Origin: Saprospiraceae bacterium
GTDB taxonomy: Bacteria; Bacteroidota; Bacteroidia; Chitinophagales; Saprospiraceae
Length of the DNA: 64,000 nt
Reading direction: 5' to 3'
Assembly: GCA_027080725.1 (NCBI GenBank)
Contig: JALWRC010000025.1
Coordinates: 1-64,000, forward strand
Of the stretch, positions 1-64,000 are shown piece after piece; within the stretch, counting starts at the first letter, position 1, and every line of letters starts with the position of its first letter. A program made the translations under genes and the position numbers. The notes below the pieces were generated by a model. It saw only the letters and a program-made list of their open reading frames with translations, made no database searches and had not been told where the DNA came from.

Positions 1-113
1 AATGCCACAAGAGTTGCTTAGCACTTTTATCGATCAGTAGCACGTGAGCCTCCCGCACTGCTGACTGCTAAATGCGCCTACCTCACAGGGTGGGGTTGAG
101 TGGGGGGCTACGT

Positions 114-331
114 ATGGAAGTGGATTTTACTGTAAAAAATCGAAATGGAGAAATTGAATATTATCAAGTTTCTTGGGATATATCAAATGAAGAAACTAGA
201 AAAGAGAATTTACCCCATTAGAAGCAATAAAAGATAATTATCCTAAATTTTTATTAACAAAGGATGCTTTTACTCAAAACAGAAATGGAATAATCCATAA
301 AAATGTATTTGAATGGTTAATAGAAAAATAA
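114..331 (+). pseudogene. Remnant of an AAA_14/DUF4143-family ATPase gene
   Basis: The reading frame from 114 gives a start like MEVDFTVKNRNGEIEYYQVS and then meets a stop after ENLPH. Removing one base near 214 restores the frame, which continues as PLEAIKDNYPKFLLTKD and ends ...NVFEWLIEK at a stop at 329-331. The phrases EVDF, YYQVS and PLEAIKDNYPK are the C-terminal signature of the common bacterial AAA_14 ATPases with a DUF4143 nuclease-like tail (family knowledge). Only about the last 70 residues of a roughly 400-residue family remain, and a frameshift interrupts them, so this is a decayed 3' end. The local sequence is AT-rich compared with the genes that follow. No upstream part of the gene can be seen in bases 1-113. 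Confidence 0.72.
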
Positions 332-536
332 ATACGTGTGCAATTTGTAACGCACATAAATAAGATTCATACAAGGCAAATCCATTAGATTATCGATCTT
401 TGCCGAAAGAAATACGTGTTTTCATGAACGAGAAAGACAGGAAAGACGTTTTGGTACAACACAAATGACTCTACCGCAATGAGGGCAATAAAGTATTATT
501 GTCTATTGTCCAAAACTAATCATCAGCGCACACCGC

Positions 537-1520
537 ATGCATCAACAGATAGACATACCCGCTTTACTCGACGGAGACCGCAATGCACTCAGCCGGGCCA
601 TTACCTTCATAGAGAGCAACAGACCCGGAGACAGGGAGTCCAAATGGGCACTGTTGGAGCAACTGCTCCCTCACACCGGCAAGAGCAAACGAGTGGCCAT
701 CAGTGGTGCTCCGGGAGTAGGAAAGAGCAGCTTTATCGACCGGTTGGGGGCATATCTCATAGCGTCCGGACATCGCGTGGGAGTACTGGCTATCGACCCC
801 AGTAGCAGCAATAGCGGAGGAAGCATTCTGGGGGACCGGACCCGCATGACGTCCCTTTCTGCCCACTCCAATGCGTTTATCCGGCCGAGCCCGGCAACGG
901 ACACCCTAGGGGGAATCGCTGCCCGTTCCAAGGAGGTGATGCTCTTGATGGAAGCCGCCGGATATGATATCATTCTCATAGAGACCGTCGGAGTCGGCCA
1001 ATCCGAAGTGGCCGCGCGATATATGGTCGATTACTTTATGCTTCTGCTTCTTCCGGGCGCCGGAGATGACTTGCAAGGAATCAAGCGAGGCATTATGGAG
1101 ATGGCCGATCTCCTCATCGTACACAAATCCGATGGAGACCAACTCCCTTTAGCACAGCGGACGGCCCAACACTTCAAAGCAGCAATGCACCTCTTCCCAC
1201 CCAAACCCTCCGGAGTGCCCGTAGAAGTCGCACGAGTGTCCTCCTTACAAAATAAGGGTATCGAGGAAGTCTGGCAACGCGTTATGAAATATGTGGACAC
1301 CACGGAGAAAAATGGCTATTTCCAGCGATGGAGACGCAGCCAGGAAATGCATTGGTTGGAAGAGGGAAGCATGCAGATTCTTTTGGATTATTTTAAGAAC
1401 AGCCCGGAGTTGCAATCCCGATTGAATGCGCTCAAATCCCAAATATTGTCGGGTGACACCAATCCCGTCGCCGCCTTACATACGATCGACCATTTCATAA
1501 AAAAACTGCTTCATGATTAG
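537..1520 (+). CDS. meaB: MeaB-type GTPase (methylmalonyl-CoA mutase chaperone)
   Basis: A G3E-family GTPase expected to load and protect the adenosylcobalamin cofactor of methylmalonyl-CoA mutase. The P-loop GAPGVGKSS lies at residues 57-65, followed by the family phrases IDPSSSNSGGSILGDRTRM and IETVGVGQSE, and AGDDLQGIKRGIMEMADLL. At 327 residues it has the usual MeaB length. The base-recognition motif reads HKSDGD where most family members have NKADG, so the canonical Asn is His; the Asp is kept. The mutase is not in this window. The stop overlaps the following peptidase start by 8 bases, so the two genes are probably co-transcribed. A copy of the TATGAAATGGT motif (reverse orientation) lies inside the last codons, at 1489-1498. 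Confidence 0.92.
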   Translation: MHQQIDIPALLDGDRNALSRAITFIESNRPGDRESKWALLEQLLPHTGKSKRVAISGAPGVGKSSFIDRLGAYLIASGHRVGVLAIDPSSSNSGGSILGDRTRMTSLSAHSNAFIRPSPATDTLGGIAARSKEVMLLMEAAGYDIILIETVGVGQSEVAARYMVDYFMLLLLPGAGDDLQGIKRGIMEMADLLIVHKSDGDQLPLAQRTAQHFKAAMHLFPPKPSGVPVEVARVSSLQNKGIEEVWQRVMKYVDTTEKNGYFQRWRRSQEMHWLEEGSMQILLDYFKNSPELQSRLNALKSQILSGDTNPVAALHTIDHFIKKLLHD

Positions 1521-3246
1521 GGTACTTCGCTTGGGTCTGTGGATTATTATGGGGTATGGTGTACCATTTCATACCTCCTTAATCGCCCAGTCTACGTCCA
1601 AATCCTTTGATGGCACAGTCCACTTCAGCTCACCGGTCCGGCACAGGGTACGCATCTCCGGAACCTTTGGTGAACTGCGCCCCAACCACTTCCACGCCGG
1701 GCTCGACATCAAGTCCTCCAACGGACATCCCGGCGATCCGGTATATGCCATGGCCGACGGATACATCTCCCGGATCAAAATCCAAAGTGGCGGCTACGGC
1801 AATGCGCTATACATCACCTATCCGGGTGGATGGACCGTGCTTTACGCGCACCTCCAATCCTTTACCCCCGAGGTCGCCCAATACGTCAAAATACAGCAAT
1901 ACCGCCTAAAAAAGTTCTCTGTCAACTTGTACCCCAAGGCCGGAAAATTCCAATTTAAACGCGGTGAAAAAGTAGGCGTAATGGGCAATTCGGGCTATTC
2001 TTTCGGCCCCCATTTGCACCTGGAGATGCGGAGAAATAACGGCAATTTGCCCTTCAATCCACTCCGTCACCTCGACTTTATAAAGGATACGATAGCGCCC
2101 GTCTTTCGCTCCGTCAAAATAGAGGGATTGATGCCGGATTACCGCGTCGTCACAGAGAAAAAAGTCAAGGTGGAAGGCAAAGTACATTTCCAACACCTTC
2201 CGGAAGACACCATAGATCTGACGGCCTGGCGAGCGGGCATCAGCATCCGGGTATATGATCAAGTCAACGGCTCGTCCAACAAAAACGGTATTTACCGAAT
2301 AAAGATGGCGATCGAGGGAAAAACCGTTTACGAATTCGTCACCCAATCCTGCTCTTTTGCAAAAACAAAATACGTCAATGCCCATATGGATTATGCCGAA
2401 CAAGTGCTCCACAAGCAATATTGGCACCGGTGCTACGTCCTTCCTGGCAATCATCTCGATATGTACCTCAAAGGCAAGGAGGGCGATGTATTTGACCTGT
2501 TTACCCATCGCCCGAAACACGTGGAGATAACCATTGAAGATGCCGCCGGCAATACCAATCGCCTCGCCTTCTACCTTCGACGGCAAGAACAAATACCCGA
2601 ACCCCAATCCCGCCCCTTTCACTACCAATTGCAATACGACCGAGACAATTATATGAGCTGGAGTGACGCTTCATTTTTTATACCTAAGCGCAGCTTATAC
2701 AAAAATGCTTATGTATCCGTCAGCATGACGGATTCTCCTTTGCCAACGCTCCAAATCGGCCGGAAAACCATCCCTATGCACCGGTATGGTACCCTTTCCG
2801 TAAGGCATCTCCATATCGCCGACGCACTGCGGCCCAAGCTCATTCTTGCCACGCAGGACAAGAATGATCAACTCAGTTTTGGAGGGCGATGGAAGAAAGA
2901 CCATTTCGAATGTGCCATCAACCGGATGGGAAACTTTTATCTTGCGATTGATACAACCCCTCCCGTTATTACCCCTAAAAACGTGAAAAAACAGTACCGC
3001 CGTGGAGAAGAGATAAGCCTTGAAGTCAAAGATGACTACAAGCCCTCGGGCAAAGCAAAATCCCTGCGGTTTAGCGGCAAAATCGATGACCGGTGGACAC
3101 TTATAGAATACGACCTTAAGTACCATACACTCAAGCATGTCATAGACGAACATACGGCTATAGGGCCCCATACCTTCACCCTGACCGTCAAAGACGACCG
3201 GGGCAATAAACGCACTTTCAGCCACCGGTTTGAATTGACAGAATGA
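1513..3246 (+). CDS. M23-family peptidoglycan endopeptidase
   Basis: A secreted zinc metallopeptidase expected to cut peptide cross-links of peptidoglycan. A hydrophobic N-terminus ending near SLIAQ (residue 26) looks like a signal peptide. The M23/LytM domain covers about residues 45-190: the first metal-ligand motif is HFHAGLDIK (His and Asp around 61 and 65), and the second is GPHLHLEMRR near 168-175. The remaining 380 residues carry no motif I recognise but contain Ig-like phrases such as FTLTVKDDRGNKRTFSHRF at the end, suggesting beta-sandwich modules. The gene overlaps meaB by 8 bases. It converges on the response-regulator gene, with about 140 bases between them. Confidence 0.88.
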   Translation: MIRVLRLGLWIIMGYGVPFHTSLIAQSTSKSFDGTVHFSSPVRHRVRISGTFGELRPNHFHAGLDIKSSNGHPGDPVYAMADGYISRIKIQSGGYGNALYITYPGGWTVLYAHLQSFTPEVAQYVKIQQYRLKKFSVNLYPKAGKFQFKRGEKVGVMGNSGYSFGPHLHLEMRRNNGNLPFNPLRHLDFIKDTIAPVFRSVKIEGLMPDYRVVTEKKVKVEGKVHFQHLPEDTIDLTAWRAGISIRVYDQVNGSSNKNGIYRIKMAIEGKTVYEFVTQSCSFAKTKYVNAHMDYAEQVLHKQYWHRCYVLPGNHLDMYLKGKEGDVFDLFTHRPKHVEITIEDAAGNTNRLAFYLRRQEQIPEPQSRPFHYQLQYDRDNYMSWSDASFFIPKRSLYKNAYVSVSMTDSPLPTLQIGRKTIPMHRYGTLSVRHLHIADALRPKLILATQDKNDQLSFGGRWKKDHFECAINRMGNFYLAIDTTPPVITPKNVKKQYRRGEEISLEVKDDYKPSGKAKSLRFSGKIDDRWTLIEYDLKYHTLKHVIDEHTAIGPHTFTLTVKDDRGNKRTFSHRFELTE

Positions 3247-3283
3247 CGCAATAGTATCTCAGGAACAAAATAATAGGGGACAT

Positions 3284-3315
3284 AGCCCACGATTTCAATC
3301 GAGGGTTGTAGGGCT
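3284..3315. repeat. Hairpin-forming AGCCCACG repeat, copy 1
   Basis: Between the two convergent genes, AGCCC (3284-3288) pairs with GGGCT (3311-3315), and an inner CGATT-TC-AATCG hairpin lies at 3290-3301. The opening TAGCCCACG is shared with the perfect hairpin at 50599-50618. It could end transcription from either side, but there is no clear T-run, so it is called a repeat rather than a terminator. Confidence 0.4.
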
Positions 3316-3389
3316 TAAGATAATTTTTGTAATGGTTTTATCCAGTTATCCTGCTACAAGAAAAGAGTACGTTTATAGCTCCCGGAACG

Positions 3390-4133
3390 CTAAGAAGCTG
3401 CCTCCCGGCTGGCGATCAGCATCCGGAACCCGTTGCCGTGTATGTTTTCGATTTCGATATTCTCATCTTCCGAAAGGTACTTTCGCAATTTGACGATAAA
3501 GACATCCATGCTTCGCGCTGTAAAATAATTGTCCTCTCCCCATATCTTCACCAACGCCTCGGAGCGTTCGAGGACATCGCCCCCCTTCAGGCAAAAGAGG
3601 TGTAAGAGCTGAGACTCCTTGGGGCTGAGCCGGCGCTCCTGCAATTTCCCGTCAGCATCGGTATAACTCAAGGTGCGCGTCTTGACGACAAAGTGAAACT
3701 TTCCCAAATCAAAAGCCTCCGGAGACTTCGCCGTTTCGACGCTTCCGGCATGTGTCCGTCTGAGAATCGCCTTGATGCGGAGCAAAAACTCTTCGGAATT
3801 GAATGGTTTGCTGATATAATCATCTCCACCGGCCCGAAACCCCGTCAAAACATCTTCCTTTAGTGTTTTGGCGGTCAAAAAGACGATGGGTGTATTTTTG
3901 TCCTGTTCTCGAATCTCATTGGCCAAGGTAAAACCGTCTTTCTTGGGCATCATGACGTCCAGAATAATCAGGTCAAACTTGCCCTTCTTAAATGCCTCCA
4001 GCCCCTCTTCGCCGTCACTTGCAAGGACGACATCATAGTCATTGATCTCCAAATAGGACTTGAGCACATCTCCAAAATTGGCGTCATCTTCTACCAGGAG
4101 TAATTTGGTCAGTGTATTGTTACTTTCACTCAT
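3390..4133 (-). CDS. OmpR-family response regulator
   Basis: A two-component DNA-binding regulator. The receiver domain covers residues 10-125, with the acidic pocket LLVEDDANF near the start, the phospho-acceptor Asp in LIILDVMMPKKDG, and the conserved Lys in DDYISKPF. The C-terminal winged-helix domain (Trans_reg_C) runs from about 145 to 240, with RRLSPKESQLLHLFCL and the phrase ARSMDVFIVKLRKYL. At 247 residues it has the standard length. It sits downstream of the histidine kinase on the same strand with a 146-base gap, so they probably form a pair. The position beside sprA suggests, but does not show, a link to envelope or secretion control. The known Bacteroidota T9SS regulators PorX/PorY differ, since PorX lacks an OmpR-type DNA-binding domain. 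Confidence 0.93.
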   Translation of the reverse strand: MSESNNTLTKLLLVEDDANFGDVLKSYLEINDYDVVLASDGEEGLEAFKKGKFDLIILDVMMPKKDGFTLANEIREQDKNTPIVFLTAKTLKEDVLTGFRAGGDDYISKPFNSEEFLLRIKAILRRTHAGSVETAKSPEAFDLGKFHFVVKTRTLSYTDADGKLQERRLSPKESQLLHLFCLKGGDVLERSEALVKIWGEDNYFTARSMDVFIVKLRKYLSEDENIEIENIHGNGFRMLIASREAAS

Positions 4134-4279
4134 GATCAGGCGGTTTTGTTGTTTGTATATTCCTATAATGCCTCAAAAGGGCCTTTTTGCTGCTTAGAGA
4201 GGCATGAAATGTTAAAATTTACCGTTTTTTATTTGAATTTGAGCCGCATCCTAAAATCTTAAGTCTTCCCCTCCCCCAA

Positions 4280-5701
4280 TCACTCTTCTACCTTTTGCTT
4301 AAAGGGAAGAAAAACCGTAAAGGTACTGCCCTTGCCCGGTTCACTCTTGACACTTACTTTACCTCCGTGGGCCTCCGTCATGGATTTGACGATACTGAGT
4401 CCCAAGCCAAATCCTTTTACATTGTGGACATTGCCCGTGTGTACGCGGTAAAAGTTAGAAAATATCTCTTTCATTGCCTCTTTAGAGAGCCCTATCCCAT
4501 TATCTTTAACCTCAATTACGATCCCATTATTGTTATTTCGCGTAGAAACAACAATTTCCGGGGCCCTTTCCGTGTATTTGATGGCATTGTCCAGAAGGTT
4601 GTGAATGATGTTGGAGATATGGGTGCTATCGCCTTCTATCCGGTGTTTTTCAGCATCGAGATGCATCGTGATCTTGCCATTCTTCTTCTTAACCGACAGG
4701 TCCATATTATTGACTGCATTCCGGATGAGCTCATGCATATCCAGGCTTGAAATGGTTAACTTGACTTTCTTGCGATCAAATCTCGCCATCTGCAAAACCT
4801 TCTCGACTTGCCCCAACATCCGCTTATTCTCCTGTTTTATAATCTCAATAAATCGCTTGACTTTCTCCGGTGACTCCAAAATCTTTTGATTGAGGATATT
4901 GTCCGATGCAAGGCCGATGGTCGCCAGTGGGGTCTTAAATTCGTGGGTCATGTTATTGATAAAGTCGGACTTCATCTGCGATACTTTCTTTTGGCGGAAA
5001 ATAACCCACACCACATAGGCAAAACTTCCGGTAACCAATAGTATCAATAATATCGAGCTCAATAACAGTGGCCATGCAGAGGTCCACAACCAAGAAATTT
5101 TCTTCGGAAAAAATATCTTCAGGGCACCGAGTGGGCGTCCCATCTCGTCTTCAAACAGATCAATGGAAAGCGGGGAAGTGTAGAGTCCCTTCCCTTTGAC
5201 TCCTTCACTTTTGGCTCCGGAAGGCAATACGACAGTAAAATTGCCATTGAGAATCACGAAGTCATGCAGCGAATTATCATAAATACCATACTCTACCTCA
5301 ATATCGCGCAATCCCTGATTGTATAGTTCGCTCTTAACAAAACGCTCCAACATCTTCGGTGAGATACGCTCCTGAAGCCGGCGTTTGCTGTTGTTCTCCC
5401 GCATCATTTGATACTCTGCGTAGTATTTTTTACTGCGCCAGACATCGTAATCCGATCCGTCATGCTTGGACCAAAGAGCGTTTACACTGTCTCGTGGGGC
5501 CTGAATTAGTTTTTCGAACCGCTGTTGGTCCACCCTCACTAGCTTGTCCCGCACATGACTCAAAACGGTCTGGGCTTTCTCATCAAACTTCTCTTCATCC
5601 AAGCGGACCGACCACAGCACCCAATTCCACTGTATCGTGGCCAGGCCAATCAAAGCGAGTGCCATGACAGTAGTGATAATCCAAATGGTCCTCTTTGACA
5701 C
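4280..5701 (-). CDS. Membrane sensor histidine kinase
   Basis: The first transmembrane helix is at residues 5-24 and the second at about 207-235, enclosing a periplasmic sensor region of some 180 residues without a family I recognise. The HisKA dimerisation domain carries the phospho-acceptor His in NNMTHEFKTPLATIGL (near residue 252). The HATPase domain shows the N box HNLLDNAIKYT, the G1 box EVKDNGIGLS and the G2 box GFGLGLSIVKSM. The start is a GTG at 5701, chosen because it precedes the first membrane helix and lies 12 bases after the sprA stop. Tight spacing means it is probably transcribed with sprA. Partner: the response regulator at 3390-4133. Confidence 0.92.
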   Translation of the reverse strand: MSKRTIWIITTVMALALIGLATIQWNWVLWSVRLDEEKFDEKAQTVLSHVRDKLVRVDQQRFEKLIQAPRDSVNALWSKHDGSDYDVWRSKKYYAEYQMMRENNSKRRLQERISPKMLERFVKSELYNQGLRDIEVEYGIYDNSLHDFVILNGNFTVVLPSGAKSEGVKGKGLYTSPLSIDLFEDEMGRPLGALKIFFPKKISWLWTSAWPLLLSSILLILLVTGSFAYVVWVIFRQKKVSQMKSDFINNMTHEFKTPLATIGLASDNILNQKILESPEKVKRFIEIIKQENKRMLGQVEKVLQMARFDRKKVKLTISSLDMHELIRNAVNNMDLSVKKKNGKITMHLDAEKHRIEGDSTHISNIIHNLLDNAIKYTERAPEIVVSTRNNNNGIVIEVKDNGIGLSKEAMKEIFSNFYRVHTGNVHNVKGFGLGLSIVKSMTEAHGGKVSVKSEPGKGSTFTVFLPFKQKVEE

Positions 5702-5713
5702 GGTGCGGCTGGG

Positions 5714-8700
5714 TTACTTTAGAATAAATCGTATCGTCAATCCGGCATCCCAGGTCGTCCTTCGGTATTGGTTGGACACATGCGGGATGGTCTTCCGATA
5801 ATCCCAATACAGTCTATAAGTCAACCGCTCGCTGTACTTGTAATCCAACGCCGGGGAAATCGTAATGTCCGTGCTGCCGCGGAAAGGCTCTACGATATCG
5901 TTTTCATTAAGCGAATGTGCCTCAGATATATTGTCTTTATAAGAGACATCCAGGCTGATTTCCAAATCTCTTCCATCTTTTGGTTCGCCCCCAAACAAAC
6001 TGGCAAGTGAATTCTTTACAGAGCTTTTCTTTTTGGTTTTCTTCTTCCGCTTTCTCTTCTTCTTTGTCTTTTTCTTACCAAAGCGGAAGGTCTTGATATC
6101 AAAGTTCTTTAAGATATATCCCGCTCCCAATACATACTCGGTACTTCGTGTCTCATTCAACCGGGAGTAATCCACTTCAAGCGACAATCTCCTGGATTTC
6201 TTCATCTCCATCTTAAAGGTAAAGTCGGATTTTGTCTTTATATCCAATCCAAAGAGGGGCGAAAAGGCTTCATCGATGACCACCGTAGGAATCCTATATC
6301 TGGGGAAAAAGTCAAATGTCTGGGGATTCTTACTGATAGGTATCCCCAAGCTGTTTGTCTGGTACTGGTAATGGGTCTCGAAACTATTGACCGTCATAGT
6401 GGATTTGTATCCGTGCCGGACAGTGAAGCTGCTGAATACATCTCGTAGCGAACCCAATTTATTCAAACCATTATAGGTCAAATTCCAATTGGGCAACGGC
6501 ATGGTCGAAAACAAATCCAGCGAGGTGGTCAATGGGTCCTTATCCGTATAGGCCGACAGAAATGCCAGGGTCAACACCTTATTGTGATTAGGGCCGAAGC
6601 CATCCCTATAGCCTTGCTGGGCCAAAGTCGAAGAATCGTGTGGAGCAGTAATACCTGCTTCCTTTGCAAGGCGGACGGATATCGGCAACCGGTTGCGGTC
6701 AAATTGCTTGAATACCTCCCGGTAATCCTTAAACAACGTATTAAACCCGATAAAGCTAATCTTGTACGAGCCGCGTTCTGCCGGTGCCAAATGCTCCAGA
6801 TCCAGCTGTCCATTATTCAAAGTATCTACAAAGAGCTCCGAATGTTCGAGGGTCTTATCCCAGTCCATCGTCACATCCAATTTCAAATCGTAAAAAGGCT
6901 CGACCGTCAATTTGCCTTGAAAACGCCGGGTGCGTGTTTGCAATACCTCTTGTGTCTGAAAGACACTGCTGCTTATCAGTCCTGCGGCCCCGGCATCGTC
7001 CAACCATCCCGGCTGCCTTCTGTCCCCGAGCAGGGGTTGAATACCACTGACAAAATCCCACCCGGGGTTCAGGAAGTTCCGGTCCATCCCAAGGATATAG
7101 GTGCGTTCTAAATATCCCGGTATAACCGTCTTCTCATTCTGGTTATAGGTGGCCTTCGCTGTCCGCAGCATGAGCAAAGGACGTATGAGAATACGCTCTG
7201 CCCAAGAAGGGTCCCGATTGGTTTTCCTTCTCCTGGATGTTTTCTTGCGTACGACGGATTTTCCTTTTCCTTCGGAAGCTTTTGACTTACGCTTCTTCTT
7301 GCTTTTATAACGGGGCCTTCTGTCGATGGATTTGAGGTACTTGCTCTTCGAGTACAACTTGCTAAATTTTAAGTCCATCGTCAGCTGCACATCTTGTCCG
7401 TTTTGGATGACACTCCCCAGCGAATCAATCGTACGAAGCGAACCGCCCGTCCAATTGTAATTACCGGTATAGCTCGCCTTTGCAGTAATCCACTCCATAA
7501 AGGGGATATACCTAAAGGGCAAGGTATACGTAAGACTCACCTTCTGATCGTAACTCTTCGTCCGTCCGAACTGTTTGAGATTATCCGTCAAATAAGGCTT
7601 CACCCGGGAAGGATCTGCTATCTGGTCGGTCCTGGGGTCGACATAACCTCCTCGCAATGGATTGTACAACAATTCATCCACGACTCCCAAGTTGACCGCG
7701 TTGAGATTAAATTTGATACTCTTGGTGAGGTCCCATTTTAAATTGTAATCCCGATTCCACTCAAAATTATTATTCTGCCAAGTGCTGTACTTCGGATGCC
7801 CAAAACGATACGTACGAGAGCTGTTCTTTCTGTCCAATTCTGAAGTAACAGATATCGAATTCGGAATCGGATTAAAATTGAGTTCCTTCACAAACTTGAG
7901 GTACTTGCTCTTCACCACTTTACCGAAGGGCTTGATGTAAGGCGCGGGAATCGAATACTGATAATCCACCGAACCCGTATTGGTCCCTATTCGCTCTTCC
8001 TTGACCAACGGATTGGACTTCTTGGTATCTGACCAGGCATAGGAGGCGCTAAAGTTGCCCAAATCCCACGGGTATTTCTTTTTTGACTTTTTCTGAGGAC
8101 TGAGTTTGATATTGGTGAAGTTGACCGCCTTGACTTCTACCGCATCAATGGCCGCACTGCGAATACTGTCCCGCTCCTCACTCGTCTGAGCGATACTCAA
8201 TTTGTCCTTGAGCTTGATATCACTATCTACCGGATCGTATTGAGGGGTGCTAAAGGCATTGGAATACTGGGCATACATCGGCAGAGAAAGCCCCAATTTC
8301 TTAGGGAAAAATTTATCGAGCTTCAGGTTGGTAGAAAAGTCGTACTGCACCAGTTCCTCTTGCGCCCTTTGCGCCAGCCGTTGGTCCAAACCACCAAATC
8401 CGACCCCTGTATAAGCTCCTGCCGCTGAAAACGTCCCAAAGTCGGCAAGTTGGACATCGAGTTTTGCCAATGCTGCCACTCCTCCCCGTTCGTTTAATCC
8501 GGTCATCCGCAGCTCATTTATCCACACTTCCACATCCTCTTCTCCCCGCTCCAGACTGGAGTTGCGCACCCCTATCCGGATGGCTCGCACCAATCCCAAG
8601 GTCGGATTTCCCTTGACACGGATAATATTTGCAGGCTTTGCCGGGTCCGGTTTTTCATACAATTCTGTAACCGCTATATTGGCTTGATTGCGCTCCTTCT

Positions 8701-11700
8701 TGAGATTGACAAACGCATCCAGAGTGACATCGAGGTTATTGGCCTCCAGCCAGATATTTTCCCGGTCTGACGTCCCATTGACGGGGTCGGACATGGTAAG
8801 CGGAATCTCATATTCGTAGTAATTGTTCTTAAAGTCTTTGCCCAACTGAATAAACAACTTCATATCCCCTTGGATGACATTGGTATTGAGCTCGTGTGCA
8901 TGTGCATACATCTTCAATTTCTTGAAGTTTCTCAAGTCCAAATCGATAATTTTATAGATCGAACGCTCACAACTGTCCGGCAAATCGACAATAGACATGA
9001 CGAGTGCCTGCTCATTTTGTAAGATATCCGCGTAAGGGCTCAGGACGCGCTCTCTTTCGATGCCGGGAGGGCTTCGATATTCGAAGGGGAAGCGCTTATC
9101 ATTCTCTTCTATATTGACGACATCGATAGCAAAGTTTTCTCTCGGCAAACTGTCATTGCAAGCATCTTGTTGGTAGGTTCTCCACTGGTTTCTCGTGAGG
9201 TCCAACTTGGCAAATCGAAAGGTGGTACGCTGGTCAAACTCCCGGAAAACCATCCGCATAAACTGGATGGATCGAAATCCTTCTATCTGGCCGACCTTCT
9301 TCTTAAACTCATGGATCGGCACCCGAAAACGATACCATTTCTCCGTCGTACCTCCTTGTCCTTTGGTCTCTCGCACATCGGTAATAAACGGGGTATTGTC
9401 CCTATCGAGCGAATCTCCATCCCGTACCAGAGGGATCTCATAGACATAATAATTCTCTGATTCGTTCAAAGACTTATCGTCGTTGAGGTCTTCCTTATCC
9501 GGGATATTGGTACTACTCTGAATGACATTGGTAAAGGTCGAACGCTCCGGTTCGGCATTGCCCTGCGGGTTGTTGTATTTCTTGTACCGGACGATGGAGT
9601 TATCGGCATCGGTAAACTTTGGATCCAAAAACGGGACATAGTTGTCATTGGCCGGGTCCGTAGCAAACTCGGATTGAAACACATTGGGGTCCAAAATGCC
9701 TCTCAGCTTATCCAAATAATCCCGGAAAAAATCATTTTCACCGGAATCATCCAGCCCATCCAATCCCAAATCCTGCTCACTCCTTTTGTTGACATCAAAG
9801 GAGTTGGCGATAAGCGGGGGACGGCGCGCCATCCTCCCCCACGAAGTATTTTCCGTAGGCAGTTTTAAGTCTCCCGCAGGGAGTCCGTTTTCATACTGCT
9901 GCCGCGAATCTTTTAAGATGTCTTCGGACAAGGTCCCGAGATGTATTTCTAATTTTCCACTCTTTGAGACAGGGCTGCCATCCGATTTGTTGAGGTAAGG
10001 GGACATCATCCAAAAGTCCACGTACTCGATATTGGCCTCTTCAAAATCAGTCGTCGTTAAGGAACGCATCAAACCTGCCCATCTCGTCTCCGGATCCAAC
10101 AATTTGCCTTGCGCATCAATCCCGGCACTTATGCCCGGATACCCCCCGGGAACATCAAAATTATAGGGGCCTCTTTCATTCGGAAAATAGGTAATGTCAA
10201 AAATCCGCTCCTCTGTAATCGTGTAGGTACTCACCCGTCTTCGCTTGGGGAAGAGCTCCGTCTGCTGGATGGCTCTCGTGTAAGAATCGTTATTATCCGA
10301 AGGAGCTCTTGTACCAAACTGGATTGTGTACCAGGCCAATCGTGCTCTGTTTGCTCCTATCCTTAAGTCATCAGATAGTTTTCCTTCATCAAAACCGTCC
10401 AACCCTTGCGGGATACTGGCCATGGTCCATCTATTGGCTTGAAATGTCAACGGAATAGGAGTAGAGACCCCTTCAAAATCATCTACATAGACCACTCCAC
10501 CATCGCTTCCCTTTTGTTCGATGGCCCTGGAGTGTCCGGGTTTGATAGCGGCTGCTTCCGCTTGAAAAGTCACTTGAGACTTGGCCTTGGTGCTGATGAG
10601 CGGAATCGCATCCACCGCACGGGTCAACCATGGCGCTTCCTTTGAGAAGTTGTAGTCCACCCCAAAAATCCGGTTATTAATCGGATCATCGCCGATGTTG
10701 ACCTTGCGCGTATAAGGCTGTTCGAAGAGATGCAAATAGGTCGCTCCTATATTGCTATGCTTATTGAGCTCATACTCCGCGCGAAGTCCAAGCATGGTTT
10801 TCAACTGAAAGCCAAAAAGCGTATTGTCCTCCAAACTGATGTTGACATTTACCCCGGGTTGTAAATACTGATCCTTGAGAATCTTTACCTTTCCCAGATT
10901 GTAATCGATGGCTATGTCCCCATTCTCCTCTGTAAGGGTCTTACCGCCTGCCGTAACCCGCACCGATCCCCTGGGAATATTAAACGCCCCAAGCGAAATA
11001 TCAGAGGATGTGGCAGATTTGTATTCCCCTTTGATTAAGAACTTGTTTTTCTCGAGATGCTGTCTCGCTTCGGTGAGTGTCGACACATACAATTCCGGAA
11101 ATCCGTATTTTTCTTCTATCTTTTGGCGCTTGGCGGGATCCGGCTCTATCGGTAGGAGCAACTTATCCATCGAACGGCCGAAAGGCTCCAATACCGGAAA
11201 TATGATACTACCGATCTGTGGAAGAATCGTCAATCCCGGTACATAATCAAAAATCCCATCCGGTTGAGGATCGCCCGTAGAGTTGAGATGGTCCATTTGA
11301 AACATATTGATGAGCGGATAGCCATCCAACTCGTCAATGTATCGCTTATCCTTTCCGTCCAGTGCCTCGTAATAGATATCCAATTTAAAATCCTCATTGG
11401 TCAGCCCGAAGGTACCCAAGGGATAAACGTTTTTCATCATCAGATCCCAAGCCGGAAGCTTAGTGGACTGTCCTGTGCTCTTCAGCATTTTGGTAAACAC
11501 CACATTGTAGGAAGAATCCGAAGGAATATCACTGGATAACTCTCCCACTTTATATATCTTGCCGCGATACACATACTCATACGATACCGCTACCACCTGA
11601 TTGGGGCGTGGGCGGACATTGAGCGATATGAAGCCCAAATCCGGGTTGTAAGAGAACTCGCTGGAAGTTAGTTTACGAGCTCGTACTTTTTCGAAATCAC

Positions 11701-13057
11701 GCGTCTGCTTTAGTCCATTGGCCTGGAGAAAATCCACCACATTACTTCGCTGTCGGCTGCCCGGACTCTGTGTCAATATTTCATACAGCTTATTGGCCTT
11801 GTTGTAGGGAAGGGGAACACCATACAAATCCTTTTTAGCCGGTCCGGAAGGGGCAATCCTGGATTTCATCAAGATGTGATACCTCGAAGTGTCGGCTGTC
11901 CCCAAATCCGCCAACGCGACAATATCCCGGACATTGGTATTGGTCGATCCGATATTGTTGTCCGTCATCCAAACTTCGACGTTGCGGATTTTAATCAAAC
12001 TGGTTACTTCAGGAAGATTTTCAAGCGAACGTTCATACGAATTGCGCGCATGGTATGAGAGGAAAAAATGTCGATTCTCATCGTATTCATCCGGGCGAAC
12101 CTCAAACTGTTGGATTTGCGCCCCGGATTTTAGACTGATCGTCTTTTGCTTGGATTTTTTCTGTGAAGCAAGGGCCGTCAAGTGCAGATGCCCGAACTTG
12201 AGTTCCGTCTTTACCCCAAACAGACTTTGTCCACCGCGAATCAAACTGCTTTTCAATGGCATCGACACATTACCGGCTTCAATCCCCTGTATGATGTCAT
12301 CTTCCGAGAACTGGTTGCCGCCATTGTAACTCAGTTTGAAAATGTCATCAAAGTTGAACGTCGTCCCACTCGTGTTAAAATTGGCATTGAGGTTGATTTT
12401 TTCACCAATCTTACCCGACACCCCAAGCTGAATATCCTGTGTGAAGTCTGGCGTGTATCTGTTTTGAAATCGAGGAGCAATAAGAGGGTTTTCGTTGTGC
12501 TCGAAGAACAGCTTAAAGTTGAGATCCACATTCCCCTGAGGCTTTATCTCCATGGTATTGCTCCCGAAGAGCTTGTCCACGAGGGATTTTTTTACCTTAA
12601 ACTTTTCAAAGGGGTCTACTTTTAGTTTAACTCCGGTTGATTTATCCCCCGTACCGGCCAATGCCCCAAAGTATGCTTTCTCATCCTGTTTTGCCTTCCA
12701 TGCTACATACTCGTCAAAGGTCATATAGGTCGGAGGGCGCATCTCCAAATCTCCAATGCGCTCGTGCAACACATATAAGCCCGTCTTAGGATCATACGTC
12801 ACCTCTTTTTCTACCCCGGAAGGGTCTTTTAATTCAAAAGGGTTTTTCTTCTTTGTCGTCAAAAAATTGCCGGTCCTGTCCTTGACCGGTATGGTATCAG
12901 GCGCTGCCAAAACCAACTCTGCGCTATATGGATTCTCATCCGAAAACGAATCCGATATATTAGTAGCGCCAATAAAAGAAGTGGCTCCAATGAGAAAAAG
13001 TAATGTGAGCAACACATGTCTCTTTTTAGGCATAAAATGCTTCCGACCCATACTCAT
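5714..13057 (-). CDS. sprA: SprA, outer-membrane translocon of the type IX secretion system
   Basis: At 2447 residues this has the length expected of SprA/Sov, the giant beta-barrel that forms the T9SS export pore in Bacteroidota. An N-terminal signal sequence lies near residues 12-35 (hydrophobic stretch ending in IGAT). Typical SprA phrases are present, such as MEIKPQGNVDLNFKLFFEHN, GVSGKIGEKINLNANFNTSG and NRIFGVDYNFSKEAPWLTR, along with repeated aromatic beta-strands towards the C-terminus, which ends LTIRFILK. Two very basic insertions stand out, at about residues 1915-1950 and 2326-2346, each a run of Lys/Arg. Met1, Met3 and Met9 are all possible starts; the last leaves the best signal peptide. 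Substrates in this window would be the proteins at 50837, 52296 and 62237, which carry sorting domains. Confidence 0.96.
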   Translation of the reverse strand: MSMGRKHFMPKKRHVLLTLLFLIGATSFIGATNISDSFSDENPYSAELVLAAPDTIPVKDRTGNFLTTKKKNPFELKDPSGVEKEVTYDPKTGLYVLHERIGDLEMRPPTYMTFDEYVAWKAKQDEKAYFGALAGTGDKSTGVKLKVDPFEKFKVKKSLVDKLFGSNTMEIKPQGNVDLNFKLFFEHNENPLIAPRFQNRYTPDFTQDIQLGVSGKIGEKINLNANFNTSGTTFNFDDIFKLSYNGGNQFSEDDIIQGIEAGNVSMPLKSSLIRGGQSLFGVKTELKFGHLHLTALASQKKSKQKTISLKSGAQIQQFEVRPDEYDENRHFFLSYHARNSYERSLENLPEVTSLIKIRNVEVWMTDNNIGSTNTNVRDIVALADLGTADTSRYHILMKSRIAPSGPAKKDLYGVPLPYNKANKLYEILTQSPGSRQRSNVVDFLQANGLKQTRDFEKVRARKLTSSEFSYNPDLGFISLNVRPRPNQVVAVSYEYVYRGKIYKVGELSSDIPSDSSYNVVFTKMLKSTGQSTKLPAWDLMMKNVYPLGTFGLTNEDFKLDIYYEALDGKDKRYIDELDGYPLINMFQMDHLNSTGDPQPDGIFDYVPGLTILPQIGSIIFPVLEPFGRSMDKLLLPIEPDPAKRQKIEEKYGFPELYVSTLTEARQHLEKNKFLIKGEYKSATSSDISLGAFNIPRGSVRVTAGGKTLTEENGDIAIDYNLGKVKILKDQYLQPGVNVNISLEDNTLFGFQLKTMLGLRAEYELNKHSNIGATYLHLFEQPYTRKVNIGDDPINNRIFGVDYNFSKEAPWLTRAVDAIPLISTKAKSQVTFQAEAAAIKPGHSRAIEQKGSDGGVVYVDDFEGVSTPIPLTFQANRWTMASIPQGLDGFDEGKLSDDLRIGANRARLAWYTIQFGTRAPSDNNDSYTRAIQQTELFPKRRRVSTYTITEERIFDITYFPNERGPYNFDVPGGYPGISAGIDAQGKLLDPETRWAGLMRSLTTTDFEEANIEYVDFWMMSPYLNKSDGSPVSKSGKLEIHLGTLSEDILKDSRQQYENGLPAGDLKLPTENTSWGRMARRPPLIANSFDVNKRSEQDLGLDGLDDSGENDFFRDYLDKLRGILDPNVFQSEFATDPANDNYVPFLDPKFTDADNSIVRYKKYNNPQGNAEPERSTFTNVIQSSTNIPDKEDLNDDKSLNESENYYVYEIPLVRDGDSLDRDNTPFITDVRETKGQGGTTEKWYRFRVPIHEFKKKVGQIEGFRSIQFMRMVFREFDQRTTFRFAKLDLTRNQWRTYQQDACNDSLPRENFAIDVVNIEENDKRFPFEYRSPPGIERERVLSPYADILQNEQALVMSIVDLPDSCERSIYKIIDLDLRNFKKLKMYAHAHELNTNVIQGDMKLFIQLGKDFKNNYYEYEIPLTMSDPVNGTSDRENIWLEANNLDVTLDAFVNLKKERNQANIAVTELYEKPDPAKPANIIRVKGNPTLGLVRAIRIGVRNSSLERGEEDVEVWINELRMTGLNERGGVAALAKLDVQLADFGTFSAAGAYTGVGFGGLDQRLAQRAQEELVQYDFSTNLKLDKFFPKKLGLSLPMYAQYSNAFSTPQYDPVDSDIKLKDKLSIAQTSEERDSIRSAAIDAVEVKAVNFTNIKLSPQKKSKKKYPWDLGNFSASYAWSDTKKSNPLVKEERIGTNTGSVDYQYSIPAPYIKPFGKVVKSKYLKFVKELNFNPIPNSISVTSELDRKNSSRTYRFGHPKYSTWQNNNFEWNRDYNLKWDLTKSIKFNLNAVNLGVVDELLYNPLRGGYVDPRTDQIADPSRVKPYLTDNLKQFGRTKSYDQKVSLTYTLPFRYIPFMEWITAKASYTGNYNWTGGSLRTIDSLGSVIQNGQDVQLTMDLKFSKLYSKSKYLKSIDRRPRYKSKKKRKSKASEGKGKSVVRKKTSRRRKTNRDPSWAERILIRPLLMLRTAKATYNQNEKTVIPGYLERTYILGMDRNFLNPGWDFVSGIQPLLGDRRQPGWLDDAGAAGLISSSVFQTQEVLQTRTRRFQGKLTVEPFYDLKLDVTMDWDKTLEHSELFVDTLNNGQLDLEHLAPAERGSYKISFIGFNTLFKDYREVFKQFDRNRLPISVRLAKEAGITAPHDSSTLAQQGYRDGFGPNHNKVLTLAFLSAYTDKDPLTTSLDLFSTMPLPNWNLTYNGLNKLGSLRDVFSSFTVRHGYKSTMTVNSFETHYQYQTNSLGIPISKNPQTFDFFPRYRIPTVVIDEAFSPLFGLDIKTKSDFTFKMEMKKSRRLSLEVDYSRLNETRSTEYVLGAGYILKNFDIKTFRFGKKKTKKKRKRKKKTKKKSSVKNSLASLFGGEPKDGRDLEISLDVSYKDNISEAHSLNENDIVEPFRGSTDITISPALDYKYSERLTYRLYWDYRKTIPHVSNQYRRTTWDAGLTIRFILK

Positions 13058-13158
13058 ATTCTAAATAAAATTTTCTTTTAAAAGCTTACGAAAGAACAAC
13101 AAGGTGCTATAAAGGCATATAACGCCCGGGATACTCCTAACATTGTATTACTACTACA

Positions 13159-13746
13159 CTAAGACAACTTTTTCAAGGCCAGTCGAATAAAGTCTTCCGT
13201 TTTTGTAGCTTCCGGATTTGATTTGTGTACTTGATCCAGGGCTTGTTTGACCTGAGAGCGCTTGAACCCAAGCGCCAACAATGCAGATAACGCCTCATCA
13301 AGGGAGGTATTGCCTGCTGCTTTGGAGATTAACGCGGTCCCGGCCAATTTGGTCACTTTGTCCTTCAAATCAATGATAATGCGCTGGGCGGTCTTCGGTC
13401 CGACGCCTTTGATGCGCTTGAATGCTGCCACGTCTTCATGCATCAAGGCAGAAGAGACCTCCGCCGTCGTCATGGACGACAAAATCAACCGACCGGTGTT
13501 GGGACCGATCCCGGAGACCGATATAAGCAGCGCAAACATATCCCGCTCTTCTTCCGTAAAAAACCCATAAAGCGCCAAGCTGTCTTCCTTGACATGTTGA
13601 TATATCCACAACCGGGTACTCGACAAATGCTCTACCTTCGAAAAGGTGTGGAGCGTGATGTGTATCCGGTACCCTATCCCACCCGTTTCCAGGACGACAT
13701 AGGTCGGGCTTTTGACGGTCAATTCCCCTTTGATGTATGCATACAT
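13159..13746 (-). CDS. ruvA: RuvA, Holliday junction branch-migration subunit
   Basis: RuvA binds four-way DNA junctions as a tetramer and loads the RuvB motor. The N-terminal OB-fold begins MYAYIKGELTVKSPTYVVLE. The tandem helix-hairpin-helix region includes LISVSGIGPNTGRLIL and FKRIKGVGPKTAQRIIIDLK. The small C-terminal RuvB-contact domain is at SALLALGFKRSQVKQAL. At 195 residues it is complete. It lies 100 bases upstream of sprA on the same strand; ruvB and ruvC are not in the window. Confidence 0.96.
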   Translation of the reverse strand: MYAYIKGELTVKSPTYVVLETGGIGYRIHITLHTFSKVEHLSSTRLWIYQHVKEDSLALYGFFTEEERDMFALLISVSGIGPNTGRLILSSMTTAEVSSALMHEDVAAFKRIKGVGPKTAQRIIIDLKDKVTKLAGTALISKAAGNTSLDEALSALLALGFKRSQVKQALDQVHKSNPEATKTEDFIRLALKKLS

Positions 13747-14184
13747 ATTTTTGACTATTTGGACATATTCGTCGCAAATTTACAAAAATTATACATTATG
13801 CTTTTTTCTGATATGAAATGGTGGGCTATAGCTTCATAGACACAAAAACGCAGACGAAAAGCCTCTCCGGTGTGAGGTAAACACTGAGAACACAGAGAGG
13901 GAAAACAGTTCTGTGTTAATACACTATGAATCTTGTGCCAACAAAATAACAACAAAAGCCGGTTATAGAGGTGATAAATAGTGCGTGTGCCTATAATTCA
14001 TATAGGACGAAGACAAATCATAATTCTCCAATTGTTTACCCCGCAGAATAAACATAAGAGCATTGTTGACCATTAACTTTGAAAGAGAAGTATTGAATTC
14101 GTGCACTTTGTCACACACCCCCAAAGACGGCCATCACCCCGGATTGCACTCAATGATATATCTTTGCACAAACTTTACCTCGCC
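13747..14184. other. Intergenic region between divergent ruvA and a beta-propeller gene
   Basis: No gene is supported here. Contents: one copy of the TATGAAATGGT motif (13812-13822); purine-rich, ACACAGAG-type low-complexity sequence around 13880-13915; a short palindrome CCTATA-N5-TATAGG at 13990-14006; and two TAnnTTTG-like elements, TAACTTTG at 14074-14081 and TATCTTTG at 14159-14166. The second is close upstream of the start at 14185 and is the better candidate promoter element for that gene. Confidence 0.5.
14159..14166 (+). promoter_or_regulatory. TAnnTTTG -7 element upstream of the beta-propeller gene
   Basis: TATCTTTG matches the Bacteroidota -7 consensus TAnnTTTG. Transcription would start near 14173 and leave a leader of about 12 bases before the ATG at 14185. 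No well-spaced -33 TTG was found, so the call rests on one element. Confidence 0.4.
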
Positions 14185-15183
14185 ATGTCTAAAAAGAAGA
14201 ACAAGTCCACTACTTCCCCGAAAACAAAGACCAAGAGTACTTTCCCTTGGAAAATTATCCTAATGGGAGTCATCATAGGCGTCTTGGTTGGAGCTTGGGG
14301 GCTCCTCCAACCCCACAAAAAACGTGTCCCTGACCATTTCCCTTTCGGAGCAGCGGATTATTGCAAGCAATTGCCTAAATACATCAAGACCTATCATCTG
14401 AGACAACCGGTTTTTATCGACCTGAGTCAAACCCGTGCCCGGGGTCTGGCCATCGTAGAAGCTTCCAAAAACGGCAAGGTATTCCAGCTCCCGACATGGG
14501 ACGATGCCGGAGCCCTTGGGCCCTATGCACTGGATGAACATGGCAATATCTACGCAGCTCCTGTCCCCTACGTCAGTATCGACCAATTTAAGCCTGAAGA
14601 CCAGAGCAAAATCTACAAAGTGGACACCAAGAGCGGCAAAATGGAGGTTTTCAAAGAGCTGCCCGTCCAACACCCTTCTGATGCCTCCAATCCATTCAAC
14701 TTCCTGGGGTTGAGTTATGATTGTGATACCAAATCCCTATACGCTTCCACCGTCAACGGATCGGACTTCGAAAACGAACGGGGCAGAATTCTACAAATCG
14801 ATGTACACAGCGGCAAAATACTCGACAAAAAAGAGGGAATCGATGCGATAGGGCTGGCCGTATTCAATGACAAAGTCGCCAAATACCTCTATTACGGCTC
14901 TGCTCGAACCTCAGATATTTACAGGATAAAACTCGGTCCGGCAGGGGAAATCACCGCTTCAGAGCCCGAATTTGTCCTATCACTAAGCGCCGTACAGGGT
15001 GGATCGACGGACAAATGTCACCGCATACGTTTTTTTAAAGGGGGAGTGATGGAGCTCAAGGGGATAGACTTCAATTACACCCTACATGCAGAAAGCGATG
15101 TACGCCGTAATATCTACCGGTTTAAATACAATCCAAATAATGGCAAATGGGATTTTGTCTCTGTCCAACGCCAAAAGAGATAA
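14185..15183 (+). CDS. Membrane-anchored beta-propeller-like protein, function unknown
   Basis: The ATG at 14185 starts MSKKKNKSTTSPKTKTKS, a very basic head followed by one hydrophobic helix (ILMGVIIGVLVGAWGLL), so the protein is probably anchored in the inner membrane with its bulk outside. The rest, about 280 residues, has repeats of the kind seen in SMP-30/NHL-type propellers: YALDEHGNIYAAPV, SKIYKVDTKSGKMEVFKEL, GRILQIDVHSGKIL, KYLYYGSARTSDIYRI. An in-frame ATG at 14101 would add 28 residues without coding character and would place the TAnnTTTG element inside the gene, so I prefer 14185. I do not recognise a specific family or substrate. Confidence 0.7.
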   Translation: MSKKKNKSTTSPKTKTKSTFPWKIILMGVIIGVLVGAWGLLQPHKKRVPDHFPFGAADYCKQLPKYIKTYHLRQPVFIDLSQTRARGLAIVEASKNGKVFQLPTWDDAGALGPYALDEHGNIYAAPVPYVSIDQFKPEDQSKIYKVDTKSGKMEVFKELPVQHPSDASNPFNFLGLSYDCDTKSLYASTVNGSDFENERGRILQIDVHSGKILDKKEGIDAIGLAVFNDKVAKYLYYGSARTSDIYRIKLGPAGEITASEPEFVLSLSAVQGGSTDKCHRIRFFKGGVMELKGIDFNYTLHAESDVRRNIYRFKYNPNNGKWDFVSVQRQKR

Positions 15184-15217
15184 CCCGAACAGCATCTCAC
15201 TTGCCCTTTCTAATGTG

Positions 15218-16279
15218 CTACCCCTTCCCTGCGTGTCTCGCTTCTTTGCGCGCCACATCTTCCCGGACCCATCGAATCATAGCGGGAAAATCCATATTGG
15301 TAATTTCATGTGTCTTGCGCTCCGGGAAAATCTTTTTGACAGGCACTTGAAAGTTGGTGCGTATCTTCAAGGTGTAATAATCCGTCAATGGCCGCCCTCC
15401 AATTGTCTTGTCCACTAACCTGATCTCCTTCGGCACAAAATGTCCTTCGTCTTGTGGAATGAGCCAGGGTTGTAGCGGCCGATAGGCATCGTAATATCGA
15501 TTGATTAAAAAACGCCCACTGGGCAAAGGCACCCTTCTTGTCCACCATTTCCCTTCCACCGCCTGCATGCATTTTTTGGTATCCTCAATCGTCTCCACAG
15601 TCATCAGCGTGTCCAGTGTAATTTGTATCGCACGAGTCATCGCAGCTTCAAAAGGGCGTGCGCTCTGTATTGCATCCATTCCCAACAGGACGCCCAATGC
15701 GTTGGAATACAAGTCTTCCGGAGAAAAACTCGAGTAGCGCTCCGGAATCAATGGAATATAAGACACGCCAAACCAGGTCGAGAGTTCATGCCATACCGAA
15801 AGGTCAAACGCTATATGCCCCGCGATGGCCAATCGATCCCGGTCCGTCAGCTCAGGAGCATTTTTAACCACCAGGGATTTGACCCCGCCCTCCCTACCGA
15901 GACGTATGTTCATCTCTTGCTTGCTTCTATTCTGAAGAATATTAAAGTACAAAAAAGCTGTCCAATCCGCTTGATCCCGCAAATGCCCGACATCAATAAA
16001 TCCTCCCCGGTGGGTATAAATGATGCCATTGTTCTCCTCTTTGTCCCCCAAATACACATGCTGACCGAGCAATGCAGGCGCAGAAATGGCATTGAGCTTG
16101 CGAAAAGGCATCCCAAACATCGTTACATCGGAGCCAAACTGACAGCATGTCCGTATGATCTTAGGAGGTGGTTTGCGCTGCTGTCTCGGAGTAAAAACGG
16201 GTATTTTAGCAAATATCCCTATGAGGAAAGGGACCATCAAAAGTGCGATGAGCGATACTTTAAGCAATTTGGACTTCAT
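15218..16279 (-). CDS. DUF4056 family protein, exported
   Basis: An N-terminal hydrophobic segment (VSLIALLMVPFLIGIFA) suggests export or membrane anchoring. The following sequence has the signature of DUF4056: PPPKIIRTCCQFGSDV, ISAPALLGQHVYLGDK, NGIIYTHRGGFIDVGHLRDQ, then WHELSTWFGVSYIPLIPERYSSFSPEDLYSNALG. The HRGGFIDVGHLRD and HELSTWFG elements, rich in His, Asp and Glu, look like a metal or catalytic site, but the function of the family is unknown to me. It converges with the preceding propeller gene and lies 230 bases downstream of the long sulfur operon on the same strand, too far to assume co-transcription. Confidence 0.75.
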   Translation of the reverse strand: MKSKLLKVSLIALLMVPFLIGIFAKIPVFTPRQQRKPPPKIIRTCCQFGSDVTMFGMPFRKLNAISAPALLGQHVYLGDKEENNGIIYTHRGGFIDVGHLRDQADWTAFLYFNILQNRSKQEMNIRLGREGGVKSLVVKNAPELTDRDRLAIAGHIAFDLSVWHELSTWFGVSYIPLIPERYSSFSPEDLYSNALGVLLGMDAIQSARPFEAAMTRAIQITLDTLMTVETIEDTKKCMQAVEGKWWTRRVPLPSGRFLINRYYDAYRPLQPWLIPQDEGHFVPKEIRLVDKTIGGRPLTDYYTLKIRTNFQVPVKKIFPERKTHEITNMDFPAMIRWVREDVARKEARHAGKG

Positions 16280-16509
16280 ATGTTCGATTATTCATTTATC
16301 ATCTCCGGTACTAAAATACAACAATAATTGAGCGCACTCTATTACTAATATGCATCCATTCCGTGTTTTGATTGCCACAGGAGATATTACTTATAACGTA
16401 TAATGAAAGCCAAAGGTGCACAAATACCGCACTTTTCTTTCCGAGTTGTCCCAAAATATAAATATATTGATAGACTGCTTATTCTTGCAATGGTTTTATC
16501 TTTCTGCCC

Positions 16510-17595
16510 CTACTCGCTAGAGATAGGTTGTTGACGGCTCAGTAGACTTTGGAGCTGCGACATCCCCTCTTCGGTATCGACCAATCGGTTAATAGTATAA
16601 AACAAGTACATGGTAGAAAGCCAATTGGTAAAATCCTCTTTGGTGCTGAGGTGCTTTCGCAAGTGCACCATAATCCATGAAAAGTGCTCCCAGGTGTCAA
16701 AACAAGAGGCGCAATCCCGGGTTTCACCCGTACAACAACGCCTCACAGTCTCAAAATCAGCATGGTAAGCCCTAAAATGGGGGTTGTATGGATATCCATT
16801 GTCCATGCGTGCCGCATTGGAAGGGAGGTTGGTGGAGATATTGGTGCAGACTTCATAGCCCCATTTCATATCAAACAGTTGACCCGTCGAGATTATTTTA
16901 TTGAAATAGGGCGTCATGAATATTTGACCGGGATAAAGTTCGATCATCCGGTCGATTTGAGCCCTGACCTTTTCAAATCCACTGCGATAATCAAATTTGC
17001 CCCCGAGGCCTGCTTGATCCGAGTAATAATTAAATAACACTCTATTCCCATTGTCTATACAAGTTTTGACTACTTCTGGTATTTCTTCTGACAGCCCGGG
17101 AGCTACCGTGTAGTACCAAAAGGCACGAGTGTCATTTTTATAATTGTCTAGCGCCTTTTCAAAAATGTCAATTTTATCATTCCCCCGCAAGAAGCGATCG
17201 GTCTCACGACTGCCCCAGACAGCCACCCCTATGGGGATATTTTCGAGGCCATCGACCGGTATTTTCTTAAGTCCGTTGGTGGCGATGCTAAGCTTAAATC
17301 GAGCGTATATTTTGCGTATTCTACCTATCTCCAAGGAGGGTTCTCCCCCGACTATGGTGATAAAATTGGTTCCTCTTTCCGCTTCGCGATTCAAAAATGC
17401 ATCAAACAGACGTTCGTCCTCCGGAGAACGATGCCGGTCCATCCCCTCTTCGAAATAATAACATCCCTTACAGCGTAGATTACAACGATGGGTCAGGTCG
17501 AGGGAAATACTCTTTACGGGACCTACGGAACGAATATCGTCGTACATCTTCTTGAGCAAGGGATCCTGCAAATATGTTTTTAAACTTCCCAGCAT
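16510..17595 (-). CDS. Radical SAM protein at the tail of the sulfur operon, unassigned family
   Basis: The radical SAM cluster motif CX3CX2C is seen in SLDLTHRCNLRCKGCYYFEE near residues 31-38, followed by the Gly-rich GGEPSLEIGRI. A second Cys-rich stretch near the C-terminus (RRCCTGETRDCASCFDTWEH) could bind an auxiliary iron-sulfur cluster. The start MLGSLKTYLQ at 17595 lies 28 bases after the stop of the chelatase-D-like gene. A longer frame reaches back to 18003, but its extra residues overlap that gene and lack coding character. It is neither BchE-like (no B12 domain) nor similar to the two LipS-type proteins of the operon. Placement after two chelatase-like subunits suggests they work together, perhaps on a cofactor or protein modification; this is inference. 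Confidence 0.75.
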   Translation of the reverse strand: MLGSLKTYLQDPLLKKMYDDIRSVGPVKSISLDLTHRCNLRCKGCYYFEEGMDRHRSPEDERLFDAFLNREAERGTNFITIVGGEPSLEIGRIRKIYARFKLSIATNGLKKIPVDGLENIPIGVAVWGSRETDRFLRGNDKIDIFEKALDNYKNDTRAFWYYTVAPGLSEEIPEVVKTCIDNGNRVLFNYYSDQAGLGGKFDYRSGFEKVRAQIDRMIELYPGQIFMTPYFNKIISTGQLFDMKWGYEVCTNISTNLPSNAARMDNGYPYNPHFRAYHADFETVRRCCTGETRDCASCFDTWEHFSWIMVHLRKHLSTKEDFTNWLSTMYLFYTINRLVDTEEGMSQLQSLLSRQQPISSE

Positions 17596-17623
17596 AAATA
17601 TATTTATGGTGTAAATGTAGGCT

Positions 17624-19480
17624 TTATTTTTCTTTTCTGATGCGGTCAATTTCCTTTTCCAGTACACTCGTCGTAACAGAAGCGGTGTTGGAGTGATGAA
17701 TGTAGATATATTTACCTCCAAGCAGGTTTGCAAGGGATTTGGCTTCGGCGTTGTCCGCCTTATATCGCTTGGTATCAAAGATGATTGAGGCGATAATTTC
17801 TTTGTTGAGTGCCCCGGCCAATTGACGTATTTCTTGCAAAGCGACACTTTCGTCGGATCGCCCTTCGATATTTTTGTAGGGCATGTTGGCTCTCCCATCT
17901 GTAAACAAAACCAATACTGTCCCCGCGACGTCCCATTTTGAACGCGCTTGTTTTGCAAGGGAGAAGGCCTCGATAAGTGCTTTGGACAAAGGGGTTTTCC
18001 CACCGGCTGTGAAAGAACGCAAGACCTGTGAGGCTTTGGAGAGGCTATTACTCGGGGAGAGAATCAACTTAGCCTCCTTGTTTCTAAAGTAGATCATCGC
18101 CACTTTGTCGCGGTGCACATAAGCCTTTTCGAGTAGCCCGGTAATCGCCTTTCTCACAACACCCAACCGATTGATGGCCATGGAGCCCGAGCCATCGACG
18201 GCAAATATAAAGAGCAGTCCACTTTTTTGTTTGTATTTCTTAATATGAATATCAGCCGGTCTGATCACCGGGGCCTTGCCCCTCCTATTGACCGGATTAT
18301 TGCGAGCGGCGGCTTTTATCGTTGCCAGGATATCAAGGTGTCCTTTCTTGGGATCGCCGGGGACGGATTGTACATGCCTTCCACGCTTGAAATTGTAGGC
18401 ATCCACGTGGCGACCACTTCCTTTGGAAGCTTTGGTCTTAGCCGCAAACTCCGGGAAGCTCAAAGAAGGGGCTTCCTCATCCTGAAATACGGATACTTCC
18501 CTTGTTTCGGATTTCATTGTCTCGGGTTGATCCTTTTTGGAGGGGTCGTTTTGCCGGTGGCTTTGGGAGCGATGGTCCGGTCCGGACCCCTTGTGTTGCC
18601 GTTTGGACTCTTCCTTTCTCCTCTTTTCGGGCGTTTGATCTTTAGAAGGGGTGGATTTACCATTTTTTACATCGGATACCATCTCGTGATTGGTAAACCT
18701 GCTCATAAAGACCAGACGGCTGGCGAGGTCCACATCTTCGATAGCGACAGCTGCCCGATGGCTGAGCGCCGCATTGGCTTTGGCACATTGGACGGCAAAG
18801 CACTCGGGACTATTGCCCTCCACTCCCATCAGAGTAGCCAACTCACAAATTTTGACTATTTGTTTTTCGGTGATGGTGATATCCGGGTATAGCCGTTTGG
18901 CTTTTTGGACTCTATGAATAATGTCGGGAGCGATATACAGACTTTGCTCAAAATTGTTGGCCATATACATTCTCATCGGCAAATGCCCTATCGTACGCGT
19001 ATAGGTTATGAAGGCCAATTTGGAGCGCAAAGAGGGTAAGAGTGGTTTTTCTTCCGGATCAAATGTGGCGATCAAGCTGAAATTTGTTTTAATTTTCTTC
19101 GACAAGCCCACCATTTCAAGCCTTAAAAAACCTTCTGATAAGGCTTGAAGTATCGTTTGTTGGAGGCCTTCCTCAAGTAGATTGATTTGATCGACAAAGA
19201 GGACACCGCCCTGCGCCTTTTCGATTAATCCACGGGTGTGAACGAGGTGTGTCTTGCCCTCTTCAAATCTCAAATCCACTCCTCCGGTCAGTCTTTCGAG
19301 GCTACAATTCAATGGGACATTGACAAATGGAGCATCCGGCCAAAGAGCTTTCGCCGCCCTGCAAATAGAGGTCTTCCCCGTACCTTTCGGACCACCAATA
19401 AGCACCCCTTTGAGACCCGGATTGACGGCCAAAAGACAAAGTGCAATGAAGGGATCTTTCTGTCCGAAGAATGATTGCAT
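17624..19480 (-). CDS. Mg-chelatase subunit D-like AAA/VWA protein
   Basis: The domain order is that of BchD/ChlD: an AAA module (residues 1-250), a charged, low-complexity linker (about 270-390), and a C-terminal von Willebrand A domain. The Walker A motif GGPKGTGKTS (29-38) is intact, but the Walker B region reads VLFVDQINLLEEG, with Gln where an active ATPase has Glu, as expected for the non-hydrolysing D subunit. The VWA metal site DGSGSMAINR and the later FTDGRANMPYK are present. At 618 residues it has the usual BchD length. It follows the I-like subunit by 33 bases; a TATGAAATGGT motif sits in that gap (19483-19493). No H subunit (BchH/CobN) is in the window, so chlorophyll synthesis is unlikely. 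Confidence 0.82.
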   Translation of the reverse strand: MQSFFGQKDPFIALCLLAVNPGLKGVLIGGPKGTGKTSICRAAKALWPDAPFVNVPLNCSLERLTGGVDLRFEEGKTHLVHTRGLIEKAQGGVLFVDQINLLEEGLQQTILQALSEGFLRLEMVGLSKKIKTNFSLIATFDPEEKPLLPSLRSKLAFITYTRTIGHLPMRMYMANNFEQSLYIAPDIIHRVQKAKRLYPDITITEKQIVKICELATLMGVEGNSPECFAVQCAKANAALSHRAAVAIEDVDLASRLVFMSRFTNHEMVSDVKNGKSTPSKDQTPEKRRKEESKRQHKGSGPDHRSQSHRQNDPSKKDQPETMKSETREVSVFQDEEAPSLSFPEFAAKTKASKGSGRHVDAYNFKRGRHVQSVPGDPKKGHLDILATIKAAARNNPVNRRGKAPVIRPADIHIKKYKQKSGLLFIFAVDGSGSMAINRLGVVRKAITGLLEKAYVHRDKVAMIYFRNKEAKLILSPSNSLSKASQVLRSFTAGGKTPLSKALIEAFSLAKQARSKWDVAGTVLVLFTDGRANMPYKNIEGRSDESVALQEIRQLAGALNKEIIASIIFDTKRYKADNAEAKSLANLLGGKYIYIHHSNTASVTTSVLEKEIDRIRKEK

Positions 19481-19513
19481 GGTATGAAATGGTTTAACAT
19501 ATTAGCGGTCGAT

Positions 19514-20518
19514 TTACCCGACAAACAACTGTTCCAAAGCTTCTTGAATACGCTCACTCGAATCGATCTCCTGCAGGGGGTCTTTGCGCAAGCGATGACG
19601 CAAACACATAGAAGCGACCCGCTTGATGTCATTGACCTGAACCTCTGTTCTCTCCTCCATTGCAGCCAATGCTTTGGACGAGCGGATCATGACGATATCA
19701 CCCCTGTGGCCATCGATCTTGAGCATGAGACAAAGTTCGATGGTCTTGGCGATCAACCGTTCGGATATATCGACTTGCTGGACAAGAGATTGCGCTTTTA
19801 CAATGCGGTTTCGCAGTTCGTTCTCCTGAGATTTCCAGCTTTCGACAAATGCCTCCGGATTATTCTTAAAAGCCTCGGTACGGAGGATGATTTCGGTTCT
19901 TTGCCGGATATCCCGGATGGTGTCGACCTGTGTATAAAGTCCAAACCGGTCCAATAGCTGCGGGCGCAAGTCTCCCTCTTCTGGATTGCCGGACCCCACC
20001 AAAACAAAATCAGCGGGATGCCGGATACTCATCCCTTCCCTTTCGACAATATTGATTCCACTGACGGCGACATCGAGCAAGATATCTACCAGGTGATCTT
20101 CCAGGAGATTGACCTCGTCGATGTATAAAAATCCGCCATGAGCCAAAGCCAAGAGTCCGGGTTCGAAGGCTTTTTTACCTTCGTTGAGGACGAGCTCGAT
20201 ATCGAGCGTACCGAGTACCCTGTCCTCTCCCGCATTGAGTGGCAGGTCGACAATGGGGGCGTAATGATGCTTCTCCCCAAATTGGAGCCGGACGCGTTCC
20301 CGACGCTCTCCTATTTGTATCTCTGCAAAGAGGACATCCGTTTTATTAGGTGGAAGCAGCGCGGCCAGAGCACGCGCTGCAGTGCTTTTGGCCGTCCCAC
20401 GGTGCCCCATTATCAGAACTCCCCCAATCTTACGGTCTATCGCTGTCAGCACCAAAGCCAACTTCATCTCCTCCTGCCCGACAATCGCCGTAAAAGGGAA
20501 ATGGGTGGTGTCATACAT
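19514..20518 (-). CDS. Mg-chelatase subunit I-like AAA+ ATPase
   Basis: The sequence starts FPFTAIVGQEEMKLALVLTA and carries an intact Walker A GHRGTAKST (residues 38-46), a Walker B region GFLYIDEVNLLEDHLVD, and the arginine-bearing RPQLLDRFGLYTQVDTIRD, all characteristic of BchI/ChlI. The 334-residue length fits. I subunits form hexameric rings that, with D, drive metal insertion by a large H subunit or remodel other partners. Here the gene follows the EMO-like gene by 18 bases and precedes the D-like gene, at the distal end of the sHdr operon. Possible roles: assembly of a metal cofactor needed by the operon, or an AAA/VWA chaperone of the MoxR type. Neither is shown by the sequence. Confidence 0.85.
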   Translation of the reverse strand: MYDTTHFPFTAIVGQEEMKLALVLTAIDRKIGGVLIMGHRGTAKSTAARALAALLPPNKTDVLFAEIQIGERRERVRLQFGEKHHYAPIVDLPLNAGEDRVLGTLDIELVLNEGKKAFEPGLLALAHGGFLYIDEVNLLEDHLVDILLDVAVSGINIVEREGMSIRHPADFVLVGSGNPEEGDLRPQLLDRFGLYTQVDTIRDIRQRTEIILRTEAFKNNPEAFVESWKSQENELRNRIVKAQSLVQQVDISERLIAKTIELCLMLKIDGHRGDIVMIRSSKALAAMEERTEVQVNDIKRVASMCLRHRLRKDPLQEIDSSERIQEALEQLFVG

Positions 20519-20536
20519 AAATCTACATTTACATTA

Positions 20537-22639
20537 CTACGCTTCTTCTACAGCTGCTTCCTCAGGGCCAACCGCTTCTCCTACGAGATCAATAATATCC
20601 ATTACCTCGATTTTACCCTCATTACCGCTGGTCTTCACGGCATCTGTAAACATGGCATAATCCTTAGGACAAGAGACGACAAATACGTCCACACCATCTA
20701 GCGAAAGCGCTTCCTTAATCCTGTTTTCACTCGGCCGCTCCGTCATATGACTGTCATCCATCCAAATCCTTCCTCCCCCGGCTCCGCAACAGAAGGAATT
20801 ACTTCGATTGCGAGGCATTTCCACCAAATCACAACCCAATGCATTGACAATATCTCTTGGATTTTCTGTTTCTCCGTTGTACCTGCCGAGGTAGCACGGA
20901 TCATGATAGGTCACCCGCTTATTGAGTTTATTGGAGATCGGTATCTTTCCATCCTTAATGAGATTGGCAATCAACTCGGTATAGTGCAGGATCGTGTAGT
21001 TTCCACCAAAATCCGGATACTCATTGCGAATGGTATTGAGTGAATGGGGATCTGTGGTGAAGATGGTCTTAAATTTAGCATCGTTTAAGGTCTCGATATT
21101 CTCCTCCGCCAACATTTCATACAAGCCCTCCTCGCCTACGCGGCGGACATCATTTCCGGAGTTCTTTTCGGCCTCGTACAGAATACCGAAATCCACTCCT
21201 GCACGGTGTAAAATCGTAGCCACCTTGCGTGAAATCTCCTGTCCTCTCGCATCAAAAGACGCGTAATCCCCGACAAACCAAAGGTATTCGACTTCTTGCT
21301 TTCGGGCGTCTTTAATTTTAAAATCGAGCCCTTTTGTCCAACGGGCCCGCATCCGGTCGGACTTGCCAAAGGAATTGCCGTAATCACCGAGATTCTGTAA
21401 AGTATCCTGCAGCATATCTTCCATATCGCCTTCTTCCACCAGTGCGCGCCGGAGATTGACGATGGTGTTTAGATGGTCGATGCCTACGGGACAAGCTTCT
21501 ACGCAAGCCATACATGTCGTACAGGACCACAATCGATCTTGGGAGATAATACCTCCAGCCAGTGCGGGTTCTTTGCCCTTGCCATTCTGTTTGCCTGAGA
21601 AGGTCTGTTGGAATAATTCCGGAGTACCCATCTTTTCATCCGCATAAGTTCGTAGGTCGAGTATGATGTCACGTGGAGACAAAGCCGTACCCGCCGTGCG
21701 GGCAGGACAAGCCACATGGCACCTTCCGCATTTGGTACAGGCATCAAAGTCCATTAATTCGCTCCAGGTAAAATCTTCAAGCTTGATATACCCCATACTC
21801 TCCTTCATCTTCTCTTCTGTAACGCCGGGAAGACGGCGGGCGGACATCGGATCAGAGAACATCAGATTGAGGAAGTCCACCAGCATATGCATGGCTTTGG
21901 AAAATGGAATGAGTGCGATAAAGGCCATCACTGCGACGGCATGCACCCAATAAGTCCCTTTGAAGGCTGCATCGGAGGTGAAACCAATACCTCTAAACCA
22001 ATGCCCCAATCTCCATCCCACCGGAGACCAAACCTCAAAGGACGGCATATCCACTGCTATCCTCAAGCCCTCAATCATAAATCCCGTAATGCCAATCGCT
22101 AACAAAATCCAGGCAAATATCTTATCATCAACGGTATAGCCCTTTCTATCGTACTCCCCTTTCTTGAGGTCAACACGGGCATAATCCAATTGGGGGGGCT
22201 TCTTCGCCCGACGAAATATCATCATCAAAAGGCCCACAATGAAGGCCACGCCAAAGACATCCATAGCCAAAGAAAACCACTTGTAGAAAGTCCCCTTTAA
22301 GATGGATATACCAAATACCGCCTCGAGAAAATCGTGATCTATAGCGATGATGGTCGTCCCTATCAGCAGCACGATAAATCCCCAAAAAATCAAGAAATGC
22401 CCCCACCCTGCCACGGCATCGCGCTTGCTAATGGTCTCGTGGGTAGCCATTTTTTTAAGCGCCGACGAAAATCGCCCGGCGAGGTTATTAAACCGGCCGG
22501 AGTCCCTTCCCCTTCTGTACTTCTTGTATCTACGATAAAAACCATAGAGGAAAATACCGATAGCCGAAAAAGCGACGATATAAAAGGTCAGTTCCATCCA
22601 CTTGGGAAAATGCCTGAATATTTCGCGAGTTACTTCCAT
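20537..22639 (-). CDS. Membrane FeS oxidoreductase, Etf:menaquinone oxidoreductase (EMO/DUF224)-like
   Basis: The N-terminal 270 residues hold several hydrophobic helices like those of the cytochrome-b-type NarI/DsrM domain (for example MELTFYIVAFSAIGIFLYGF and WGHFLIFWGFIVLLIGTTII). Two 4Fe-4S motifs follow, CTKCGRCHVACP (near 298) and CTTCMACVEACP (near 370). The C-terminal part has CCG-type cluster segments: HDPCYLGRYN (near 578), SFCCGAGGGRIW (near 616) and VSCPKDYAMF (near 656). The first CCG half keeps the fold but has NSG where a Cys would be (AEKNSGNDVRR). This build, next to etfAB, matches the EMO proteins that pass electrons from Etf to menaquinone (family knowledge). Here it would be the quinone exit for the sHdr system. 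It follows etfA by 93 bases. Confidence 0.85.
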   Translation of the reverse strand: MEVTREIFRHFPKWMELTFYIVAFSAIGIFLYGFYRRYKKYRRGRDSGRFNNLAGRFSSALKKMATHETISKRDAVAGWGHFLIFWGFIVLLIGTTIIAIDHDFLEAVFGISILKGTFYKWFSLAMDVFGVAFIVGLLMMIFRRAKKPPQLDYARVDLKKGEYDRKGYTVDDKIFAWILLAIGITGFMIEGLRIAVDMPSFEVWSPVGWRLGHWFRGIGFTSDAAFKGTYWVHAVAVMAFIALIPFSKAMHMLVDFLNLMFSDPMSARRLPGVTEEKMKESMGYIKLEDFTWSELMDFDACTKCGRCHVACPARTAGTALSPRDIILDLRTYADEKMGTPELFQQTFSGKQNGKGKEPALAGGIISQDRLWSCTTCMACVEACPVGIDHLNTIVNLRRALVEEGDMEDMLQDTLQNLGDYGNSFGKSDRMRARWTKGLDFKIKDARKQEVEYLWFVGDYASFDARGQEISRKVATILHRAGVDFGILYEAEKNSGNDVRRVGEEGLYEMLAEENIETLNDAKFKTIFTTDPHSLNTIRNEYPDFGGNYTILHYTELIANLIKDGKIPISNKLNKRVTYHDPCYLGRYNGETENPRDIVNALGCDLVEMPRNRSNSFCCGAGGGRIWMDDSHMTERPSENRIKEALSLDGVDVFVVSCPKDYAMFTDAVKTSGNEGKIEVMDIIDLVGEAVGPEEAAVEEA

Positions 22640-22732
22640 AATTTCTAGTTTTAATCCGTAAAAAGCAAAGTATAGAGGGTAGCCTCCTCATTACCACCCG
22701 GAAAGCAGTAAGTGGACGCCCCTCCGGTAGTC

Positions 22733-23656
22733 TTAGAGTTTTTCGGTAATAGCCGGGACGACATCAAAGAGGTCCTCGGTCGTACCATAATCCGCATAGT
22801 CGAAGATGGGCGCATTTTCATCCGTATTGATGGCGATAATGGTATCTGCATCTCTCATTCCTTCGATATGCTCAGGCGCACCGCTGATACCGATGGCCAG
22901 ATATACTTTTGGCTTGACTTTAAGACCGGATTTTCCAACCTGTCGACTCTTGGGTAGCCATTTGTTATCCACAATAGGACGGGAGCAAGACACGGCCGCA
23001 TTCAATTTTTGCGCCAACTCTTCTACGATTTCAAGATTATCTTCGTTTTGGATACCGCGCCCTACACTGACCAGCACATCTTGCTGCGTGATATCGACAT
23101 CTCCTCCTTCTGGGGCGATGAGCTGCTTAAATCGCACCTTCAGGTCCGAGGTGACACAAGCTGTCGCCGCTTCGGTAGCCGGACTTCCATCTACTCTACC
23201 GTCATCCCCGGGAAAAGCGCCCGCCATAACTGAGGCGATATATCCTCCCGAGACTGCAGACTGTACACTCATCTTGCCGCCGTAAAGCGAGCTGGTTACC
23301 GTGCCGTCAGCAATATCAGTCACATAAGCCACTAAAGGGATACCAAGGGACGCACTTAGACCCGGTCCTATTTCCATGCCCATGGAGGTGTTGCCTACCA
23401 AGATGATATCTCCCGTATTGCCGGAGAGAATCGAAGAAGCCGTCTTGCAGGCTGCTTCAGGATTAAAATTGGCAAATGCGGGGTCATCACATACGATTAC
23501 CTTATCCGCTGCTCCGAGTTGTGCTACCATATCACCGGTGCCACTGCCGAGTAAAACAGCCGTCACTCCATTGCCCATGGCCCTGGCCTTACCCAACATT
23601 TCGAAGCTGATATCTTCTATTTTTCCATTATTGTGCTCTATGATTACATATGTCAT
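22733..23656 (-). CDS. etfA: Electron transfer flavoprotein alpha subunit
   Basis: A FixB/EtfA protein of 307 residues. The C-terminal FAD-binding domain is well conserved: VSVGRGIQNEDNLEIVEEL, CSRPIVDNKWLPKSRQVGKS, KVYLAIGISGAPEHIEGM, and INTDENAPIFDYADYG. With EtfB it forms a soluble electron carrier that would collect electrons from the sHdr proteins and pass them to the EMO-like membrane protein encoded immediately downstream. The gap to etfB is 36 bases. Etf genes inside an shdr cluster are a feature described for the type II arrangement (family knowledge). Confidence 0.95.
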   Translation of the reverse strand: MTYVIIEHNNGKIEDISFEMLGKARAMGNGVTAVLLGSGTGDMVAQLGAADKVIVCDDPAFANFNPEAACKTASSILSGNTGDIILVGNTSMGMEIGPGLSASLGIPLVAYVTDIADGTVTSSLYGGKMSVQSAVSGGYIASVMAGAFPGDDGRVDGSPATEAATACVTSDLKVRFKQLIAPEGGDVDITQQDVLVSVGRGIQNEDNLEIVEELAQKLNAAVSCSRPIVDNKWLPKSRQVGKSGLKVKPKVYLAIGISGAPEHIEGMRDADTIIAINTDENAPIFDYADYGTTEDLFDVVPAITEKL

Positions 23657-23692
23657 GATTCTTCTATTTTATAGATTGAAAAATTAAAAAGT

Positions 23693-24457
23693 TTAAACTC
23701 CCTTGGATTTGATAATCTCTACGATGCGGGCCGCTACATCATCGGCAGAACCCGAGAGCATTTCAGCACCTTGTCCGGTTTCCGGCTTAAACATTTTGGT
23801 CACTTCAAAGCCGGCACCGGCACCGGCGGCATCTCCGGATATCTCTTCGATGTCCGTGCTTTTCATGGCACGACGTACCTTAGCAACAGGGACATAACGG
23901 GGGGTCTCTGCTGCGGCCTGAATACCCAGGGTCACTGGTAGCTGTACTTCAAATTCGCCGACCATACCGCCGCCGTATTCTTTTTGGACGGTCGCAGTCG
24001 AACCGTTGACCTCGATATCGGTAACGACCGTGATGTGGGGCATGCCCAGCTCGTGAGCGAGCAGTACTGCCAACTGTCCATCCAAATCATCCACCGCCTG
24101 CACTCCTGTGAGCACCAGGTCCGGAGACATCCCCGAAATCACTCCTGCCAATGCTTTGGCCGCTGCATGGCTCGATACATATCCTTCGAATTCTCCAGTC
24201 ACCTTTACGACCCGGTCGGCGCCTTTGGCTGCGGCTGCATAAAGCGCTTTGTCGATATCGAGACCATTGTCAAGTGCTACTACAGTTACTTGAGCACCTT
24301 GCGCGTCTTTGAGAAGCAAGGCCGCTTCCAATGCATGCTCATCAAATTCGTTGACTTTAAATTTAAGCCACTCACGATCCAGATCCGTTCCGGAATCGTT
24401 GAGCTCAAGTTCTTCTACCAAATCGGGAACTTGCTTAATTGCTACTACGATATTCAT
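23693..24457 (-). CDS. etfB: Electron transfer flavoprotein beta subunit
   Basis: The start MNIVVAIKQVPDLVEELELN at 24457 is the usual EtfB beginning; a Met eight codons upstream would add residues that do not fit the family. Recognisable features are FDEHALEAALLLKD, the AMP/FAD-contact region GVQAVDDLDGQLAVLLAHEL and TPRYVPVAKVRRAMK. Length is 254 residues. It forms the Etf heterodimer with EtfA. It follows the LipS2-type gene by 27 bases. Confidence 0.95.
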   Translation of the reverse strand: MNIVVAIKQVPDLVEELELNDSGTDLDREWLKFKVNEFDEHALEAALLLKDAQGAQVTVVALDNGLDIDKALYAAAAKGADRVVKVTGEFEGYVSSHAAAKALAGVISGMSPDLVLTGVQAVDDLDGQLAVLLAHELGMPHITVVTDIEVNGSTATVQKEYGGGMVGEFEVQLPVTLGIQAAAETPRYVPVAKVRRAMKSTDIEEISGDAAGAGAGFEVTKMFKPETGQGAEMLSGSADDVAARIVEIIKSKGV

Positions 24458-24484
24458 AATGGTTAGTTTTAAAATTTTCAATAA

Positions 24485-25582
24485 TTATTTTATCAATAAA
24501 TCTTCGAGTTGAAGTTCTTCTCTAATCTGTACGATATCATCGTCTTCCGGCAGGAATGGAAAATCCCTGTAGGAATCCGTCGGCCTATAGCTGCCATAGG
24601 GCCGGGAGCACCCATCCCCATTGTCTGCCGAAGGGCATCCGTCCGTCTTAAATGGCTTGCCCTTATCCAGACCTTCGACCGCCTCCCGGATGTCAGCATT
24701 GCTCACCTTGAGCCCTGATATGCTGTTATTGTCATCAAAGACGATATCCTCTTTGGCCAAGTTTTTATGCTCTATCAAGTGTTTGATTAATTGGATTCTT
24801 CGCCAGCGGGTGATCGGTGCCCTATCCCAGTCACCCATCCTGGAATCCGGTTCGGGATTAAAGCTAAAGAGGTATGGGAGAATCTGTCTCTCGTAGAGAT
24901 GATAAAATATCTCCACGAGGTCTCTATCCGTCTCCCCTAACCCCACGACCGTGTGGATATTGACCTTCCACGGGCCGAATATGTCCCTGGAGGCATAAAT
25001 AATATCCCAATAATTGTCCCAGCTGAGCTTACCATTGGGGACATTGGTACGATGTTGGTAAAACACGGACTCGGATACCGCATCGAGGCCGATACCAATC
25101 ATATCCACCCCGAGGTCCTTATACTCCTGCAATCTCTCCCGATTGAGGACGGGAGGAGCAGCGAGGATAGACAAAGGGGTATCGACGTATTGGTTAATCA
25201 ATTTTGTGATGGCGATGGTATCCTTATGCGAGCGGCCATGGGTGACCTGTGAGATACACAAGCGGGTGAGTTTGTCTTTATACTCCCCCATTCGCTTAGC
25301 GAGTTCCTGCATATTGACCAGTGGCCATTCGACACGGATAAAGGATTTTTCTTCGTAATTGCCCGGACGGGTACGGGCCAGTCCGCAGTATCCACAATCA
25401 GAGTAACACCCCTCTTCGTAATTGAGCAGGATGTTGATGCCCCCGAAATCAAATTCGCGCGCAAAACGACCCGAACGCATCCTGAGTGCCATTGCACTGG
25501 CGGCACTGATACGAACATAATCAGGACTTATCTTGGTCTCTTCCGCTACAGGTGCGTTTAAAACATTTATTGGTATCTTCAT
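24485..25582 (-). CDS. lipS2: LipS2-type radical SAM lipoyl synthase component
   Basis: A radical SAM protein with a biotin-synthase-like core: NILLNYEEGCYSDCGYCGL holds the CX3CX2C motif near residues 59-66. It also has LTRLCISQVTHGRSH, GIGLDAVSESVFYQHRTNVP and FSFNPEPDSRMGDW. Two further Cys occur near the C-terminus (DGCPSADNGDGCSRP), possible auxiliary-cluster ligands. In the lipoate assembly route of archaea and sulfur oxidisers, LipS1 and LipS2 together insert two sulfur atoms into octanoylated LbpA (family knowledge). The presence of a second radical SAM gene, two lipoate ligases and two LbpA genes in the same operon supports this over biotin synthesis. Which of the two is LipS2 rather than LipS1 is judged only from the BioB-like look, so it is less certain. 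Confidence 0.78.
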   Translation of the reverse strand: MKIPINVLNAPVAEETKISPDYVRISAASAMALRMRSGRFAREFDFGGINILLNYEEGCYSDCGYCGLARTRPGNYEEKSFIRVEWPLVNMQELAKRMGEYKDKLTRLCISQVTHGRSHKDTIAITKLINQYVDTPLSILAAPPVLNRERLQEYKDLGVDMIGIGLDAVSESVFYQHRTNVPNGKLSWDNYWDIIYASRDIFGPWKVNIHTVVGLGETDRDLVEIFYHLYERQILPYLFSFNPEPDSRMGDWDRAPITRWRRIQLIKHLIEHKNLAKEDIVFDDNNSISGLKVSNADIREAVEGLDKGKPFKTDGCPSADNGDGCSRPYGSYRPTDSYRDFPFLPEDDDIVQIREELQLEDLLIK

Positions 25583-25615
25583 AAAATATAAGTAGTTGTA
25601 TGAATTATTTTTTCT

Positions 25616-26014
25616 CTACGCATAAGCGCGTTTTCCCCTTAGCTGCCACGTAAAATCTCCCGTCCATCGGCCTTTTTTATAGTCGATTTCTACATATTTT
25701 GGGATTAAAGCCCGCCTCTTTACGACAGAGAAGTCGATCAAGACCGGACTATTTGCCCCCTTCAATTCGTGTATATTGCAAGACTTGGACTGAACGGGAC
25801 GAAAGTACATAAATAGCTTATCGTCTATCCTAAATACCTCCCGCCCGGGTCGCCGGTCAAAGGCCACTATACGCTTTTTGACCAGGCAACTGAAGTAGAG
25901 TTCCAGACCAATAAATACCGGAGTCGTTTGCCGCTGAAGCGCCTTCACCGCTCTGTTGGTCAATTGGACGCGGATAGCTTTATTTTCGAGCTTCGTGTCT
26001 ATCGTTTTTTTCAT
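25616..26014 (-). CDS. Conserved-looking 132-residue protein, unknown function
   Basis: The product is basic, probably soluble and without a signal peptide. It has two Cys (YFSCLVKKR and KSCNIHELKG) and alternating beta-like segments (KRIVAFDRR, KLFMYFRPVQ, YVEIDYKKGRWTGDFTW). The frame overlaps the lipoate-ligase gene by 4 bases, the ATGA pattern typical of translational coupling, which argues for a real gene. It lies between a lipoate ligase and the LipS2-type protein, so a role in lipoate assembly or as a substrate adaptor is possible. I recognise no family. Confidence 0.62.
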   Translation of the reverse strand: MKKTIDTKLENKAIRVQLTNRAVKALQRQTTPVFIGLELYFSCLVKKRIVAFDRRPGREVFRIDDKLFMYFRPVQSKSCNIHELKGANSPVLIDFSVVKRRALIPKYVEIDYKKGRWTGDFTWQLRGKRAYA

Positions 26015-27147
26015 AAGGCATCCGCTTTTTGTTTGGGGTAATAGCAGGAGCCGTTGTAGTGATACTCCAATGCCACCTTTGCCTTCCGACCGGCTAACAT
26101 AATCGCATGCAGGAGGTCCTCCTGTTTTAACAATCTTTGGCTATGCTTATGTCTCTCATAGGCTTGGCGGATTATTTCTCCTATGTAAGCGGCATCCAGG
26201 GGCGACCATTTGAGCTGAGCCTCTATGTCCCTAAGGACAGGTACGGCCTCCATAAAATCTCCGGTGATCAAGACGGATTTGATGGTGTCTCCCTTTAGTC
26301 CGATGTATGTTCTCAGCAGGCCGGCCGGGGTTTTATACAAGCTCATGCCCGACAGGTCCTCCCGGGGGGAGAATTGATATAGCCAATCCGGATGCTTGTA
26401 GCGCGCATCTTCAAGAGCGGCTATTGCCCTTTTCTCAGTTTCGGTAACTTCTTTCTCTACGAAAAAGATACCAAAATACCGTCTGAAAGACTCCCGGATA
26501 ATCTGCTTCACCTGCTCCATACCGTAATGTCCGTTGGCTTCCTTTTTTACTGTGGTCATACGTTGATTGACCGCCCGGATTTTTATGCGGTCATCGTATT
26601 TTTGGATAGGGATCCGGAGGACTTCCAGCATATCGTTGATATTGAGATCGACGAGCAGGCTAGTATGAAATTGTAGGCCACCGGCCTTGTCGATATGTAC
26701 GCCCAAACCAGCGATTTTTTTACCTTCGACTTCGATATCGTTTTTGGATTTGAATCCGGCATGGATTCCCATTTGTGCGAGAGCGTCAATAACCGGTGTG
26801 GCAAAATGCCGGTAGAGGTCGCGTGTATTTTTGTATTCTATCTGAGCGCCGTCGATGGTCAGGCACAAACCCAACTGCTCCCGGCCCATAATAATCGCTC
26901 CACCGCCGGTAAGCCGGCGCCCTACATCATAACCCAATTCACTGCATTTCTGCAGGTCAATTTCGGCCGAAAGGTTTTGGAATCTGCCACAGAGGGCGCT
27001 GTAGTCCGCGTAATTGTACAAACGGAGATTGGCGGGGAAGGGATAATCCTCCTGCGTAACGGCCAGCATAAAATGCTCATCGGCTGCCAATCCGTAAGAG
27101 CCGGTCACTTCCTTTTCGTCAATATATCTCCAGTACAATTTATCCAT
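26011..27147 (-). CDS. Lipoate-protein ligase, sLpl(AB)-type, copy 1
   Basis: The LplA/biotin-ligase fold is shown by RRLTGGGAIIMGREQLGLCL near residues 77-95, NDIEVEGKKIAGLGVH with the catalytic Lys, and QFHTSLLVDLNINDML. About 130 further residues continue into an accessory-type C-terminal domain (YIGLKGDTIKSVLITGDF). At 378 residues it has both catalytic and accessory parts in one chain. It would attach octanoate or lipoate to LbpA, providing the substrate for LipS1/LipS2. Only 6 bases separate it from the LipS1-type gene. A second ligase of this family lies at 35230-36279. Confidence 0.88.
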   Translation of the reverse strand: MDKLYWRYIDEKEVTGSYGLAADEHFMLAVTQEDYPFPANLRLYNYADYSALCGRFQNLSAEIDLQKCSELGYDVGRRLTGGGAIIMGREQLGLCLTIDGAQIEYKNTRDLYRHFATPVIDALAQMGIHAGFKSKNDIEVEGKKIAGLGVHIDKAGGLQFHTSLLVDLNINDMLEVLRIPIQKYDDRIKIRAVNQRMTTVKKEANGHYGMEQVKQIIRESFRRYFGIFFVEKEVTETEKRAIAALEDARYKHPDWLYQFSPREDLSGMSLYKTPAGLLRTYIGLKGDTIKSVLITGDFMEAVPVLRDIEAQLKWSPLDAAYIGEIIRQAYERHKHSQRLLKQEDLLHAIMLAGRKAKVALEYHYNGSCYYPKQKADAL

Positions 27148-27153
27148 CGGTTG

Positions 27154-28113
27154 TCAATCTATTCCACAAGAGCAAGCATTTTCATAAAATGCGGGGCGCA
27201 AACCATAAGAAGCGGCATAATCGATAATCCCTTGTGCGGGATAGGCGATGCCATTGAGGCCTGCTTTGATGGCAGCCCGGTCCACTTGTTTTTTGTACTC
27301 GCCTCCCGGTCGGGCACAGCCCACCAATATTTTGGTATCCGGCATTTTCCGCCGGGCGCGAAGGAAGAAGGCTTCGACTTCGCTTACCGGTGGAGGCTCT
27401 ACCCCCCACATCTTGGTATCATGCAAAGGAGTCAATATGACCAGTATTAATGCATGCGTCTTATATTGGCTGATCATCTCGAGCGCCCTTTCTTCTCCAA
27501 GCATTCTTCCATAATGCAATCCAAGGATGATATGGGGTCTTGTACTCAAATTGTATTTGTCGAGTAAGCGAAGGCTTTCGTCAAAGGACTCTACAGTCGC
27601 ATCCATGTGATAGACTTCGCGTATCGTCTCATCTGCCCCGATAATATCCAATGCCACACCATCTACTCCGGCATATTGAAGCCCTTGTGTCATCTCCTCA
27701 TCTACCAGCCCCGTATGCATAATGATCTTCATCCCCAATTCGTCCTTAATCCGCTTTATCTGCTCGATGTGTTTGAGAAACGGTACCTGACCGTTTTTCA
27801 TTGACCCACCACTGATCAACAATGCCTCTGTACCTCGCGATTGAAGGGTCTTTGCCATGTCGAATACCCCCCTTTTGGGATCGAGCGGTATCATGGGTTC
27901 CAATATCTTCTTGTCACAGTGGTCACAGTCCAATGCGCAGGCCTTGCCCGTCAGGCTAATGGGGAGAAAGGCATTGGGGTTACCGGGCTTGAATTCCGGT
28001 ATCTCGTAATGCTTGAGCCCCGGAGCAAAAAAATGCACCGTTTTGCCAAAATTGGCCTTCAAGATTTTTATCTCTTCCGTTTCCGCAATATGTGTTATGG
28101 TCGTGCTATCCAT
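27154..28113 (-). CDS. lipS1: LipS1-type radical SAM lipoyl synthase component
   Basis: The cluster motif is in ISLTGKACALDCDHCDKKIL (CX3CX2C near residue 54-61). The core continues with ALLISGGSMKNGQVPFLKHI, KIIMHTGLVDEEM and GVALDIIGADETIREVYHMD. Extra Cys lie at LVGCARPGG and the C-terminal NACSCGID, likely ligands of a sacrificial or auxiliary cluster. The partner enzyme is the LipS2-type protein at 24485. The start MDSTTITHIAETEE at 28113 overlaps the lbpA stop by 19 bases; the Met 13 codons further upstream would overlap more and adds a basic tail. Assignment as LipS1 rather than LipS2 rests on exclusion, because the other protein is more BioB-like. Confidence 0.78.
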   Translation of the reverse strand: MDSTTITHIAETEEIKILKANFGKTVHFFAPGLKHYEIPEFKPGNPNAFLPISLTGKACALDCDHCDKKILEPMIPLDPKRGVFDMAKTLQSRGTEALLISGGSMKNGQVPFLKHIEQIKRIKDELGMKIIMHTGLVDEEMTQGLQYAGVDGVALDIIGADETIREVYHMDATVESFDESLRLLDKYNLSTRPHIILGLHYGRMLGEERALEMISQYKTHALILVILTPLHDTKMWGVEPPPVSEVEAFFLRARRKMPDTKILVGCARPGGEYKKQVDRAAIKAGLNGIAYPAQGIIDYAASYGLRPAFYENACSCGID

Positions 28114-28544
28114 CCTTTGTCTTCGTATTTTGCTATTTCGGATTCCATCCACTTTTCGATGTTTGCGGCACCGTATATCAGATGGTCTTTTTGCTCATTG
28201 AATTGGTCGCATTCAATTTCAGCCAGCCAGCCTTCACCATAAGGGTCGGTATTCATCAGGCGCGGATTTTGCACCACTTTCTCGTTGAAGACGACGATCT
28301 TACCGGATATGGGCATGACGAGTTGAGCTACATGCTTCTCGGCTTCTACCGAGCCGAAGGTAGCGCCTTTGGAAAGCGTACGGTCTGTATTCTCAAAAAC
28401 AATTGCTACAAAAGAGCCGCTGGTCTCCTGCAACAAGGGATTGAATCCTATACGCACGAAACCCTTGTTATGACGGAGCCAGAAGAGATTCTCCGGATCA
28501 TAATACAGGCTCGTGTCAATCATGTAATTTCCTATTTCCTTCAC
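28095..28544 (-). CDS. lbpA: Lipoate-binding protein LbpA, copy 2
   Basis: A GcvH-like lipoyl carrier of 149 residues. The lipoyl site is Lys70 in FGSVEAEKHVAQLVMPISGK, followed by the typical NPRLMNTDPYGEGWLAEIE. No glycine-cleavage genes are nearby; instead both neighbours belong to the sHdr and lipoate machinery, so this is an LbpA of sulfur oxidation rather than GcvH. The lipoyl arm is thought to carry the sulfur intermediate that sHdr oxidises. Its sequence differs clearly from the other LbpA at 34010-34483, where the site is ESGKWV, so the two may have separate jobs. A 259-base gap precedes it, the longest gap inside the operon. Confidence 0.9.
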   Translation of the reverse strand: MKEIGNYMIDTSLYYDPENLFWLRHNKGFVRIGFNPLLQETSGSFVAIVFENTDRTLSKGATFGSVEAEKHVAQLVMPISGKIVVFNEKVVQNPRLMNTDPYGEGWLAEIECDQFNEQKDHLIYGAANIEKWMESEIAKYEDKGWIARP

Positions 28545-28803
28545 CTTTCTAAGATTTTTTGTTATTCAATTTTCACTTACCGGCAGACTGCACGGCTTAC
28601 CAAGTCCCACCTCCAATAGTTTTTTCCCTTTGTGAGACATCTCAATGACTCTCACAAAAAATGGTATAGCACAGCGGCCGGGTGGTCTTTCATCCGCCCC
28701 AACTACTTCTCTTGGACGGAACGACAGACAGACCCCGCCGGCCTTGTCCTGCCCTGCGGTCCACCATTTCATGCCTCAGTCCACCATTTCATGCCAAATC
28801 ATC
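28545..28803. promoter_or_regulatory. Gap between the HdrB3-like gene and lbpA with inverted and direct repeats
   Basis: No gene is supported here. A perfect inverted repeat TTTGTGAGA-N12-TCTCACAAA lies at 28629-28658. A direct repeat of 17 bases with a 20-base period lies at 28760-28796; each unit contains ACCATTTCATG, the reverse of the window-wide TATGAAATGGT motif with its outermost base changed. The inverted repeat could be an operator or an mRNA hairpin that sets a different expression level for the lipoate half of the operon. No TAnnTTTG element was found on the minus strand, so an internal promoter is not shown. Confidence 0.5.
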
Positions 28804-30072
28804 CTACAAGTCCATTGCCTCCGCCAACAGTTCTGCGATGTCCTTTACGATCAATTTGCCTTCGTTTCCGGTAGATTTGACGGCATCTTCAAACCGCGAA
28901 ACCTCGTAGGGGCAGCAGACGACAAGAACATCCGCTCCGGTCTCCACCGCCTCCCGGACTCTGTTTTCTGAGAGCCTTTCGTTGACGTGGTCGGCCATAA
29001 ATCCGTCGAGCCACATACCTCCGCCACCGCCACCGCAGCAATAGCTCTGTTGCTTGCAACGTCCCATCTCCGTCAGCTGTAGGCCGGGGATAGCTTCAAT
29101 CAGTTTTCTGGGGGATTCAAACTCGCCATTATGCCGGCCGAGGTAACACGGATCATGAAACGTCACCGTATAATTGAGTTCCTTTTTGAAGTCCATTATT
29201 TCGATTAAGGGCGCGAGGAAAGTGGTGTAATGGAGCACTTTCGACTTGCTCCCCAGCTTTGGATACTCGTGCTTCATGGCATTGAGGGCATGGGGGTCCA
29301 TCGTCATCACCGTCTTAGCCTTGTACTTGCGGAAAAGGGCAATATTGTGCTCTGCAAACTCTTCGAAAAGCCCCGTCTCACCGGCAAGTCGCTGGGAGTC
29401 ACAAGAGCATTTTTCCTCTGTCCCGAGAATACCGTAATCCACCTTTAAGGCGTTGAGCACTTTGGCCAAAGCCGCTGCCGCATCTTTGCCGCGGTTGTGA
29501 TAGGCGGGATAGCATTCGACAAACCACAGGATGTCTACCGATCGTTTGATCTCTTTCATAATGGGGACCTCGACGCCGGCATCTTTGACCCAATCCGCTC
29601 TTTTGCGTTGGGACTCTCCCATCGGATTGCCGTATTCAAAGGTCTTTTCGAACACTTCCTGCAATTCGTCCGGAACATTGCCTTCGAGCACGGACTCCTC
29701 GCGGATGGCAGGCATAATCTGAATCATGTCCACTGCCTTGGGGCACATCCGGAGGCAATTCATGCAGGTCGTACACTTCCAAAGGTCATCACTCGTAAAG
29801 AGGTCAATGCCCATTTGGAGTCTGCGGAATATCTTCCTGGGCCCGTAATCGCCACCGGCTTGCTCTACCGGACAAACCGGCACACATTGGGTACACTGAT
29901 AGCACCACCCCATGGATTCTGCTCCCTTGACAGCAGTCACCTTATCCATCGCATCGGTATCATAATCGAAGATGACACGCTGCTCAAACATCCGGTTCCA
30001 CTGAGCGGTAAGGGTTACACCTTCCACCTCTACACTTTCCTTCTCGAATATTTGGCTTTTATCTATTGGCAT
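28804..30072 (-). CDS. HdrD-like fused HdrC/HdrB subunit (sHdrB3-type)
   Basis: One chain joins an HdrC-like ferredoxin part and an HdrB-like part. The 4Fe-4S motifs are CYQCTQCVPVCP (near 57) and CTTCMNCLRMCP (near 101). The CCG half-domains show EEKCSCDSQR (near 219), HDPCYLGRHN (near 308), YCCGGGGGGMW (near 346) and VVCCPYEVSRF (near 386). In type I shdr clusters the corresponding position holds separate C2 and B2 genes; a single fused B3 together with etfAB is the described type II layout (family knowledge). No separate C2 gene exists in this operon. The protein probably links the sHdr core with EtfAB. The gap to the Hyp gene is 44 bases. Confidence 0.88.
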   Translation of the reverse strand: MPIDKSQIFEKESVEVEGVTLTAQWNRMFEQRVIFDYDTDAMDKVTAVKGAESMGWCYQCTQCVPVCPVEQAGGDYGPRKIFRRLQMGIDLFTSDDLWKCTTCMNCLRMCPKAVDMIQIMPAIREESVLEGNVPDELQEVFEKTFEYGNPMGESQRKRADWVKDAGVEVPIMKEIKRSVDILWFVECYPAYHNRGKDAAAALAKVLNALKVDYGILGTEEKCSCDSQRLAGETGLFEEFAEHNIALFRKYKAKTVMTMDPHALNAMKHEYPKLGSKSKVLHYTTFLAPLIEIMDFKKELNYTVTFHDPCYLGRHNGEFESPRKLIEAIPGLQLTEMGRCKQQSYCCGGGGGGMWLDGFMADHVNERLSENRVREAVETGADVLVVCCPYEVSRFEDAVKSTGNEGKLIVKDIAELLAEAMDL

Positions 30073-30116
30073 TGCTTGTAGATTTTATTTTATGAAATTG
30101 CTGATTTTGTCAATGA

Positions 30117-30878
30117 TTAATTAGAACTCTGTAGCTGCAAAAAATCCAATTCCCGGATCCGGTAAAGGCCCAGGATGCGCCTCGAAAACTCGACCACTCC
30201 CGGCATCACTTTGTTAAACTCCTTGGTCATACGCATCTTGAGAACGGTATAGGCATATATGACGTACACACAACTCAAAAACACATTGGTGCCAAACAGC
30301 CGCTCGCTTATGAACCGATATCCTCCCGACTCAGACATCGAATGCACAAAAGCGACAGCTCGCCCCACATTGATGTAGATCTCTCCTAAATTATTGCCCT
30401 TCAGCTCAAAGTTCTCCGTCACCACCAAGGGCAAGGACCCCGTCTTCGTCCGGGGGTTCCACATCCACCTCGTCCAAAGCCAATACTCATCCGGTTTGGT
30501 AAAATGCAATAATTCGGAGGCCAAATCCGCACGTAAATACTTATCGCTGAGCTTGATTCTATTACAAAAAGTCTGAAATCGTATTTCAAGCATCTTCCTG
30601 CCATAAATCAAATCGTAAATAGCGGATTTCAGGTCATTCAGGCCTATTGATTCAATGATTTCCTTTGCTTTTCGCTTTATCGAGAAGATAAAGCGCAATA
30701 CCTGAAGTAATTCTTCTTCTGTGGCTTGCGACAAGTACTCCGGGGCCAACACTTTTTGGAAATAAGCACTTTTGATCTCCATATCATCCGCCATCTGCAC
30801 TAAGTATTGCTCCTCCACCTTATCCAGGGTTTCGGCCATAAATTCTTTGACAGAGGCGAGATCGATGAGTTGGCGCAT
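30117..30878 (-). CDS. Conserved sHdr-cluster protein (Hyp)
   Basis: A 253-residue soluble-looking protein with an N-terminal helical part (MAETLDKVEEQYLVQMADDM, LLQVLRFIFSIKRKAKEIIE) and a second part with WLWTRWMWNPRTKTG, LVVTENFELKGNNLGEIYIN and GYRFISERLFGTNVF. A protein of this size without a known fold lies directly after shdrA in described shdr clusters, and the position here is the same (family knowledge plus synteny). Only one Cys is visible, so it is unlikely to carry an FeS cluster. It follows shdrA by 39 bases. Its function is not known to me. Confidence 0.75.
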   Translation of the reverse strand: MRQLIDLASVKEFMAETLDKVEEQYLVQMADDMEIKSAYFQKVLAPEYLSQATEEELLQVLRFIFSIKRKAKEIIESIGLNDLKSAIYDLIYGRKMLEIRFQTFCNRIKLSDKYLRADLASELLHFTKPDEYWLWTRWMWNPRTKTGSLPLVVTENFELKGNNLGEIYINVGRAVAFVHSMSESGGYRFISERLFGTNVFLSCVYVIYAYTVLKMRMTKEFNKVMPGVVEFSRRILGLYRIRELDFLQLQSSN

Positions 30879-30917
30879 ATACTGATGGATTTAAATTGCT
30901 AAATCTTTTGTCCTTTG

Positions 30918-31976
30918 TTAAGCCGGCACCGCAAGTGAACGGATGGCGGTCAAGGCTTTGATGGCAGCCATTGCTCCGGCAGATACCGAATCTTCGAGAT
31001 CCGCCGGTCCCGTCGTCGCACCGGCAGCAAATACCCCCGGAACATTGGTGCTGACCGTATCGAGGCAACCGCCTGTCGTCTCGATAAATCCGTACTTGTT
31101 TTGGTTGACACCAAATATCTTGGCCATTTGTTTCGTTCCTTCGGAGGGCTCCATGCCCACAGCGAGAATGACCATGTCCATCTCAACTTCCATCGGACGT
31201 CTAAAGGTCGTGTCTTCTCCTTTTACAAGGACTTTATCCCCTTTTTTGACGATTTCAGTGGCCATTCCTTTGATGTAGTTGACCTTGTACTCCTCTTGTG
31301 CCGGCCAGTATATTTCATTCTCCCAATAGCCATACATTCGCATATCGATGTAGAAGATATAGACCTTGCAGTCGGGGAGGAGTTTTTTGATCTCTATCGA
31401 TTGTTTGGATGAAATCCCACAACATACCTTCGAGCAATACTCGTTGCCCAATCGCCTGTCGCGCGAACCCACACATTGTATGAAGCATATCCTCTTGGGT
31501 TCTTCACCATTGGAAGGTCTAACGAATTTGTGCTGACTGAGCATTTTTTCAGCATCGGTCAGAGTGATAACATCATCCAATTCATAGTAAGCATACTTCT
31601 GTGTCTCCCTGCCCGGATCGAAGTGCTTAAAACCCGTGGCAATGATGACTGAGCCCACATTAAATTCGACTTCATTACCGAGTTGCAAGGCTTTAATCGT
31701 AAAGTTGCCCAGCTCGCCTTCTGCACCCGTAATCAATGTGTTGTAATGTATATCCACCAATGGATTGTCCACAATGGGCGCCATCAACTCAGCAAAAGCC
31801 TCGGTTGTATTTCGCAAGTCCGGCGTTAGAGCGGCGTACTTTTCTTCATCCGGTGTGCCTCCGAGTCGATCTCGCTTTTCTACCAGGATTGCCTTATATC
31901 CCATAGCGGATACTCCTTTGGCAGCTTCTATTCCCGCTGCACCCCCACCGATGATTAATACGTTTTCGTTTGCCAT
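30918..31976 (-). CDS. shdrA: sHdrA, flavoprotein subunit of the sHdr complex
   Basis: The FAD-binding Rossmann motif is VLIIGGGAAGIEAAKG near the N-terminus, with the second nucleotide stretch VGSVIIATGFKHFDPG. The HdrA-type FeS segment reads CVGSRDRRLGNEYCSKVCCG at about residues 165-185. The end, ETTGGCLDTVSTNVPGVFAAG, closes the flavin domain. At 352 residues it lacks the extra ferredoxin domains of methanogen HdrA, which is typical of the sulfur-oxidiser form. It would be the central flavin-containing dimer of the sHdr core with C1 and B1. It follows shdrB1 by 43 bases. Confidence 0.92.
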   Translation of the reverse strand: MANENVLIIGGGAAGIEAAKGVSAMGYKAILVEKRDRLGGTPDEEKYAALTPDLRNTTEAFAELMAPIVDNPLVDIHYNTLITGAEGELGNFTIKALQLGNEVEFNVGSVIIATGFKHFDPGRETQKYAYYELDDVITLTDAEKMLSQHKFVRPSNGEEPKRICFIQCVGSRDRRLGNEYCSKVCCGISSKQSIEIKKLLPDCKVYIFYIDMRMYGYWENEIYWPAQEEYKVNYIKGMATEIVKKGDKVLVKGEDTTFRRPMEVEMDMVILAVGMEPSEGTKQMAKIFGVNQNKYGFIETTGGCLDTVSTNVPGVFAAGATTGPADLEDSVSAGAMAAIKALTAIRSLAVPA

Positions 31977-32019
31977 ATTTCCTTGTTTTTATATAGATTC
32001 AAAAATATCTTTTTCATTA

Positions 32020-33207
32020 TTACTTCTCAGCGTCTTCCCAAGTTAAGTATTCCTTCTTGCCCGCTTTAATCAGATCACATTCTGCCTGAAACTCTGCCCA
32101 TTTCTTATCGACATCTATACCGAGTTTTCTAAGGAATGGTTTGTTGTCCGTATTGTGCCAATGCAATTGCAACACCTTATAGGGATGTGCCCCCATGGCC
32201 AGTGCTGCAACTTGTGAATCTGCCATGACCGGTAGTCCGACTTTCATGTTGTGCGCCTTTCCTGCCACCTGGGATTGATCCAAAGTGGTGACGCAACCCG
32301 TATCGTGAGTGACCACGATATCCGGATTGGCCTCTTCCTTCATTACCTCTATCTTCCTCTGTACCGAGAAAGAACGGGAAAAATCCCTGGAGACCAGGAT
32401 ATGCCTAAACCCAAATCCACAGCAGTCAAACCAGGAGGAATAATCCGCCACATTGATGCCGAGAGCCTGCAATGAAGCGGTCACAATTGCCGTGCGCTGT
32501 GCACCGTAAATCTCACTCTCATATACGGCATCTTCTTCGATCAGTTTGTGATAATGACAAGCCGGATGAACGGTTGCCGTGATATGAGACATATCTATGA
32601 CCTGCCGTTCGGCGATGCGATCCCGCATGGCCAATACCCATTCGCTGTAGTGGACGATCTCTTCCGGTATAACGAGCTTCTTGCCGAGCTTTTTCATGAT
32701 ATCCCGGACTTTCCTCCTCAAATCATGTTGATGCACCAGCGCATGCCGCACCTCTTTGTAGTGACCGAAACTCGTCCCGCAATGAATCAACGGGAAATAT
32801 CCCACTTCGTGGGCAGAAGCAAAATTACGGATGGCCACTGCAGCCTGCGCTTCGGGATTGGAGGTAGCCGATGCGTAATAATTCCAAGCGGTACAAGAAG
32901 TCTGGTCCGTAGGATCGTAATAATCGAGACCAAAAGCTCTATTGAGCCAGAAGATAGAGGTCGAGTAACCGGGTATGTGCCCGCACTGTCCGCAACTCTT
33001 GTGGTGCCAGGTCTTTTCCAATGGAATTTTTTTGGTTCGTCCATACTTGGTCTTCACCTCCATATACGGTTCGGGAACACGGATGACTTCGAGTTCCCCT
33101 TCTTTTTCAAGTTGGAACAACTCATCGCGCAAATCATGGGTCGGAGCCTCTTCGGGAGTAATTTTGAAGACTCTTTCGTTGGCTTTAACTACAGGAAGAT
33201 GTATCAT
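32020..33207 (-). CDS. shdrB1: sHdrB1, CCG-domain catalytic subunit
   Basis: Cys-rich segments are HKSCGQCGHIPGY (near 71), HPACHYHKL (near 216), the CCG motif SSWFDCCGFGFRH (near 262) and HDTGCVTTLDQS (near 300). HdrB-type proteins coordinate non-cubane 4Fe-4S clusters through such Cys and are thought to hold the active site where the disulfide or sulfur intermediate reacts. At 395 residues it is longer than a minimal HdrB, owing to an N-terminal extension of about 65 residues (LRDELFQLEKEGELEVIRVP). It lies 41 bases after shdrC1. Confidence 0.9.
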   Translation of the reverse strand: MIHLPVVKANERVFKITPEEAPTHDLRDELFQLEKEGELEVIRVPEPYMEVKTKYGRTKKIPLEKTWHHKSCGQCGHIPGYSTSIFWLNRAFGLDYYDPTDQTSCTAWNYYASATSNPEAQAAVAIRNFASAHEVGYFPLIHCGTSFGHYKEVRHALVHQHDLRRKVRDIMKKLGKKLVIPEEIVHYSEWVLAMRDRIAERQVIDMSHITATVHPACHYHKLIEEDAVYESEIYGAQRTAIVTASLQALGINVADYSSWFDCCGFGFRHILVSRDFSRSFSVQRKIEVMKEEANPDIVVTHDTGCVTTLDQSQVAGKAHNMKVGLPVMADSQVAALAMGAHPYKVLQLHWHNTDNKPFLRKLGIDVDKKWAEFQAECDLIKAGKKEYLTWEDAEK

Positions 33208-33248
33208 AACTTATACTATTTGTTTGCAAAATGTTTTACTATCGTGTT

Positions 33249-33965
33249 TTAATCAAACTCTATATCATACCCCGCCTCTTCGAGCCGCTCTTCCATGACA
33301 TCTACCAGGATCATGTGCAGTCCATCATCTATACCTTGGATCAAGTCCATCACACCTGTCATATGCCATATGAGATAGAGTTCGATAATAGTTTTTTCGG
33401 AGACTTTCCAGCCGGTTTCAGTCGTGTGGAGGGTCTCGGGAGGGAGGGCGCGCCGCCAGACCTCCAGATTGTCGGCGATTTCATTGACGTGATGCCCCCA
33501 ATCCGGAAAGGCGTTGGGTTGGAGCATGTCGGGAGACACTTGAGAGCCGGTGGACATAATCTTATAGATAATTCGCCCATACCCTTCAAGGGCTTGCTTG
33601 GCGGTCTGAAGACCGTTTTTGACCGCCACTTCCCGCATGACCGTGATGATCTGTCCGGGCGAATTGCCCCTGGGGCAGCGGTCACAAGAAAAACACTGCG
33701 AGCAGTCCCACACACTATCGTTCATCAAGGTATAAATCGCATCTGTGTCTTCCCTTGCCACCGACTGAGCAATCAATCGGGGGCTGAAGTCATAAAACTT
33801 CGCCGAAGGGCACGCCGCCACACAAATACCACATTCGTAACATCCGTACAAAATATGGTGCCATCTCTCATCGTCTTTACATTCCTGAAATAGGCGATCC
33901 TTCTCCTCCTGACTGACCTCCGAATACTTGTTTTGTCTGAGATCCAATGCTTGTTGCATACGCAT
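33249..33965 (-). CDS. shdrC1: sHdrC1, ferredoxin-like subunit
   Basis: A 238-residue HdrC protein with two 4Fe-4S motifs: CYECGICVAACPSAKF (near 42-53) and CSQCFSCDRCPRGNSPG (near 87-97). It would relay electrons between HdrB1 and HdrA. The rest is helical, ending with VMEERLEEAGYDIEFD. It is the first structural gene of the sHdr core, 44 bases downstream of the first lbpA. Confidence 0.91.
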   Translation of the reverse strand: MRMQQALDLRQNKYSEVSQEEKDRLFQECKDDERWHHILYGCYECGICVAACPSAKFYDFSPRLIAQSVAREDTDAIYTLMNDSVWDCSQCFSCDRCPRGNSPGQIITVMREVAVKNGLQTAKQALEGYGRIIYKIMSTGSQVSPDMLQPNAFPDWGHHVNEIADNLEVWRRALPPETLHTTETGWKVSEKTIIELYLIWHMTGVMDLIQGIDDGLHMILVDVMEERLEEAGYDIEFD

Positions 33966-34009
33966 TTATTTTTTTGATTACAAAAATTAAGCTCCTCCCG
34001 CAGCCTATG

Positions 34010-34483
34010 CTATTCATAGTCTTCGGTCCCTTCGATGTGCGCACATGCCTGGATGCCGTCGCGGTCTATTTTTTCTTTGTACTGTTCTACGGCTTCGTCT
34101 CCGGTGACCATCTCTTTGAGTTCATTTTCGAGATCTGAGGGTTGGAGTTTGACGACCCATCCCTTGTTATAAGGGCTTTTATTGAGCAGTTGGACATCCT
34201 CTTCCAATGCTTTGTTGGTCTCTACAATCTCTCCGGAAAGCGGTGTTTTGATGGGCCCTACCCACTTACCGCTCTCAACGGTCGCGATAGGACGGCCCTT
34301 TTTCCTGACTTTACCCACGGGCTTTGCTTTGGCATGAAGAATAGGGCCGGCCAGACTTTGGGCGATGTCCGTCATACCGATATACACGGTGCCGTCTTCG
34401 TTGACACGCGCCCAGGTATTATCTGCTACAGAGTAATATAGGTCTGTCGCAATGACACATTCGTTGACTTTACTGTATCCCAT
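34010..34483 (-). CDS. lbpA: Lipoate-binding protein LbpA, copy 1
   Basis: A 157-residue GcvH-like protein. The lipoyl site is Lys73 in RPIATVESGKWVGPIKTPLS. It continues with NKSPYNKGWVVKLQPSDLE, as in the carrier proteins of sulfur oxidisers. An acidic C-terminal tail of some 30 residues includes a Cys (GIQACAHIEGTEDYE). Position immediately before shdrC1B1A is what is described for LbpA genes (family knowledge). Two distinct LbpA proteins in one operon are notable; see the copy at 28095-28544. Confidence 0.92.
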   Translation of the reverse strand: MGYSKVNECVIATDLYYSVADNTWARVNEDGTVYIGMTDIAQSLAGPILHAKAKPVGKVRKKGRPIATVESGKWVGPIKTPLSGEIVETNKALEEDVQLLNKSPYNKGWVVKLQPSDLENELKEMVTGDEAVEQYKEKIDRDGIQACAHIEGTEDYE

Positions 34484-34520
34484 TTGTCTTAGTTTTTTTT
34501 ATTCTTTAATGATTATTTTC

Positions 34521-34537
34521 AGGTATGAAATGGTGGA
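34521..34537 (+). repeat. TATGAAATGGT motif in the dsrE-lbpA gap
   Basis: GGTATGAAATGGTGG lies in the 54-base gap between the LbpA start and the DsrE-like stop. It matches the intergenic copies at 13812 and 19483 and, in reverse, 28763 and 28783. See the window-wide entry for the full list. Confidence 0.7.
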
Positions 34538-34918
34538 TTAAAAGTACATGACATGATCGTAGTTGAGTGCCAAATCTATAATTGTGGTGGCTCCAAATAT
34601 TTCCACGCCGTCTATTAAGTCATCCGGCGTCATGTTCCACAATGCCAGACTCTGTTGGCATACGGCGAGTTTGACCTCGTTGTCCAGACACATCTGCAGC
34701 ATAGAAGCCAAAGTTACATTGCTGGAGGGATCGAGCTTGATCATCTCCGCTACTCCTTTGCGGAGTTGGTTGGTGCCGTTCATGGTAAACCATACGGTCG
34801 TCTCTATCTCCATCGCTGCTGAAGCCACCGCATAGTACAATGGAGAATAGGTTCGCTTGGGGGTATCCACCCCATGTGTCTGAATGACCAATATCTTTTT
34901 GCCTTCAAAATCTTCCAT
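34538..34918 (-). CDS. DsrE-family sulfurtransferase-like protein
   Basis: A 126-residue DsrE/F-like protein: KKILVIQTHGVDTPKRTYSP opens the Rossmann-like fold, TVWFTMNGTNQLRKG follows, and the candidate sulfur-accepting Cys is in VKLAVCQQSLALWN (near residue 89). Such proteins pass sulfane sulfur between carriers and deliver it to TusA or the oxidation complex. It differs from the larger DsrE2-like protein at 36305 and would be a second step in the relay. It lies 54 bases upstream of lbpA and 52 bases after the small unknown gene. Confidence 0.83.
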   Translation of the reverse strand: MEDFEGKKILVIQTHGVDTPKRTYSPLYYAVASAAMEIETTVWFTMNGTNQLRKGVAEMIKLDPSSNVTLASMLQMCLDNEVKLAVCQQSLALWNMTPDDLIDGVEIFGATTIIDLALNYDHVMYF

Positions 34919-34970
34919 TTTCTAAAGTTTTATTCTGTTTTATAAAAAAATTAATTCCTTATGGATGGCT

Positions 34971-35204
34971 TTACACCTTACAAGCGGCATCCGGATCGGC
35001 ATATACAAACATGTACTCGCCCTCCCAATCCCAATCCTCCTCCTCGAGCAACTCGTATAGCTTCTCCTTATCCGGATCCTTCCGGATCAACTGAAATTTG
35101 GTACCTTTGCCACTCTCCTTGTCCCGCTCCAGAACCCGGAGTAAAAACCATTGTCCGGGAAACGCACTATACAAATCCACAATCTCTTTAGGCGTGAATG
35201 TCAT
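34971..35204 (-). CDS. Small 77-residue protein of the sulfur operon, unknown function
   Basis: The start MTFTPKEIVDLYSAFPGQWF at 35204 leaves 25 bases after the ligase stop; a longer frame from 35258 would overlap that gene by 29 bases. The product is acidic, rich in Glu, Asp and Trp in the middle (YELLEEEDWDWEGEYMFVYA), with a single Cys three residues from the C-terminus (PDAACKV). A C-terminal Cys could be redox- or sulfur-active. I recognise no family. Its retention between lipoate-ligase and dsrE genes argues that it is a functional part of the operon. Confidence 0.6.
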   Translation of the reverse strand: MTFTPKEIVDLYSAFPGQWFLLRVLERDKESGKGTKFQLIRKDPDKEKLYELLEEEDWDWEGEYMFVYADPDAACKV

Positions 35205-35229
35205 TCTTGTGCTTTCGTCGCGATTATGA

Positions 35230-36279
35230 CTACCCATGGCGCTGTCTGTATTGTACAATTTTTTTGAGAATCTCTGTCCAATCCTCCCGCCCTAAGCCTT
35301 CTATCAATGCTGCTTGCATAGACCGCCTGACGTATCCCTTAATATCCTGTTCTGCCAATTTCATTCCATCAAATGCCGTAACAGCTACTGTCTTCCCCTC
35401 TTTGTTAAGCTCCAATCCTGAGAGCTTGTCAAAGTGCATCCGGAATCTCACTCTCCTGCCAAAATAATCGATATACCCCAGCCAGACCCCGGAATGAATT
35501 TTGAGCATCTTTGCGTCCTCCCCCCTTGTTTTCTTAATCTTAAAAAGCCACTCATCAGAGTACATCTTTGCATCCAATCTTTCAAATAGGTCTATCTCTT
35601 CCGGCTTGAAATCGTCGAAAAAAGGCGATTTGCCCACTGTGGCTACACAATTTTCGATGTAACACTCTTTCAACCATTTCATATCCGGCACTGCACCCAA
35701 CTCTTTGGACGCAGTGGTGAGATAGCGGTACATCTCGGATTTGGACAGTTCACGCATGTCCCTGTCCAGGATATTGAGCCCTGCCAGCATGGTAGCGTAG
35801 TCAAAATCCAGTAAAAAATTGCCCGTTACCACCATCGCATTGCCAATCTGTGCTCCTCCCAATCCAGCTATCTTCTTGCCATCGACATGTATGTCATTGA
35901 CCGGATAATAATAGGCGTTGATGCCGAGGTGGCGATAGGTCCGGACGATGGGTTGGATAAACATCTTATATCGCTCATCTACAGGTGCCGGCAAGGAGGA
36001 TTTATGAAAAATCCACTGCACGAACAACTGATGGCGATCGATAAAGACCGTCCCTCCACCGGTCTCTCTACGGACGATAGGAATCCCATTTTCACGACAA
36101 TAATCGATATCCAATTCCTGACGCGCATCTTGAAAATACCCAACACAGAAGTAAGGATCCACAGGTCTGGCCAACACGACGGTGTCGTAGGAAGATGGAG
36201 TAAAAAGCTTGGCCAAGCCGTGATAAATTGTCTGAGACCTGATACCGCTGACATCACCGGCATCGACTACTCTTATCAT
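35230..36279 (-). CDS. Lipoate-protein ligase-like protein, copy 2
   Basis: A second member of the LplA fold family, 349 residues. The binding loop is IPIVRRETGGGTVFIDRHQL, the catalytic-Lys region NDIHVDGKKIAGLGGAQIGN, and the C-terminal part includes IHSGVWLGYIDYFGRRV. It differs from copy 1 in the loop (RRETGGGTV versus RRLTGGGAI), and the Lys (DGKKIAGLG) is kept, so it is probably active. With two LbpA and two ligases in the operon, each ligase may serve one carrier; this is inference. A TATGAAATGGT copy in reverse (35673-35682) is read here as Met-Lys-Trp. Confidence 0.85.
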   Translation of the reverse strand: MIRVVDAGDVSGIRSQTIYHGLAKLFTPSSYDTVVLARPVDPYFCVGYFQDARQELDIDYCRENGIPIVRRETGGGTVFIDRHQLFVQWIFHKSSLPAPVDERYKMFIQPIVRTYRHLGINAYYYPVNDIHVDGKKIAGLGGAQIGNAMVVTGNFLLDFDYATMLAGLNILDRDMRELSKSEMYRYLTTASKELGAVPDMKWLKECYIENCVATVGKSPFFDDFKPEEIDLFERLDAKMYSDEWLFKIKKTRGEDAKMLKIHSGVWLGYIDYFGRRVRFRMHFDKLSGLELNKEGKTVAVTAFDGMKLAEQDIKGYVRRSMQAALIEGLGREDWTEILKKIVQYRQRHG

Positions 36280-36304
36280 AGCACATCTTTATGCACTGTA
36301 TGAT

Positions 36305-36814
36305 TTATACAAACAAACTCACGTTTGCCGTAGAGGCAAATTCCAGGAAAGTGGCTGCACCGCCAATTTCCGCCTCTTCAATAAATTCTTCTTTTTTGAA
36401 GCCAAACACATCCATTGTCATCTGGCATCCGATCATCCTGACATCGAGTTCGACACACATATCTCTGAGCTCTTGTACCGTGGCAACACCTTTATTTTTG
36501 AATGTCTTTTTCATCAATGTGGTCGCCAATCCCTCAAATCCCGGTATATTGGATGTGATGATATTGGGAATGGGCCAGTTGATATTCTGAAAGCCCTCCG
36601 GACCAAATGGCATCTTCATCGGCATCGCGGGGTTGCCTAATGGAGATACTTTCGCATTGATATCCTTCTTGAGCAAAGGCAATCCGTAAAAGGTAAAAAA
36701 GATGGCCACTTCCCAATCCATAGCGGCAGCTCCTGAGGCAAGGATAAATGGCGGATACGCCCAATCGAGCGTCCCTTGGCTGGCGATAAGTGCTAATCGT
36801 TTTGTATCTGACAT
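36305..36814 (-). CDS. DsrE2-like sulfur carrier protein
   Basis: A 169-residue DsrE/DsrF/DrsH-like protein: LALIASQGTLDWAYPPFILA starts the fold; VAIFFTFYGLPLLKKDINAK and the Pro/Met-rich NPAMPMKMPFGPEGF follow. The conserved Cys is in MIGCQMTMDVFGFKKEEFI (near residue 129), the usual position in DsrE2-type sulfurtransferases. It is 9 bases downstream of the tandem tusA gene. A TusA-DsrE2 pair is frequent in sulfur oxidisers and is thought to bring sulfane sulfur to the oxidation enzymes (family knowledge). Confidence 0.87.
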   Translation of the reverse strand: MSDTKRLALIASQGTLDWAYPPFILASGAAAMDWEVAIFFTFYGLPLLKKDINAKVSPLGNPAMPMKMPFGPEGFQNINWPIPNIITSNIPGFEGLATTLMKKTFKNKGVATVQELRDMCVELDVRMIGCQMTMDVFGFKKEEFIEEAEIGGAATFLEFASTANVSLFV

Positions 36815-36823
36815 AACTATCTA

Positions 36824-37369
36824 TTAATGCGTTTTTTTAATCAAAAAGGTAAAGGTGTCTCCTTCGTCTCTCGCTTCGACCAACTCGTGTCCCGTTTGTC
36901 TTGCCCAGGCTTCCATATCGGGCATGGCTCCCGGGTCAGTAGAGACCATTTCAAGCAACTGCCCTACCTTCATCCCCTTGATCGCTTTCTTGGTCTTGAC
37001 GACAGGCATAGGGCAGCACAAGCCCTTACAGTCCAATTGGACCACTTCCAAATCTTCACCGTCCGCAGCAGATTCAGCTCCCTCCGCCCCGGTAGTGTCC
37101 ACCGGTTGTGTGACAGAAGCAGTGGATTCAGCTCCCTTTTTCTCAATTAAAAACCTGAATGTACCTCCTTCATCTTTGGCTTCCAATAACTTGTTGCCGG
37201 TCTGCCTTGCCCAAGCTTCCATGTCCGGTATCGAACCCGGATCGGTGGCGACCATCTCCAATACCTCACCGGGCGCCATTTCTTTCATGGCCTTCTTGGT
37301 TTTGACGACCGGCATGGGACAGCATAAGCCCTTGCAGTCCAATTGTTTTGATATGGTTATTTCTCCCAT
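36824..37369 (-). CDS. tusA: Tandem TusA sulfur carrier (two TusA domains)
   Basis: Two nearly identical TusA domains are joined: repeat 1 begins QLDCKGLCCPMPVVKTKKAM and repeat 2 QLDCKGLCCPMPVVKTKKAI, each with the sulfur-accepting Cys in the CPxP context and followed by DMEAWARQTG. An acidic/Ala linker (STASVTQPVDTTGAEGAESA region) separates them. The 181-residue product is twice the usual size. The similarity at DNA level suggests a recent internal duplication. The start MGEITISKQLDCKG at 37369 lies 13 bases after the regulator stop. A carrier with two persulfide Cys could hold two sulfur atoms at once. Confidence 0.92.
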   Translation of the reverse strand: MGEITISKQLDCKGLCCPMPVVKTKKAMKEMAPGEVLEMVATDPGSIPDMEAWARQTGNKLLEAKDEGGTFRFLIEKKGAESTASVTQPVDTTGAEGAESAADGEDLEVVQLDCKGLCCPMPVVKTKKAIKGMKVGQLLEMVSTDPGAMPDMEAWARQTGHELVEARDEGDTFTFLIKKTH

Positions 37370-37382
37370 GAGTATATGATAT

Positions 37383-37652
37383 TTATTGATTAAAGATTTC
37401 GCATTTGTCAATGCAATGAAATATACTGATAATCTTCTTAAGCTTCAGTGAATAAAAGATATACCTTCCCTCTCTCACTGATTCGAGGACGCCCGAATGC
37501 TTCATCTTTTGCAGGTGATGAGACAATAGGGAGTGGTCTAAAGAGGTATATTCGGCTAATTGACCGACCGTCATCCTGTCCACATTACTTAAAATATCTA
37601 AAATTTGCAGCCTAACCGGAAAGGATATCGACTTGAATATCTCCGCAATCAT
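37383..37652 (-). CDS. ArsR-family repressor, sHdrR-like
   Basis: A winged-helix regulator starting MIAEIFKSISFPVRLQILDI, with recognition helix SLLSHHLQKMKHSGVLESVR and wing GRYIFYSL. Near the C-terminus are two Cys four residues apart (FHCIDKCEI; C80 and C84 of the 89-residue form). Sulfur-responsive ArsR proteins such as sHdrR and BigR use a Cys pair to sense sulfane sulfur (family knowledge), although the positions here differ. A longer frame starts at 37721, but a TAnnTTTG element at 37693-37686 and an inverted repeat at 37659-37688 lie inside it, so the start at 37652 is preferred. It is the first gene of the array and probably controls it. Confidence 0.83.
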   Translation of the reverse strand: MIAEIFKSISFPVRLQILDILSNVDRMTVGQLAEYTSLDHSLLSHHLQKMKHSGVLESVREGRYIFYSLKLKKIISIFHCIDKCEIFNQ

Positions 37653-37658
37653 TTCAAA

Positions 37659-37688
37659 TTGCCAAATATTATATTTGCTATTTGGCAA
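37659..37688 (-). promoter_or_regulatory. 10-10-10 inverted repeat: candidate operator of the sulfur operon
   Basis: A perfect inverted repeat: TTGCCAAATA (37659-37668) and TATTTGGCAA (37679-37688) separated by 10 bases, so half-site centres are 20 bases (two helical turns) apart. It overlaps the minus-strand -7 element and the predicted transcript start near 37679, and ends 6 bases before the regulator start codon. Size and position fit an ArsR-dimer operator, implying self-regulation. Confidence 0.7.
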
Positions 37689-37693
37689 ATCTA
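37686..37693 (-). promoter_or_regulatory. TAnnTTTG -7 element of the sulfur operon
   Basis: On the minus strand the bases read TAGATTTG, matching the Bacteroidota -7 consensus. The start point would lie near 37679, giving a leader of about 27 bases before the ATG at 37652. No -33 TTG at the expected distance is clear, which may mean a weak or activator-free basal promoter. Confidence 0.55.
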
Positions 37694-37819
37694 TAACTAA
37701 ATTTGTTTGGCCGGGTTTCATTGATTATATCTTTTCCAGAATTATATTCTGTTTTTTGCCCCACATCTATCCTTTTGCATCATCATCACGGCTGCAAGAT
37801 ACTAATAATTGTACGAATA

Positions 37820-37854
37820 TTGAAATAACAGTACGTAATATTTTTATATCTTTG
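37820..37854 (+). promoter_or_regulatory. Promoter of the UVR-domain gene
   Basis: TTG at 37820-37822 and TATCTTTG at 37847-37854, with 24 bases between, fit the Bacteroidota -33/-7 pattern. The transcript would start near 37861 and reach the ATG at 37891 after about 30 bases. It is separate from and divergent to the sulfur-operon promoter. Confidence 0.55.
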
Positions 37855-37890
37855 TAATATTCTTTTTTTGTTACATCAAAATGAACATCT

Positions 37891-38316
37891 ATGAAATGTA
37901 AAATTTGCAAAAAAGAAAACCAAGCCGGAGCACTCTTTATTAACACAGCAACATCGAAGTCCGATTATGTTTGCCTGTCTTGTCAATTAGAGCAAGAAAT
38001 GGCCAACGTTACCGATCTCCGTAACATTGACAAGCAAATCAAAGACTTGGAAGGCGCCGTCGAACAGTTAAAATACGTCGTCGAACAGACCGGCTCTATG
38101 AAGAATGACTTCCCTCCCGAACTCATGGCTTTCTCCCCGCTATCTCTATACAAAACTGCAGAAGTTTCCCTGGCAAAACTCAAGGCCCGAAGAATGGAGT
38201 TACTCCTAAGCAAAGATGCTACCTTTCGACTGAAGTACGAACTCAAGAAAGCATTGGAGAAGGAGGACTTTAAAAAAGCAGCTCAGCTCCAAAGACAACT
38301 TCAACAAGAGGAGTGA
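37891..38316 (+). CDS. McsA-like zinc-finger/UVR-domain protein
   Basis: The N-terminus carries two CXXC pairs, MKCKICKKEN and YVCLSCQLEQ, a likely zinc site. A coiled-coil-like middle follows (IDKQIKDLEGAVEQLKYVVE). The C-terminus, KYELKKALEKEDFKKAAQLQ, is a UvrB/UvrC (UVR) motif. This build is seen in McsA, an adaptor of Clp proteases and stress regulators, but McsB and ClpC are not adjacent. At 141 residues it is a little shorter than typical McsA. Divergent from the sulfur operon by 238 bases; a functional link is not shown. Confidence 0.75.
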   Translation: MKCKICKKENQAGALFINTATSKSDYVCLSCQLEQEMANVTDLRNIDKQIKDLEGAVEQLKYVVEQTGSMKNDFPPELMAFSPLSLYKTAEVSLAKLKARRMELLLSKDATFRLKYELKKALEKEDFKKAAQLQRQLQQEE

Positions 38317-38482
38317 GATGTCCCATAACTCATCATCTGAAAGGAGAGTAGATCGCTTGAGTAGATAGTGTGTGTCAGAAGGTGTATGTTGTTATTTCAA
38401 ATAGGCGCTCCAACAGGGCACGATTCCAACATTCCCCACGGTTTTACCCCCGGAGTACGGGCGGGCAATTTTATTTTCATTT

Positions 38483-38500
38483 GGGGATATACCCCTTTTT
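38483..38500 (+). terminator. Possible terminator hairpin
   Basis: GGGG-ATATA-CCCC followed at once by TTTTT on the plus strand, about 165 bases downstream of the UVR-domain gene. The stem is only 4 base pairs, so this is weak. Confidence 0.35.
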
Positions 38501-38552
38501 CATACCTCACCAAAGCTGAAAAGCGACCGTTTTCTTCTTGAAGTCAATCGTT

Positions 38553-38963
38553 TTAGTGCACCTGTAATGCTTTGAGAATGTCATCTTCGGGGGTAGATAT
38601 ATCTATAATTCTCTCAATTTGCTTTCCAAGTGAATCTAATCTAACTATTATTTCTGATTGCGCAGGGTAAGTTTCAATGCAAGCATAACACCTTAGGGTT
38701 ACAGTCATTCCTTCACAATTAGACTCCAATCTATCCACTAGCACATCCAAGTTCTTCGAATGGCCTATTTTATCCTCATTTGTAGGGTTTGGAAGCAAAT
38801 CCGAAGTCAATTTATTTACCTCGTTATTCACCTGCTCTGAATCATGATGCCATAACGCAGTAGTCAACTTGTTACAGTCGACGACGATTTGATAATCACA
38901 ATCCCCTTTTTTACAGTAAAGGAACAATATCGTAAAAACCGAAAGTAAGAGTACATTTTTCAT
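38553..38963 (-). CDS. Small lipoprotein-like protein, unknown function
   Basis: The N-terminus MKNVLLLSVFTILFLYCKKG is a short signal peptide ending in a Cys like a lipobox (LFLYC). The mature part of about 120 residues has six further Cys (DCDYQ, VDCNKL, SNCEGM, RCYACIE), enough for disulfide bonds, which fits a periplasmic or outer-membrane location. No family is recognised. Local base composition is AT-rich and intergenic spaces on both sides are long, so it may be an accessory gene. Confidence 0.6.
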   Translation of the reverse strand: MKNVLLLSVFTILFLYCKKGDCDYQIVVDCNKLTTALWHHDSEQVNNEVNKLTSDLLPNPTNEDKIGHSKNLDVLVDRLESNCEGMTVTLRCYACIETYPAQSEIIVRLDSLGKQIERIIDISTPEDDILKALQVH

Positions 38964-39584
38964 TTTTATTCTATTTTATTTAGTGAGTCATTTCTCCGTG
39001 TTCTTATATTCAGATTCATTTTTTGAGTAATGCTGAACCACGTAAGCCAATTGCTGTACGCTTTAGTCGAAGGGGCGTTTTATATGTATTTTGTTTGGTG
39101 TATCCATTTTTCTCTCCTGTCAAGACAATGTTACAAAATAGCCTGTGTCCATTAATCCGGCATAAAAATAAAGATTCCCATAATGGTAAGTTGCTTTATT
39201 TCAAAGCTGCAAGATACTATTTTTCGATAAACTATCCAACGGTTTTGTGATATTTGTGTGTATTACAAAGTGCACTAATGATCCTTGCAAATAGCAATAG
39301 AGCTTGTGCTTCATCGGCACATTAGAAGAACTGTTATTCAGTATTTTACTTCTAACTCCGTGTGTAGAACCTCATCCCCTAATACTGCTTCAGAGGCACA
39401 AATCCCAAATCTTTTACCCCCTTGAACACGTTCTACGGGGTTAATCGGTATTGGATATTAAAAAGAATCTTCCCGCGAGGTATCTAAATCCTGATGTTAT
39501 AGCCCTTTGGTAGAATTTACTTTGATAAATACACTCTAATGTGTCCTCTGTGCCTTATGTGGTTCTAAAAAGGTGTTATTTACC

Positions 39585-39660
39585 ACGACCTGTGACGCCT
39601 TGGCGTTATTAGGTACATTAGGACACAACTTGTGACGCTATAGCGTTATAAGGTTTATTG
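39585..39660. repeat. Two tandem 40-base units with palindromic cores
   Basis: Unit 1 contains TGTGACGCCTTGGCGTTATT and unit 2 TGTGACGCTATAGCGTTATA; TGTGACGC recurs after exactly 40 bases (39591 and 39631), and each is followed by (T/A)AGGT. The cores ACGCCTTGGCGT and ACGCTATAGCGT are self-complementary but differ in the middle, so base changes have been compensated on both arms. This suggests selection for the hairpin or a palindromic binding site. Confidence 0.5.
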
Positions 39661-39817
39661 ATTTTTATTTCCTCATGTGTTCTAATAACGTTGTAGTGTC
39701 ACTGGCAATAAAGGAGAGGAGGGGGGTGAGCAGACGTGGCGGTATAAGGTTGTAAAAAAAAGTACATTTTGTCATACCCCCCCTTTTCTTCCACACCGCC
39801 AATTGCCATATTTTCAC

Positions 39818-39825
39818 TAATTTTG
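39818..39825 (+). promoter_or_regulatory. TAnnTTTG -7 element of the symporter gene
   Basis: TAATTTTG fits the -7 consensus; transcription would start near 39832, about 30 bases before the preferred ATG at 39864. A TTG at 39803-39805 is too close to be a standard -33 element. Confidence 0.4.
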
Positions 39826-39863
39826 AGTTTGTAATTCTATTGTCAACCATTTCAAGCCGGAAT

Positions 39864-41450
39864 ATGCAGTTTATATACTTTTTGTTATTTACCCTTTTGG
39901 TAGCCCTCATCTCCTATCTCGCGACACGCAAAACGGATGAAAACAGTTCTGACGGGTATTTTCTCGGTGGCAGAAGCCTCACCGGGGTGGTGATAGCGGG
40001 TTCTTTGCTTTTGACCAACCTATCCACCGAACAGATTGTCGGGCTCAATGGTGCCGCCTATAAAGAAGGCATTCTGGTCATGGCATGGGAGACGCTGGCA
40101 GCCATTGCCATGGTGGTCACTGCGGTGTTATTACTGCCGCGATATCTCAAGGGAGGGATCGCTACCGTCCCGGGATTTCTGGAGCGTCGTTACGATAAGG
40201 TAACCAAGACCATTACCTCCGCACTCTTTCTCAGCGGATATGTCGTCGTCTTATTGCCTATTGTTTTGTATTCCGGAGCACTCGCCATCAATGCCATGTT
40301 TGGGGTACCCGAACTCTTAGGCGTTAACAAGACCCAGGCCTTGTGGATTACGGTTTGGGGCATCGGAATTGTAGGGTCTATTTATGCGATTTTCGGTGGG
40401 TTAAAAGCGGTGGCTGTTTCGGATACGCTCAACGCAGTGGGACTACTCATCGGTGGGACGCTTATTCCGGTCTTCGGATTGATGGCGATTGGCGACGGCA
40501 ATGTATTGGAGGGCCTCCAAACGCTCATGCATGCCAACCCGGAGAAATTCAAATCCCTGGGAGATGCACATGCCTCCGTCCCTTTTAGTACCATCTTCAC
40601 GGGTATGATGCTCGTCCAGCTCTTTTACTGGGGCACCAATCAAGCCATCATCCAACGTGCCCTTGGTGCAAAAAACCTCAAAGAAGGGCAGAAGGGATTG
40701 ATGCTTGCCGCCTTCATCAAGATTCTTGGTCCATTGATGGTGGTTCTGCCCGGAGTTATTGCATTTTACTTATTCAAGGGGCAGATAGACAATCCGGATG
40801 AAGCCTATCCTTTATTGGTCAATAAAGTACTTCCGGCATCGTTGTTGGGCTTTTTTGCAGCGGTCCTCTTTGGAGCCGTACTGAGCTCATTCAACTCTGC
40901 CCTCAATAGCTCGGTCACCCTGTTTGGATTGGATATCTACAAATCGCATATTAATCAAGAAGCGTCAGAGAAGCAAGTCGTCCGGGTGGGTAAGAGATTT
41001 GGTATTCTCCTGGCGCTCTTGTCCATGTTTATCGCCCCGCTCATCGCCAACGCCCCTAATGGACTCTTCGGATATCTCCAAGAAGTCAACGGCTGCTATA
41101 GCATCCCTATCCTCACCATCATTTTGGTGGGGTATTTGACGCGGTATGTTCCCGCCCTTGCCGCCAAAGTGGGAATTCTGTCCGGTGTTGTCCTTTACAG
41201 CATCAGTCAGTTTATCCTCAAGCCTTTTGTCTTCGGTGCCGAGCATTATCCGCATTATCTACACGTCATGGCGATTTTGTTTGTTCTCAATGCCGGCATT
41301 ATGCTGCTCATCGGCCGGCTCAAGCCCAGGGCGGAGCCCTATGTCGCGTTCGACAGTAAAGAGGTGGATATTACTCCCTGGCGGTATCTCAAACCCGTAG
41401 GAATTGGGATTACCGCCATTGTGATTGCGATATATGTGTATTTTGCATGA
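39864..41450 (+). CDS. SSS-family sodium:solute symporter
   Basis: A polytopic membrane protein with more than a dozen hydrophobic segments, beginning MQFIYFLLFTLLVALISYLA. Family features are DGYFLGGRSLTGVVIAGSLL, TNLSTEQIVGLNGAAYKEG and the sodium-site region AAVLFGAVLSSFNSALNSSV. The 528-residue length is typical of SGLT/SSS carriers. Met at 39864 is preferred over 39840 because the extra eight residues are polar and lie in the motif-like CAACCATTTCAAG stretch. The substrate cannot be told from sequence; sugars, inositol and sialic acid are all used by close SSS groups. It converges with argH, 17 bases apart. Confidence 0.92.
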   Translation: MQFIYFLLFTLLVALISYLATRKTDENSSDGYFLGGRSLTGVVIAGSLLLTNLSTEQIVGLNGAAYKEGILVMAWETLAAIAMVVTAVLLLPRYLKGGIATVPGFLERRYDKVTKTITSALFLSGYVVVLLPIVLYSGALAINAMFGVPELLGVNKTQALWITVWGIGIVGSIYAIFGGLKAVAVSDTLNAVGLLIGGTLIPVFGLMAIGDGNVLEGLQTLMHANPEKFKSLGDAHASVPFSTIFTGMMLVQLFYWGTNQAIIQRALGAKNLKEGQKGLMLAAFIKILGPLMVVLPGVIAFYLFKGQIDNPDEAYPLLVNKVLPASLLGFFAAVLFGAVLSSFNSALNSSVTLFGLDIYKSHINQEASEKQVVRVGKRFGILLALLSMFIAPLIANAPNGLFGYLQEVNGCYSIPILTIILVGYLTRYVPALAAKVGILSGVVLYSISQFILKPFVFGAEHYPHYLHVMAILFVLNAGIMLLIGRLKPRAEPYVAFDSKEVDITPWRYLKPVGIGITAIVIAIYVYFA

Positions 41451-41467
41451 AAATAGTCTCCACCGGG

Positions 41468-42769
41468 TCATTCCCTCCCGGGCATTTGTCCGTACTCCTC
41501 ATCAAATTTTGCTCTTATTTCCTTTAAGCACAAGTTGCCCAAACTGCCTTCATGCGTGTGGGAAACCCTTTTATCCGGCTCAAAACGCCCTTCCAATATA
41601 TCTTTACCGACCCTCCGGTAGGCTTCGCGAAAAGGGACTCCGGCCATAACCAACTTGTTGACTTCCTCGACACTAAAGATATAACGGTACTTCTCCTCCT
41701 CGAGCAAATCACGCCGGACCCGGATATGTTGCAACATAAAATCGCAGACTTCCAGATGGTCTTTAACCCCTTCGATTCCACCCATCAGGGATTCCTTGAG
41801 CAATTGGTAATCCCTGTGATAACCGGAGGGAAGATTTCCGGTGATGTGCATAATTTCCGAGGGCAGATTACAGATTTTATTGCTTCGCGCGCGCAAGAGT
41901 TCGAAGACATCCGGATTTTGCTTGTGTGGCATGATGCTCGACCCCGTCGTCAATTCTTTTGGGAAGGATATGAAATGGTAATTTTGGCTCATATAGAGAC
42001 ACACATCTGCCGCCAACTGCGCCAGGGTGCCCGAAACGGAAGCCATGGCGAAAGCGACACTTTGCTCCAACCTGCCCCGGCTCATTTGAGCAGCAACAAC
42101 GTTGTATTTGAGCGTCCTGAATCCGAGCAATTGCGTGGTCATGCTCCGGTCAATGGGAAAGGAGGTGCCGTATCCCGCAGCCGAGCCCAACGGGTTTTGG
42201 TCACTGATGCGATAGGCCGCGTGCAGCAGGGTCAGATCGTCTATCAAACGCTCCGCATAGGCCGAAAACCACAAGCCGAAAGAGGAGGGCATCGCCACCT
42301 GCATATGAGTATAACCGGGCATCAAAACGTCTTTCTCGCGCTCACTCAATCCCATTAGGGTTTCAAATAGCCTTTTTATCAACCCTTTGATGATGACCAA
42401 TTCGTCCTTGACATAGAGGTGTAAGTCCACCAATACCTGGTCATTGCGCGAACGGGTAGTGTGTATTTTCTTGCCCGCCTCTCCAATCTCACTCACCAGG
42501 GCAAATTCGATTTTGCTGTGCACATCTTCAAATTGGGGCTCGATAACAAACACTCCCCGCTCGATCTGAGCAGTGATGGTATCCAATCCCCTGAGAATAT
42601 CACTGAGTTCTCCATCGGTTAATATCCCTATTTTATGAAGCATACGAGCGTGCGCTCTGCTCGCTTGAACATCGTATCGAGCGAGTTTCAAATCCAATAT
42701 CCGGTCGTTTCCCACCGTAAATCGTTCAACGATGTTATGCGTTGTGTATCCTTTATCCCAGAGTTTCAT
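41468..42769 (-). CDS. argH: Argininosuccinate lyase
   Basis: Catalyses the last step of arginine synthesis, splitting argininosuccinate to arginine and fumarate. The fumarase-superfamily signature is GSSIMPHKQNPDVFELLRAR; HTTRSRNDQVLVDLHLYVKD and PGYTHMQVAMPSSFGLW are further family landmarks. The chain (433 residues) ends in a short tail, as in Bacteroidota. It is the last gene of the arginine operon and overlaps the deacylase gene by 4 bases (ATGA). A TATGAAATGGT copy (41970-41979) lies within, read from the minus strand as Tyr-His-Phe-Ile. Confidence 0.96.
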   Translation of the reverse strand: MKLWDKGYTTHNIVERFTVGNDRILDLKLARYDVQASRAHARMLHKIGILTDGELSDILRGLDTITAQIERGVFVIEPQFEDVHSKIEFALVSEIGEAGKKIHTTRSRNDQVLVDLHLYVKDELVIIKGLIKRLFETLMGLSEREKDVLMPGYTHMQVAMPSSFGLWFSAYAERLIDDLTLLHAAYRISDQNPLGSAAGYGTSFPIDRSMTTQLLGFRTLKYNVVAAQMSRGRLEQSVAFAMASVSGTLAQLAADVCLYMSQNYHFISFPKELTTGSSIMPHKQNPDVFELLRARSNKICNLPSEIMHITGNLPSGYHRDYQLLKESLMGGIEGVKDHLEVCDFMLQHIRVRRDLLEEEKYRYIFSVEEVNKLVMAGVPFREAYRRVGKDILEGRFEPDKRVSHTHEGSLGNLCLKEIRAKFDEEYGQMPGRE

Positions 42770-43875
42770 TTTACTGTATTTTTTGAGTTTAAAATGGTGG
42801 AAGAACGAATCACCTCCTCCAAAATGTCAATATACCCTTGTACGCCCTCATTGAGTTCATCAATCCGGATAAACTCATCGGCACTGTGCGACCGTGTGGA
42901 CTGACCCGGACCCATCTTGAGGGAAGGACAGGACAGTACTGCTTGATCGGAAAGCGTCGGAGACCCATACGTCTTTCTACCCAGTCGTATCCCCGCCTTT
43001 ACGATGGGATGTCCGGGAGAAATCGAAGAAGAGTTCAGCTGAAAGGAGCGCGCCTCCATCCGGCTCTTGGTATGCGCATCAATGATATCAAAGACCTCTC
43101 GATTGGTGTAGGCATCGTTTACCCGCACATCGACCACAAAATGGCAGCGGGCCGGAACGAGATTGTGCTGTTTGCCGGCTTGGATTTGGGTGACACTCAT
43201 CTTCACTTTGCCCAACGTCTCCGACACTTTGTCGAAGCGATGTGTCCGGATCCAATGGATGTCTTCGAGGGCTTGGTAGATGGCATTCTCGGTATTTTCG
43301 TGTGCAGCATGTCCGGCAATGCCCGAGGCATACCCGTCGATGACGAGTAGTCCTTTTTCCGCAATAGCCAGCTGCATACCCGTCGGTTCTCCTACGATGG
43401 CAAAATCGATCTCCGGCAGACGGTGGATCAAATATTTCAAGCCCCATTCTCCGGAACTTTCTTCTTCCGCCGTAGCGGCAATCAGGAGGTTGTATCTCAA
43501 ATCCTCCTCCTCATAAAAATGAGCAAAAGCGGCCAACAAGGATACCAGGCTTGCTCCGGCGTCATTGCTGCCGAGACCGTAAAGCACCTCTCCTTCGATG
43601 GCCGGGTCAAACGGGTCCCGGGTATATCCGGCGTTTGGACGTACCGTGTCGTGATGCGAGTTGAGGAGTATCGTCGGCTTCTCCGGATTAAAGTACTTGT
43701 TGACCGCCCAAACATTGTTCTTATCCCTGTGAAAAGCCATACCACGCGAGGCCATCCACTCCTCCAAGTGTTGGGCCGTCCCGTCCTCCTCTGCGGAAAA
43801 AGACGGGATTTTGATGAGCGCCCGGAGCAATTCCAATGCTTCCCGGGTCGCCGCTGTTAACTTCTTTTTTTGCAT
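42766..43875 (-). CDS. argE: M20-family acyl-citrulline/acetylornithine deacylase (ArgE')
   Basis: A zinc M20 hydrolase of 369 residues. Metal-site features are LLNSHHDTVRPN, YGLGSNDAGASLVSLL and AATAEEESSGEWGLKYL; a later His is in SDQAVLSCPSLKMGPGQS. Because the operon has the N-acyl-ornithine carbamoyltransferase type, this enzyme is expected to remove the acyl group from N-acyl-citrulline before ArgG (pathway knowledge). It is coupled to argH by a 4-base overlap and follows argB by 26 bases. Confidence 0.88.
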   Translation of the reverse strand: MQKKKLTAATREALELLRALIKIPSFSAEEDGTAQHLEEWMASRGMAFHRDKNNVWAVNKYFNPEKPTILLNSHHDTVRPNAGYTRDPFDPAIEGEVLYGLGSNDAGASLVSLLAAFAHFYEEEDLRYNLLIAATAEEESSGEWGLKYLIHRLPEIDFAIVGEPTGMQLAIAEKGLLVIDGYASGIAGHAAHENTENAIYQALEDIHWIRTHRFDKVSETLGKVKMSVTQIQAGKQHNLVPARCHFVVDVRVNDAYTNREVFDIIDAHTKSRMEARSFQLNSSSISPGHPIVKAGIRLGRKTYGSPTLSDQAVLSCPSLKMGPGQSTRSHSADEFIRIDELNEGVQGYIDILEEVIRSSTILNSKNTVK

Positions 43876-43901
43876 ATCTCCGATGGTTTGTAATACTCTT
43901 T

Positions 43902-44687
43902 TTATAATACGACCAATGTGCCTTTTCCTCCTTCTCCGCGGGTCAGCAAATCCTCCGGAAGCCCGATTTTAACCCGGCGGACGCCGTTTTCAAGTGCATT
44001 AAAGCAGTTGTCCAACTTGGGCAGCATACCCTCGTGTATTACCCCCGCTTTCGACCATTTCATATACGACTCCTTATCCAATCGCTCTACCACAGAATCC
44101 GCATCATTCACATCCCTCATGACTCCTTTCCGGTCGAAGCAGTACAGGAGGGTGACATCATAACTGCCGGCCATGGCGATGGCGATTTCTGCGGCGATGG
44201 TATCCGCATTGGTGTTGAGCAATTGGCCCTGACCGTCGTGCGTGATGGCACAAAAAACAGGCACAAATCCCATGTCCATCAAAGCATTCAGATGCTCCTT
44301 TTGGACCTCCACAACATCTCCCACAAATCCATAGTCCACCGATTGGACAGGACGCCGGATCGCCAAAATGAGATTGGCATCCGCTCCACTCACCCCCAAC
44401 GCTTGGCAGGATTGGGCCTGCAAACCCGCTACGATCTGCTTGTTGATAAGGCCGGCATAAACCTGAACGACGAGCTCGAGGGTCGCAGCGGAAGTGATGC
44501 GTCGTCCCCGGTGCATCTCCGCCGGGATACCGAGCCGCTTGCCGAGCGTTGTGGCTTTGCTCCCCCCGCCGTGTACAAGAATTTTTCTACCCGGCAAGCG
44601 GGCAAAATCCTTTAGGACAGCTTGCAGTTTTGGCGGGGCGTCGATGAGGGCACCGCCTATTTTTACTATGGTTACTTCAGGCTTCAT
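43902..44687 (-). CDS. argB: Acetylglutamate kinase
   Basis: Phosphorylates N-acylglutamate, the second step of arginine synthesis. The sequence starts VTIVKIGGALIDAPPKLQAV; the nucleotide-binding KILVHGGGSKATTLGKRLGI and substrate-site INADTIAAEIA-like stretch LLNTNADTIAAEIAIAMAG confirm the amino-acid kinase family. At 261 residues it has the usual length for the arginine-insensitive type (no N-terminal extension). The start overlaps the carbamoyltransferase stop by 11 bases. Confidence 0.95.
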   Translation of the reverse strand: MKPEVTIVKIGGALIDAPPKLQAVLKDFARLPGRKILVHGGGSKATTLGKRLGIPAEMHRGRRITSAATLELVVQVYAGLINKQIVAGLQAQSCQALGVSGADANLILAIRRPVQSVDYGFVGDVVEVQKEHLNALMDMGFVPVFCAITHDGQGQLLNTNADTIAAEIAIAMAGSYDVTLLYCFDRKGVMRDVNDADSVVERLDKESYMKWSKAGVIHEGMLPKLDNCFNALENGVRRVKIGLPEDLLTRGEGGKGTLVVL

Positions 44688-45624
44688 CCAATAACATTTT
44701 TAGTACGGCTTGTGCTGCATAAACCCGGTTGTGCGCCTGCTCCAAAACGATGGATTGCGGTCCATCCAATACGGCATCACTGACGACTACATTGCGCCGT
44801 ACCGGCAAACAGTGCATAAATTTTCCGTTATGGGTCATCGTCATTTTCTCCTCTGTTATCATCCAATCCTCCCATCCCGCGACGCTCTTCCCGTAGTCCG
44901 TGTAGCTGCTCCAATTCTTGGCATAGACAAAATCCGCCCCTTCCAACGCCTCCTCCTGACAGTGTGTCACCTTCAGCCCTTCCACAAAACGGGGTGCCAA
45001 CTCCAGTCCCGGTGGATGGGTGATGACCAAGTCCACCTCCGATGCCCGCATCCATTGGACAAACGAATTGGCCACTGCCTGTGGCAATGCCTTGGGGTGT
45101 GGCGCCCAGGTGAGGACCACCTTGGGGCGATGTGTACGTGCCTGCTCGCGTATAGTCATGAGGTCTGCAAGGGACTGAAGGGGGTGCAATGTCGCACTCT
45201 CCAAAGAGATGACCGGTACCGTAGCATGGGCGATAAATTTATTCATCAGGACTTCCTCGTAGTCTTTATCCCGGTCATCGAGCGAAGCAAAGGTCCGCAA
45301 TCCGATGATGTCGCAGTACCGGGAGACCACCCCGGCAGCTTCCTTGATGTGCTCCTTCGAGCTGCCATTCATCGTAGTGCCATCTTCCAACTCGATATTC
45401 CACCCGTCGCTGTTGAGGTTCATGACCATGACGTGCATCCCGAGAAGCTGCGCCGCCTTTTGGGTGCTGAGTCGTGTCCTCAAACTCGGGTTAAAAAACA
45501 GCATACACAGCGTCTTACCCCGTCCAAGCATCGTAAACTGATGCGGATCGGCTTTCATAGACCGGGCCAGGGACAGGAGATCCTCTAACCGGGCGACGTC
45601 CTGAATCGAAGTGAATCCTTTCAT
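44677..45624 (-). CDS. argF': N-acyl-L-ornithine carbamoyltransferase (ArgF')
   Basis: A transcarbamoylase of 315 residues. The carbamoyl-phosphate loop is FNPSLRTRLSTQKAAQL, and the C-terminal HCLPVRRNVVVSDAVLDG has the VRRN form of acetyl-/succinyl-ornithine enzymes rather than the classic AHRG form (family knowledge). The loop that distinguishes acetyl from succinyl substrates reads TTMNGSSKEHIKEAAGV; it has neither the Glu nor the Pro that mark the two characterised groups, by my alignment. So the acyl group is undecided. The start at 45624 overlaps the argD stop as ATGA; the frame upstream of it is low-complexity and overlaps argD, so it was excluded. Confidence 0.9.
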   Translation of the reverse strand: MKGFTSIQDVARLEDLLSLARSMKADPHQFTMLGRGKTLCMLFFNPSLRTRLSTQKAAQLLGMHVMVMNLNSDGWNIELEDGTTMNGSSKEHIKEAAGVVSRYCDIIGLRTFASLDDRDKDYEEVLMNKFIAHATVPVISLESATLHPLQSLADLMTIREQARTHRPKVVLTWAPHPKALPQAVANSFVQWMRASEVDLVITHPPGLELAPRFVEGLKVTHCQEEALEGADFVYAKNWSSYTDYGKSVAGWEDWMITEEKMTMTHNGKFMHCLPVRRNVVVSDAVLDGPQSIVLEQAHNRVYAAQAVLKMLLDEA

Positions 45625-46838
45625 ACCTGTGGATTTGAATTGAGCGATTGTAGCGCTTCGATGAAGGGCGCCATGTCTTCTGCGGTGATGGTGAGCGGGG
45701 GGAGTATGCGCAGCAAATTGGGATTGGACGAGGAGCCCGTGAAGATGTGGCACTCTTCCAATAACCGCTTCCGAAGCTCTTTGACCGGGAAGTCGAATTC
45801 CAGGCCCAACATCAGTCCCCTTCCCTTGACTTTTTGTACGTAGGGTAGGGTATGAAATTGTTGATCAAGTGCTTCGCCTACCTCCTTGGCGTGCGCAATC
45901 AAGTCCTCCTCTTCCAGAATTTTCAAAACGGCCAACCCCGCTGCGCAAGCCAGATAATTGCCTCCAAAGGTGGTGCCGAGCATGCCTTTGCGGGCGGTTA
46001 TCCCGGGAGAAATGAGTACTCCGGCTACGGGAAAGCCATTGCCCATCCCTTTGGCTATGGTGACAATATCTGCCGTGATGCCTGCCCGCTGATGGGCAAA
46101 AAAACTACCCGTTCGCCCGTACCCGCTTTGTATCTCATCCAGGATCAACAAGGTCCCGGTAGCGGTACACTCCCCTCTCAACCACCGTAAAAACTCCGGT
46201 TCTGCCTCGGCCAATCCCCCGATTCCTTGAATCCCTTCGATGATGACGGCCGCTACATCGCCCGGTGCCAAGGCGCGCTCAACCTCGTCTTTATTATTGA
46301 GTGTAGCAAAGACCACTTCAAAATTTCCGGCATTCAAAGGCGAGGAAATGCGGGGATTGTCCGTGACATTAAGCGCTGCGGAGGTCCTACCGTGGAAGCT
46401 CCCCCTGAAGGCGATGACCTTTCTTTTTGAGGTATGAAAAGAGGCCAATTTTAATGCATTTTCATTGGCTTCCGCACCACTGTTGCACAAGAACAGGCGG
46501 TGGTCGCTATATCCGCTTTGCCGCGCAATAGCACCGGCCAACTGCTCCTGCAAGGGGTTGCGAATGATATTGGAGTAAAAACCGATATTCTTCAGTTGGG
46601 TAGTCAGTGCCCGCACATATTCCGGATGACTGTGGCCGACGGAGATCACCCCGTGCCCTCCGTACAAATCGAGATAGCGCGTCCCATTGGAGTCCCACAC
46701 ATGGCACCCTTCTGCCCGGACGATCTCGACCTCAAACGGCGAGTAAACGTCAAACAGTGAAGAGGCCTTTCTCCCTTGCACATGGGGCGAAATACCGGTG
46801 TTATTGTTAGTTGGTGATTTAAGATGCAAATTCATCAT
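45621..46838 (-). CDS. argD: Acylornithine aminotransferase
   Basis: A class-III PLP aminotransferase of 405 residues. Landmarks: YLDLYGGHGVISVGHSHPEY, LFLCNSGAEANENALKLASF, the aspartate region LLILDEIQSGYGRTGSFFAH, and the PLP Lys in IVTIAKGMGNGFPVAGVLIS. It converts N-acylglutamate semialdehyde to N-acylornithine. It starts 18 bases after argC and is coupled to argF' by a 4-base overlap. Met2 is an equally possible start. Confidence 0.95.
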   Translation of the reverse strand: MMNLHLKSPTNNNTGISPHVQGRKASSLFDVYSPFEVEIVRAEGCHVWDSNGTRYLDLYGGHGVISVGHSHPEYVRALTTQLKNIGFYSNIIRNPLQEQLAGAIARQSGYSDHRLFLCNSGAEANENALKLASFHTSKRKVIAFRGSFHGRTSAALNVTDNPRISSPLNAGNFEVVFATLNNKDEVERALAPGDVAAVIIEGIQGIGGLAEAEPEFLRWLRGECTATGTLLILDEIQSGYGRTGSFFAHQRAGITADIVTIAKGMGNGFPVAGVLISPGITARKGMLGTTFGGNYLACAAGLAVLKILEEEDLIAHAKEVGEALDQQFHTLPYVQKVKGRGLMLGLEFDFPVKELRKRLLEECHIFTGSSSNPNLLRILPPLTITAEDMAPFIEALQSLNSNPQV

Positions 46839-46845
46839 TATTCTT

Positions 46846-46858
46846 TTATGAAATGGTT
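46846..46858 (+). repeat. TATGAAATGGT motif in the argC-argD gap
   Basis: TTTATGAAATGGT fills most of the 18-base gap and ends inside the argC stop codon. One of the intergenic copies of the window-wide motif. Confidence 0.7.
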
Positions 46859-47834
46859 AAAAATAAGAGGCTTTCAATCCCAATCCGCTGTCCTCTTCCC
46901 ATCCGTACAGGAGGTTCATGTTTTGGATGGCCTGCCCGGCAGCCCCTTTGAGCAGGTTGTCAATGACCGAAATGACAAGTGCTTTATCGCCCTTCTTTTG
47001 GACGTGGACAAAACAATTATTGGTATTGATGACTTGTTTGAGATCCGGAGCTTTCTCTACACAGTGGGTAAAAGGCTCCTTTTCATAAAAGGTCCGGTAT
47101 CGATCGCGCAACTGCTCCTCCGTCTCTTCGGTATGGGTATATACACTCGCAAAAATACCCCGCGTAAAACACCCTCTTACCGGAATAAAATGCATCTCCC
47201 CAATGGGACATCCCTGCAACTCCGTAAGCTGCTCTCCGATTTCACCAAGGTGCTGATGCGTGAAGGGTTTGTAGATGGACACATTGTTATTTCTCCAACT
47301 GAAATGCGTCGTATCCGTCGGTTTTTGTCCGGCTCCCGTGGATCCGGTAATGGCGTGGACATGGATGTCCCCGGCCAGCTTCCCCCCCGAGGCCAACGGC
47401 AGTAAGGCCAACTGGATGGCTGTGGCAAAGCAACCCGGATTGGAGATATTGGCTGCATTCCGGATCTTATTCTTGTTTTTCTCGACCAACCCGTACTCAA
47501 ACTTCCGCCCTCCAAAACACGCCTTCTCCGACAGACGAAAGTCTTGACTCAAGTCTATGATTTTGGTCTCCGGACGAAATGGATGTCTCTCTAAAAACGC
47601 CTTCGAGTGCCCATGCCCCAGACAAAGGAAGACCACATCAGCACCGGGATGAACTTCCCCTGTAAACCGGGGCAACGAAACATGTTGTAAATCCCGGTGC
47701 AAGGCCCCAACCGGCTTACCGGCATTCGAATGACTAAAGATAAAATCCACCTCCACCTCCGGGTGATGGACAAGACACCTCAACAACTCCCCGGCGACAT
47801 AACCGCTTCCCCCTACAATTCCTGCTCTTATCAT
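46857..47834 (-). CDS. argC: N-acyl-gamma-glutamyl-phosphate reductase
   Basis: NADPH-dependent reductase of 325 residues. The Rossmann start is IRAGIVGGSGYVAGELLRCL, and the catalytic Cys is in NISNPGCFATAIQLALLPLA; HVHAITGSTGAGQKPTDTTH and IPVRGCFTRGIFASVY follow. Its start overlaps the argG stop by 4 bases. Confidence 0.95.
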   Translation of the reverse strand: MIRAGIVGGSGYVAGELLRCLVHHPEVEVDFIFSHSNAGKPVGALHRDLQHVSLPRFTGEVHPGADVVFLCLGHGHSKAFLERHPFRPETKIIDLSQDFRLSEKACFGGRKFEYGLVEKNKNKIRNAANISNPGCFATAIQLALLPLASGGKLAGDIHVHAITGSTGAGQKPTDTTHFSWRNNNVSIYKPFTHQHLGEIGEQLTELQGCPIGEMHFIPVRGCFTRGIFASVYTHTEETEEQLRDRYRTFYEKEPFTHCVEKAPDLKQVINTNNCFVHVQKKGDKALVISVIDNLLKGAAGQAIQNMNLLYGWEEDSGLGLKASYF

Positions 47835-49027
47835 AATACATGATTTACGTGATTAAATATCTGTACCGGATTGGCGAGAATCCGGGTAAACCCCTTCACA
47901 TCTTCACCGCTCCATTTGAGATTGGTCTCCCCGTACTGGCCGAAGTCGGAGGTCATCAAGTCGTGGGGGGACCGGATGCCGTCAATCGAAAATCGGTAAG
48001 GCGCCAAGGATACCGTGACCTCTCCGGAGACAAACTGTTGGGTGTCCGTCAGAAAATGCTCGATATTGCGCATGACCGGGTCAAAGTACTGCGCTTCGTG
48101 CAAAAACATGCCATACCATCCGGCCATTTGCTCTTTCCAATGCAACTGCCACTTGGTCAATGTGTGTTTTTCCAAAGCATGATGGGCTTTGATGATAACG
48201 GTGGCCGCGGCGGCTTCAAACCCTACACGCCCCTTAATCCCGATAATGGTATCCCCTATGTGGATATCCCGCCCGATGGCGTACCGGGAGGCGATGGATT
48301 CGATCCTCCGGATGCCTTCGACAGGAGTGACCGGTTGGCCATTTACGGAGTGGATCTCTCCCTTCTCAAATCCAATTTGAAGTGTTTCCGGGCCCTCCGC
48401 TTTTAGACCGCTGGGGTAGGCAGAATCCGGAAGAGGAAGATGTGAGGTGAGGGTTTCGGCGCCTCCGACACTCGTGCCCCACAGCCCTTTATTGATGGAG
48501 TATTTTGCCTTTTGGGCATCTACTTCGACTCCGTGCCGTTGCAGGTATTCGATTTCTTCCGTGCGCGAGAGCTGCAAGGTCCGGATCGGAGTCAAAATCT
48601 CTATCTCCGGCGCGATCAATTGGAAAATCAAATCAAAACGCACCTGGTCATTGCCGGCACCGGTGCTGCCATGGGCGATGTACTTCGCCCCGATCTTCTT
48701 GGCATACCCGGCCAAAGCGATGGCTTGATGTACGCGCTCGGCGCTCACAGAAAGCGGGTAGGTGTTGTTTTTCAGGATATTGCCGAAGATGAGGTATTTG
48801 ACGATTTTGTCATAGAAGACCTCCGTCTGCTCCAAAGTGATGTGCTGCTCTACCCCTAAGGCATAAGCTTTTTGTTGGATAACCTGGAGTTCGGCATCGG
48901 AAAATCCCCCCGTGTTGACAATGGCAGAATATACCGCCAACCCCTTCTCGTGCTTGAGGTATTTGGCGCAAAACGAGGTGTCCAGTCCCCCGCTAAAAGC
49001 GAGTAATACTTTATCTGATGGATGCAT
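47831..49027 (-). CDS. argG: Argininosuccinate synthase
   Basis: Joins citrulline and aspartate with ATP. The PP-loop is VLLAFSGGLDTSFCAKYLK, and IAHGSTGAGNDQVRFDLIFQ is the citrulline/ATP site. At 398 residues it is full length. It lies 1 base after the GNAT gene and overlaps argC by 4 bases. Confidence 0.95.
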   Translation of the reverse strand: MHPSDKVLLAFSGGLDTSFCAKYLKHEKGLAVYSAIVNTGGFSDAELQVIQQKAYALGVEQHITLEQTEVFYDKIVKYLIFGNILKNNTYPLSVSAERVHQAIALAGYAKKIGAKYIAHGSTGAGNDQVRFDLIFQLIAPEIEILTPIRTLQLSRTEEIEYLQRHGVEVDAQKAKYSINKGLWGTSVGGAETLTSHLPLPDSAYPSGLKAEGPETLQIGFEKGEIHSVNGQPVTPVEGIRRIESIASRYAIGRDIHIGDTIIGIKGRVGFEAAAATVIIKAHHALEKHTLTKWQLHWKEQMAGWYGMFLHEAQYFDPVMRNIEHFLTDTQQFVSGEVTVSLAPYRFSIDGIRSPHDLMTSDFGQYGETNLKWSGEDVKGFTRILANPVQIFNHVNHVL

Positions 49028-49028
49028 G

Positions 49029-49688
49029 TTAGAATAGTTTTATGCGATGAATGACATGAGGTAGTTTATCTAAACTTTGCTTCAGGCGCTCCTTCCGGTC
49101 TTTCAAGAAGGCGGCGAATCCGGCCCGGGAACGCTCCTCTGCCGGTGTGCCGTCCCGTACTTCTTTGAGGTCGCAGACCATGGCGGTGCAAAGACACATC
49201 TTACGGTGGGTGCGTTGGAGAATATCGTAGTTGGTACAACTCCGGCACCCCTGCCAGAATTTTTCGTCCCGGGTCAATTCGGAGAAAGTGACCGGTTTAT
49301 AGCCGAGGGAAGAATTGATTTTCATCACGGCCATACTGGTCGTAATTCCAAACAAGCGGGCTTGGGGAAATTTTTCCTTTGACAGTTGGAAAGTCGCTTT
49401 TTTGATTGCACGTGCCAAACCTTGGTTCCGGTAGTCCGGATGGATGATGAGCCCCGAATTGGCCACAAACTTCTTATTCTCCCAACTCTCGATATAACAA
49501 AAACCGACGAGTTTCCGGCCGTCCAAAGCGATGACAGCCTGTCCCTCCTTCATTTTGTCCGTCAGGTACTTCGGGTCGCGTTTGGCAATACCCGTTCCGC
49601 GCACTTTTGCCGCCGCTTCCATCATTGCACAAATGGAAGGCGCATAACTGTAATGTCGATGGTCTGCTACCGTAATAGATACCGGCAT
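49029..49688 (-). CDS. GNAT acetyltransferase, candidate N-acylglutamate synthase
   Basis: The GNAT fold is seen in KLVGFCYIESWENKKFVANS, the acyl-CoA loop in HPDYRNQGLARAIKKATFQL, and GITTSMAVMKINSSLGYKPV. It is the first structural gene of the arginine operon, where no other acetyltransferase (argA or argJ) exists, so it probably makes N-acylglutamate (inference from context). The C-terminal 70 residues are unusual for GNATs: Cys occur in GCRSCTNYD and KMCLCTAMVCDLKE, five or six in all, a possible metal site or redox switch. Confidence 0.82.
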   Translation of the reverse strand: MPVSITVADHRHYSYAPSICAMMEAAAKVRGTGIAKRDPKYLTDKMKEGQAVIALDGRKLVGFCYIESWENKKFVANSGLIIHPDYRNQGLARAIKKATFQLSKEKFPQARLFGITTSMAVMKINSSLGYKPVTFSELTRDEKFWQGCRSCTNYDILQRTHRKMCLCTAMVCDLKEVRDGTPAEERSRAGFAAFLKDRKERLKQSLDKLPHVIHRIKLF

Positions 49689-49714
49689 AACTTATTATTA
49701 GATAAACTTATGAA

Positions 49715-49755
49715 AAAAATGAAAACAATAAAAGATTGAGCGTTACCGCTCCCGG
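49715..49755 (-). terminator. Attenuator-type terminator before the arginine operon
   Basis: On the minus strand GAGCG-GTAA-CGCTC (49751-49738) is followed by a U-rich stretch reading AATCTTTTATTGTTTTC. It lies between the putative leader peptide and the GNAT start at 49688, where read-through would be required for operon expression. Confidence 0.6.
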
Positions 49756-49764
49756 AAAAACATG

Positions 49765-49881
49765 CTACCAGACCCTTGCGGGTCTCCTGTTTCTCCTCCT
49801 GCATACCGGGACGCACACACGAATAGCAGCCTCGGGTGAAGCCACTTCAAAAAGGCGATATGTGCGATGGTTACATTTCAT
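49765..49881 (-). CDS. Putative arginine-rich leader peptide of the arg operon
   Basis: A 38-codon frame starting ATG at 49881. Its end reads CRRRNRRPARVW: six Arg in nine codons, all AGG or AGA, within 16 codons of the stop. A hairpin AGACCC-TTGC-GGGTCT (49785-49770) overlaps the last Arg codons, and a second hairpin with a U-rich tail lies 14 bases past the stop. This is the classic layout of ribosome-mediated attenuation: stalling at Arg codons when arginyl-tRNA is short would change RNA folding. The exact antiterminator was not resolved; UCCCGG near 49808-49813 can pair with CCGGGA just before the terminator. Confidence 0.65.
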   Translation of the reverse strand: MKCNHRTYRLFEVASPEAAIRVCVPVCRRRNRRPARVW

Positions 49882-49889
49882 TTGAGCCG

Positions 49890-49918
49890 TAAAAGTATAA
49901 AAATTTGTAAATATCCAA
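49890..49918 (-). promoter_or_regulatory. Candidate promoter of the arginine leader
   Basis: Minus-strand TTG (49918-49916), 18 bases, then TACTTTTA (49897-49890), one base off TAnnTTTG. The start point near 49884 would leave only a few bases before the leader ATG. Confidence 0.45.
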
Positions 49919-49936
49919 TAAATCGTGTAGAAAAAA

Positions 49937-49954
49937 GTGTGTATTACAAAGTGC
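49937..49954. repeat. 18-base repeat, second copy
   Basis: GTGTGTATTACAAAGTGC is identical to 39256-39273. Both copies lie in intergenic DNA in the same orientation, 10.7 kb apart; flanking bases differ. Confidence 0.6.
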
Positions 49955-50687
49955 GCATCTGTACGTAGAATCAAAAGCATTTGTACTCGCAACAGACTTC
50001 ATAAATGGAATAGCCTTACTTTTTGGCATTGCCCCAAAAAGTAACAAAAAGGTCTAGGCGCAATTAATAGCTAAATGTAGTGGGGCGGCCTTAACTTCTG
50101 TTGAAGGGAACACGGCAACTATGCTTCGAAATTAAACTTTGCCTTAATGATATTTAGACCATAGAAGATATAATAACACTATCCCAGGTTAGTGCCGGTT
50201 CCCGCTTGGTAATTGCGCCGGAATGGGCCATACAATATATTGACTCTGCATAGTAAGCTCTCTTATTTTTGACTGTTCGATAGACCTCCATTCAAGAAGT
50301 ACCAAACCACTTTTTTAAGCCAGAGATTTCATCAGTAAAATAGTTCTTGTAGAGAACTTGGACACCTCAGACTATTTGTGTTCCCTGAAGTAACGTATCA
50401 CACCACTGTCTTTTTATAATTTGTGAATAATTGTGCAGCCCTGTACGAGCGATAGCAAAGTGCAGGGTTGGTAATATCACCTAACGCGGTTTTGGCGGTA
50501 TTCTTGCCCTGTCCGGATGGATTGAATTCCGGGCGATTGACATGCAAAAATAATGACAAAACAATGCAAAGGTTCATTTTAAAATGCATAAAAAATAGCC
50601 CACGGTTCTAACCGTGGGGGATAATGAATCCCCTAACCCCAACAGTTTTAACGGTTTTCAAAACAACCTCATCAGAAAAGAACATCT
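49955..50687. other. Long intergenic region with two hairpin repeats
   Basis: No gene is supported. A perfect 11-base stem, TTACTTTTTGG and CCAAAAAGTAA around a 7-base loop, lies at 50016-50044. A second perfect hairpin CCCACGGTT-CT-AACCGTGGG lies at 50599-50618. The sequence between (50050-50560) looks like decayed coding or mobile DNA, but no family could be read from it. The first hairpin type is frequent between genes of Bacteroidota, by my recollection. Confidence 0.45.
50599..50618. repeat. Hairpin-forming AGCCCACG repeat, copy 2
   Basis: Perfect 9-base arms CCCACGGTT and AACCGTGGG. Read on the minus strand it is followed by CTATTTTTTATG, so it could end minus-strand transcripts, but no minus-strand gene lies just upstream. 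Shares TAGCCCACG with the copy at 3283. Confidence 0.5.
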
Positions 50688-50840
50688 ATGCAAGAATACG
50701 AAAGATTCATCCAGCACTATGGTTGGCAAATAAGAATAAATTTGTTAAAATCTATTGATTTTTTAGTGATTACCCCCCGAGAAGGAGGCGTAATCACTAA
50801 TTTAAAAGAAAAGTTCTTCATTCAAAATCTGTATTTATGA
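50688..50840 (+). CDS. Possible 50-residue ORF coupled to the next gene
   Basis: The frame starts ATG at 50688 (MQEYERFIQHYGWQIRINLL) and ends TGA overlapping the next ATG (ATGA at 50837). A perfect 11-base inverted repeat (50763-50773 and 50790-50800) with a 16-base loop lies within it. The coupling pattern and amphipathic start favour a real small gene, but short frames arise by chance, and the hairpin may be the real function of this stretch. Confidence 0.3.
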   Translation: MQEYERFIQHYGWQIRINLLKSIDFLVITPREGGVITNLKEKFFIQNLYL

Positions 50841-52279
50841 AATTATTAATGCCTTTATTATTATGCTTTACACTCAATTCTGTTATAGGACAACCTACAT
50901 TTTCAAAATCATATGACTTCGAACAAGATAACGAGTATGGCACCTGTATCAAACAATGGGGAGATGATATGGTGATTTATATTCCTGCTGTTTGCAAAGG
51001 AAATACGGTAATCTGCTACAAACTTTTAAAAATTAATCAGCATGGAGAAGTCATTTGGAAGAAAACCTTAAACTATCCACGCGTATCCAGTAGTATTGGA
51101 ATTCATAGTTTGAATATCGTTGGAAATAATCTATTGGTCGGTTTAACCGGTGATGATTCAGATTTAAAACAATATTTTGATTTAAGAATGTTTTCTCCTG
51201 ATGGAGATAGCCTCTGGTCAGCACAAATCAAAAGAGAACGCAATCTCATCCTTAGAAGTTTGATAATAACAGACAAAGGAAATATCATTTGGGAACGAAG
51301 ATTCCCTGAGCAAAACCACAAAGCTATTACAGCTTCTATGAATTACGGATTACCTAATGAACAATTTCTAATAACAACTCTTTTTTGTCCGCTTAGTTGT
51401 GGCAATCAAGGAAAGCAGCTATGGTATATGGATGCCGATGGTAACAAAATTTGGGAAAAGTCATTTGAAGGTGAACCTTTTGACAATTTCCCTTCCGCTG
51501 TAGGGCTAAACAATGGCAACTTTGTTGTCAGTTACAAACGCTACGAATGGCCCAATACGCAAATAACAGCTCCAGCCTGTGTTCAATGTCTTAATAGTAG
51601 TAAGGATAGTTTATGGGAGCACTGTTTTTTAAATACCTTGCATGTAAACATTAACTCGATGACAAAGGCAAAAAATGGAGATATAATAGGTTGTGGCGCA
51701 AAAGGATATGATGAACCGGGGCAAAGTGGTTGGTTATTTAGGATGACTGAAGAAGGTGAAGTTTTGTGGGAGCGAAGTATATTCTACGATTTAGACCCCT
51801 ATACCGGTCACTGGGGTGGCAATCTATTGGGCATCACAGAAGATAAAGATGGGAATATATGGGCAGCCGGATCGTGTTACGACACCTTTCCCAATCATGA
51901 TCCTTGGATAGATTCAGACAATGCTTGGGTGCTAAAATTATCCCCCAATGGTTGTCTATTGCAAGGATGCAACAGCGAAATACAGTTAGTGTCGGATTAT
52001 GTGAGTGCTATAAAAAATAACATTGTTCATTCCGAAAAGAATTTTATTCGAATATCCCCTAATCCCTCCTTTGACATCTTCAAAATATCTCCTGTCGCAG
52101 GCAGCAAAATCCGGTCTTGGTCCCTTTACAATATGATGGGACAAGAAATACAAAATGGAAGATCCCTCTTATCCAATCCAATCAGGGTTAATCTTTCTGC
52201 TTGTACAAATGGAGTCTATCTCATCCGGTTACAGTTGGAAAATGGAGGGTTGTTCATCTCAAAATTGATTAAACAATAA
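50837..52279 (+). CDS. T9SS-exported protein with C-terminal sorting domain
   Basis: Signal peptide MKLLMPLLLCFTLNSVIGQ. The body of about 380 residues is built of repeated beta units such as KQLWYMDADGNKIWEKSFEG and SGWLFRMTEEGEVLWERSIF, a propeller-like pattern. The last 80 residues form a type A sorting domain: IRISPNPSFDIFKISP, SLYNMMGQEIQNGRSL, NLSACTNGVYLIRLQLENGG. It would pass SprA and be attached to or released from the surface. Codon use is more AT-rich than in the arg and tRNA-synthetase genes. It is paired with a second T9SS protein 16 bases downstream. Confidence 0.85.
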   Translation: MKLLMPLLLCFTLNSVIGQPTFSKSYDFEQDNEYGTCIKQWGDDMVIYIPAVCKGNTVICYKLLKINQHGEVIWKKTLNYPRVSSSIGIHSLNIVGNNLLVGLTGDDSDLKQYFDLRMFSPDGDSLWSAQIKRERNLILRSLIITDKGNIIWERRFPEQNHKAITASMNYGLPNEQFLITTLFCPLSCGNQGKQLWYMDADGNKIWEKSFEGEPFDNFPSAVGLNNGNFVVSYKRYEWPNTQITAPACVQCLNSSKDSLWEHCFLNTLHVNINSMTKAKNGDIIGCGAKGYDEPGQSGWLFRMTEEGEVLWERSIFYDLDPYTGHWGGNLLGITEDKDGNIWAAGSCYDTFPNHDPWIDSDNAWVLKLSPNGCLLQGCNSEIQLVSDYVSAIKNNIVHSEKNFIRISPNPSFDIFKISPVAGSKIRSWSLYNMMGQEIQNGRSLLSNPIRVNLSACTNGVYLIRLQLENGGLFISKLIKQ

Positions 52280-52295
52280 TCCAAATCGGTGAAAA

Positions 52296-53621
52296 ATGAA
52301 AAATATACTCTATTACACTATTTTGCTCGTACTGTTTTCTTCCTCCGCACAGGCCCAATGGGAGATTAAATACAGTAGCAGTCTTTATGCGTTATCCAAT
52401 ATGGAATTTTACCACAACATGGGATTCGTTGGACAAGATAAAAACATTTTGAGGTCGTACGATTGGGGAGATGCCTGGGAGTCTCTGCCGATTAACATCC
52501 CGGGATTTCATCTTTCCAAATTCCACATAATTGATTCTTCTCATATCCTTGCGGATGGCAGCAGAGAAGATATGGGATATTTGATTGAATCCTCAGATGC
52601 CGGAAACACCTGGACCGTTATCGATAGTCTGAAAGCTTTCGAATATACAGAATTTGTGCTCCTTGAAGATGACACCACTTTGCTGTATGAATCGGACGCA
52701 ATACTGTACAAATACTCCTTGGCAAGCCATCAATCGACAGAAGTGTTTGACTTTCACACGCTCGGAGCCACTTATGCAAGTGTGATAGAATATAAATTCA
52801 TGTCCAGTGATGTGGGCTTTTTATACGTATCCCTGTATGCCCCTCAAAATCCCAATCAACGAATACTTAAAACAGTGGATGGTGGCAACACCTGGACGGA
52901 GATTGTATTGCCTTTGCGTTTAGTAGAAATACATGACGTTCTATTTGCCAACATGGATTCTGTTTATCTTTTGGATGACTCTATGCTGTATCTATTCACC
53001 TACCACGACACGAAGATGGACACCATCGCCCGGATTAAGGGGCCTCCCTACTCTGTCAACAGGCAATTAGCATCCTTCTCCATTTCAAAAAACGGTATTG
53101 GGTTCATAGGGGGAGGTTGGAGTGCTCTAATAGAGAGCGATTCGGACTTCTGTACCATCATAGATCTCAATCTTGCAAATAATAAATATGAAATAGTCTA
53201 CGATAGTCTGGGATTACCATTTAGGTTCACACATGCTATCGATGACTCTACATGGATAGCCGTTGCAGATGGAGGCATTATCATGAAAACAACACACTCC
53301 GGAGGTGCATTCCCCCCTGATTATCCCTGGAATAAAGTATATATTTCAAATATTGACGTCTTACAGCACTCGAGCCAATTGCATATCAAACTTCGCCCCA
53401 ATCCGTCCAATGGTGTTGTTGATATCTCGGTGGCTGAAGACATGGCGATTAAATATTACCAAGTTTACAATGCGCGAGGGCAATTAATCGAAAGTAAAAA
53501 TCTTCCTTCAAAAGTCCATTCATTTCAATTGGATATGTCCTTGTGTCATCCTGATGTTTATGTATTGAAAACAGGATTGGAGAATGGCGAGACCTTACTT
53601 TCTAAATTGGTGAAATATTAA
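52296..53621 (+). CDS. T9SS-exported BNR/YCF48-like repeat protein
   Basis: Signal peptide MKNILYYTILLVLFSSSAQA. The body has BNR-like repeats with the SSDAGNTWTVIDSL and TVDGGNTWTEIVLPLR phrases seen in YCF48/sialidase-type propellers. The C-terminal sorting domain runs from LHIKLRPNPSNGVVDISV through YQVYNARGQLIESKNLPS to ETLLSKLVKY. Substrate or partner is unknown. It probably shares an operon with the preceding protein. It converges on the gene at 53637 with 15 bases between. Confidence 0.85.
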   Translation: MKNILYYTILLVLFSSSAQAQWEIKYSSSLYALSNMEFYHNMGFVGQDKNILRSYDWGDAWESLPINIPGFHLSKFHIIDSSHILADGSREDMGYLIESSDAGNTWTVIDSLKAFEYTEFVLLEDDTTLLYESDAILYKYSLASHQSTEVFDFHTLGATYASVIEYKFMSSDVGFLYVSLYAPQNPNQRILKTVDGGNTWTEIVLPLRLVEIHDVLFANMDSVYLLDDSMLYLFTYHDTKMDTIARIKGPPYSVNRQLASFSISKNGIGFIGGGWSALIESDSDFCTIIDLNLANNKYEIVYDSLGLPFRFTHAIDDSTWIAVADGGIIMKTTHSGGAFPPDYPWNKVYISNIDVLQHSSQLHIKLRPNPSNGVVDISVAEDMAIKYYQVYNARGQLIESKNLPSKVHSFQLDMSLCHPDVYVLKTGLENGETLLSKLVKY

Positions 53622-53636
53622 TGCTCATGCTTCGTC

Positions 53637-54191
53637 TCAAATCTTCCTTATATTTTCGTCGATGATCTCTTGTGTTTCAGCTATGTGATTTTTATCTTTC
53701 GGCTGCAAGTCGTAGCGGATTTTACCGCACAATTTGGCGAGGGAGGCGGACAGTTGGTCGCATTCAATGGCGGAAATGATCAAATCCGAGGAGGTGTCTT
53801 TAATGGTTTGTATCAAGGAAGAAAACTCTCGCAATACTTCCGGGCTGGCCAATATCGAGATTTTATGCGTCAAAAACTCAAGTGTCACAAGATCCTCTGG
53901 ATCGACCTCCCGCTTTCTAACAACTTCTTCGATAAAATTTATCAATTCGAAATACAAGTTGGACTTGATATCAAACACTTTTACCCGCTGCTCCTTCTCC
54001 AACTCAATTTCACTCTGTTTGCTGATGAGTGCCGCAGTAATGGCAATGGTCGCGATGGTCCCGAGAACGATGAGCACGAGTTCCTGTCCAAATGGGTCAT
54101 TGGACGTTCCTTCGTAGGCAAATTTCAAATATACCAGCCCAATAACGAAGGTCATAAACGCAACTAATAGATAAACTACACTGTTTTTCAT
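53637..54191 (-). CDS. Two-helix membrane protein, unknown function
   Basis: Two transmembrane helices near residues 5-25 (VVYLLVAFMTFVIGLVYLKF) and 37-57 (ELVLIVLGTIATIAITAAL), then a charged helical cytoplasmic domain of about 120 residues (KQSEIELEKEQRVKVFDIKS, FINFIEEVVRK-like stretch, LREFSSLIQTIKD). No family is recognised. It is 25 bases downstream of scpA on the same strand, so co-transcribed. Confidence 0.65.
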   Translation of the reverse strand: MKNSVVYLLVAFMTFVIGLVYLKFAYEGTSNDPFGQELVLIVLGTIATIAITAALISKQSEIELEKEQRVKVFDIKSNLYFELINFIEEVVRKREVDPEDLVTLEFLTHKISILASPEVLREFSSLIQTIKDTSSDLIISAIECDQLSASLAKLCGKIRYDLQPKDKNHIAETQEIIDENIRKI

Positions 54192-54216
54192 GTTGTTCTT
54201 TTTGTTTTACCACTCC

Positions 54217-54981
54217 TCACTCCTCTTCCGTCCGGTCGATCTCGGGTCCGGCCTCGAGGATGAAGTTGTTTCTCCCCATCCGTTGCTGCAGCCGGAGTTT
54301 ATGGTCATTGAGTAATTCTAGGATGGAAAGGAAGGTTACGATGGCGTGAATTCTGTTCTCACAATCCTCGAGAAGGGTTTCGAAATCGAGTTTTTTGACA
54401 CTGGAAATGCGCTGTACCAGTTGGCTTTTGACGGCGCGCACCGTGTAGGGAAAGCGGACGATGCGATGGATGACTTTATTCTTCTCCCGCTCGTGTTTCT
54501 CCATGGCTTTTTGAAAGGCCTTGAGCAATCGAAACACCGATACGGGCTCCAATTCGGCATCCATCAGTGCCTCTTGAGCGAGGGATTGGAGCTCTTGTTG
54601 GAGATTGCCCCTGCCAAACATCTTCGAGCGCTCCAACTCGTTTTGCCGGAGGTCTTTGACCACCTCCTTGTACTTCTTGTACTCTATCAGCTTCTGGATA
54701 AGATCCTCCCGCGGGTCAATTTCGTTGCCCTCCGCATCGAGTTCTTTCCTCGGAAGCAACATCTTGGCCTTGATGCGCATCAGGGTTGCAGCCATGAGAA
54801 TAAAATCACTCGCCATCTCGATATTCAACTCTTGCATCTGCTCGATAAAAGCGAGGAAGTCATCCGTTATCTTCGCAATCGGAATATCGTATATATCCAA
54901 CTCGTCCCGCTCGATGAAGAACAAGAGAAGGTCAAAAGGCCCTTCAAATTGGGGTAATTTTATTCTAAATTCCGTACTCAT
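54217..54981 (-). CDS. scpA: Segregation and condensation protein A
   Basis: The kleisin subunit of the SMC-ScpAB condensin. N-terminal phrases FRIKLPQFEGPFDLLLFFIE and DIPIAKITDDFLAFIEQM bind the SMC neck; ASDFILMAATLMRIKAKMLL follows; the C-terminal winged-helix part is AIVTFLSILELLNDHKLRLQ. At 254 residues it is typical. It lies downstream of hisS. Confidence 0.94.
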   Translation of the reverse strand: MSTEFRIKLPQFEGPFDLLLFFIERDELDIYDIPIAKITDDFLAFIEQMQELNIEMASDFILMAATLMRIKAKMLLPRKELDAEGNEIDPREDLIQKLIEYKKYKEVVKDLRQNELERSKMFGRGNLQQELQSLAQEALMDAELEPVSVFRLLKAFQKAMEKHEREKNKVIHRIVRFPYTVRAVKSQLVQRISSVKKLDFETLLEDCENRIHAIVTFLSILELLNDHKLRLQQRMGRNNFILEAGPEIDRTEEE

Positions 54982-55005
54982 ACTATCGATTGCTGCCTAC
55001 ATACG

Positions 55006-56361
55006 TCACAGAGAAGGGCGCTTCAGCACCTCTTTCACCTCTTCTATCGAGCCCTTGGTTTGCTGCCCGGTCTTCAAATCTTTAAGGGTAAACATCCCGG
55101 AGTTTCTCTCTTCTTCGCCAATGATGAGGGCGAAGGGGATGCCGCGTTGGTCCGCGTACTTCATCTGTTTTTTAAATTTGGCCGGCTCCGGATAAATGTC
55201 CGTGGAGATGCCCTCTTTGCGGAGGGATTGGGCGATGGTAAAGCCGTGTTTATGCGAGTCCGCATCCATGGCCAGGACAATCACCCGCGCATCGAGTTCC
55301 AATGAGGCAGGAAACAAGCCCAACTCTTCCATAGCATCGTAAATACGCTCCGCACCAAAGGATATACCGACACCCGACACCCCGGGCATCCCGAACACCC
55401 CTGTCAAGTCGTCGTACCTTCCGCCTCCGCCTATGCTCCCCATAGCCGGACCGTCAACGGTCACTTCGGTAATAAATCCCGTATAATAGTTCAATCCGCG
55501 CGCCAAAGTGAAGTCAACGGAAACATTGGCCGGGAGGGTCTCCCCAAAAAAGGCCAGCGCCTCCTGCAGTTCTCTGATGCCCGAAACTCCTGTTGCGGAG
55601 TCTTGCATAGCCGCCTGCATTTCTTCGAGCGAAGAGAGCTGTATCAGCTGTAATACCCGCTCTGCTGCATCGTTGGCTATTCCCTTGGAGGTCATCTCCC
55701 GGGCGACCTTCTCTGCCCCGATTTTATCCAGCTTGTCGAGCGCGACGGTCATCTCTATCATGCGATCAGCTATCCCTGCGACTTCAGCGATGCCCGCGAG
55801 AATCTTTCTGTTGTTTATCCGGATGGTGACCGGCAACTTCAGTGCTTCGAATACCTCCGCATAGATCGCTATCAGCTCGGCTTCGTACATGAGGGAAGCG
55901 GACCCTACCACATCGACATCGCATTGGTAAAACTCCTGATAACGGCCCTTCTGGGGGCGGTCTGCACGCCAAACGGGTTGAATCTGGTAGCGTTTAAACG
56001 GAAGTTGGAGATCGTTGCGATGCTGGACGACGAAGCGGGCAAAGGGCACCGTGAGATCATAACGCAAAGCGCGTTTGGAGAGCATCGACACGGCTTTGTT
56101 GCTCGCCTTTTCCTCCAGGATTTGACCGGGCACCTTGGATAAAAAATCCCCGTTGTTGAGTATTTTGAAGATGAGCCGGTCGCCCTCCTCGCCATACTTG
56201 CCCGTGAGGGTGTCGAGTTTCTCCATCGCCGGGGTTTCGATCGGGCGGTAACCATAGCGTTCGAAGACGCTGCGGATGATATCGAAGATATAGTTTCTCC
56301 GGATGACTTGCTCCGGCAAAAAATCCCGGGTTCCCTTTAAGGTTGAAGGTTTGATAGCCAT
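55006..56361 (-). CDS. hisS: Histidyl-tRNA synthetase
   Basis: A class II synthetase of 451 residues. Motif 1 region: RRNYIFDIIRSVFERYGYRP; histidine-binding: LARGLNYYTGFITEV; motif 3: GVSGVGISFGAERIYDAM. The C-terminal anticodon domain (VIVLAMDADSHKHGFTIAQS) is complete. It is 9 bases after pheS. Confidence 0.96.
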   Translation of the reverse strand: MAIKPSTLKGTRDFLPEQVIRRNYIFDIIRSVFERYGYRPIETPAMEKLDTLTGKYGEEGDRLIFKILNNGDFLSKVPGQILEEKASNKAVSMLSKRALRYDLTVPFARFVVQHRNDLQLPFKRYQIQPVWRADRPQKGRYQEFYQCDVDVVGSASLMYEAELIAIYAEVFEALKLPVTIRINNRKILAGIAEVAGIADRMIEMTVALDKLDKIGAEKVAREMTSKGIANDAAERVLQLIQLSSLEEMQAAMQDSATGVSGIRELQEALAFFGETLPANVSVDFTLARGLNYYTGFITEVTVDGPAMGSIGGGGRYDDLTGVFGMPGVSGVGISFGAERIYDAMEELGLFPASLELDARVIVLAMDADSHKHGFTIAQSLRKEGISTDIYPEPAKFKKQMKYADQRGIPFALIIGEEERNSGMFTLKDLKTGQQTKGSIEEVKEVLKRPSL

Positions 56362-56370
56362 AATGATGGG

Positions 56371-57399
56371 TTATTTGGCGGCAGAAAATTGGGATAGGAA
56401 GCGCCTATCGTTTTCGAAGAACAGGCGTATGTCGTCGATGCGGTATTTGAGCATGGCCTGACGCTCGATGCCCATCCCAAATGCAAAACCCGTATATTTA
56501 TCCGGATCGATACCACAGTTCTCCAATACCGCAGGGTCCACCATCCCACAACCCAATATCTCCAGCCATCCGGTCCCTTTGGTGATCCGGTAATCGGTCT
56601 CATCCTTGAGCCCCCAATAGACATCTACCTCTGCGCTGGGCTCCGTAAAGGGGAAATACGATGGTCGAAGACGGATCCGGGCATCGGGCCCGTACATCTC
56701 TCTCGCATAGTATAAAATCGTCTGCTTCAAATCCGCAAAGGAAACCCCTTCGGCGACGTACAGCCCCTCGACCTGATGGAACTGACAATGGGAGCGTGCG
56801 GAGACGGTTTCGTTGCGATACACTCTTCCCGGCGCTATAATCCGTATAGGCGGTTGGGTCGTGGTCATCACCCGCGATTGGACGGAAGAGGTGTGGGTAC
56901 GCAGGAGTCTTCCCGGGTCATTGAGCACGTAGAAGGTGTCCTGCATATCCCTGGCCGGATGGTCTTCAGGCGTGTTCATGGCAGTGAAATTGTACCAATC
57001 TTCCTCTACCTCCCGGTCTTCTGCCACCGAAAATCCTATCCTTCTGAATATGTCGATGACTTCATCCATGATAATGCTGACGGGATGAAAAGCCCCTTCC
57101 GCCACCGGCATCCCCGGCAAGGTCAAATCGGGGATATCTCCTCCTTTCTGTGTTGTTTGAGCCAATCCCGCCCGTGTGCTATCGTACTTTTCTTTGGCGG
57201 TTTGTTTTAAGGTATTGAGCAATTGGCCAAACTCCTTTTTCCGTTCGTTGGGGACATTGCGGATTTCCGAAAAAAGCGGTTTGATGATATTCTTACTCCC
57301 GAGAAACCGGATTCTAAACGCCTCAAGTGCCTCCGCATCTTGGGTGGTGAATTGGTCAATTTCTTCCTGGAGGGCTTTCACCCGGTCAAAGATATCCAT
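56371..57399 (-). CDS. pheS: Phenylalanyl-tRNA synthetase alpha subunit
   Basis: The N-terminal coiled coil begins MDIFDRVKALQEEIDQFTTQ (start at 57399; the frame upstream of it would reach into the divergent gene and is not conserved in character). Motif 2 is in RIIAPGRVYRNETVSARSHC, and motif 3 is GFAFGMGIERQAMLKYRIDD. At 342 residues it is full length. pheT is not adjacent, as in many Bacteroidota. Confidence 0.95.
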   Translation of the reverse strand: MDIFDRVKALQEEIDQFTTQDAEALEAFRIRFLGSKNIIKPLFSEIRNVPNERKKEFGQLLNTLKQTAKEKYDSTRAGLAQTTQKGGDIPDLTLPGMPVAEGAFHPVSIIMDEVIDIFRRIGFSVAEDREVEEDWYNFTAMNTPEDHPARDMQDTFYVLNDPGRLLRTHTSSVQSRVMTTTQPPIRIIAPGRVYRNETVSARSHCQFHQVEGLYVAEGVSFADLKQTILYYAREMYGPDARIRLRPSYFPFTEPSAEVDVYWGLKDETDYRITKGTGWLEILGCGMVDPAVLENCGIDPDKYTGFAFGMGIERQAMLKYRIDDIRLFFENDRRFLSQFSAAK

Positions 57400-57449
57400 A
57401 GGTCTGTTATTTGTGGCCGCAAAGGTACGGATTTTTGCCCTACATCGCT

Positions 57450-57457
57450 TACCTTTG
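57450..57457 (+). promoter_or_regulatory. TAnnTTTG element just upstream of the O-antigen-ligase-like gene
   Basis: TACCTTTG fits the -7 consensus, but its predicted start point (near 57463) coincides with the ATG at 57462, implying an almost leaderless mRNA or a chance match. Confidence 0.35.
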
Positions 57458-57461
57458 GACA

Positions 57462-58712
57462 ATGAAACAAACAAAGCCGCAGATATCCCATGAAGACCTC
57501 TTTGTCGCCATTGGTCTTCTATTTACCGCCTCGATGTTCTTTTCAAAGTTTCTCACCTCCCTCAGCATGGGGCTGTTGGTTTTACTGATGTTTGTCCGGA
57601 TCGACCTTCGCCCGTTTCATATCGGTTGGAACTCCAACATCGACGGGTTGGTACGCCGGGCCTACCGGGATAAAACCTGGTGTGCAATGAGCCTTTTGTT
57701 CTGGATACCCCTTCTCTCCGGTCTGTGGTCAGACGATGTAGGAGACTGGTTGCGCATCGTGCGCATCCGGCTACCGTTTTTGCTGTTGCCCCTCGCTTTT
57801 GCCTCCCTGGACCAATGGCCGGAATATGCGATGCGCCGGATCGCCATGGTGGCCACCGGCACCGCATTGCTCACCATACCCGCTGTACTTTACCATTTCA
57901 TATCAGACAAAAATGCCGTCCTGGAGTCGCTGGAGCACGGGAAGATGCTGTGGACCCCGGCCTATCATATCCGCTACAGCTTGCTATTGGCATATAGCGG
58001 ATTGCTCGCCTTTTACTACGGCGCCTCCTCCTCAAAATGGAGGCATTACTGGTGGGGAGCCGGGGCTATTATCGTGATTTTTCTGCATTTTCTCGCGGTG
58101 CGCAGCGGACTTTTCGTCTTTTATGCGATCACCGGAGGGATGCTCTTGTATGAAATGGTAAAGGGCAAGCATCGATGGAAGATGGCGACCGGCTTAATAC
58201 TTCTCGTCGCGTTGCCCATCATCGGAGTGAAGACCATCCCAAGCCTGCAGCAAAAGTGGAAATATATGCGGTGGGACCTCGAGCGCATCGCCCGGGGAGA
58301 AATCAACGAGGGCTCGGACAACAAGCGGGTCTTGTCCTTTCGCGGCGGGCTCCACGTATTTCGAGAGCATCCGATCATCGGGGTTGGAGCCGGGGATTTG
58401 AAGCAGAAGATGCGGGATTACTTTATTGATGAAAACCTCGCATTCGAACTCTACCCACACAATCAATATATCTTCACCATGGCCTCAACCGGACTCATCG
58501 GGTTGTTCCTGTTTTTGTATGCGGTATTCGTTCCGCTATTTCATACCAGGGCATACCTATTCTTCCCTTCCCTGGCGATACAGGTCATTATTCTGTTGTC
58601 CTTCTTAGTGGAAAATACGCTGGAGACATCTCTGGGTGTGGCCATCTATCTGTTCTTCACCTTGGCATCCCTCCGCCAATGGAGAAGTGTTAGTGCGGCA
58701 GGTACTTCTTGA
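57462..58712 (+). CDS. O-antigen ligase/polymerase-like membrane protein
   Basis: A polytopic protein of about 416 residues with some ten hydrophobic segments, starting MKQTKPQISHEDLFVAIGLL. The large loop with SFRGGLHVFREHPIIGVGAG, PHNQYIFTMASTGLIGLFLF corresponds to the Wzy_C/WaaL signature (Arg and His in the periplasmic loop). Members ligate or polymerise lipid-linked glycans in the outer leaflet of the inner membrane; the substrate here is unknown. No other glycan genes are adjacent. The 3' end overlaps the convergent transporter gene by 23 bases. Two TATGAAATGGT copies (57892 reverse, 58150 forward) lie inside. Confidence 0.85.
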   Translation: MKQTKPQISHEDLFVAIGLLFTASMFFSKFLTSLSMGLLVLLMFVRIDLRPFHIGWNSNIDGLVRRAYRDKTWCAMSLLFWIPLLSGLWSDDVGDWLRIVRIRLPFLLLPLAFASLDQWPEYAMRRIAMVATGTALLTIPAVLYHFISDKNAVLESLEHGKMLWTPAYHIRYSLLLAYSGLLAFYYGASSSKWRHYWWGAGAIIVIFLHFLAVRSGLFVFYAITGGMLLYEMVKGKHRWKMATGLILLVALPIIGVKTIPSLQQKWKYMRWDLERIARGEINEGSDNKRVLSFRGGLHVFREHPIIGVGAGDLKQKMRDYFIDENLAFELYPHNQYIFTMASTGLIGLFLFLYAVFVPLFHTRAYLFFPSLAIQVIILLSFLVENTLETSLGVAIYLFFTLASLRQWRSVSAAGTS

Positions 58713-59103
58713 GGTATCCATAGGCCAATGTACCCAATAGCGCCGCACCCAAGGTGACGATGTAGATGGAATAACCGCTTCCGATCATCGCATAAACCGG
58801 CCCGGGACAGGTGCCGCCCAAGGCCCATCCAAGCCCGAATACCAATCCTCCAAACATCTGCGCCTTCAACATAAAAGGCTTCTTTTTGATATGGATGGGC
58901 GTACCGTCCAAAGCTTTGATATCAAATCGTGTGATGATCTGATAGGAGAGAGCGCCGACTAGTACCGCAGTACCGATGATGCCATACATGTAGAAAGACT
59001 CGAACAGAAACATCTCCTCAAATCGATACCAGGAGGCGAGTTGCGCCTTGATGAGTACGATGCCAAAAAAGATGCCCAGGAATAGGAATTTTAGATACTT
59101 CAT
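58690..59103 (-). CDS. YeeE/YedE-type sulfur transporter half, small subunit
   Basis: A 137-residue membrane protein with four hydrophobic segments. The conserved GWALGGTCPGPVYAMIGSG contains the Cys that defines the YeeE/YedE (PmpB) family. In TsuA and related proteins such Cys pass thiosulfate or sulfane sulfur across the membrane (family knowledge). It is 15 bases after the larger half. Together they would make a functional importer feeding cytoplasmic TusA-type carriers. Confidence 0.88.
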   Translation of the reverse strand: MKYLKFLFLGIFFGIVLIKAQLASWYRFEEMFLFESFYMYGIIGTAVLVGALSYQIITRFDIKALDGTPIHIKKKPFMLKAQMFGGLVFGLGWALGGTCPGPVYAMIGSGYSIYIVTLGAALLGTLAYGYLKKYLPH

Positions 59104-59118
59104 AAAGCAAAACAGGTC

Positions 59119-59691
59119 TTATTGCAAAATGAATGGTAAGATGAAATGCGCCATTATGGCTCCTCCGGCAAAAAAGAAAATGGTCGCCACGAGAGAGGCA
59201 GGGTTGAGCATCGAAAGCCCCATTATGGAGTGCCCGGAAGTGCATCCATTGGCGTAACGGGTCCCGAATCCCATCAGAAATCCTCCGGCCACAATGACCA
59301 AAAAGCCCCGCATCGTTTGCAATCCCTGCCAGCTGTACAGTTGCTCCGGTACCAGACCTTTGACCTCACCAAGTCCCCATTGGGCGAGGACACTCCTGGC
59401 CCCATCGGATAGTTCCGGTGTTACCGTCCCGTTGAGGTAGTGAGCCGCGATAAATCCGCCGAGGATAATGCCCCCGACCAACCACAAGCGCCAAATCTGA
59501 TCTTTCCAGTCGTAATCTCTGAAATAAGAGATACTCAAAGGAATGGAGGCGGCACAAAGCTGCCGGTAACTCGAAGAAATACCAAATCGCTTATTGGTCA
59601 ATAACAGCATGGCAGGTACCATTAGCCCAATTAATATTCCGGAGATATACCAAGGCCAGGGGGCTCGTAGCCATTCTAAGATCGTTTGCAT
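59119..59691 (-). CDS. YeeE/YedE-type sulfur transporter half, large subunit
   Basis: A 190-residue membrane protein. GFGTRYANGCTSGHSIMGLS is the second family signature, with its Cys; a first Cys is in YRQLCAASIPLSI. N-terminal helix: WPWYISGILIGLMVPAMLLL. This is the PmpA-like half. A perfect 9-7-9 inverted repeat lies 29 bases upstream of the start, suggesting local repression, perhaps by a sulfur-responsive ArsR protein. Confidence 0.88.
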   Translation of the reverse strand: MQTILEWLRAPWPWYISGILIGLMVPAMLLLTNKRFGISSSYRQLCAASIPLSISYFRDYDWKDQIWRLWLVGGIILGGFIAAHYLNGTVTPELSDGARSVLAQWGLGEVKGLVPEQLYSWQGLQTMRGFLVIVAGGFLMGFGTRYANGCTSGHSIMGLSMLNPASLVATIFFFAGGAIMAHFILPFILQ

Positions 59692-59719
59692 ATCGATTGC
59701 TTTTATTGTTGGAGTATTT

Positions 59720-59744
59720 TAATAATTGATTTTACCAATTATTA
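59720..59744 (-). promoter_or_regulatory. 9-7-9 inverted repeat: candidate operator of the sulfur transporter
   Basis: TAATAATTG-ATTTTAC-CAATTATTA is a perfect inverted repeat 29 bases before the transporter start. It differs in sequence and spacing from the operator at 37659-37688, so a different regulator is likely. Confidence 0.6.
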
Positions 59745-59862
59745 TGAAGATGCAAATATGGTGCATTTTGTGGGGAATAGAAGAAATTATTGAAAAAAGA
59801 TTCATGTATTCTTTCGTGTCTTCGGGGAAAGGGGCAAATTACGAAGCGTTTTCCTTTGCACA

Positions 59863-60456
59863 CTAAATAAAGAACCCAAGAGAGAGCATCAGGTAATTGC
59901 CTTTGGAGTCTTGGTCTTTAAACATATTGGTCAAGCCGTAGGAATAGCGCAAATCAAGACTCAGCCAATAAAAGTCCATACCCAATACCCCGACGCCTTG
60001 AAAATGCAAGGTCTCGAGGCTGTCCAGGTCCAGGCCTAGAGTATTCTTTTCATCGATGGCCGTAATGTAGTTGGCTGCGGCTCCTGCGTGCAAGCGCATA
60101 GAAAAGGCATGTGTTTTCACCAAGCGGTAAGCCCCGAGCATTGAGAAGCCCAAAACGGTAAAACGTGGTTTTCGCAAAAAAGGAGAAAAAATCTTTTGAG
60201 AACTTACAGTGATGGACTGGTACAACAATCCCGGATTCATAAAAAAGCGGTCATCTCCCAAACGAAGTGCTGCCCCTATGTGCCAACCATTGTTGAAGTA
60301 TCCTTCCTGTGTTATACCATCCCAGGTGTTGGTTAAAACAGTGGGCCCAAGCCGCATAGTGAAGCCGTTTTGGGTATGCCCGGCAAGGCTACAAAACATC
60401 AAAAGTATTAACGCTAAACTTATTCTATTCAAAACCGGATAAATTATTCTACACAA
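59863..60456 (-). CDS. Outer-membrane beta-barrel protein, unknown function
   Basis: A signal peptide (ISLALILLMFCSLAGHTQ) is followed by about 170 residues of alternating aromatic beta strands: FTMRLGPTVLTNTWDG, WHIGAALRLGDDRFFMNPGL, FSMRLHAGAAANYITAID, and a C-terminal strand ending LMLSLGFFI with a terminal aromatic-rich pattern typical of outer-membrane barrels. The fold resembles the PorT/OmpW-like small barrels common in Bacteroidota. No partner gene is adjacent. Confidence 0.7.
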   Translation of the reverse strand: MCRIIYPVLNRISLALILLMFCSLAGHTQNGFTMRLGPTVLTNTWDGITQEGYFNNGWHIGAALRLGDDRFFMNPGLLYQSITVSSQKIFSPFLRKPRFTVLGFSMLGAYRLVKTHAFSMRLHAGAAANYITAIDEKNTLGLDLDSLETLHFQGVGVLGMDFYWLSLDLRYSYGLTNMFKDQDSKGNYLMLSLGFFI

Positions 60457-60624
60457 TAGCCATACGAGGGCTCAACTGCTATAATAACGTCCCAAAGACT
60501 GTTCTGTCATCTTTAACTGCGCACAAATTTATCAAAAATAATTGGTTTGAGCTTTGACCTCTGTGTTTGTGTGTCTTAAGGGTTGGTGCCAAATGCGAAC
60601 GACATTTAGATAAAAAATTGCAAA

Positions 60625-60658
60625 TTGGTATAGATACTTGGAAAAGGTCTTAACTTTG
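60625..60658 (+). promoter_or_regulatory. Promoter of the GH109-like gene
   Basis: TTG at 60625-60627, 23 bases, then TAACTTTG at 60651-60658. Both elements and the spacing match the Bacteroidota pattern; the start point near 60665 leaves a 26-base leader to the ATG at 60691. Confidence 0.6.
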
Positions 60659-60690
60659 GTTTATCTTGTTACATTTAAAAATCAAATGGC

Positions 60691-62058
60691 ATGAAAAAGC
60701 AAGCTTCGAGAAGAACATTTATAAAAAACACGGCTTTGGTGGGTGCCGGAATGACAGTTTTACCTGCCTTTTCATTTAGGATGGTCCAATCCAATCTTAC
60801 TGATAAAGTCAAAATCGGACTCATTGGAGTCGGTTTGCGGGGAACCAATCATTTGAAAAACCTCACCAACCGGAATGACGTCATCATAACAGCCATCTGT
60901 GATATTGATCCTGCCAGGATAAAATTGGCATTGGCTCACATAGAGAAACAAAATCAACCCAAGCCTGAGGTTTTCGGCAAAAATGAATACGATTATAAAA
61001 ATTTATTGGCGTTAAAGGAAGTGGATGCGGTCATCATATCCACCCCTTGGCTTTGGCACTCCCGTATGGCCAAAGATGCCATGTTGGCCGGCAAATATAC
61101 AGGTGTTGAAGTATCTGCAGCCAACACCCTCGAGGAGTGTTGGGATTTGGTCAACACCCACGAGACTACGGGGACACATCTGATGATTTTGGAAAATGTG
61201 AATTATCGCAGAGATGTTATGGCCGTTTTGAACATGGTCCGCCAAAATGTTTTTGGCCAACTCGTTCACATGAGGGGCGGGTATCAGCACGACTTGAGGC
61301 ATGTAAAATTTAACAATGGCCAACAACCCTATGGTGGTGGGGTTGAATTTGGGGCGAAAGGATTGTCAGAAGCTTCTTGGCGCACCTTGCATTCGGTATA
61401 TCGAAACGGAGATATTTATCCTACTCATGGATTGGGGCCTTTGGCGGCTATGCTCAATATAAATCGGCGGAATCGTTTTATTTCCATCTCTTCCTATACG
61501 ACCAAAAGTTTGGGTTTACATAACTATATCGTCAAACACGGTGGCAAAAATCACCCCAATGCCAAAGTAAAATTTAAATTGGGAGACATCGTCACTTCGA
61601 TGATAGCAACATCCAACGGGGAGACCATCATTCTCACACATGATACCAACCTGCCCCGGCCTTACTCTTTGGGCTTTAGAGTTCAGGGAACCAAAGGACT
61701 CTGGGAGGTTGACGGAAACCGTATCTATATCGAGGATGTATCAAAGCCCCACCATTGGGATAATGCTACGGAGTGGCTCAAAAAATACGATCATCCCCTG
61801 TGGAAAAAATACGGTGAACACGCTGAAGGCGCCGGCCATGGCGGGATGGACTTTTTCGTGTTGCACGCTTTTGTAGAATCCGTGAAAAGAAATATAGCTC
61901 CTCCGTTGGATGTTTATGACGCCGCTGCCTGGAGCGCGGTAACCCCACTTTCGGAATCCTCTATCGAAAACAATGGTGAACCGCAAGACTTTCCCGATTT
62001 TACACGTGGTTTGTGGATTAAGAGAGAACCGTATGATTGGATGAAAGATACCTTTTAA
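60691..62058 (+). CDS. GH109-like Gfo/Idh/MocA protein with Tat signal
   Basis: The N-terminus KKQASRRTFIKNTALVGAG is a twin-arginine signal, so the protein is exported folded with its NAD(P) cofactor. The Rossmann part is KIGLIGVGLRGTNHLKNLTN, AICDIDPARIKLAL, with VDAVIISTPWLWHSRMAKDA. The C-terminal half has HMRGGYQHDLRHVKFNNG, GEHAEGAGHGGMDFFVLHAF and PPLDVYDAAAWSAVTPLSE, the pattern of GH109 alpha-N-acetylgalactosaminidases, which use NAD-dependent cleavage (family knowledge). At 455 residues the length fits. Substrate is inferred from family only. Confidence 0.88.
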   Translation: MKKQASRRTFIKNTALVGAGMTVLPAFSFRMVQSNLTDKVKIGLIGVGLRGTNHLKNLTNRNDVIITAICDIDPARIKLALAHIEKQNQPKPEVFGKNEYDYKNLLALKEVDAVIISTPWLWHSRMAKDAMLAGKYTGVEVSAANTLEECWDLVNTHETTGTHLMILENVNYRRDVMAVLNMVRQNVFGQLVHMRGGYQHDLRHVKFNNGQQPYGGGVEFGAKGLSEASWRTLHSVYRNGDIYPTHGLGPLAAMLNINRRNRFISISSYTTKSLGLHNYIVKHGGKNHPNAKVKFKLGDIVTSMIATSNGETIILTHDTNLPRPYSLGFRVQGTKGLWEVDGNRIYIEDVSKPHHWDNATEWLKKYDHPLWKKYGEHAEGAGHGGMDFFVLHAFVESVKRNIAPPLDVYDAAAWSAVTPLSESSIENNGEPQDFPDFTRGLWIKREPYDWMKDTF

Positions 62059-62236
62059 ACGCATCACCGTATACCGGCCAACCATGAACCGGTTGCCGTA
62101 GATATGATATCTGATCGCGGCTTTGTTCATCCAACGATTTAGGCGCTTTGGCTTAACCCGCCTAACGGGAGATCATGCACATTTGGAGTGTACCGAGCGA
62201 TCCGGGTGGACACGATAAGGATACCGCTTGCCCAAG

Positions 62237-64000
62237 CTACAAAAACACCACGCGTTTTGTCCATATCCGCCGGCCATCTTCAATAATTAATGCTGCGACT
62301 CCTTTATAATGCTTTACTTGGAGGATGAGTCCTCCTTGCACAGTTGTCCGGGTGTGGATTACCGGATTTCCCGCAGGATCGTATAAATGAACCGCGGGAT
62401 TTACCATATTGTGTTGGACCACTATCGTTCCGTCCTTGGACGGGTTGGGGGAGACCGCGACAGAGCTTGATTCCTTTAGTTGCGTGGATTGAGCATACGT
62501 CATCACGTCAGTATTATATTCAAACACACAGTGTTTCAAACCCAGATATTTAGGCGCAAGGGTGTCTTCATAACTCTCTTTCACTCCCCAGCTTCCCCAT
62601 TTACTATAATTTCCGTGGGAAGAAAAATTGGCAAAGAGGCCTCCCCCGCTCACCCCATACCAATGGTCGAAGTACTGACAATAGAGGTCTTCCATACGGG
62701 GATGCCGGTTGGCATCCAATAGTTTGTTGACGTAAGCTTCGTTATTGTTATATTCCCAGCCGGCGATGAGGTGCTGCCCCCCTTCGTAGGCGATGTGATC
62801 CAGATGAAATCGGTCGGCGACCCTCTTGGTGCCATCCATCCATTCAAATGCCTCTTCCAAAGCATTTTCCATAGAATCCAGTATAGCATCTACAGTGATG
62901 GTATTGGCCAGATGGGCATCTCCTATTTTTCGCCCGACCGCACCGCCAAAATAAGGGGCCGTGGCCAATGCATCCGCTTTGACCCCACTCGGGTTGTATT
63001 TGGAATCCGAATAGTGCTCCAGGATGTAATTGGTCACCCAAGGATTGGCAGCCTGGCTGGCGATCACTTTGACGAGCCGCTTTTCTTCCCCCTTAAACAC
63101 CTCTTCAAATATACGGTGGACATCAGCGGTGCGCTTGGCGTAATACTGCCAGGACCTTTCCCAAGGTTCACCCGAATACCCGAGTTTGAGTCCCTCCCTG
63201 GCCGCATAACGGTTTTGTTCGAAAATCCCGTTCCATACTTCGTTGCTGTATTCGACATAGACTTTGCGCTCCTTATCGAGCCCGTTTTTGAATAAGGTCG
63301 CGAGGGAGTCAATATAGGCGTCATTGGCCCGGTGCGGCACACAAATCCAGGCATCTTTCCCGGTGCGATTGCACAGGTCGATGATGTATTCATACGCGAT
63401 ACCGTTCCCGAGGGTTTGGGTGTAATAATCCGGCGTGTTTCTGTCCTCCCAACTTTCAACGGGAGAGTCATTGGTCATCATCCAGTCCATAAAACGAATG
63501 ACTTGAAAATCCTTTAGAAAATCCAAAAGCGCGGGATAAAAGGGGTCGGTCTCATATGTTTGATCGAATCCGGGAAGAATAAAGTGAATGTCGTGTATGG
63601 GGTCGGATTTGTCAGAGCGCTCGATTTCCAAGGCGATACCTCCTCTCTGTGAGTCGACATCCACCATGGTATCTACAGGGCATTGGAAAGTCCCCGATGC
63701 TGCTCCCCATAGCGATATTTGTCCGGTACCGGAGGCTGTCAACCGGTATTTGCCCGATGGGTACACCCCTTCCAGATCACCGAAAAACATCAAGGTTCTG
63801 ATGCCTTGCAAGGGATGGCTACCGTCATCGTAGGGGATTTCCTTAGGGTATCCATCGGGTCTCAAAGGGATTTGGACATCACTGCTCCATGGACTTCCGG
63901 GTGCGAGGTCATGCGCTATCCATTCACGGGTTTGTTTAAAGGCGTCGACAAATTCGTATTCCGCAGAATAATCCACAATTCCCGTTAGATTAGTACCTAT
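62237..64000 (-). CDS. T9SS-exported glycosidase-like protein, 5' end beyond the window
   Basis: The open frame runs past the right edge: it is in frame at 64000 (ATA GGT ACT ... reading IGTNLTGIVDYSAEYEF), so the start is missing and the gene is partial. The core has KVYVEYSNEVWNGIFEQNRY, whose Glu pair resembles the acid/base site of TIM-barrel glycosidases, and an N-terminal carbohydrate-binding-like part. The C-terminal sorting domain is SSSVAVSPNPSKDGTIVVQH, then AVHLYDPAGNPVIHTRT to WTKRVVFL. Substrate unknown. Confidence 0.8.
   Translation of the reverse strand: MGTNLTGIVDYSAEYEFVDAFKQTREWIAHDLAPGSPWSSDVQIPLRPDGYPKEIPYDDGSHPLQGIRTLMFFGDLEGVYPSGKYRLTASGTGQISLWGAASGTFQCPVDTMVDVDSQRGGIALEIERSDKSDPIHDIHFILPGFDQTYETDPFYPALLDFLKDFQVIRFMDWMMTNDSPVESWEDRNTPDYYTQTLGNGIAYEYIIDLCNRTGKDAWICVPHRANDAYIDSLATLFKNGLDKERKVYVEYSNEVWNGIFEQNRYAAREGLKLGYSGEPWERSWQYYAKRTADVHRIFEEVFKGEEKRLVKVIASQAANPWVTNYILEHYSDSKYNPSGVKADALATAPYFGGAVGRKIGDAHLANTITVDAILDSMENALEEAFEWMDGTKRVADRFHLDHIAYEGGQHLIAGWEYNNNEAYVNKLLDANRHPRMEDLYCQYFDHWYGVSGGGLFANFSSHGNYSKWGSWGVKESYEDTLAPKYLGLKHCVFEYNTDVMTYAQSTQLKESSSVAVSPNPSKDGTIVVQHNMVNPAVHLYDPAGNPVIHTRTTVQGGLILQVKHYKGVAALIIEDGRRIWTKRVVFL

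Follow-up and report, generated by a model that had tools for sequence, protein, structure and literature searches.

Ribosome-mediated attenuators of the Escherichia coli class are represented in Rfam by the Trp, His, Leu and Thr leaders, and for arginine bacteria are usually said to employ the repressor ArgR. Attenuation of amino-acid operons was reportedly treated by Lopatovskaya et al. in 2010. That Arg codons in a leader can act as a sensor is known from Salmonella, where the tandem Arg codons of speF orf34 sense arginine via ribosome pausing (PMC6386406), and from Staphylococcus aureus, where AGA/AGG codons of rbfL sense arginine shortage (PMC13009471). Both differ from the leader described here: orf34 acts on ornithine decarboxylase by way of Rho, RNase G and exposure of the ribosome-binding site and has its Arg codons at positions 12-13, not C-terminally (PMC6386406), while rbfL is an 8-amino-acid leader that imposes a translational block on a biofilm regulator, with starvation lowering expression (PMC13009471). 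Within the same phylum, PMC9723704 reports strong clues to leader-peptide attenuation upstream of amino-acid operons of Flavobacterium psychrophilum, its main text containing no case for arginine. For Actinobacteria, published work states that no RNA element of this kind was seen at arginine operons, and our search of the openly readable literature returned no Arg attenuator of an arg operon in Bacteroidota. As a class of mechanism, attenuation is old; its use for arginine, its breadth within Bacteroidota and the mutual exclusion with ArgR appear to be undescribed in the searchable literature, priority being uncertain.

The locus considered here lies in a 64,000-nucleotide stretch of the genome of a Saprospiraceae bacterium, referred to in its entirety as the window. 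On its minus strand, an ORF of 38 codons plus TAG (49881-49765; product MKCNHRTYRLFEVASPEAAIRVCVPVCRRRNRRPARVW) stands upstream of an arginine operon. The sequence-only reading had described this frame as ending in RRRNRRPAR, with six C-terminal Arg codons that are all AGG or AGA; upon translation exactly this is seen, with VW following before the stop, so that the C-terminus reads RRRNRRPARVW. The presumed regulatory codons, AGG AGG AGA (AAC) AGG AGA (CCC GCA) AGG, were read in the sequence at 49774..49800 (minus strand), and among 639 ATG-initiated ORFs of 15-60 amino acids in the window this leader is the sole one (1/639) with at least six Arg in its last 12 codons. A short ORF enriched in Arg codons upstream of an arginine operon is what an attenuator would call for. 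Like the trp, his, leu, thr and phe attenuators, the locus combines a short ORF carrying tandem codons for the product amino acid, a promoter in front of it, and hairpins with a putative terminator before the first gene. Unlike them, it is arginine-specific, is predicted to have a near-leaderless start without a Shine-Dalgarno sequence, forms its first hairpin (P1) out of the regulatory codons, and yielded no 2:3 antiterminator in the window; neither the window nor the relatives tested gave a leader match to Rfam covariance models, that of the T-box included.

The eight-gene arginine operon that had been claimed downstream of the leader was recovered in full, all genes lying on the minus strand in the order GNAT-argG-argC-argD-argF'-argB-argE-like-argH. 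The leading gene, which encodes a GNAT-family acetyltransferase (49029..49688) and presumably provides the N-acetylglutamate synthase step, begins 76 nt past the leader stop, a distance that reaches about 300 nt in the type S relatives defined below. It is followed by argG (argininosuccinate synthase, 47831..49027), argC (46857..47834), an argD-like acetylornithine transaminase gene (45621..46838), argF' (N-acetylornithine carbamoyltransferase, 44677..45753 if counted from the first in-frame start, the real start probably lying further in), argB (43902..44687), a gene for an argE/dapE-like M20 deacylase (42766..43875) and argH (41468..42769). Relatives that carry names put the group of the window in Saprospiraceae. 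The GNAT gene is present in 91 of 199 family genomes and in 159 of 396 genomes sampled across the phylum, and argG resides in the same stretch in 106 of the 118 relatives' loci that were long enough for the test.

The evidence that carries our reading comes from these relatives. Leaders were chosen by promoter position, ignoring Arg content altogether: the ORF taken was the one that opens with an ATG 3-11 nt past the strict TAnnTTTG box nearest the gene. At least three Arg occur in the last 15 codons of 71 of these 76 promoter-chosen ORFs, as opposed to 4/76 in the +1 frame and 1/76 in the +2 frame; conservation of the Arg codons despite a changing DNA sequence had been set beforehand as the observation on which the sequence-only reading should stand or fall, and it stood. 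An earlier variant of the promoter-based selection returned 66 Arg-ending leaders out of 69. The codons differ: the window uses AGG/AGA, and elsewhere CGC and CGT prevail (CGC 129, CGT 115, AGG 51, CGG 28, CGA 24 and AGA 23 among the promoter-chosen leaders), meaning that the amino acid is kept while the DNA has changed. Regulatory codons conserved as amino acids and not as DNA are a further property of attenuators. Tails in relatives include RRRP, RRFRRRP and RRNRRRLRA. Arg leaders occur in Saprospiraceae, Cytophagales, Flavobacteriales and Fodinibius, and upstream of GNAT they are also named in Crocinitomicaceae, Marivirga, Fulvivirga, Mesonia and Cellulophaga. Where ORFs were selected for their Arg content, clades devoid of a leader (L227, L208 and L212 among them) contributed chance calls, which weaken the counts so obtained; the promoter-chosen 71/76 is unaffected. 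In three loci (L201, L207 and L222), two Arg-ending leader ORFs stand in tandem before the GNAT operon, those of L201 being MHTSNKTNQISLRRRRPMRRS and MQSYN..NRISVRRYFPRP.

Promoters of Bacteroidota generally follow a -33/-7 consensus. In the window, a -33-like TTG was read in the sequence at 49916..49918, 18 nt upstream of a -7 box, TACTTTTA (49890..49897, both on the minus strand), which is one position off TAnnTTTG and 8 nt upstream of the leader ATG. Most relatives with an Arg leader have a TAnnTTTG box 4-11 nt ahead of that ATG, and in its strict form the box precedes the ATG by 4-9 nt in 61 of 66 Arg leaders, which were themselves selected via the box. TAnnTTTG is also given as the -7 box in PMC9723704, which likewise states that Bacteroidota do not rely on Shine-Dalgarno sequences. 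Since the box lies upstream of the leader ATG in the window and in relatives alike, the predicted transcription start falls upstream of 49765. Judged by the short spacing between box and ATG (mostly 4-9 nt), transcription in the window probably begins a few nucleotides upstream of the ATG, thus producing a nearly leaderless mRNA. A predicted promoter box in front of the leader ORF, at a spacing conserved among relatives, is again in keeping with attenuation, and the Arg leader offers a directly testable case in a phylum in which attenuation is little studied and translation starts without Shine-Dalgarno sequences.

Both hairpins that had been noted by eye, one overlapping the end of the ORF and the other followed by a U-rich tail, were found. 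P1 (AGACCC-GCAA-GGGTCT, 49785-49770, minus strand) is formed by the last Arg, Pro and Val codons, ends two nt before the stop codon and has a predicted energy of -9.5 kcal/mol on its own. In the minimum-energy fold it may be extended (49754..49796) by pairing of the Arg codons GGAGAAACA (49796-49788) with UGUUUUUCC (49762-49754), a segment located between the leader stop and P2, which brings the predicted stem to -18.9 kcal/mol. P2 (GAGCG-GUAA-CGCUC, 49751-49738, minus strand; -7.2 kcal/mol alone) is a candidate intrinsic terminator, whose homologous position in relatives holds a covarying hairpin; the next stretch is AATCTTTTATTGTTTTC, with a U-rich tail read at 49715..49737 (minus strand). 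A hairpin with such a tail between leader and first structural gene is a predicted attenuator feature. The whole leader is only moderately more stable than shuffled sequences (z -1.97), so that RNA structure by itself is insufficient to make the case, which is made by conservation in relatives.

Folding for competing structures had also been proposed as a check. Such structures are predicted in many Saprospiraceae of type S; in the window, no convincing antiterminator (P1 3' arm with P2 5' arm) was seen, and P2 still forms with the P1 5' arm masked. The only pairs available for a trp-like 2:3 antiterminator in the window are CUGG:CCGG, which coexist with P2. P1 itself was rejected as the terminator in the window, where the U tract begins 9 nt past the stem; a U tract does follow P1 in L103, L074 and L098, making it a plausible terminator there. 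Pairing of the leader 5' end with a segment near the GNAT start was likewise discarded as the mechanism in the window (z +0.98), and it is not general either (mean z -0.27 over 167 loci). In a distant, deep-branching clade (f24; L151-L179), leader codons 6-10 have their complement 70-100 nt past the stop, and this pairing, seen by eye, changes in step between species, as exemplified by ACATTGTTCG/CGAACAATGT in L159.

Among relatives, a strong P1-like hairpin, whose positions 3-6 show several pair types, stands at the leader end in 71/179 loci (19.5 expected), and terminator-like hairpins stand between Arg codons and GNAT in 76/186 loci against 17.9 expected, both counts being subject to the chance calls mentioned above. 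A P1 pattern matched 16 times in the 199 family genomes, at least 15 of these at GNAT loci, and the reversed control pattern gave 0 matches. Three architectures can be separated. In type S, which comprises most Saprospiraceae, P1 is CGCCC-nUAG-GGGCG, its loop holding the stop codon, and is followed by the segments A (CAUAUYAYCC), B (GGGURG) and C (CYACC). The A:B and B:C hairpins, which share B, are both present in 11 of 25 sequences by strict criteria versus 0.33 expected, and upon masking of the P1 5' arm most sequences fold the P1 3' arm with A, together with B:C. The ten nucleotides after the hairpin hold 4.2 T for A:B versus 3.3 for B:C, some tails being incomplete. With a ribosome halted at the last Arg codons, the P1 3' arm would pair with A, and the A:B hairpin, which precedes the more U-rich tail, would not form; as predicted by folding, the logic is that of a classical attenuator. 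Type S leaders such as L011, L013, L017 and L020 contain two copies of the motif ACATATYAYCC, one close to where the leader ORF begins and one right after P1; the early copy encodes TYHP or HII, and pairing accounts only for the CC end of the motif.

In type W (Cytophagales, marine Flavobacteriales and the window), P1 lies within the ORF end and P2 follows. The P2 stem covaries strongly across 19 sequences (score 0.764, shuffled 0.272, 0/500), which were chosen for showing the hairpin, biasing the count towards it, and its loop is a UACGU pentaloop in most of them. Flavobacteriaceae, the third architecture, have GGAAAUAGGUGAGUCCAUUUCC instead. Because P2 has no U-rich tail in many Cytophagales and Flavobacteriales relatives, it may not be a terminator there. 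In L223, L237, L251 and L258, relatives within one order, a conserved hairpin extends from the leader stop (UGACAGGACGAGCC..GGCCCCUGUCAGUGAA and variants), with no credible match in Rfam.

We put the probability that the leader acts on the arginine biosynthesis operon as a ribosome-mediated attenuator specific for arginine at roughly three in four. This had been called probable from the start, and in-frame conservation of Arg, the predicted promoter position and the absence of ArgR, set out below, all speak in its favor. According to the attenuator model, transcription would start a few nucleotides before the leader ATG and a ribosome would trail RNA polymerase along the leader ORF. With ample Arg-tRNA, the ribosome would pass the Arg codons and reach the stop, P2 would form and transcription would end at the U-rich tail. 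With Arg-tRNA scarce, it would stall on AGG AGG AGA AAC AGG AGA, covering the 5' arm of P1 and its extension; the ensuing change of the downstream fold would let polymerase read into GNAT-argG-argC-argD-argF'-argB-argE-argH, such that arginine shortage, by stalling ribosomes, probably turns the operon on. Translation of the leader, its sensing of arginine, the sign of its response and the precise RNA switch of the window are what we infer from these elements. As the minimum-energy fold pairs GGAGAAACA with UGUUUUUCC, a ribosome on the Arg codons would be expected to alter the fold next to P2, by which polymerase might be allowed to pass; the switching step is predicted for the Saprospiraceae cousins and presumed for the window. 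Speaking against the attenuator model, the window shows no classical antiterminator, a ribosome at the stop codon would cover P1 as well, and P2 is often devoid of a U-rich tail in Cytophagales and Flavobacteriales relatives.

Could the Arg-rich C-terminus be a mere by-product of a purine-rich, G+C-rich RNA hairpin, the ORF being no functional leader? All Arg codons of the window are AGG/AGA within one purine-rich stretch (AGGAGGAGAAACAGGAGA), as this would demand; however, relatives use CGC/CGT/CGG/CGA in addition to AGG/AGA, and only in the promoter-proximal ATG frame, the other two frames not being Arg-rich, which already refutes the proposal for the family and makes it scarcely credible for the window. 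Control by ArgR or another DNA-binding regulator, with an incidental leader, is very improbable too. Other parts of the phylum often have ArgR (139 of the 396 genomes), but a search for PF01316 did not find it anywhere in the organism's own assembly, nor above cut-off in any of the 199 family genomes (0/199), the same search having found the Bacteroides control; the earlier remark that no ArgR-like gene is seen thus extends to the whole assembly and the family. In the same 396 genomes, kinship being ignored, ArgR occurs in 7 of 159 that bear the GNAT gene versus 132 of 237 that lack it. Two of the seven are weak or repeated low-scoring matches and five belong to families f11/f12; an ArgR match and GNAT are no more than a few hundred bases apart in G431, G541 and G588, and in the two ArgR-adjacent GNAT loci of f11/f12 that were read (L228 and L244) an Arg leader was not recognised. 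Phylum-wide, ArgR and the GNAT-type arginine operon are nearly mutually exclusive. The leader peptide hence seems to replace ArgR in a large part of Bacteroidota, which would make a clean example of one operon exchanging a DNA-binding regulator for an RNA-based one.

A different objection accepts the Arg-sensing leader and disputes its output, which, instead of intrinsic termination, could be termination by Rho, decay of the mRNA or an effect on first-gene translation, comparable to speF (PMC6386406) and rbfL (PMC13009471), whose Arg-codon leaders act in such ways. In many relatives P2 consists of a conserved UACGU loop on a covarying stem without a U tail, the stretch after P2 is pyrimidine-rich, and the window gave no antiterminator, all of which would suit such an output. 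On the other hand, terminator-like hairpins are enriched about fourfold in relatives, P2 of the window is followed by a U-rich tail, a clear intrinsic terminator serves the trp leader of this organism, and the GNAT start is too far away (76 nt, up to ~300 nt in type S) to be masked directly. Altogether we regard a non-intrinsic output as unlikely. Rather doubtful as well is a wider proposal, namely that outside the ArgR lineages near-leaderless Arg leaders govern arginine synthesis throughout Bacteroidota, with P2 (an invariant UACGU in some orders, AGGUGAGUCC in Flavobacteriaceae) acting without classical antitermination, for example through recognition by a protein or by RNA polymerase, and with ArgR and leader being interchangeable at the operon.

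The attenuator reading also finds a counterpart elsewhere in the organism's genome. Neither hisG nor ilvD had a match in its assembly, which is rated 100% complete; the organism thus probably does without synthesis of histidine and branched-chain amino acids and retains that of arginine, placing the arginine operon among the biosynthetic pathways that the genome kept. At L276 (contig C13, ~19377-19808, minus strand), a trpE-like gene (best NCBIfam match trpE_most, E 1.8e-118, below the curated cut-off) is preceded by the leader ORF MMQRFLNTNNWWWLHLSSFG*, with three tandem Trp codons (WWW), then by a 12-bp terminator hairpin and UUUUCUUUUUU. Given this Trp leader and the terminator before trpE, leader-peptide attenuation is very probably in use in the organism. 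The Trp and Arg leaders are alike in having tandem cognate codons and a terminator, in the latter case a putative one, before the gene; the Trp leader differs in its longer, stronger 12-bp terminator with a U-rich tail, and no sequence similarity between the two was seen. In one relative (L162, positions 234-289), a whalefall-1 RNA (RF01762) scores above the gathering threshold about 1.2 kb from the GNAT gene.
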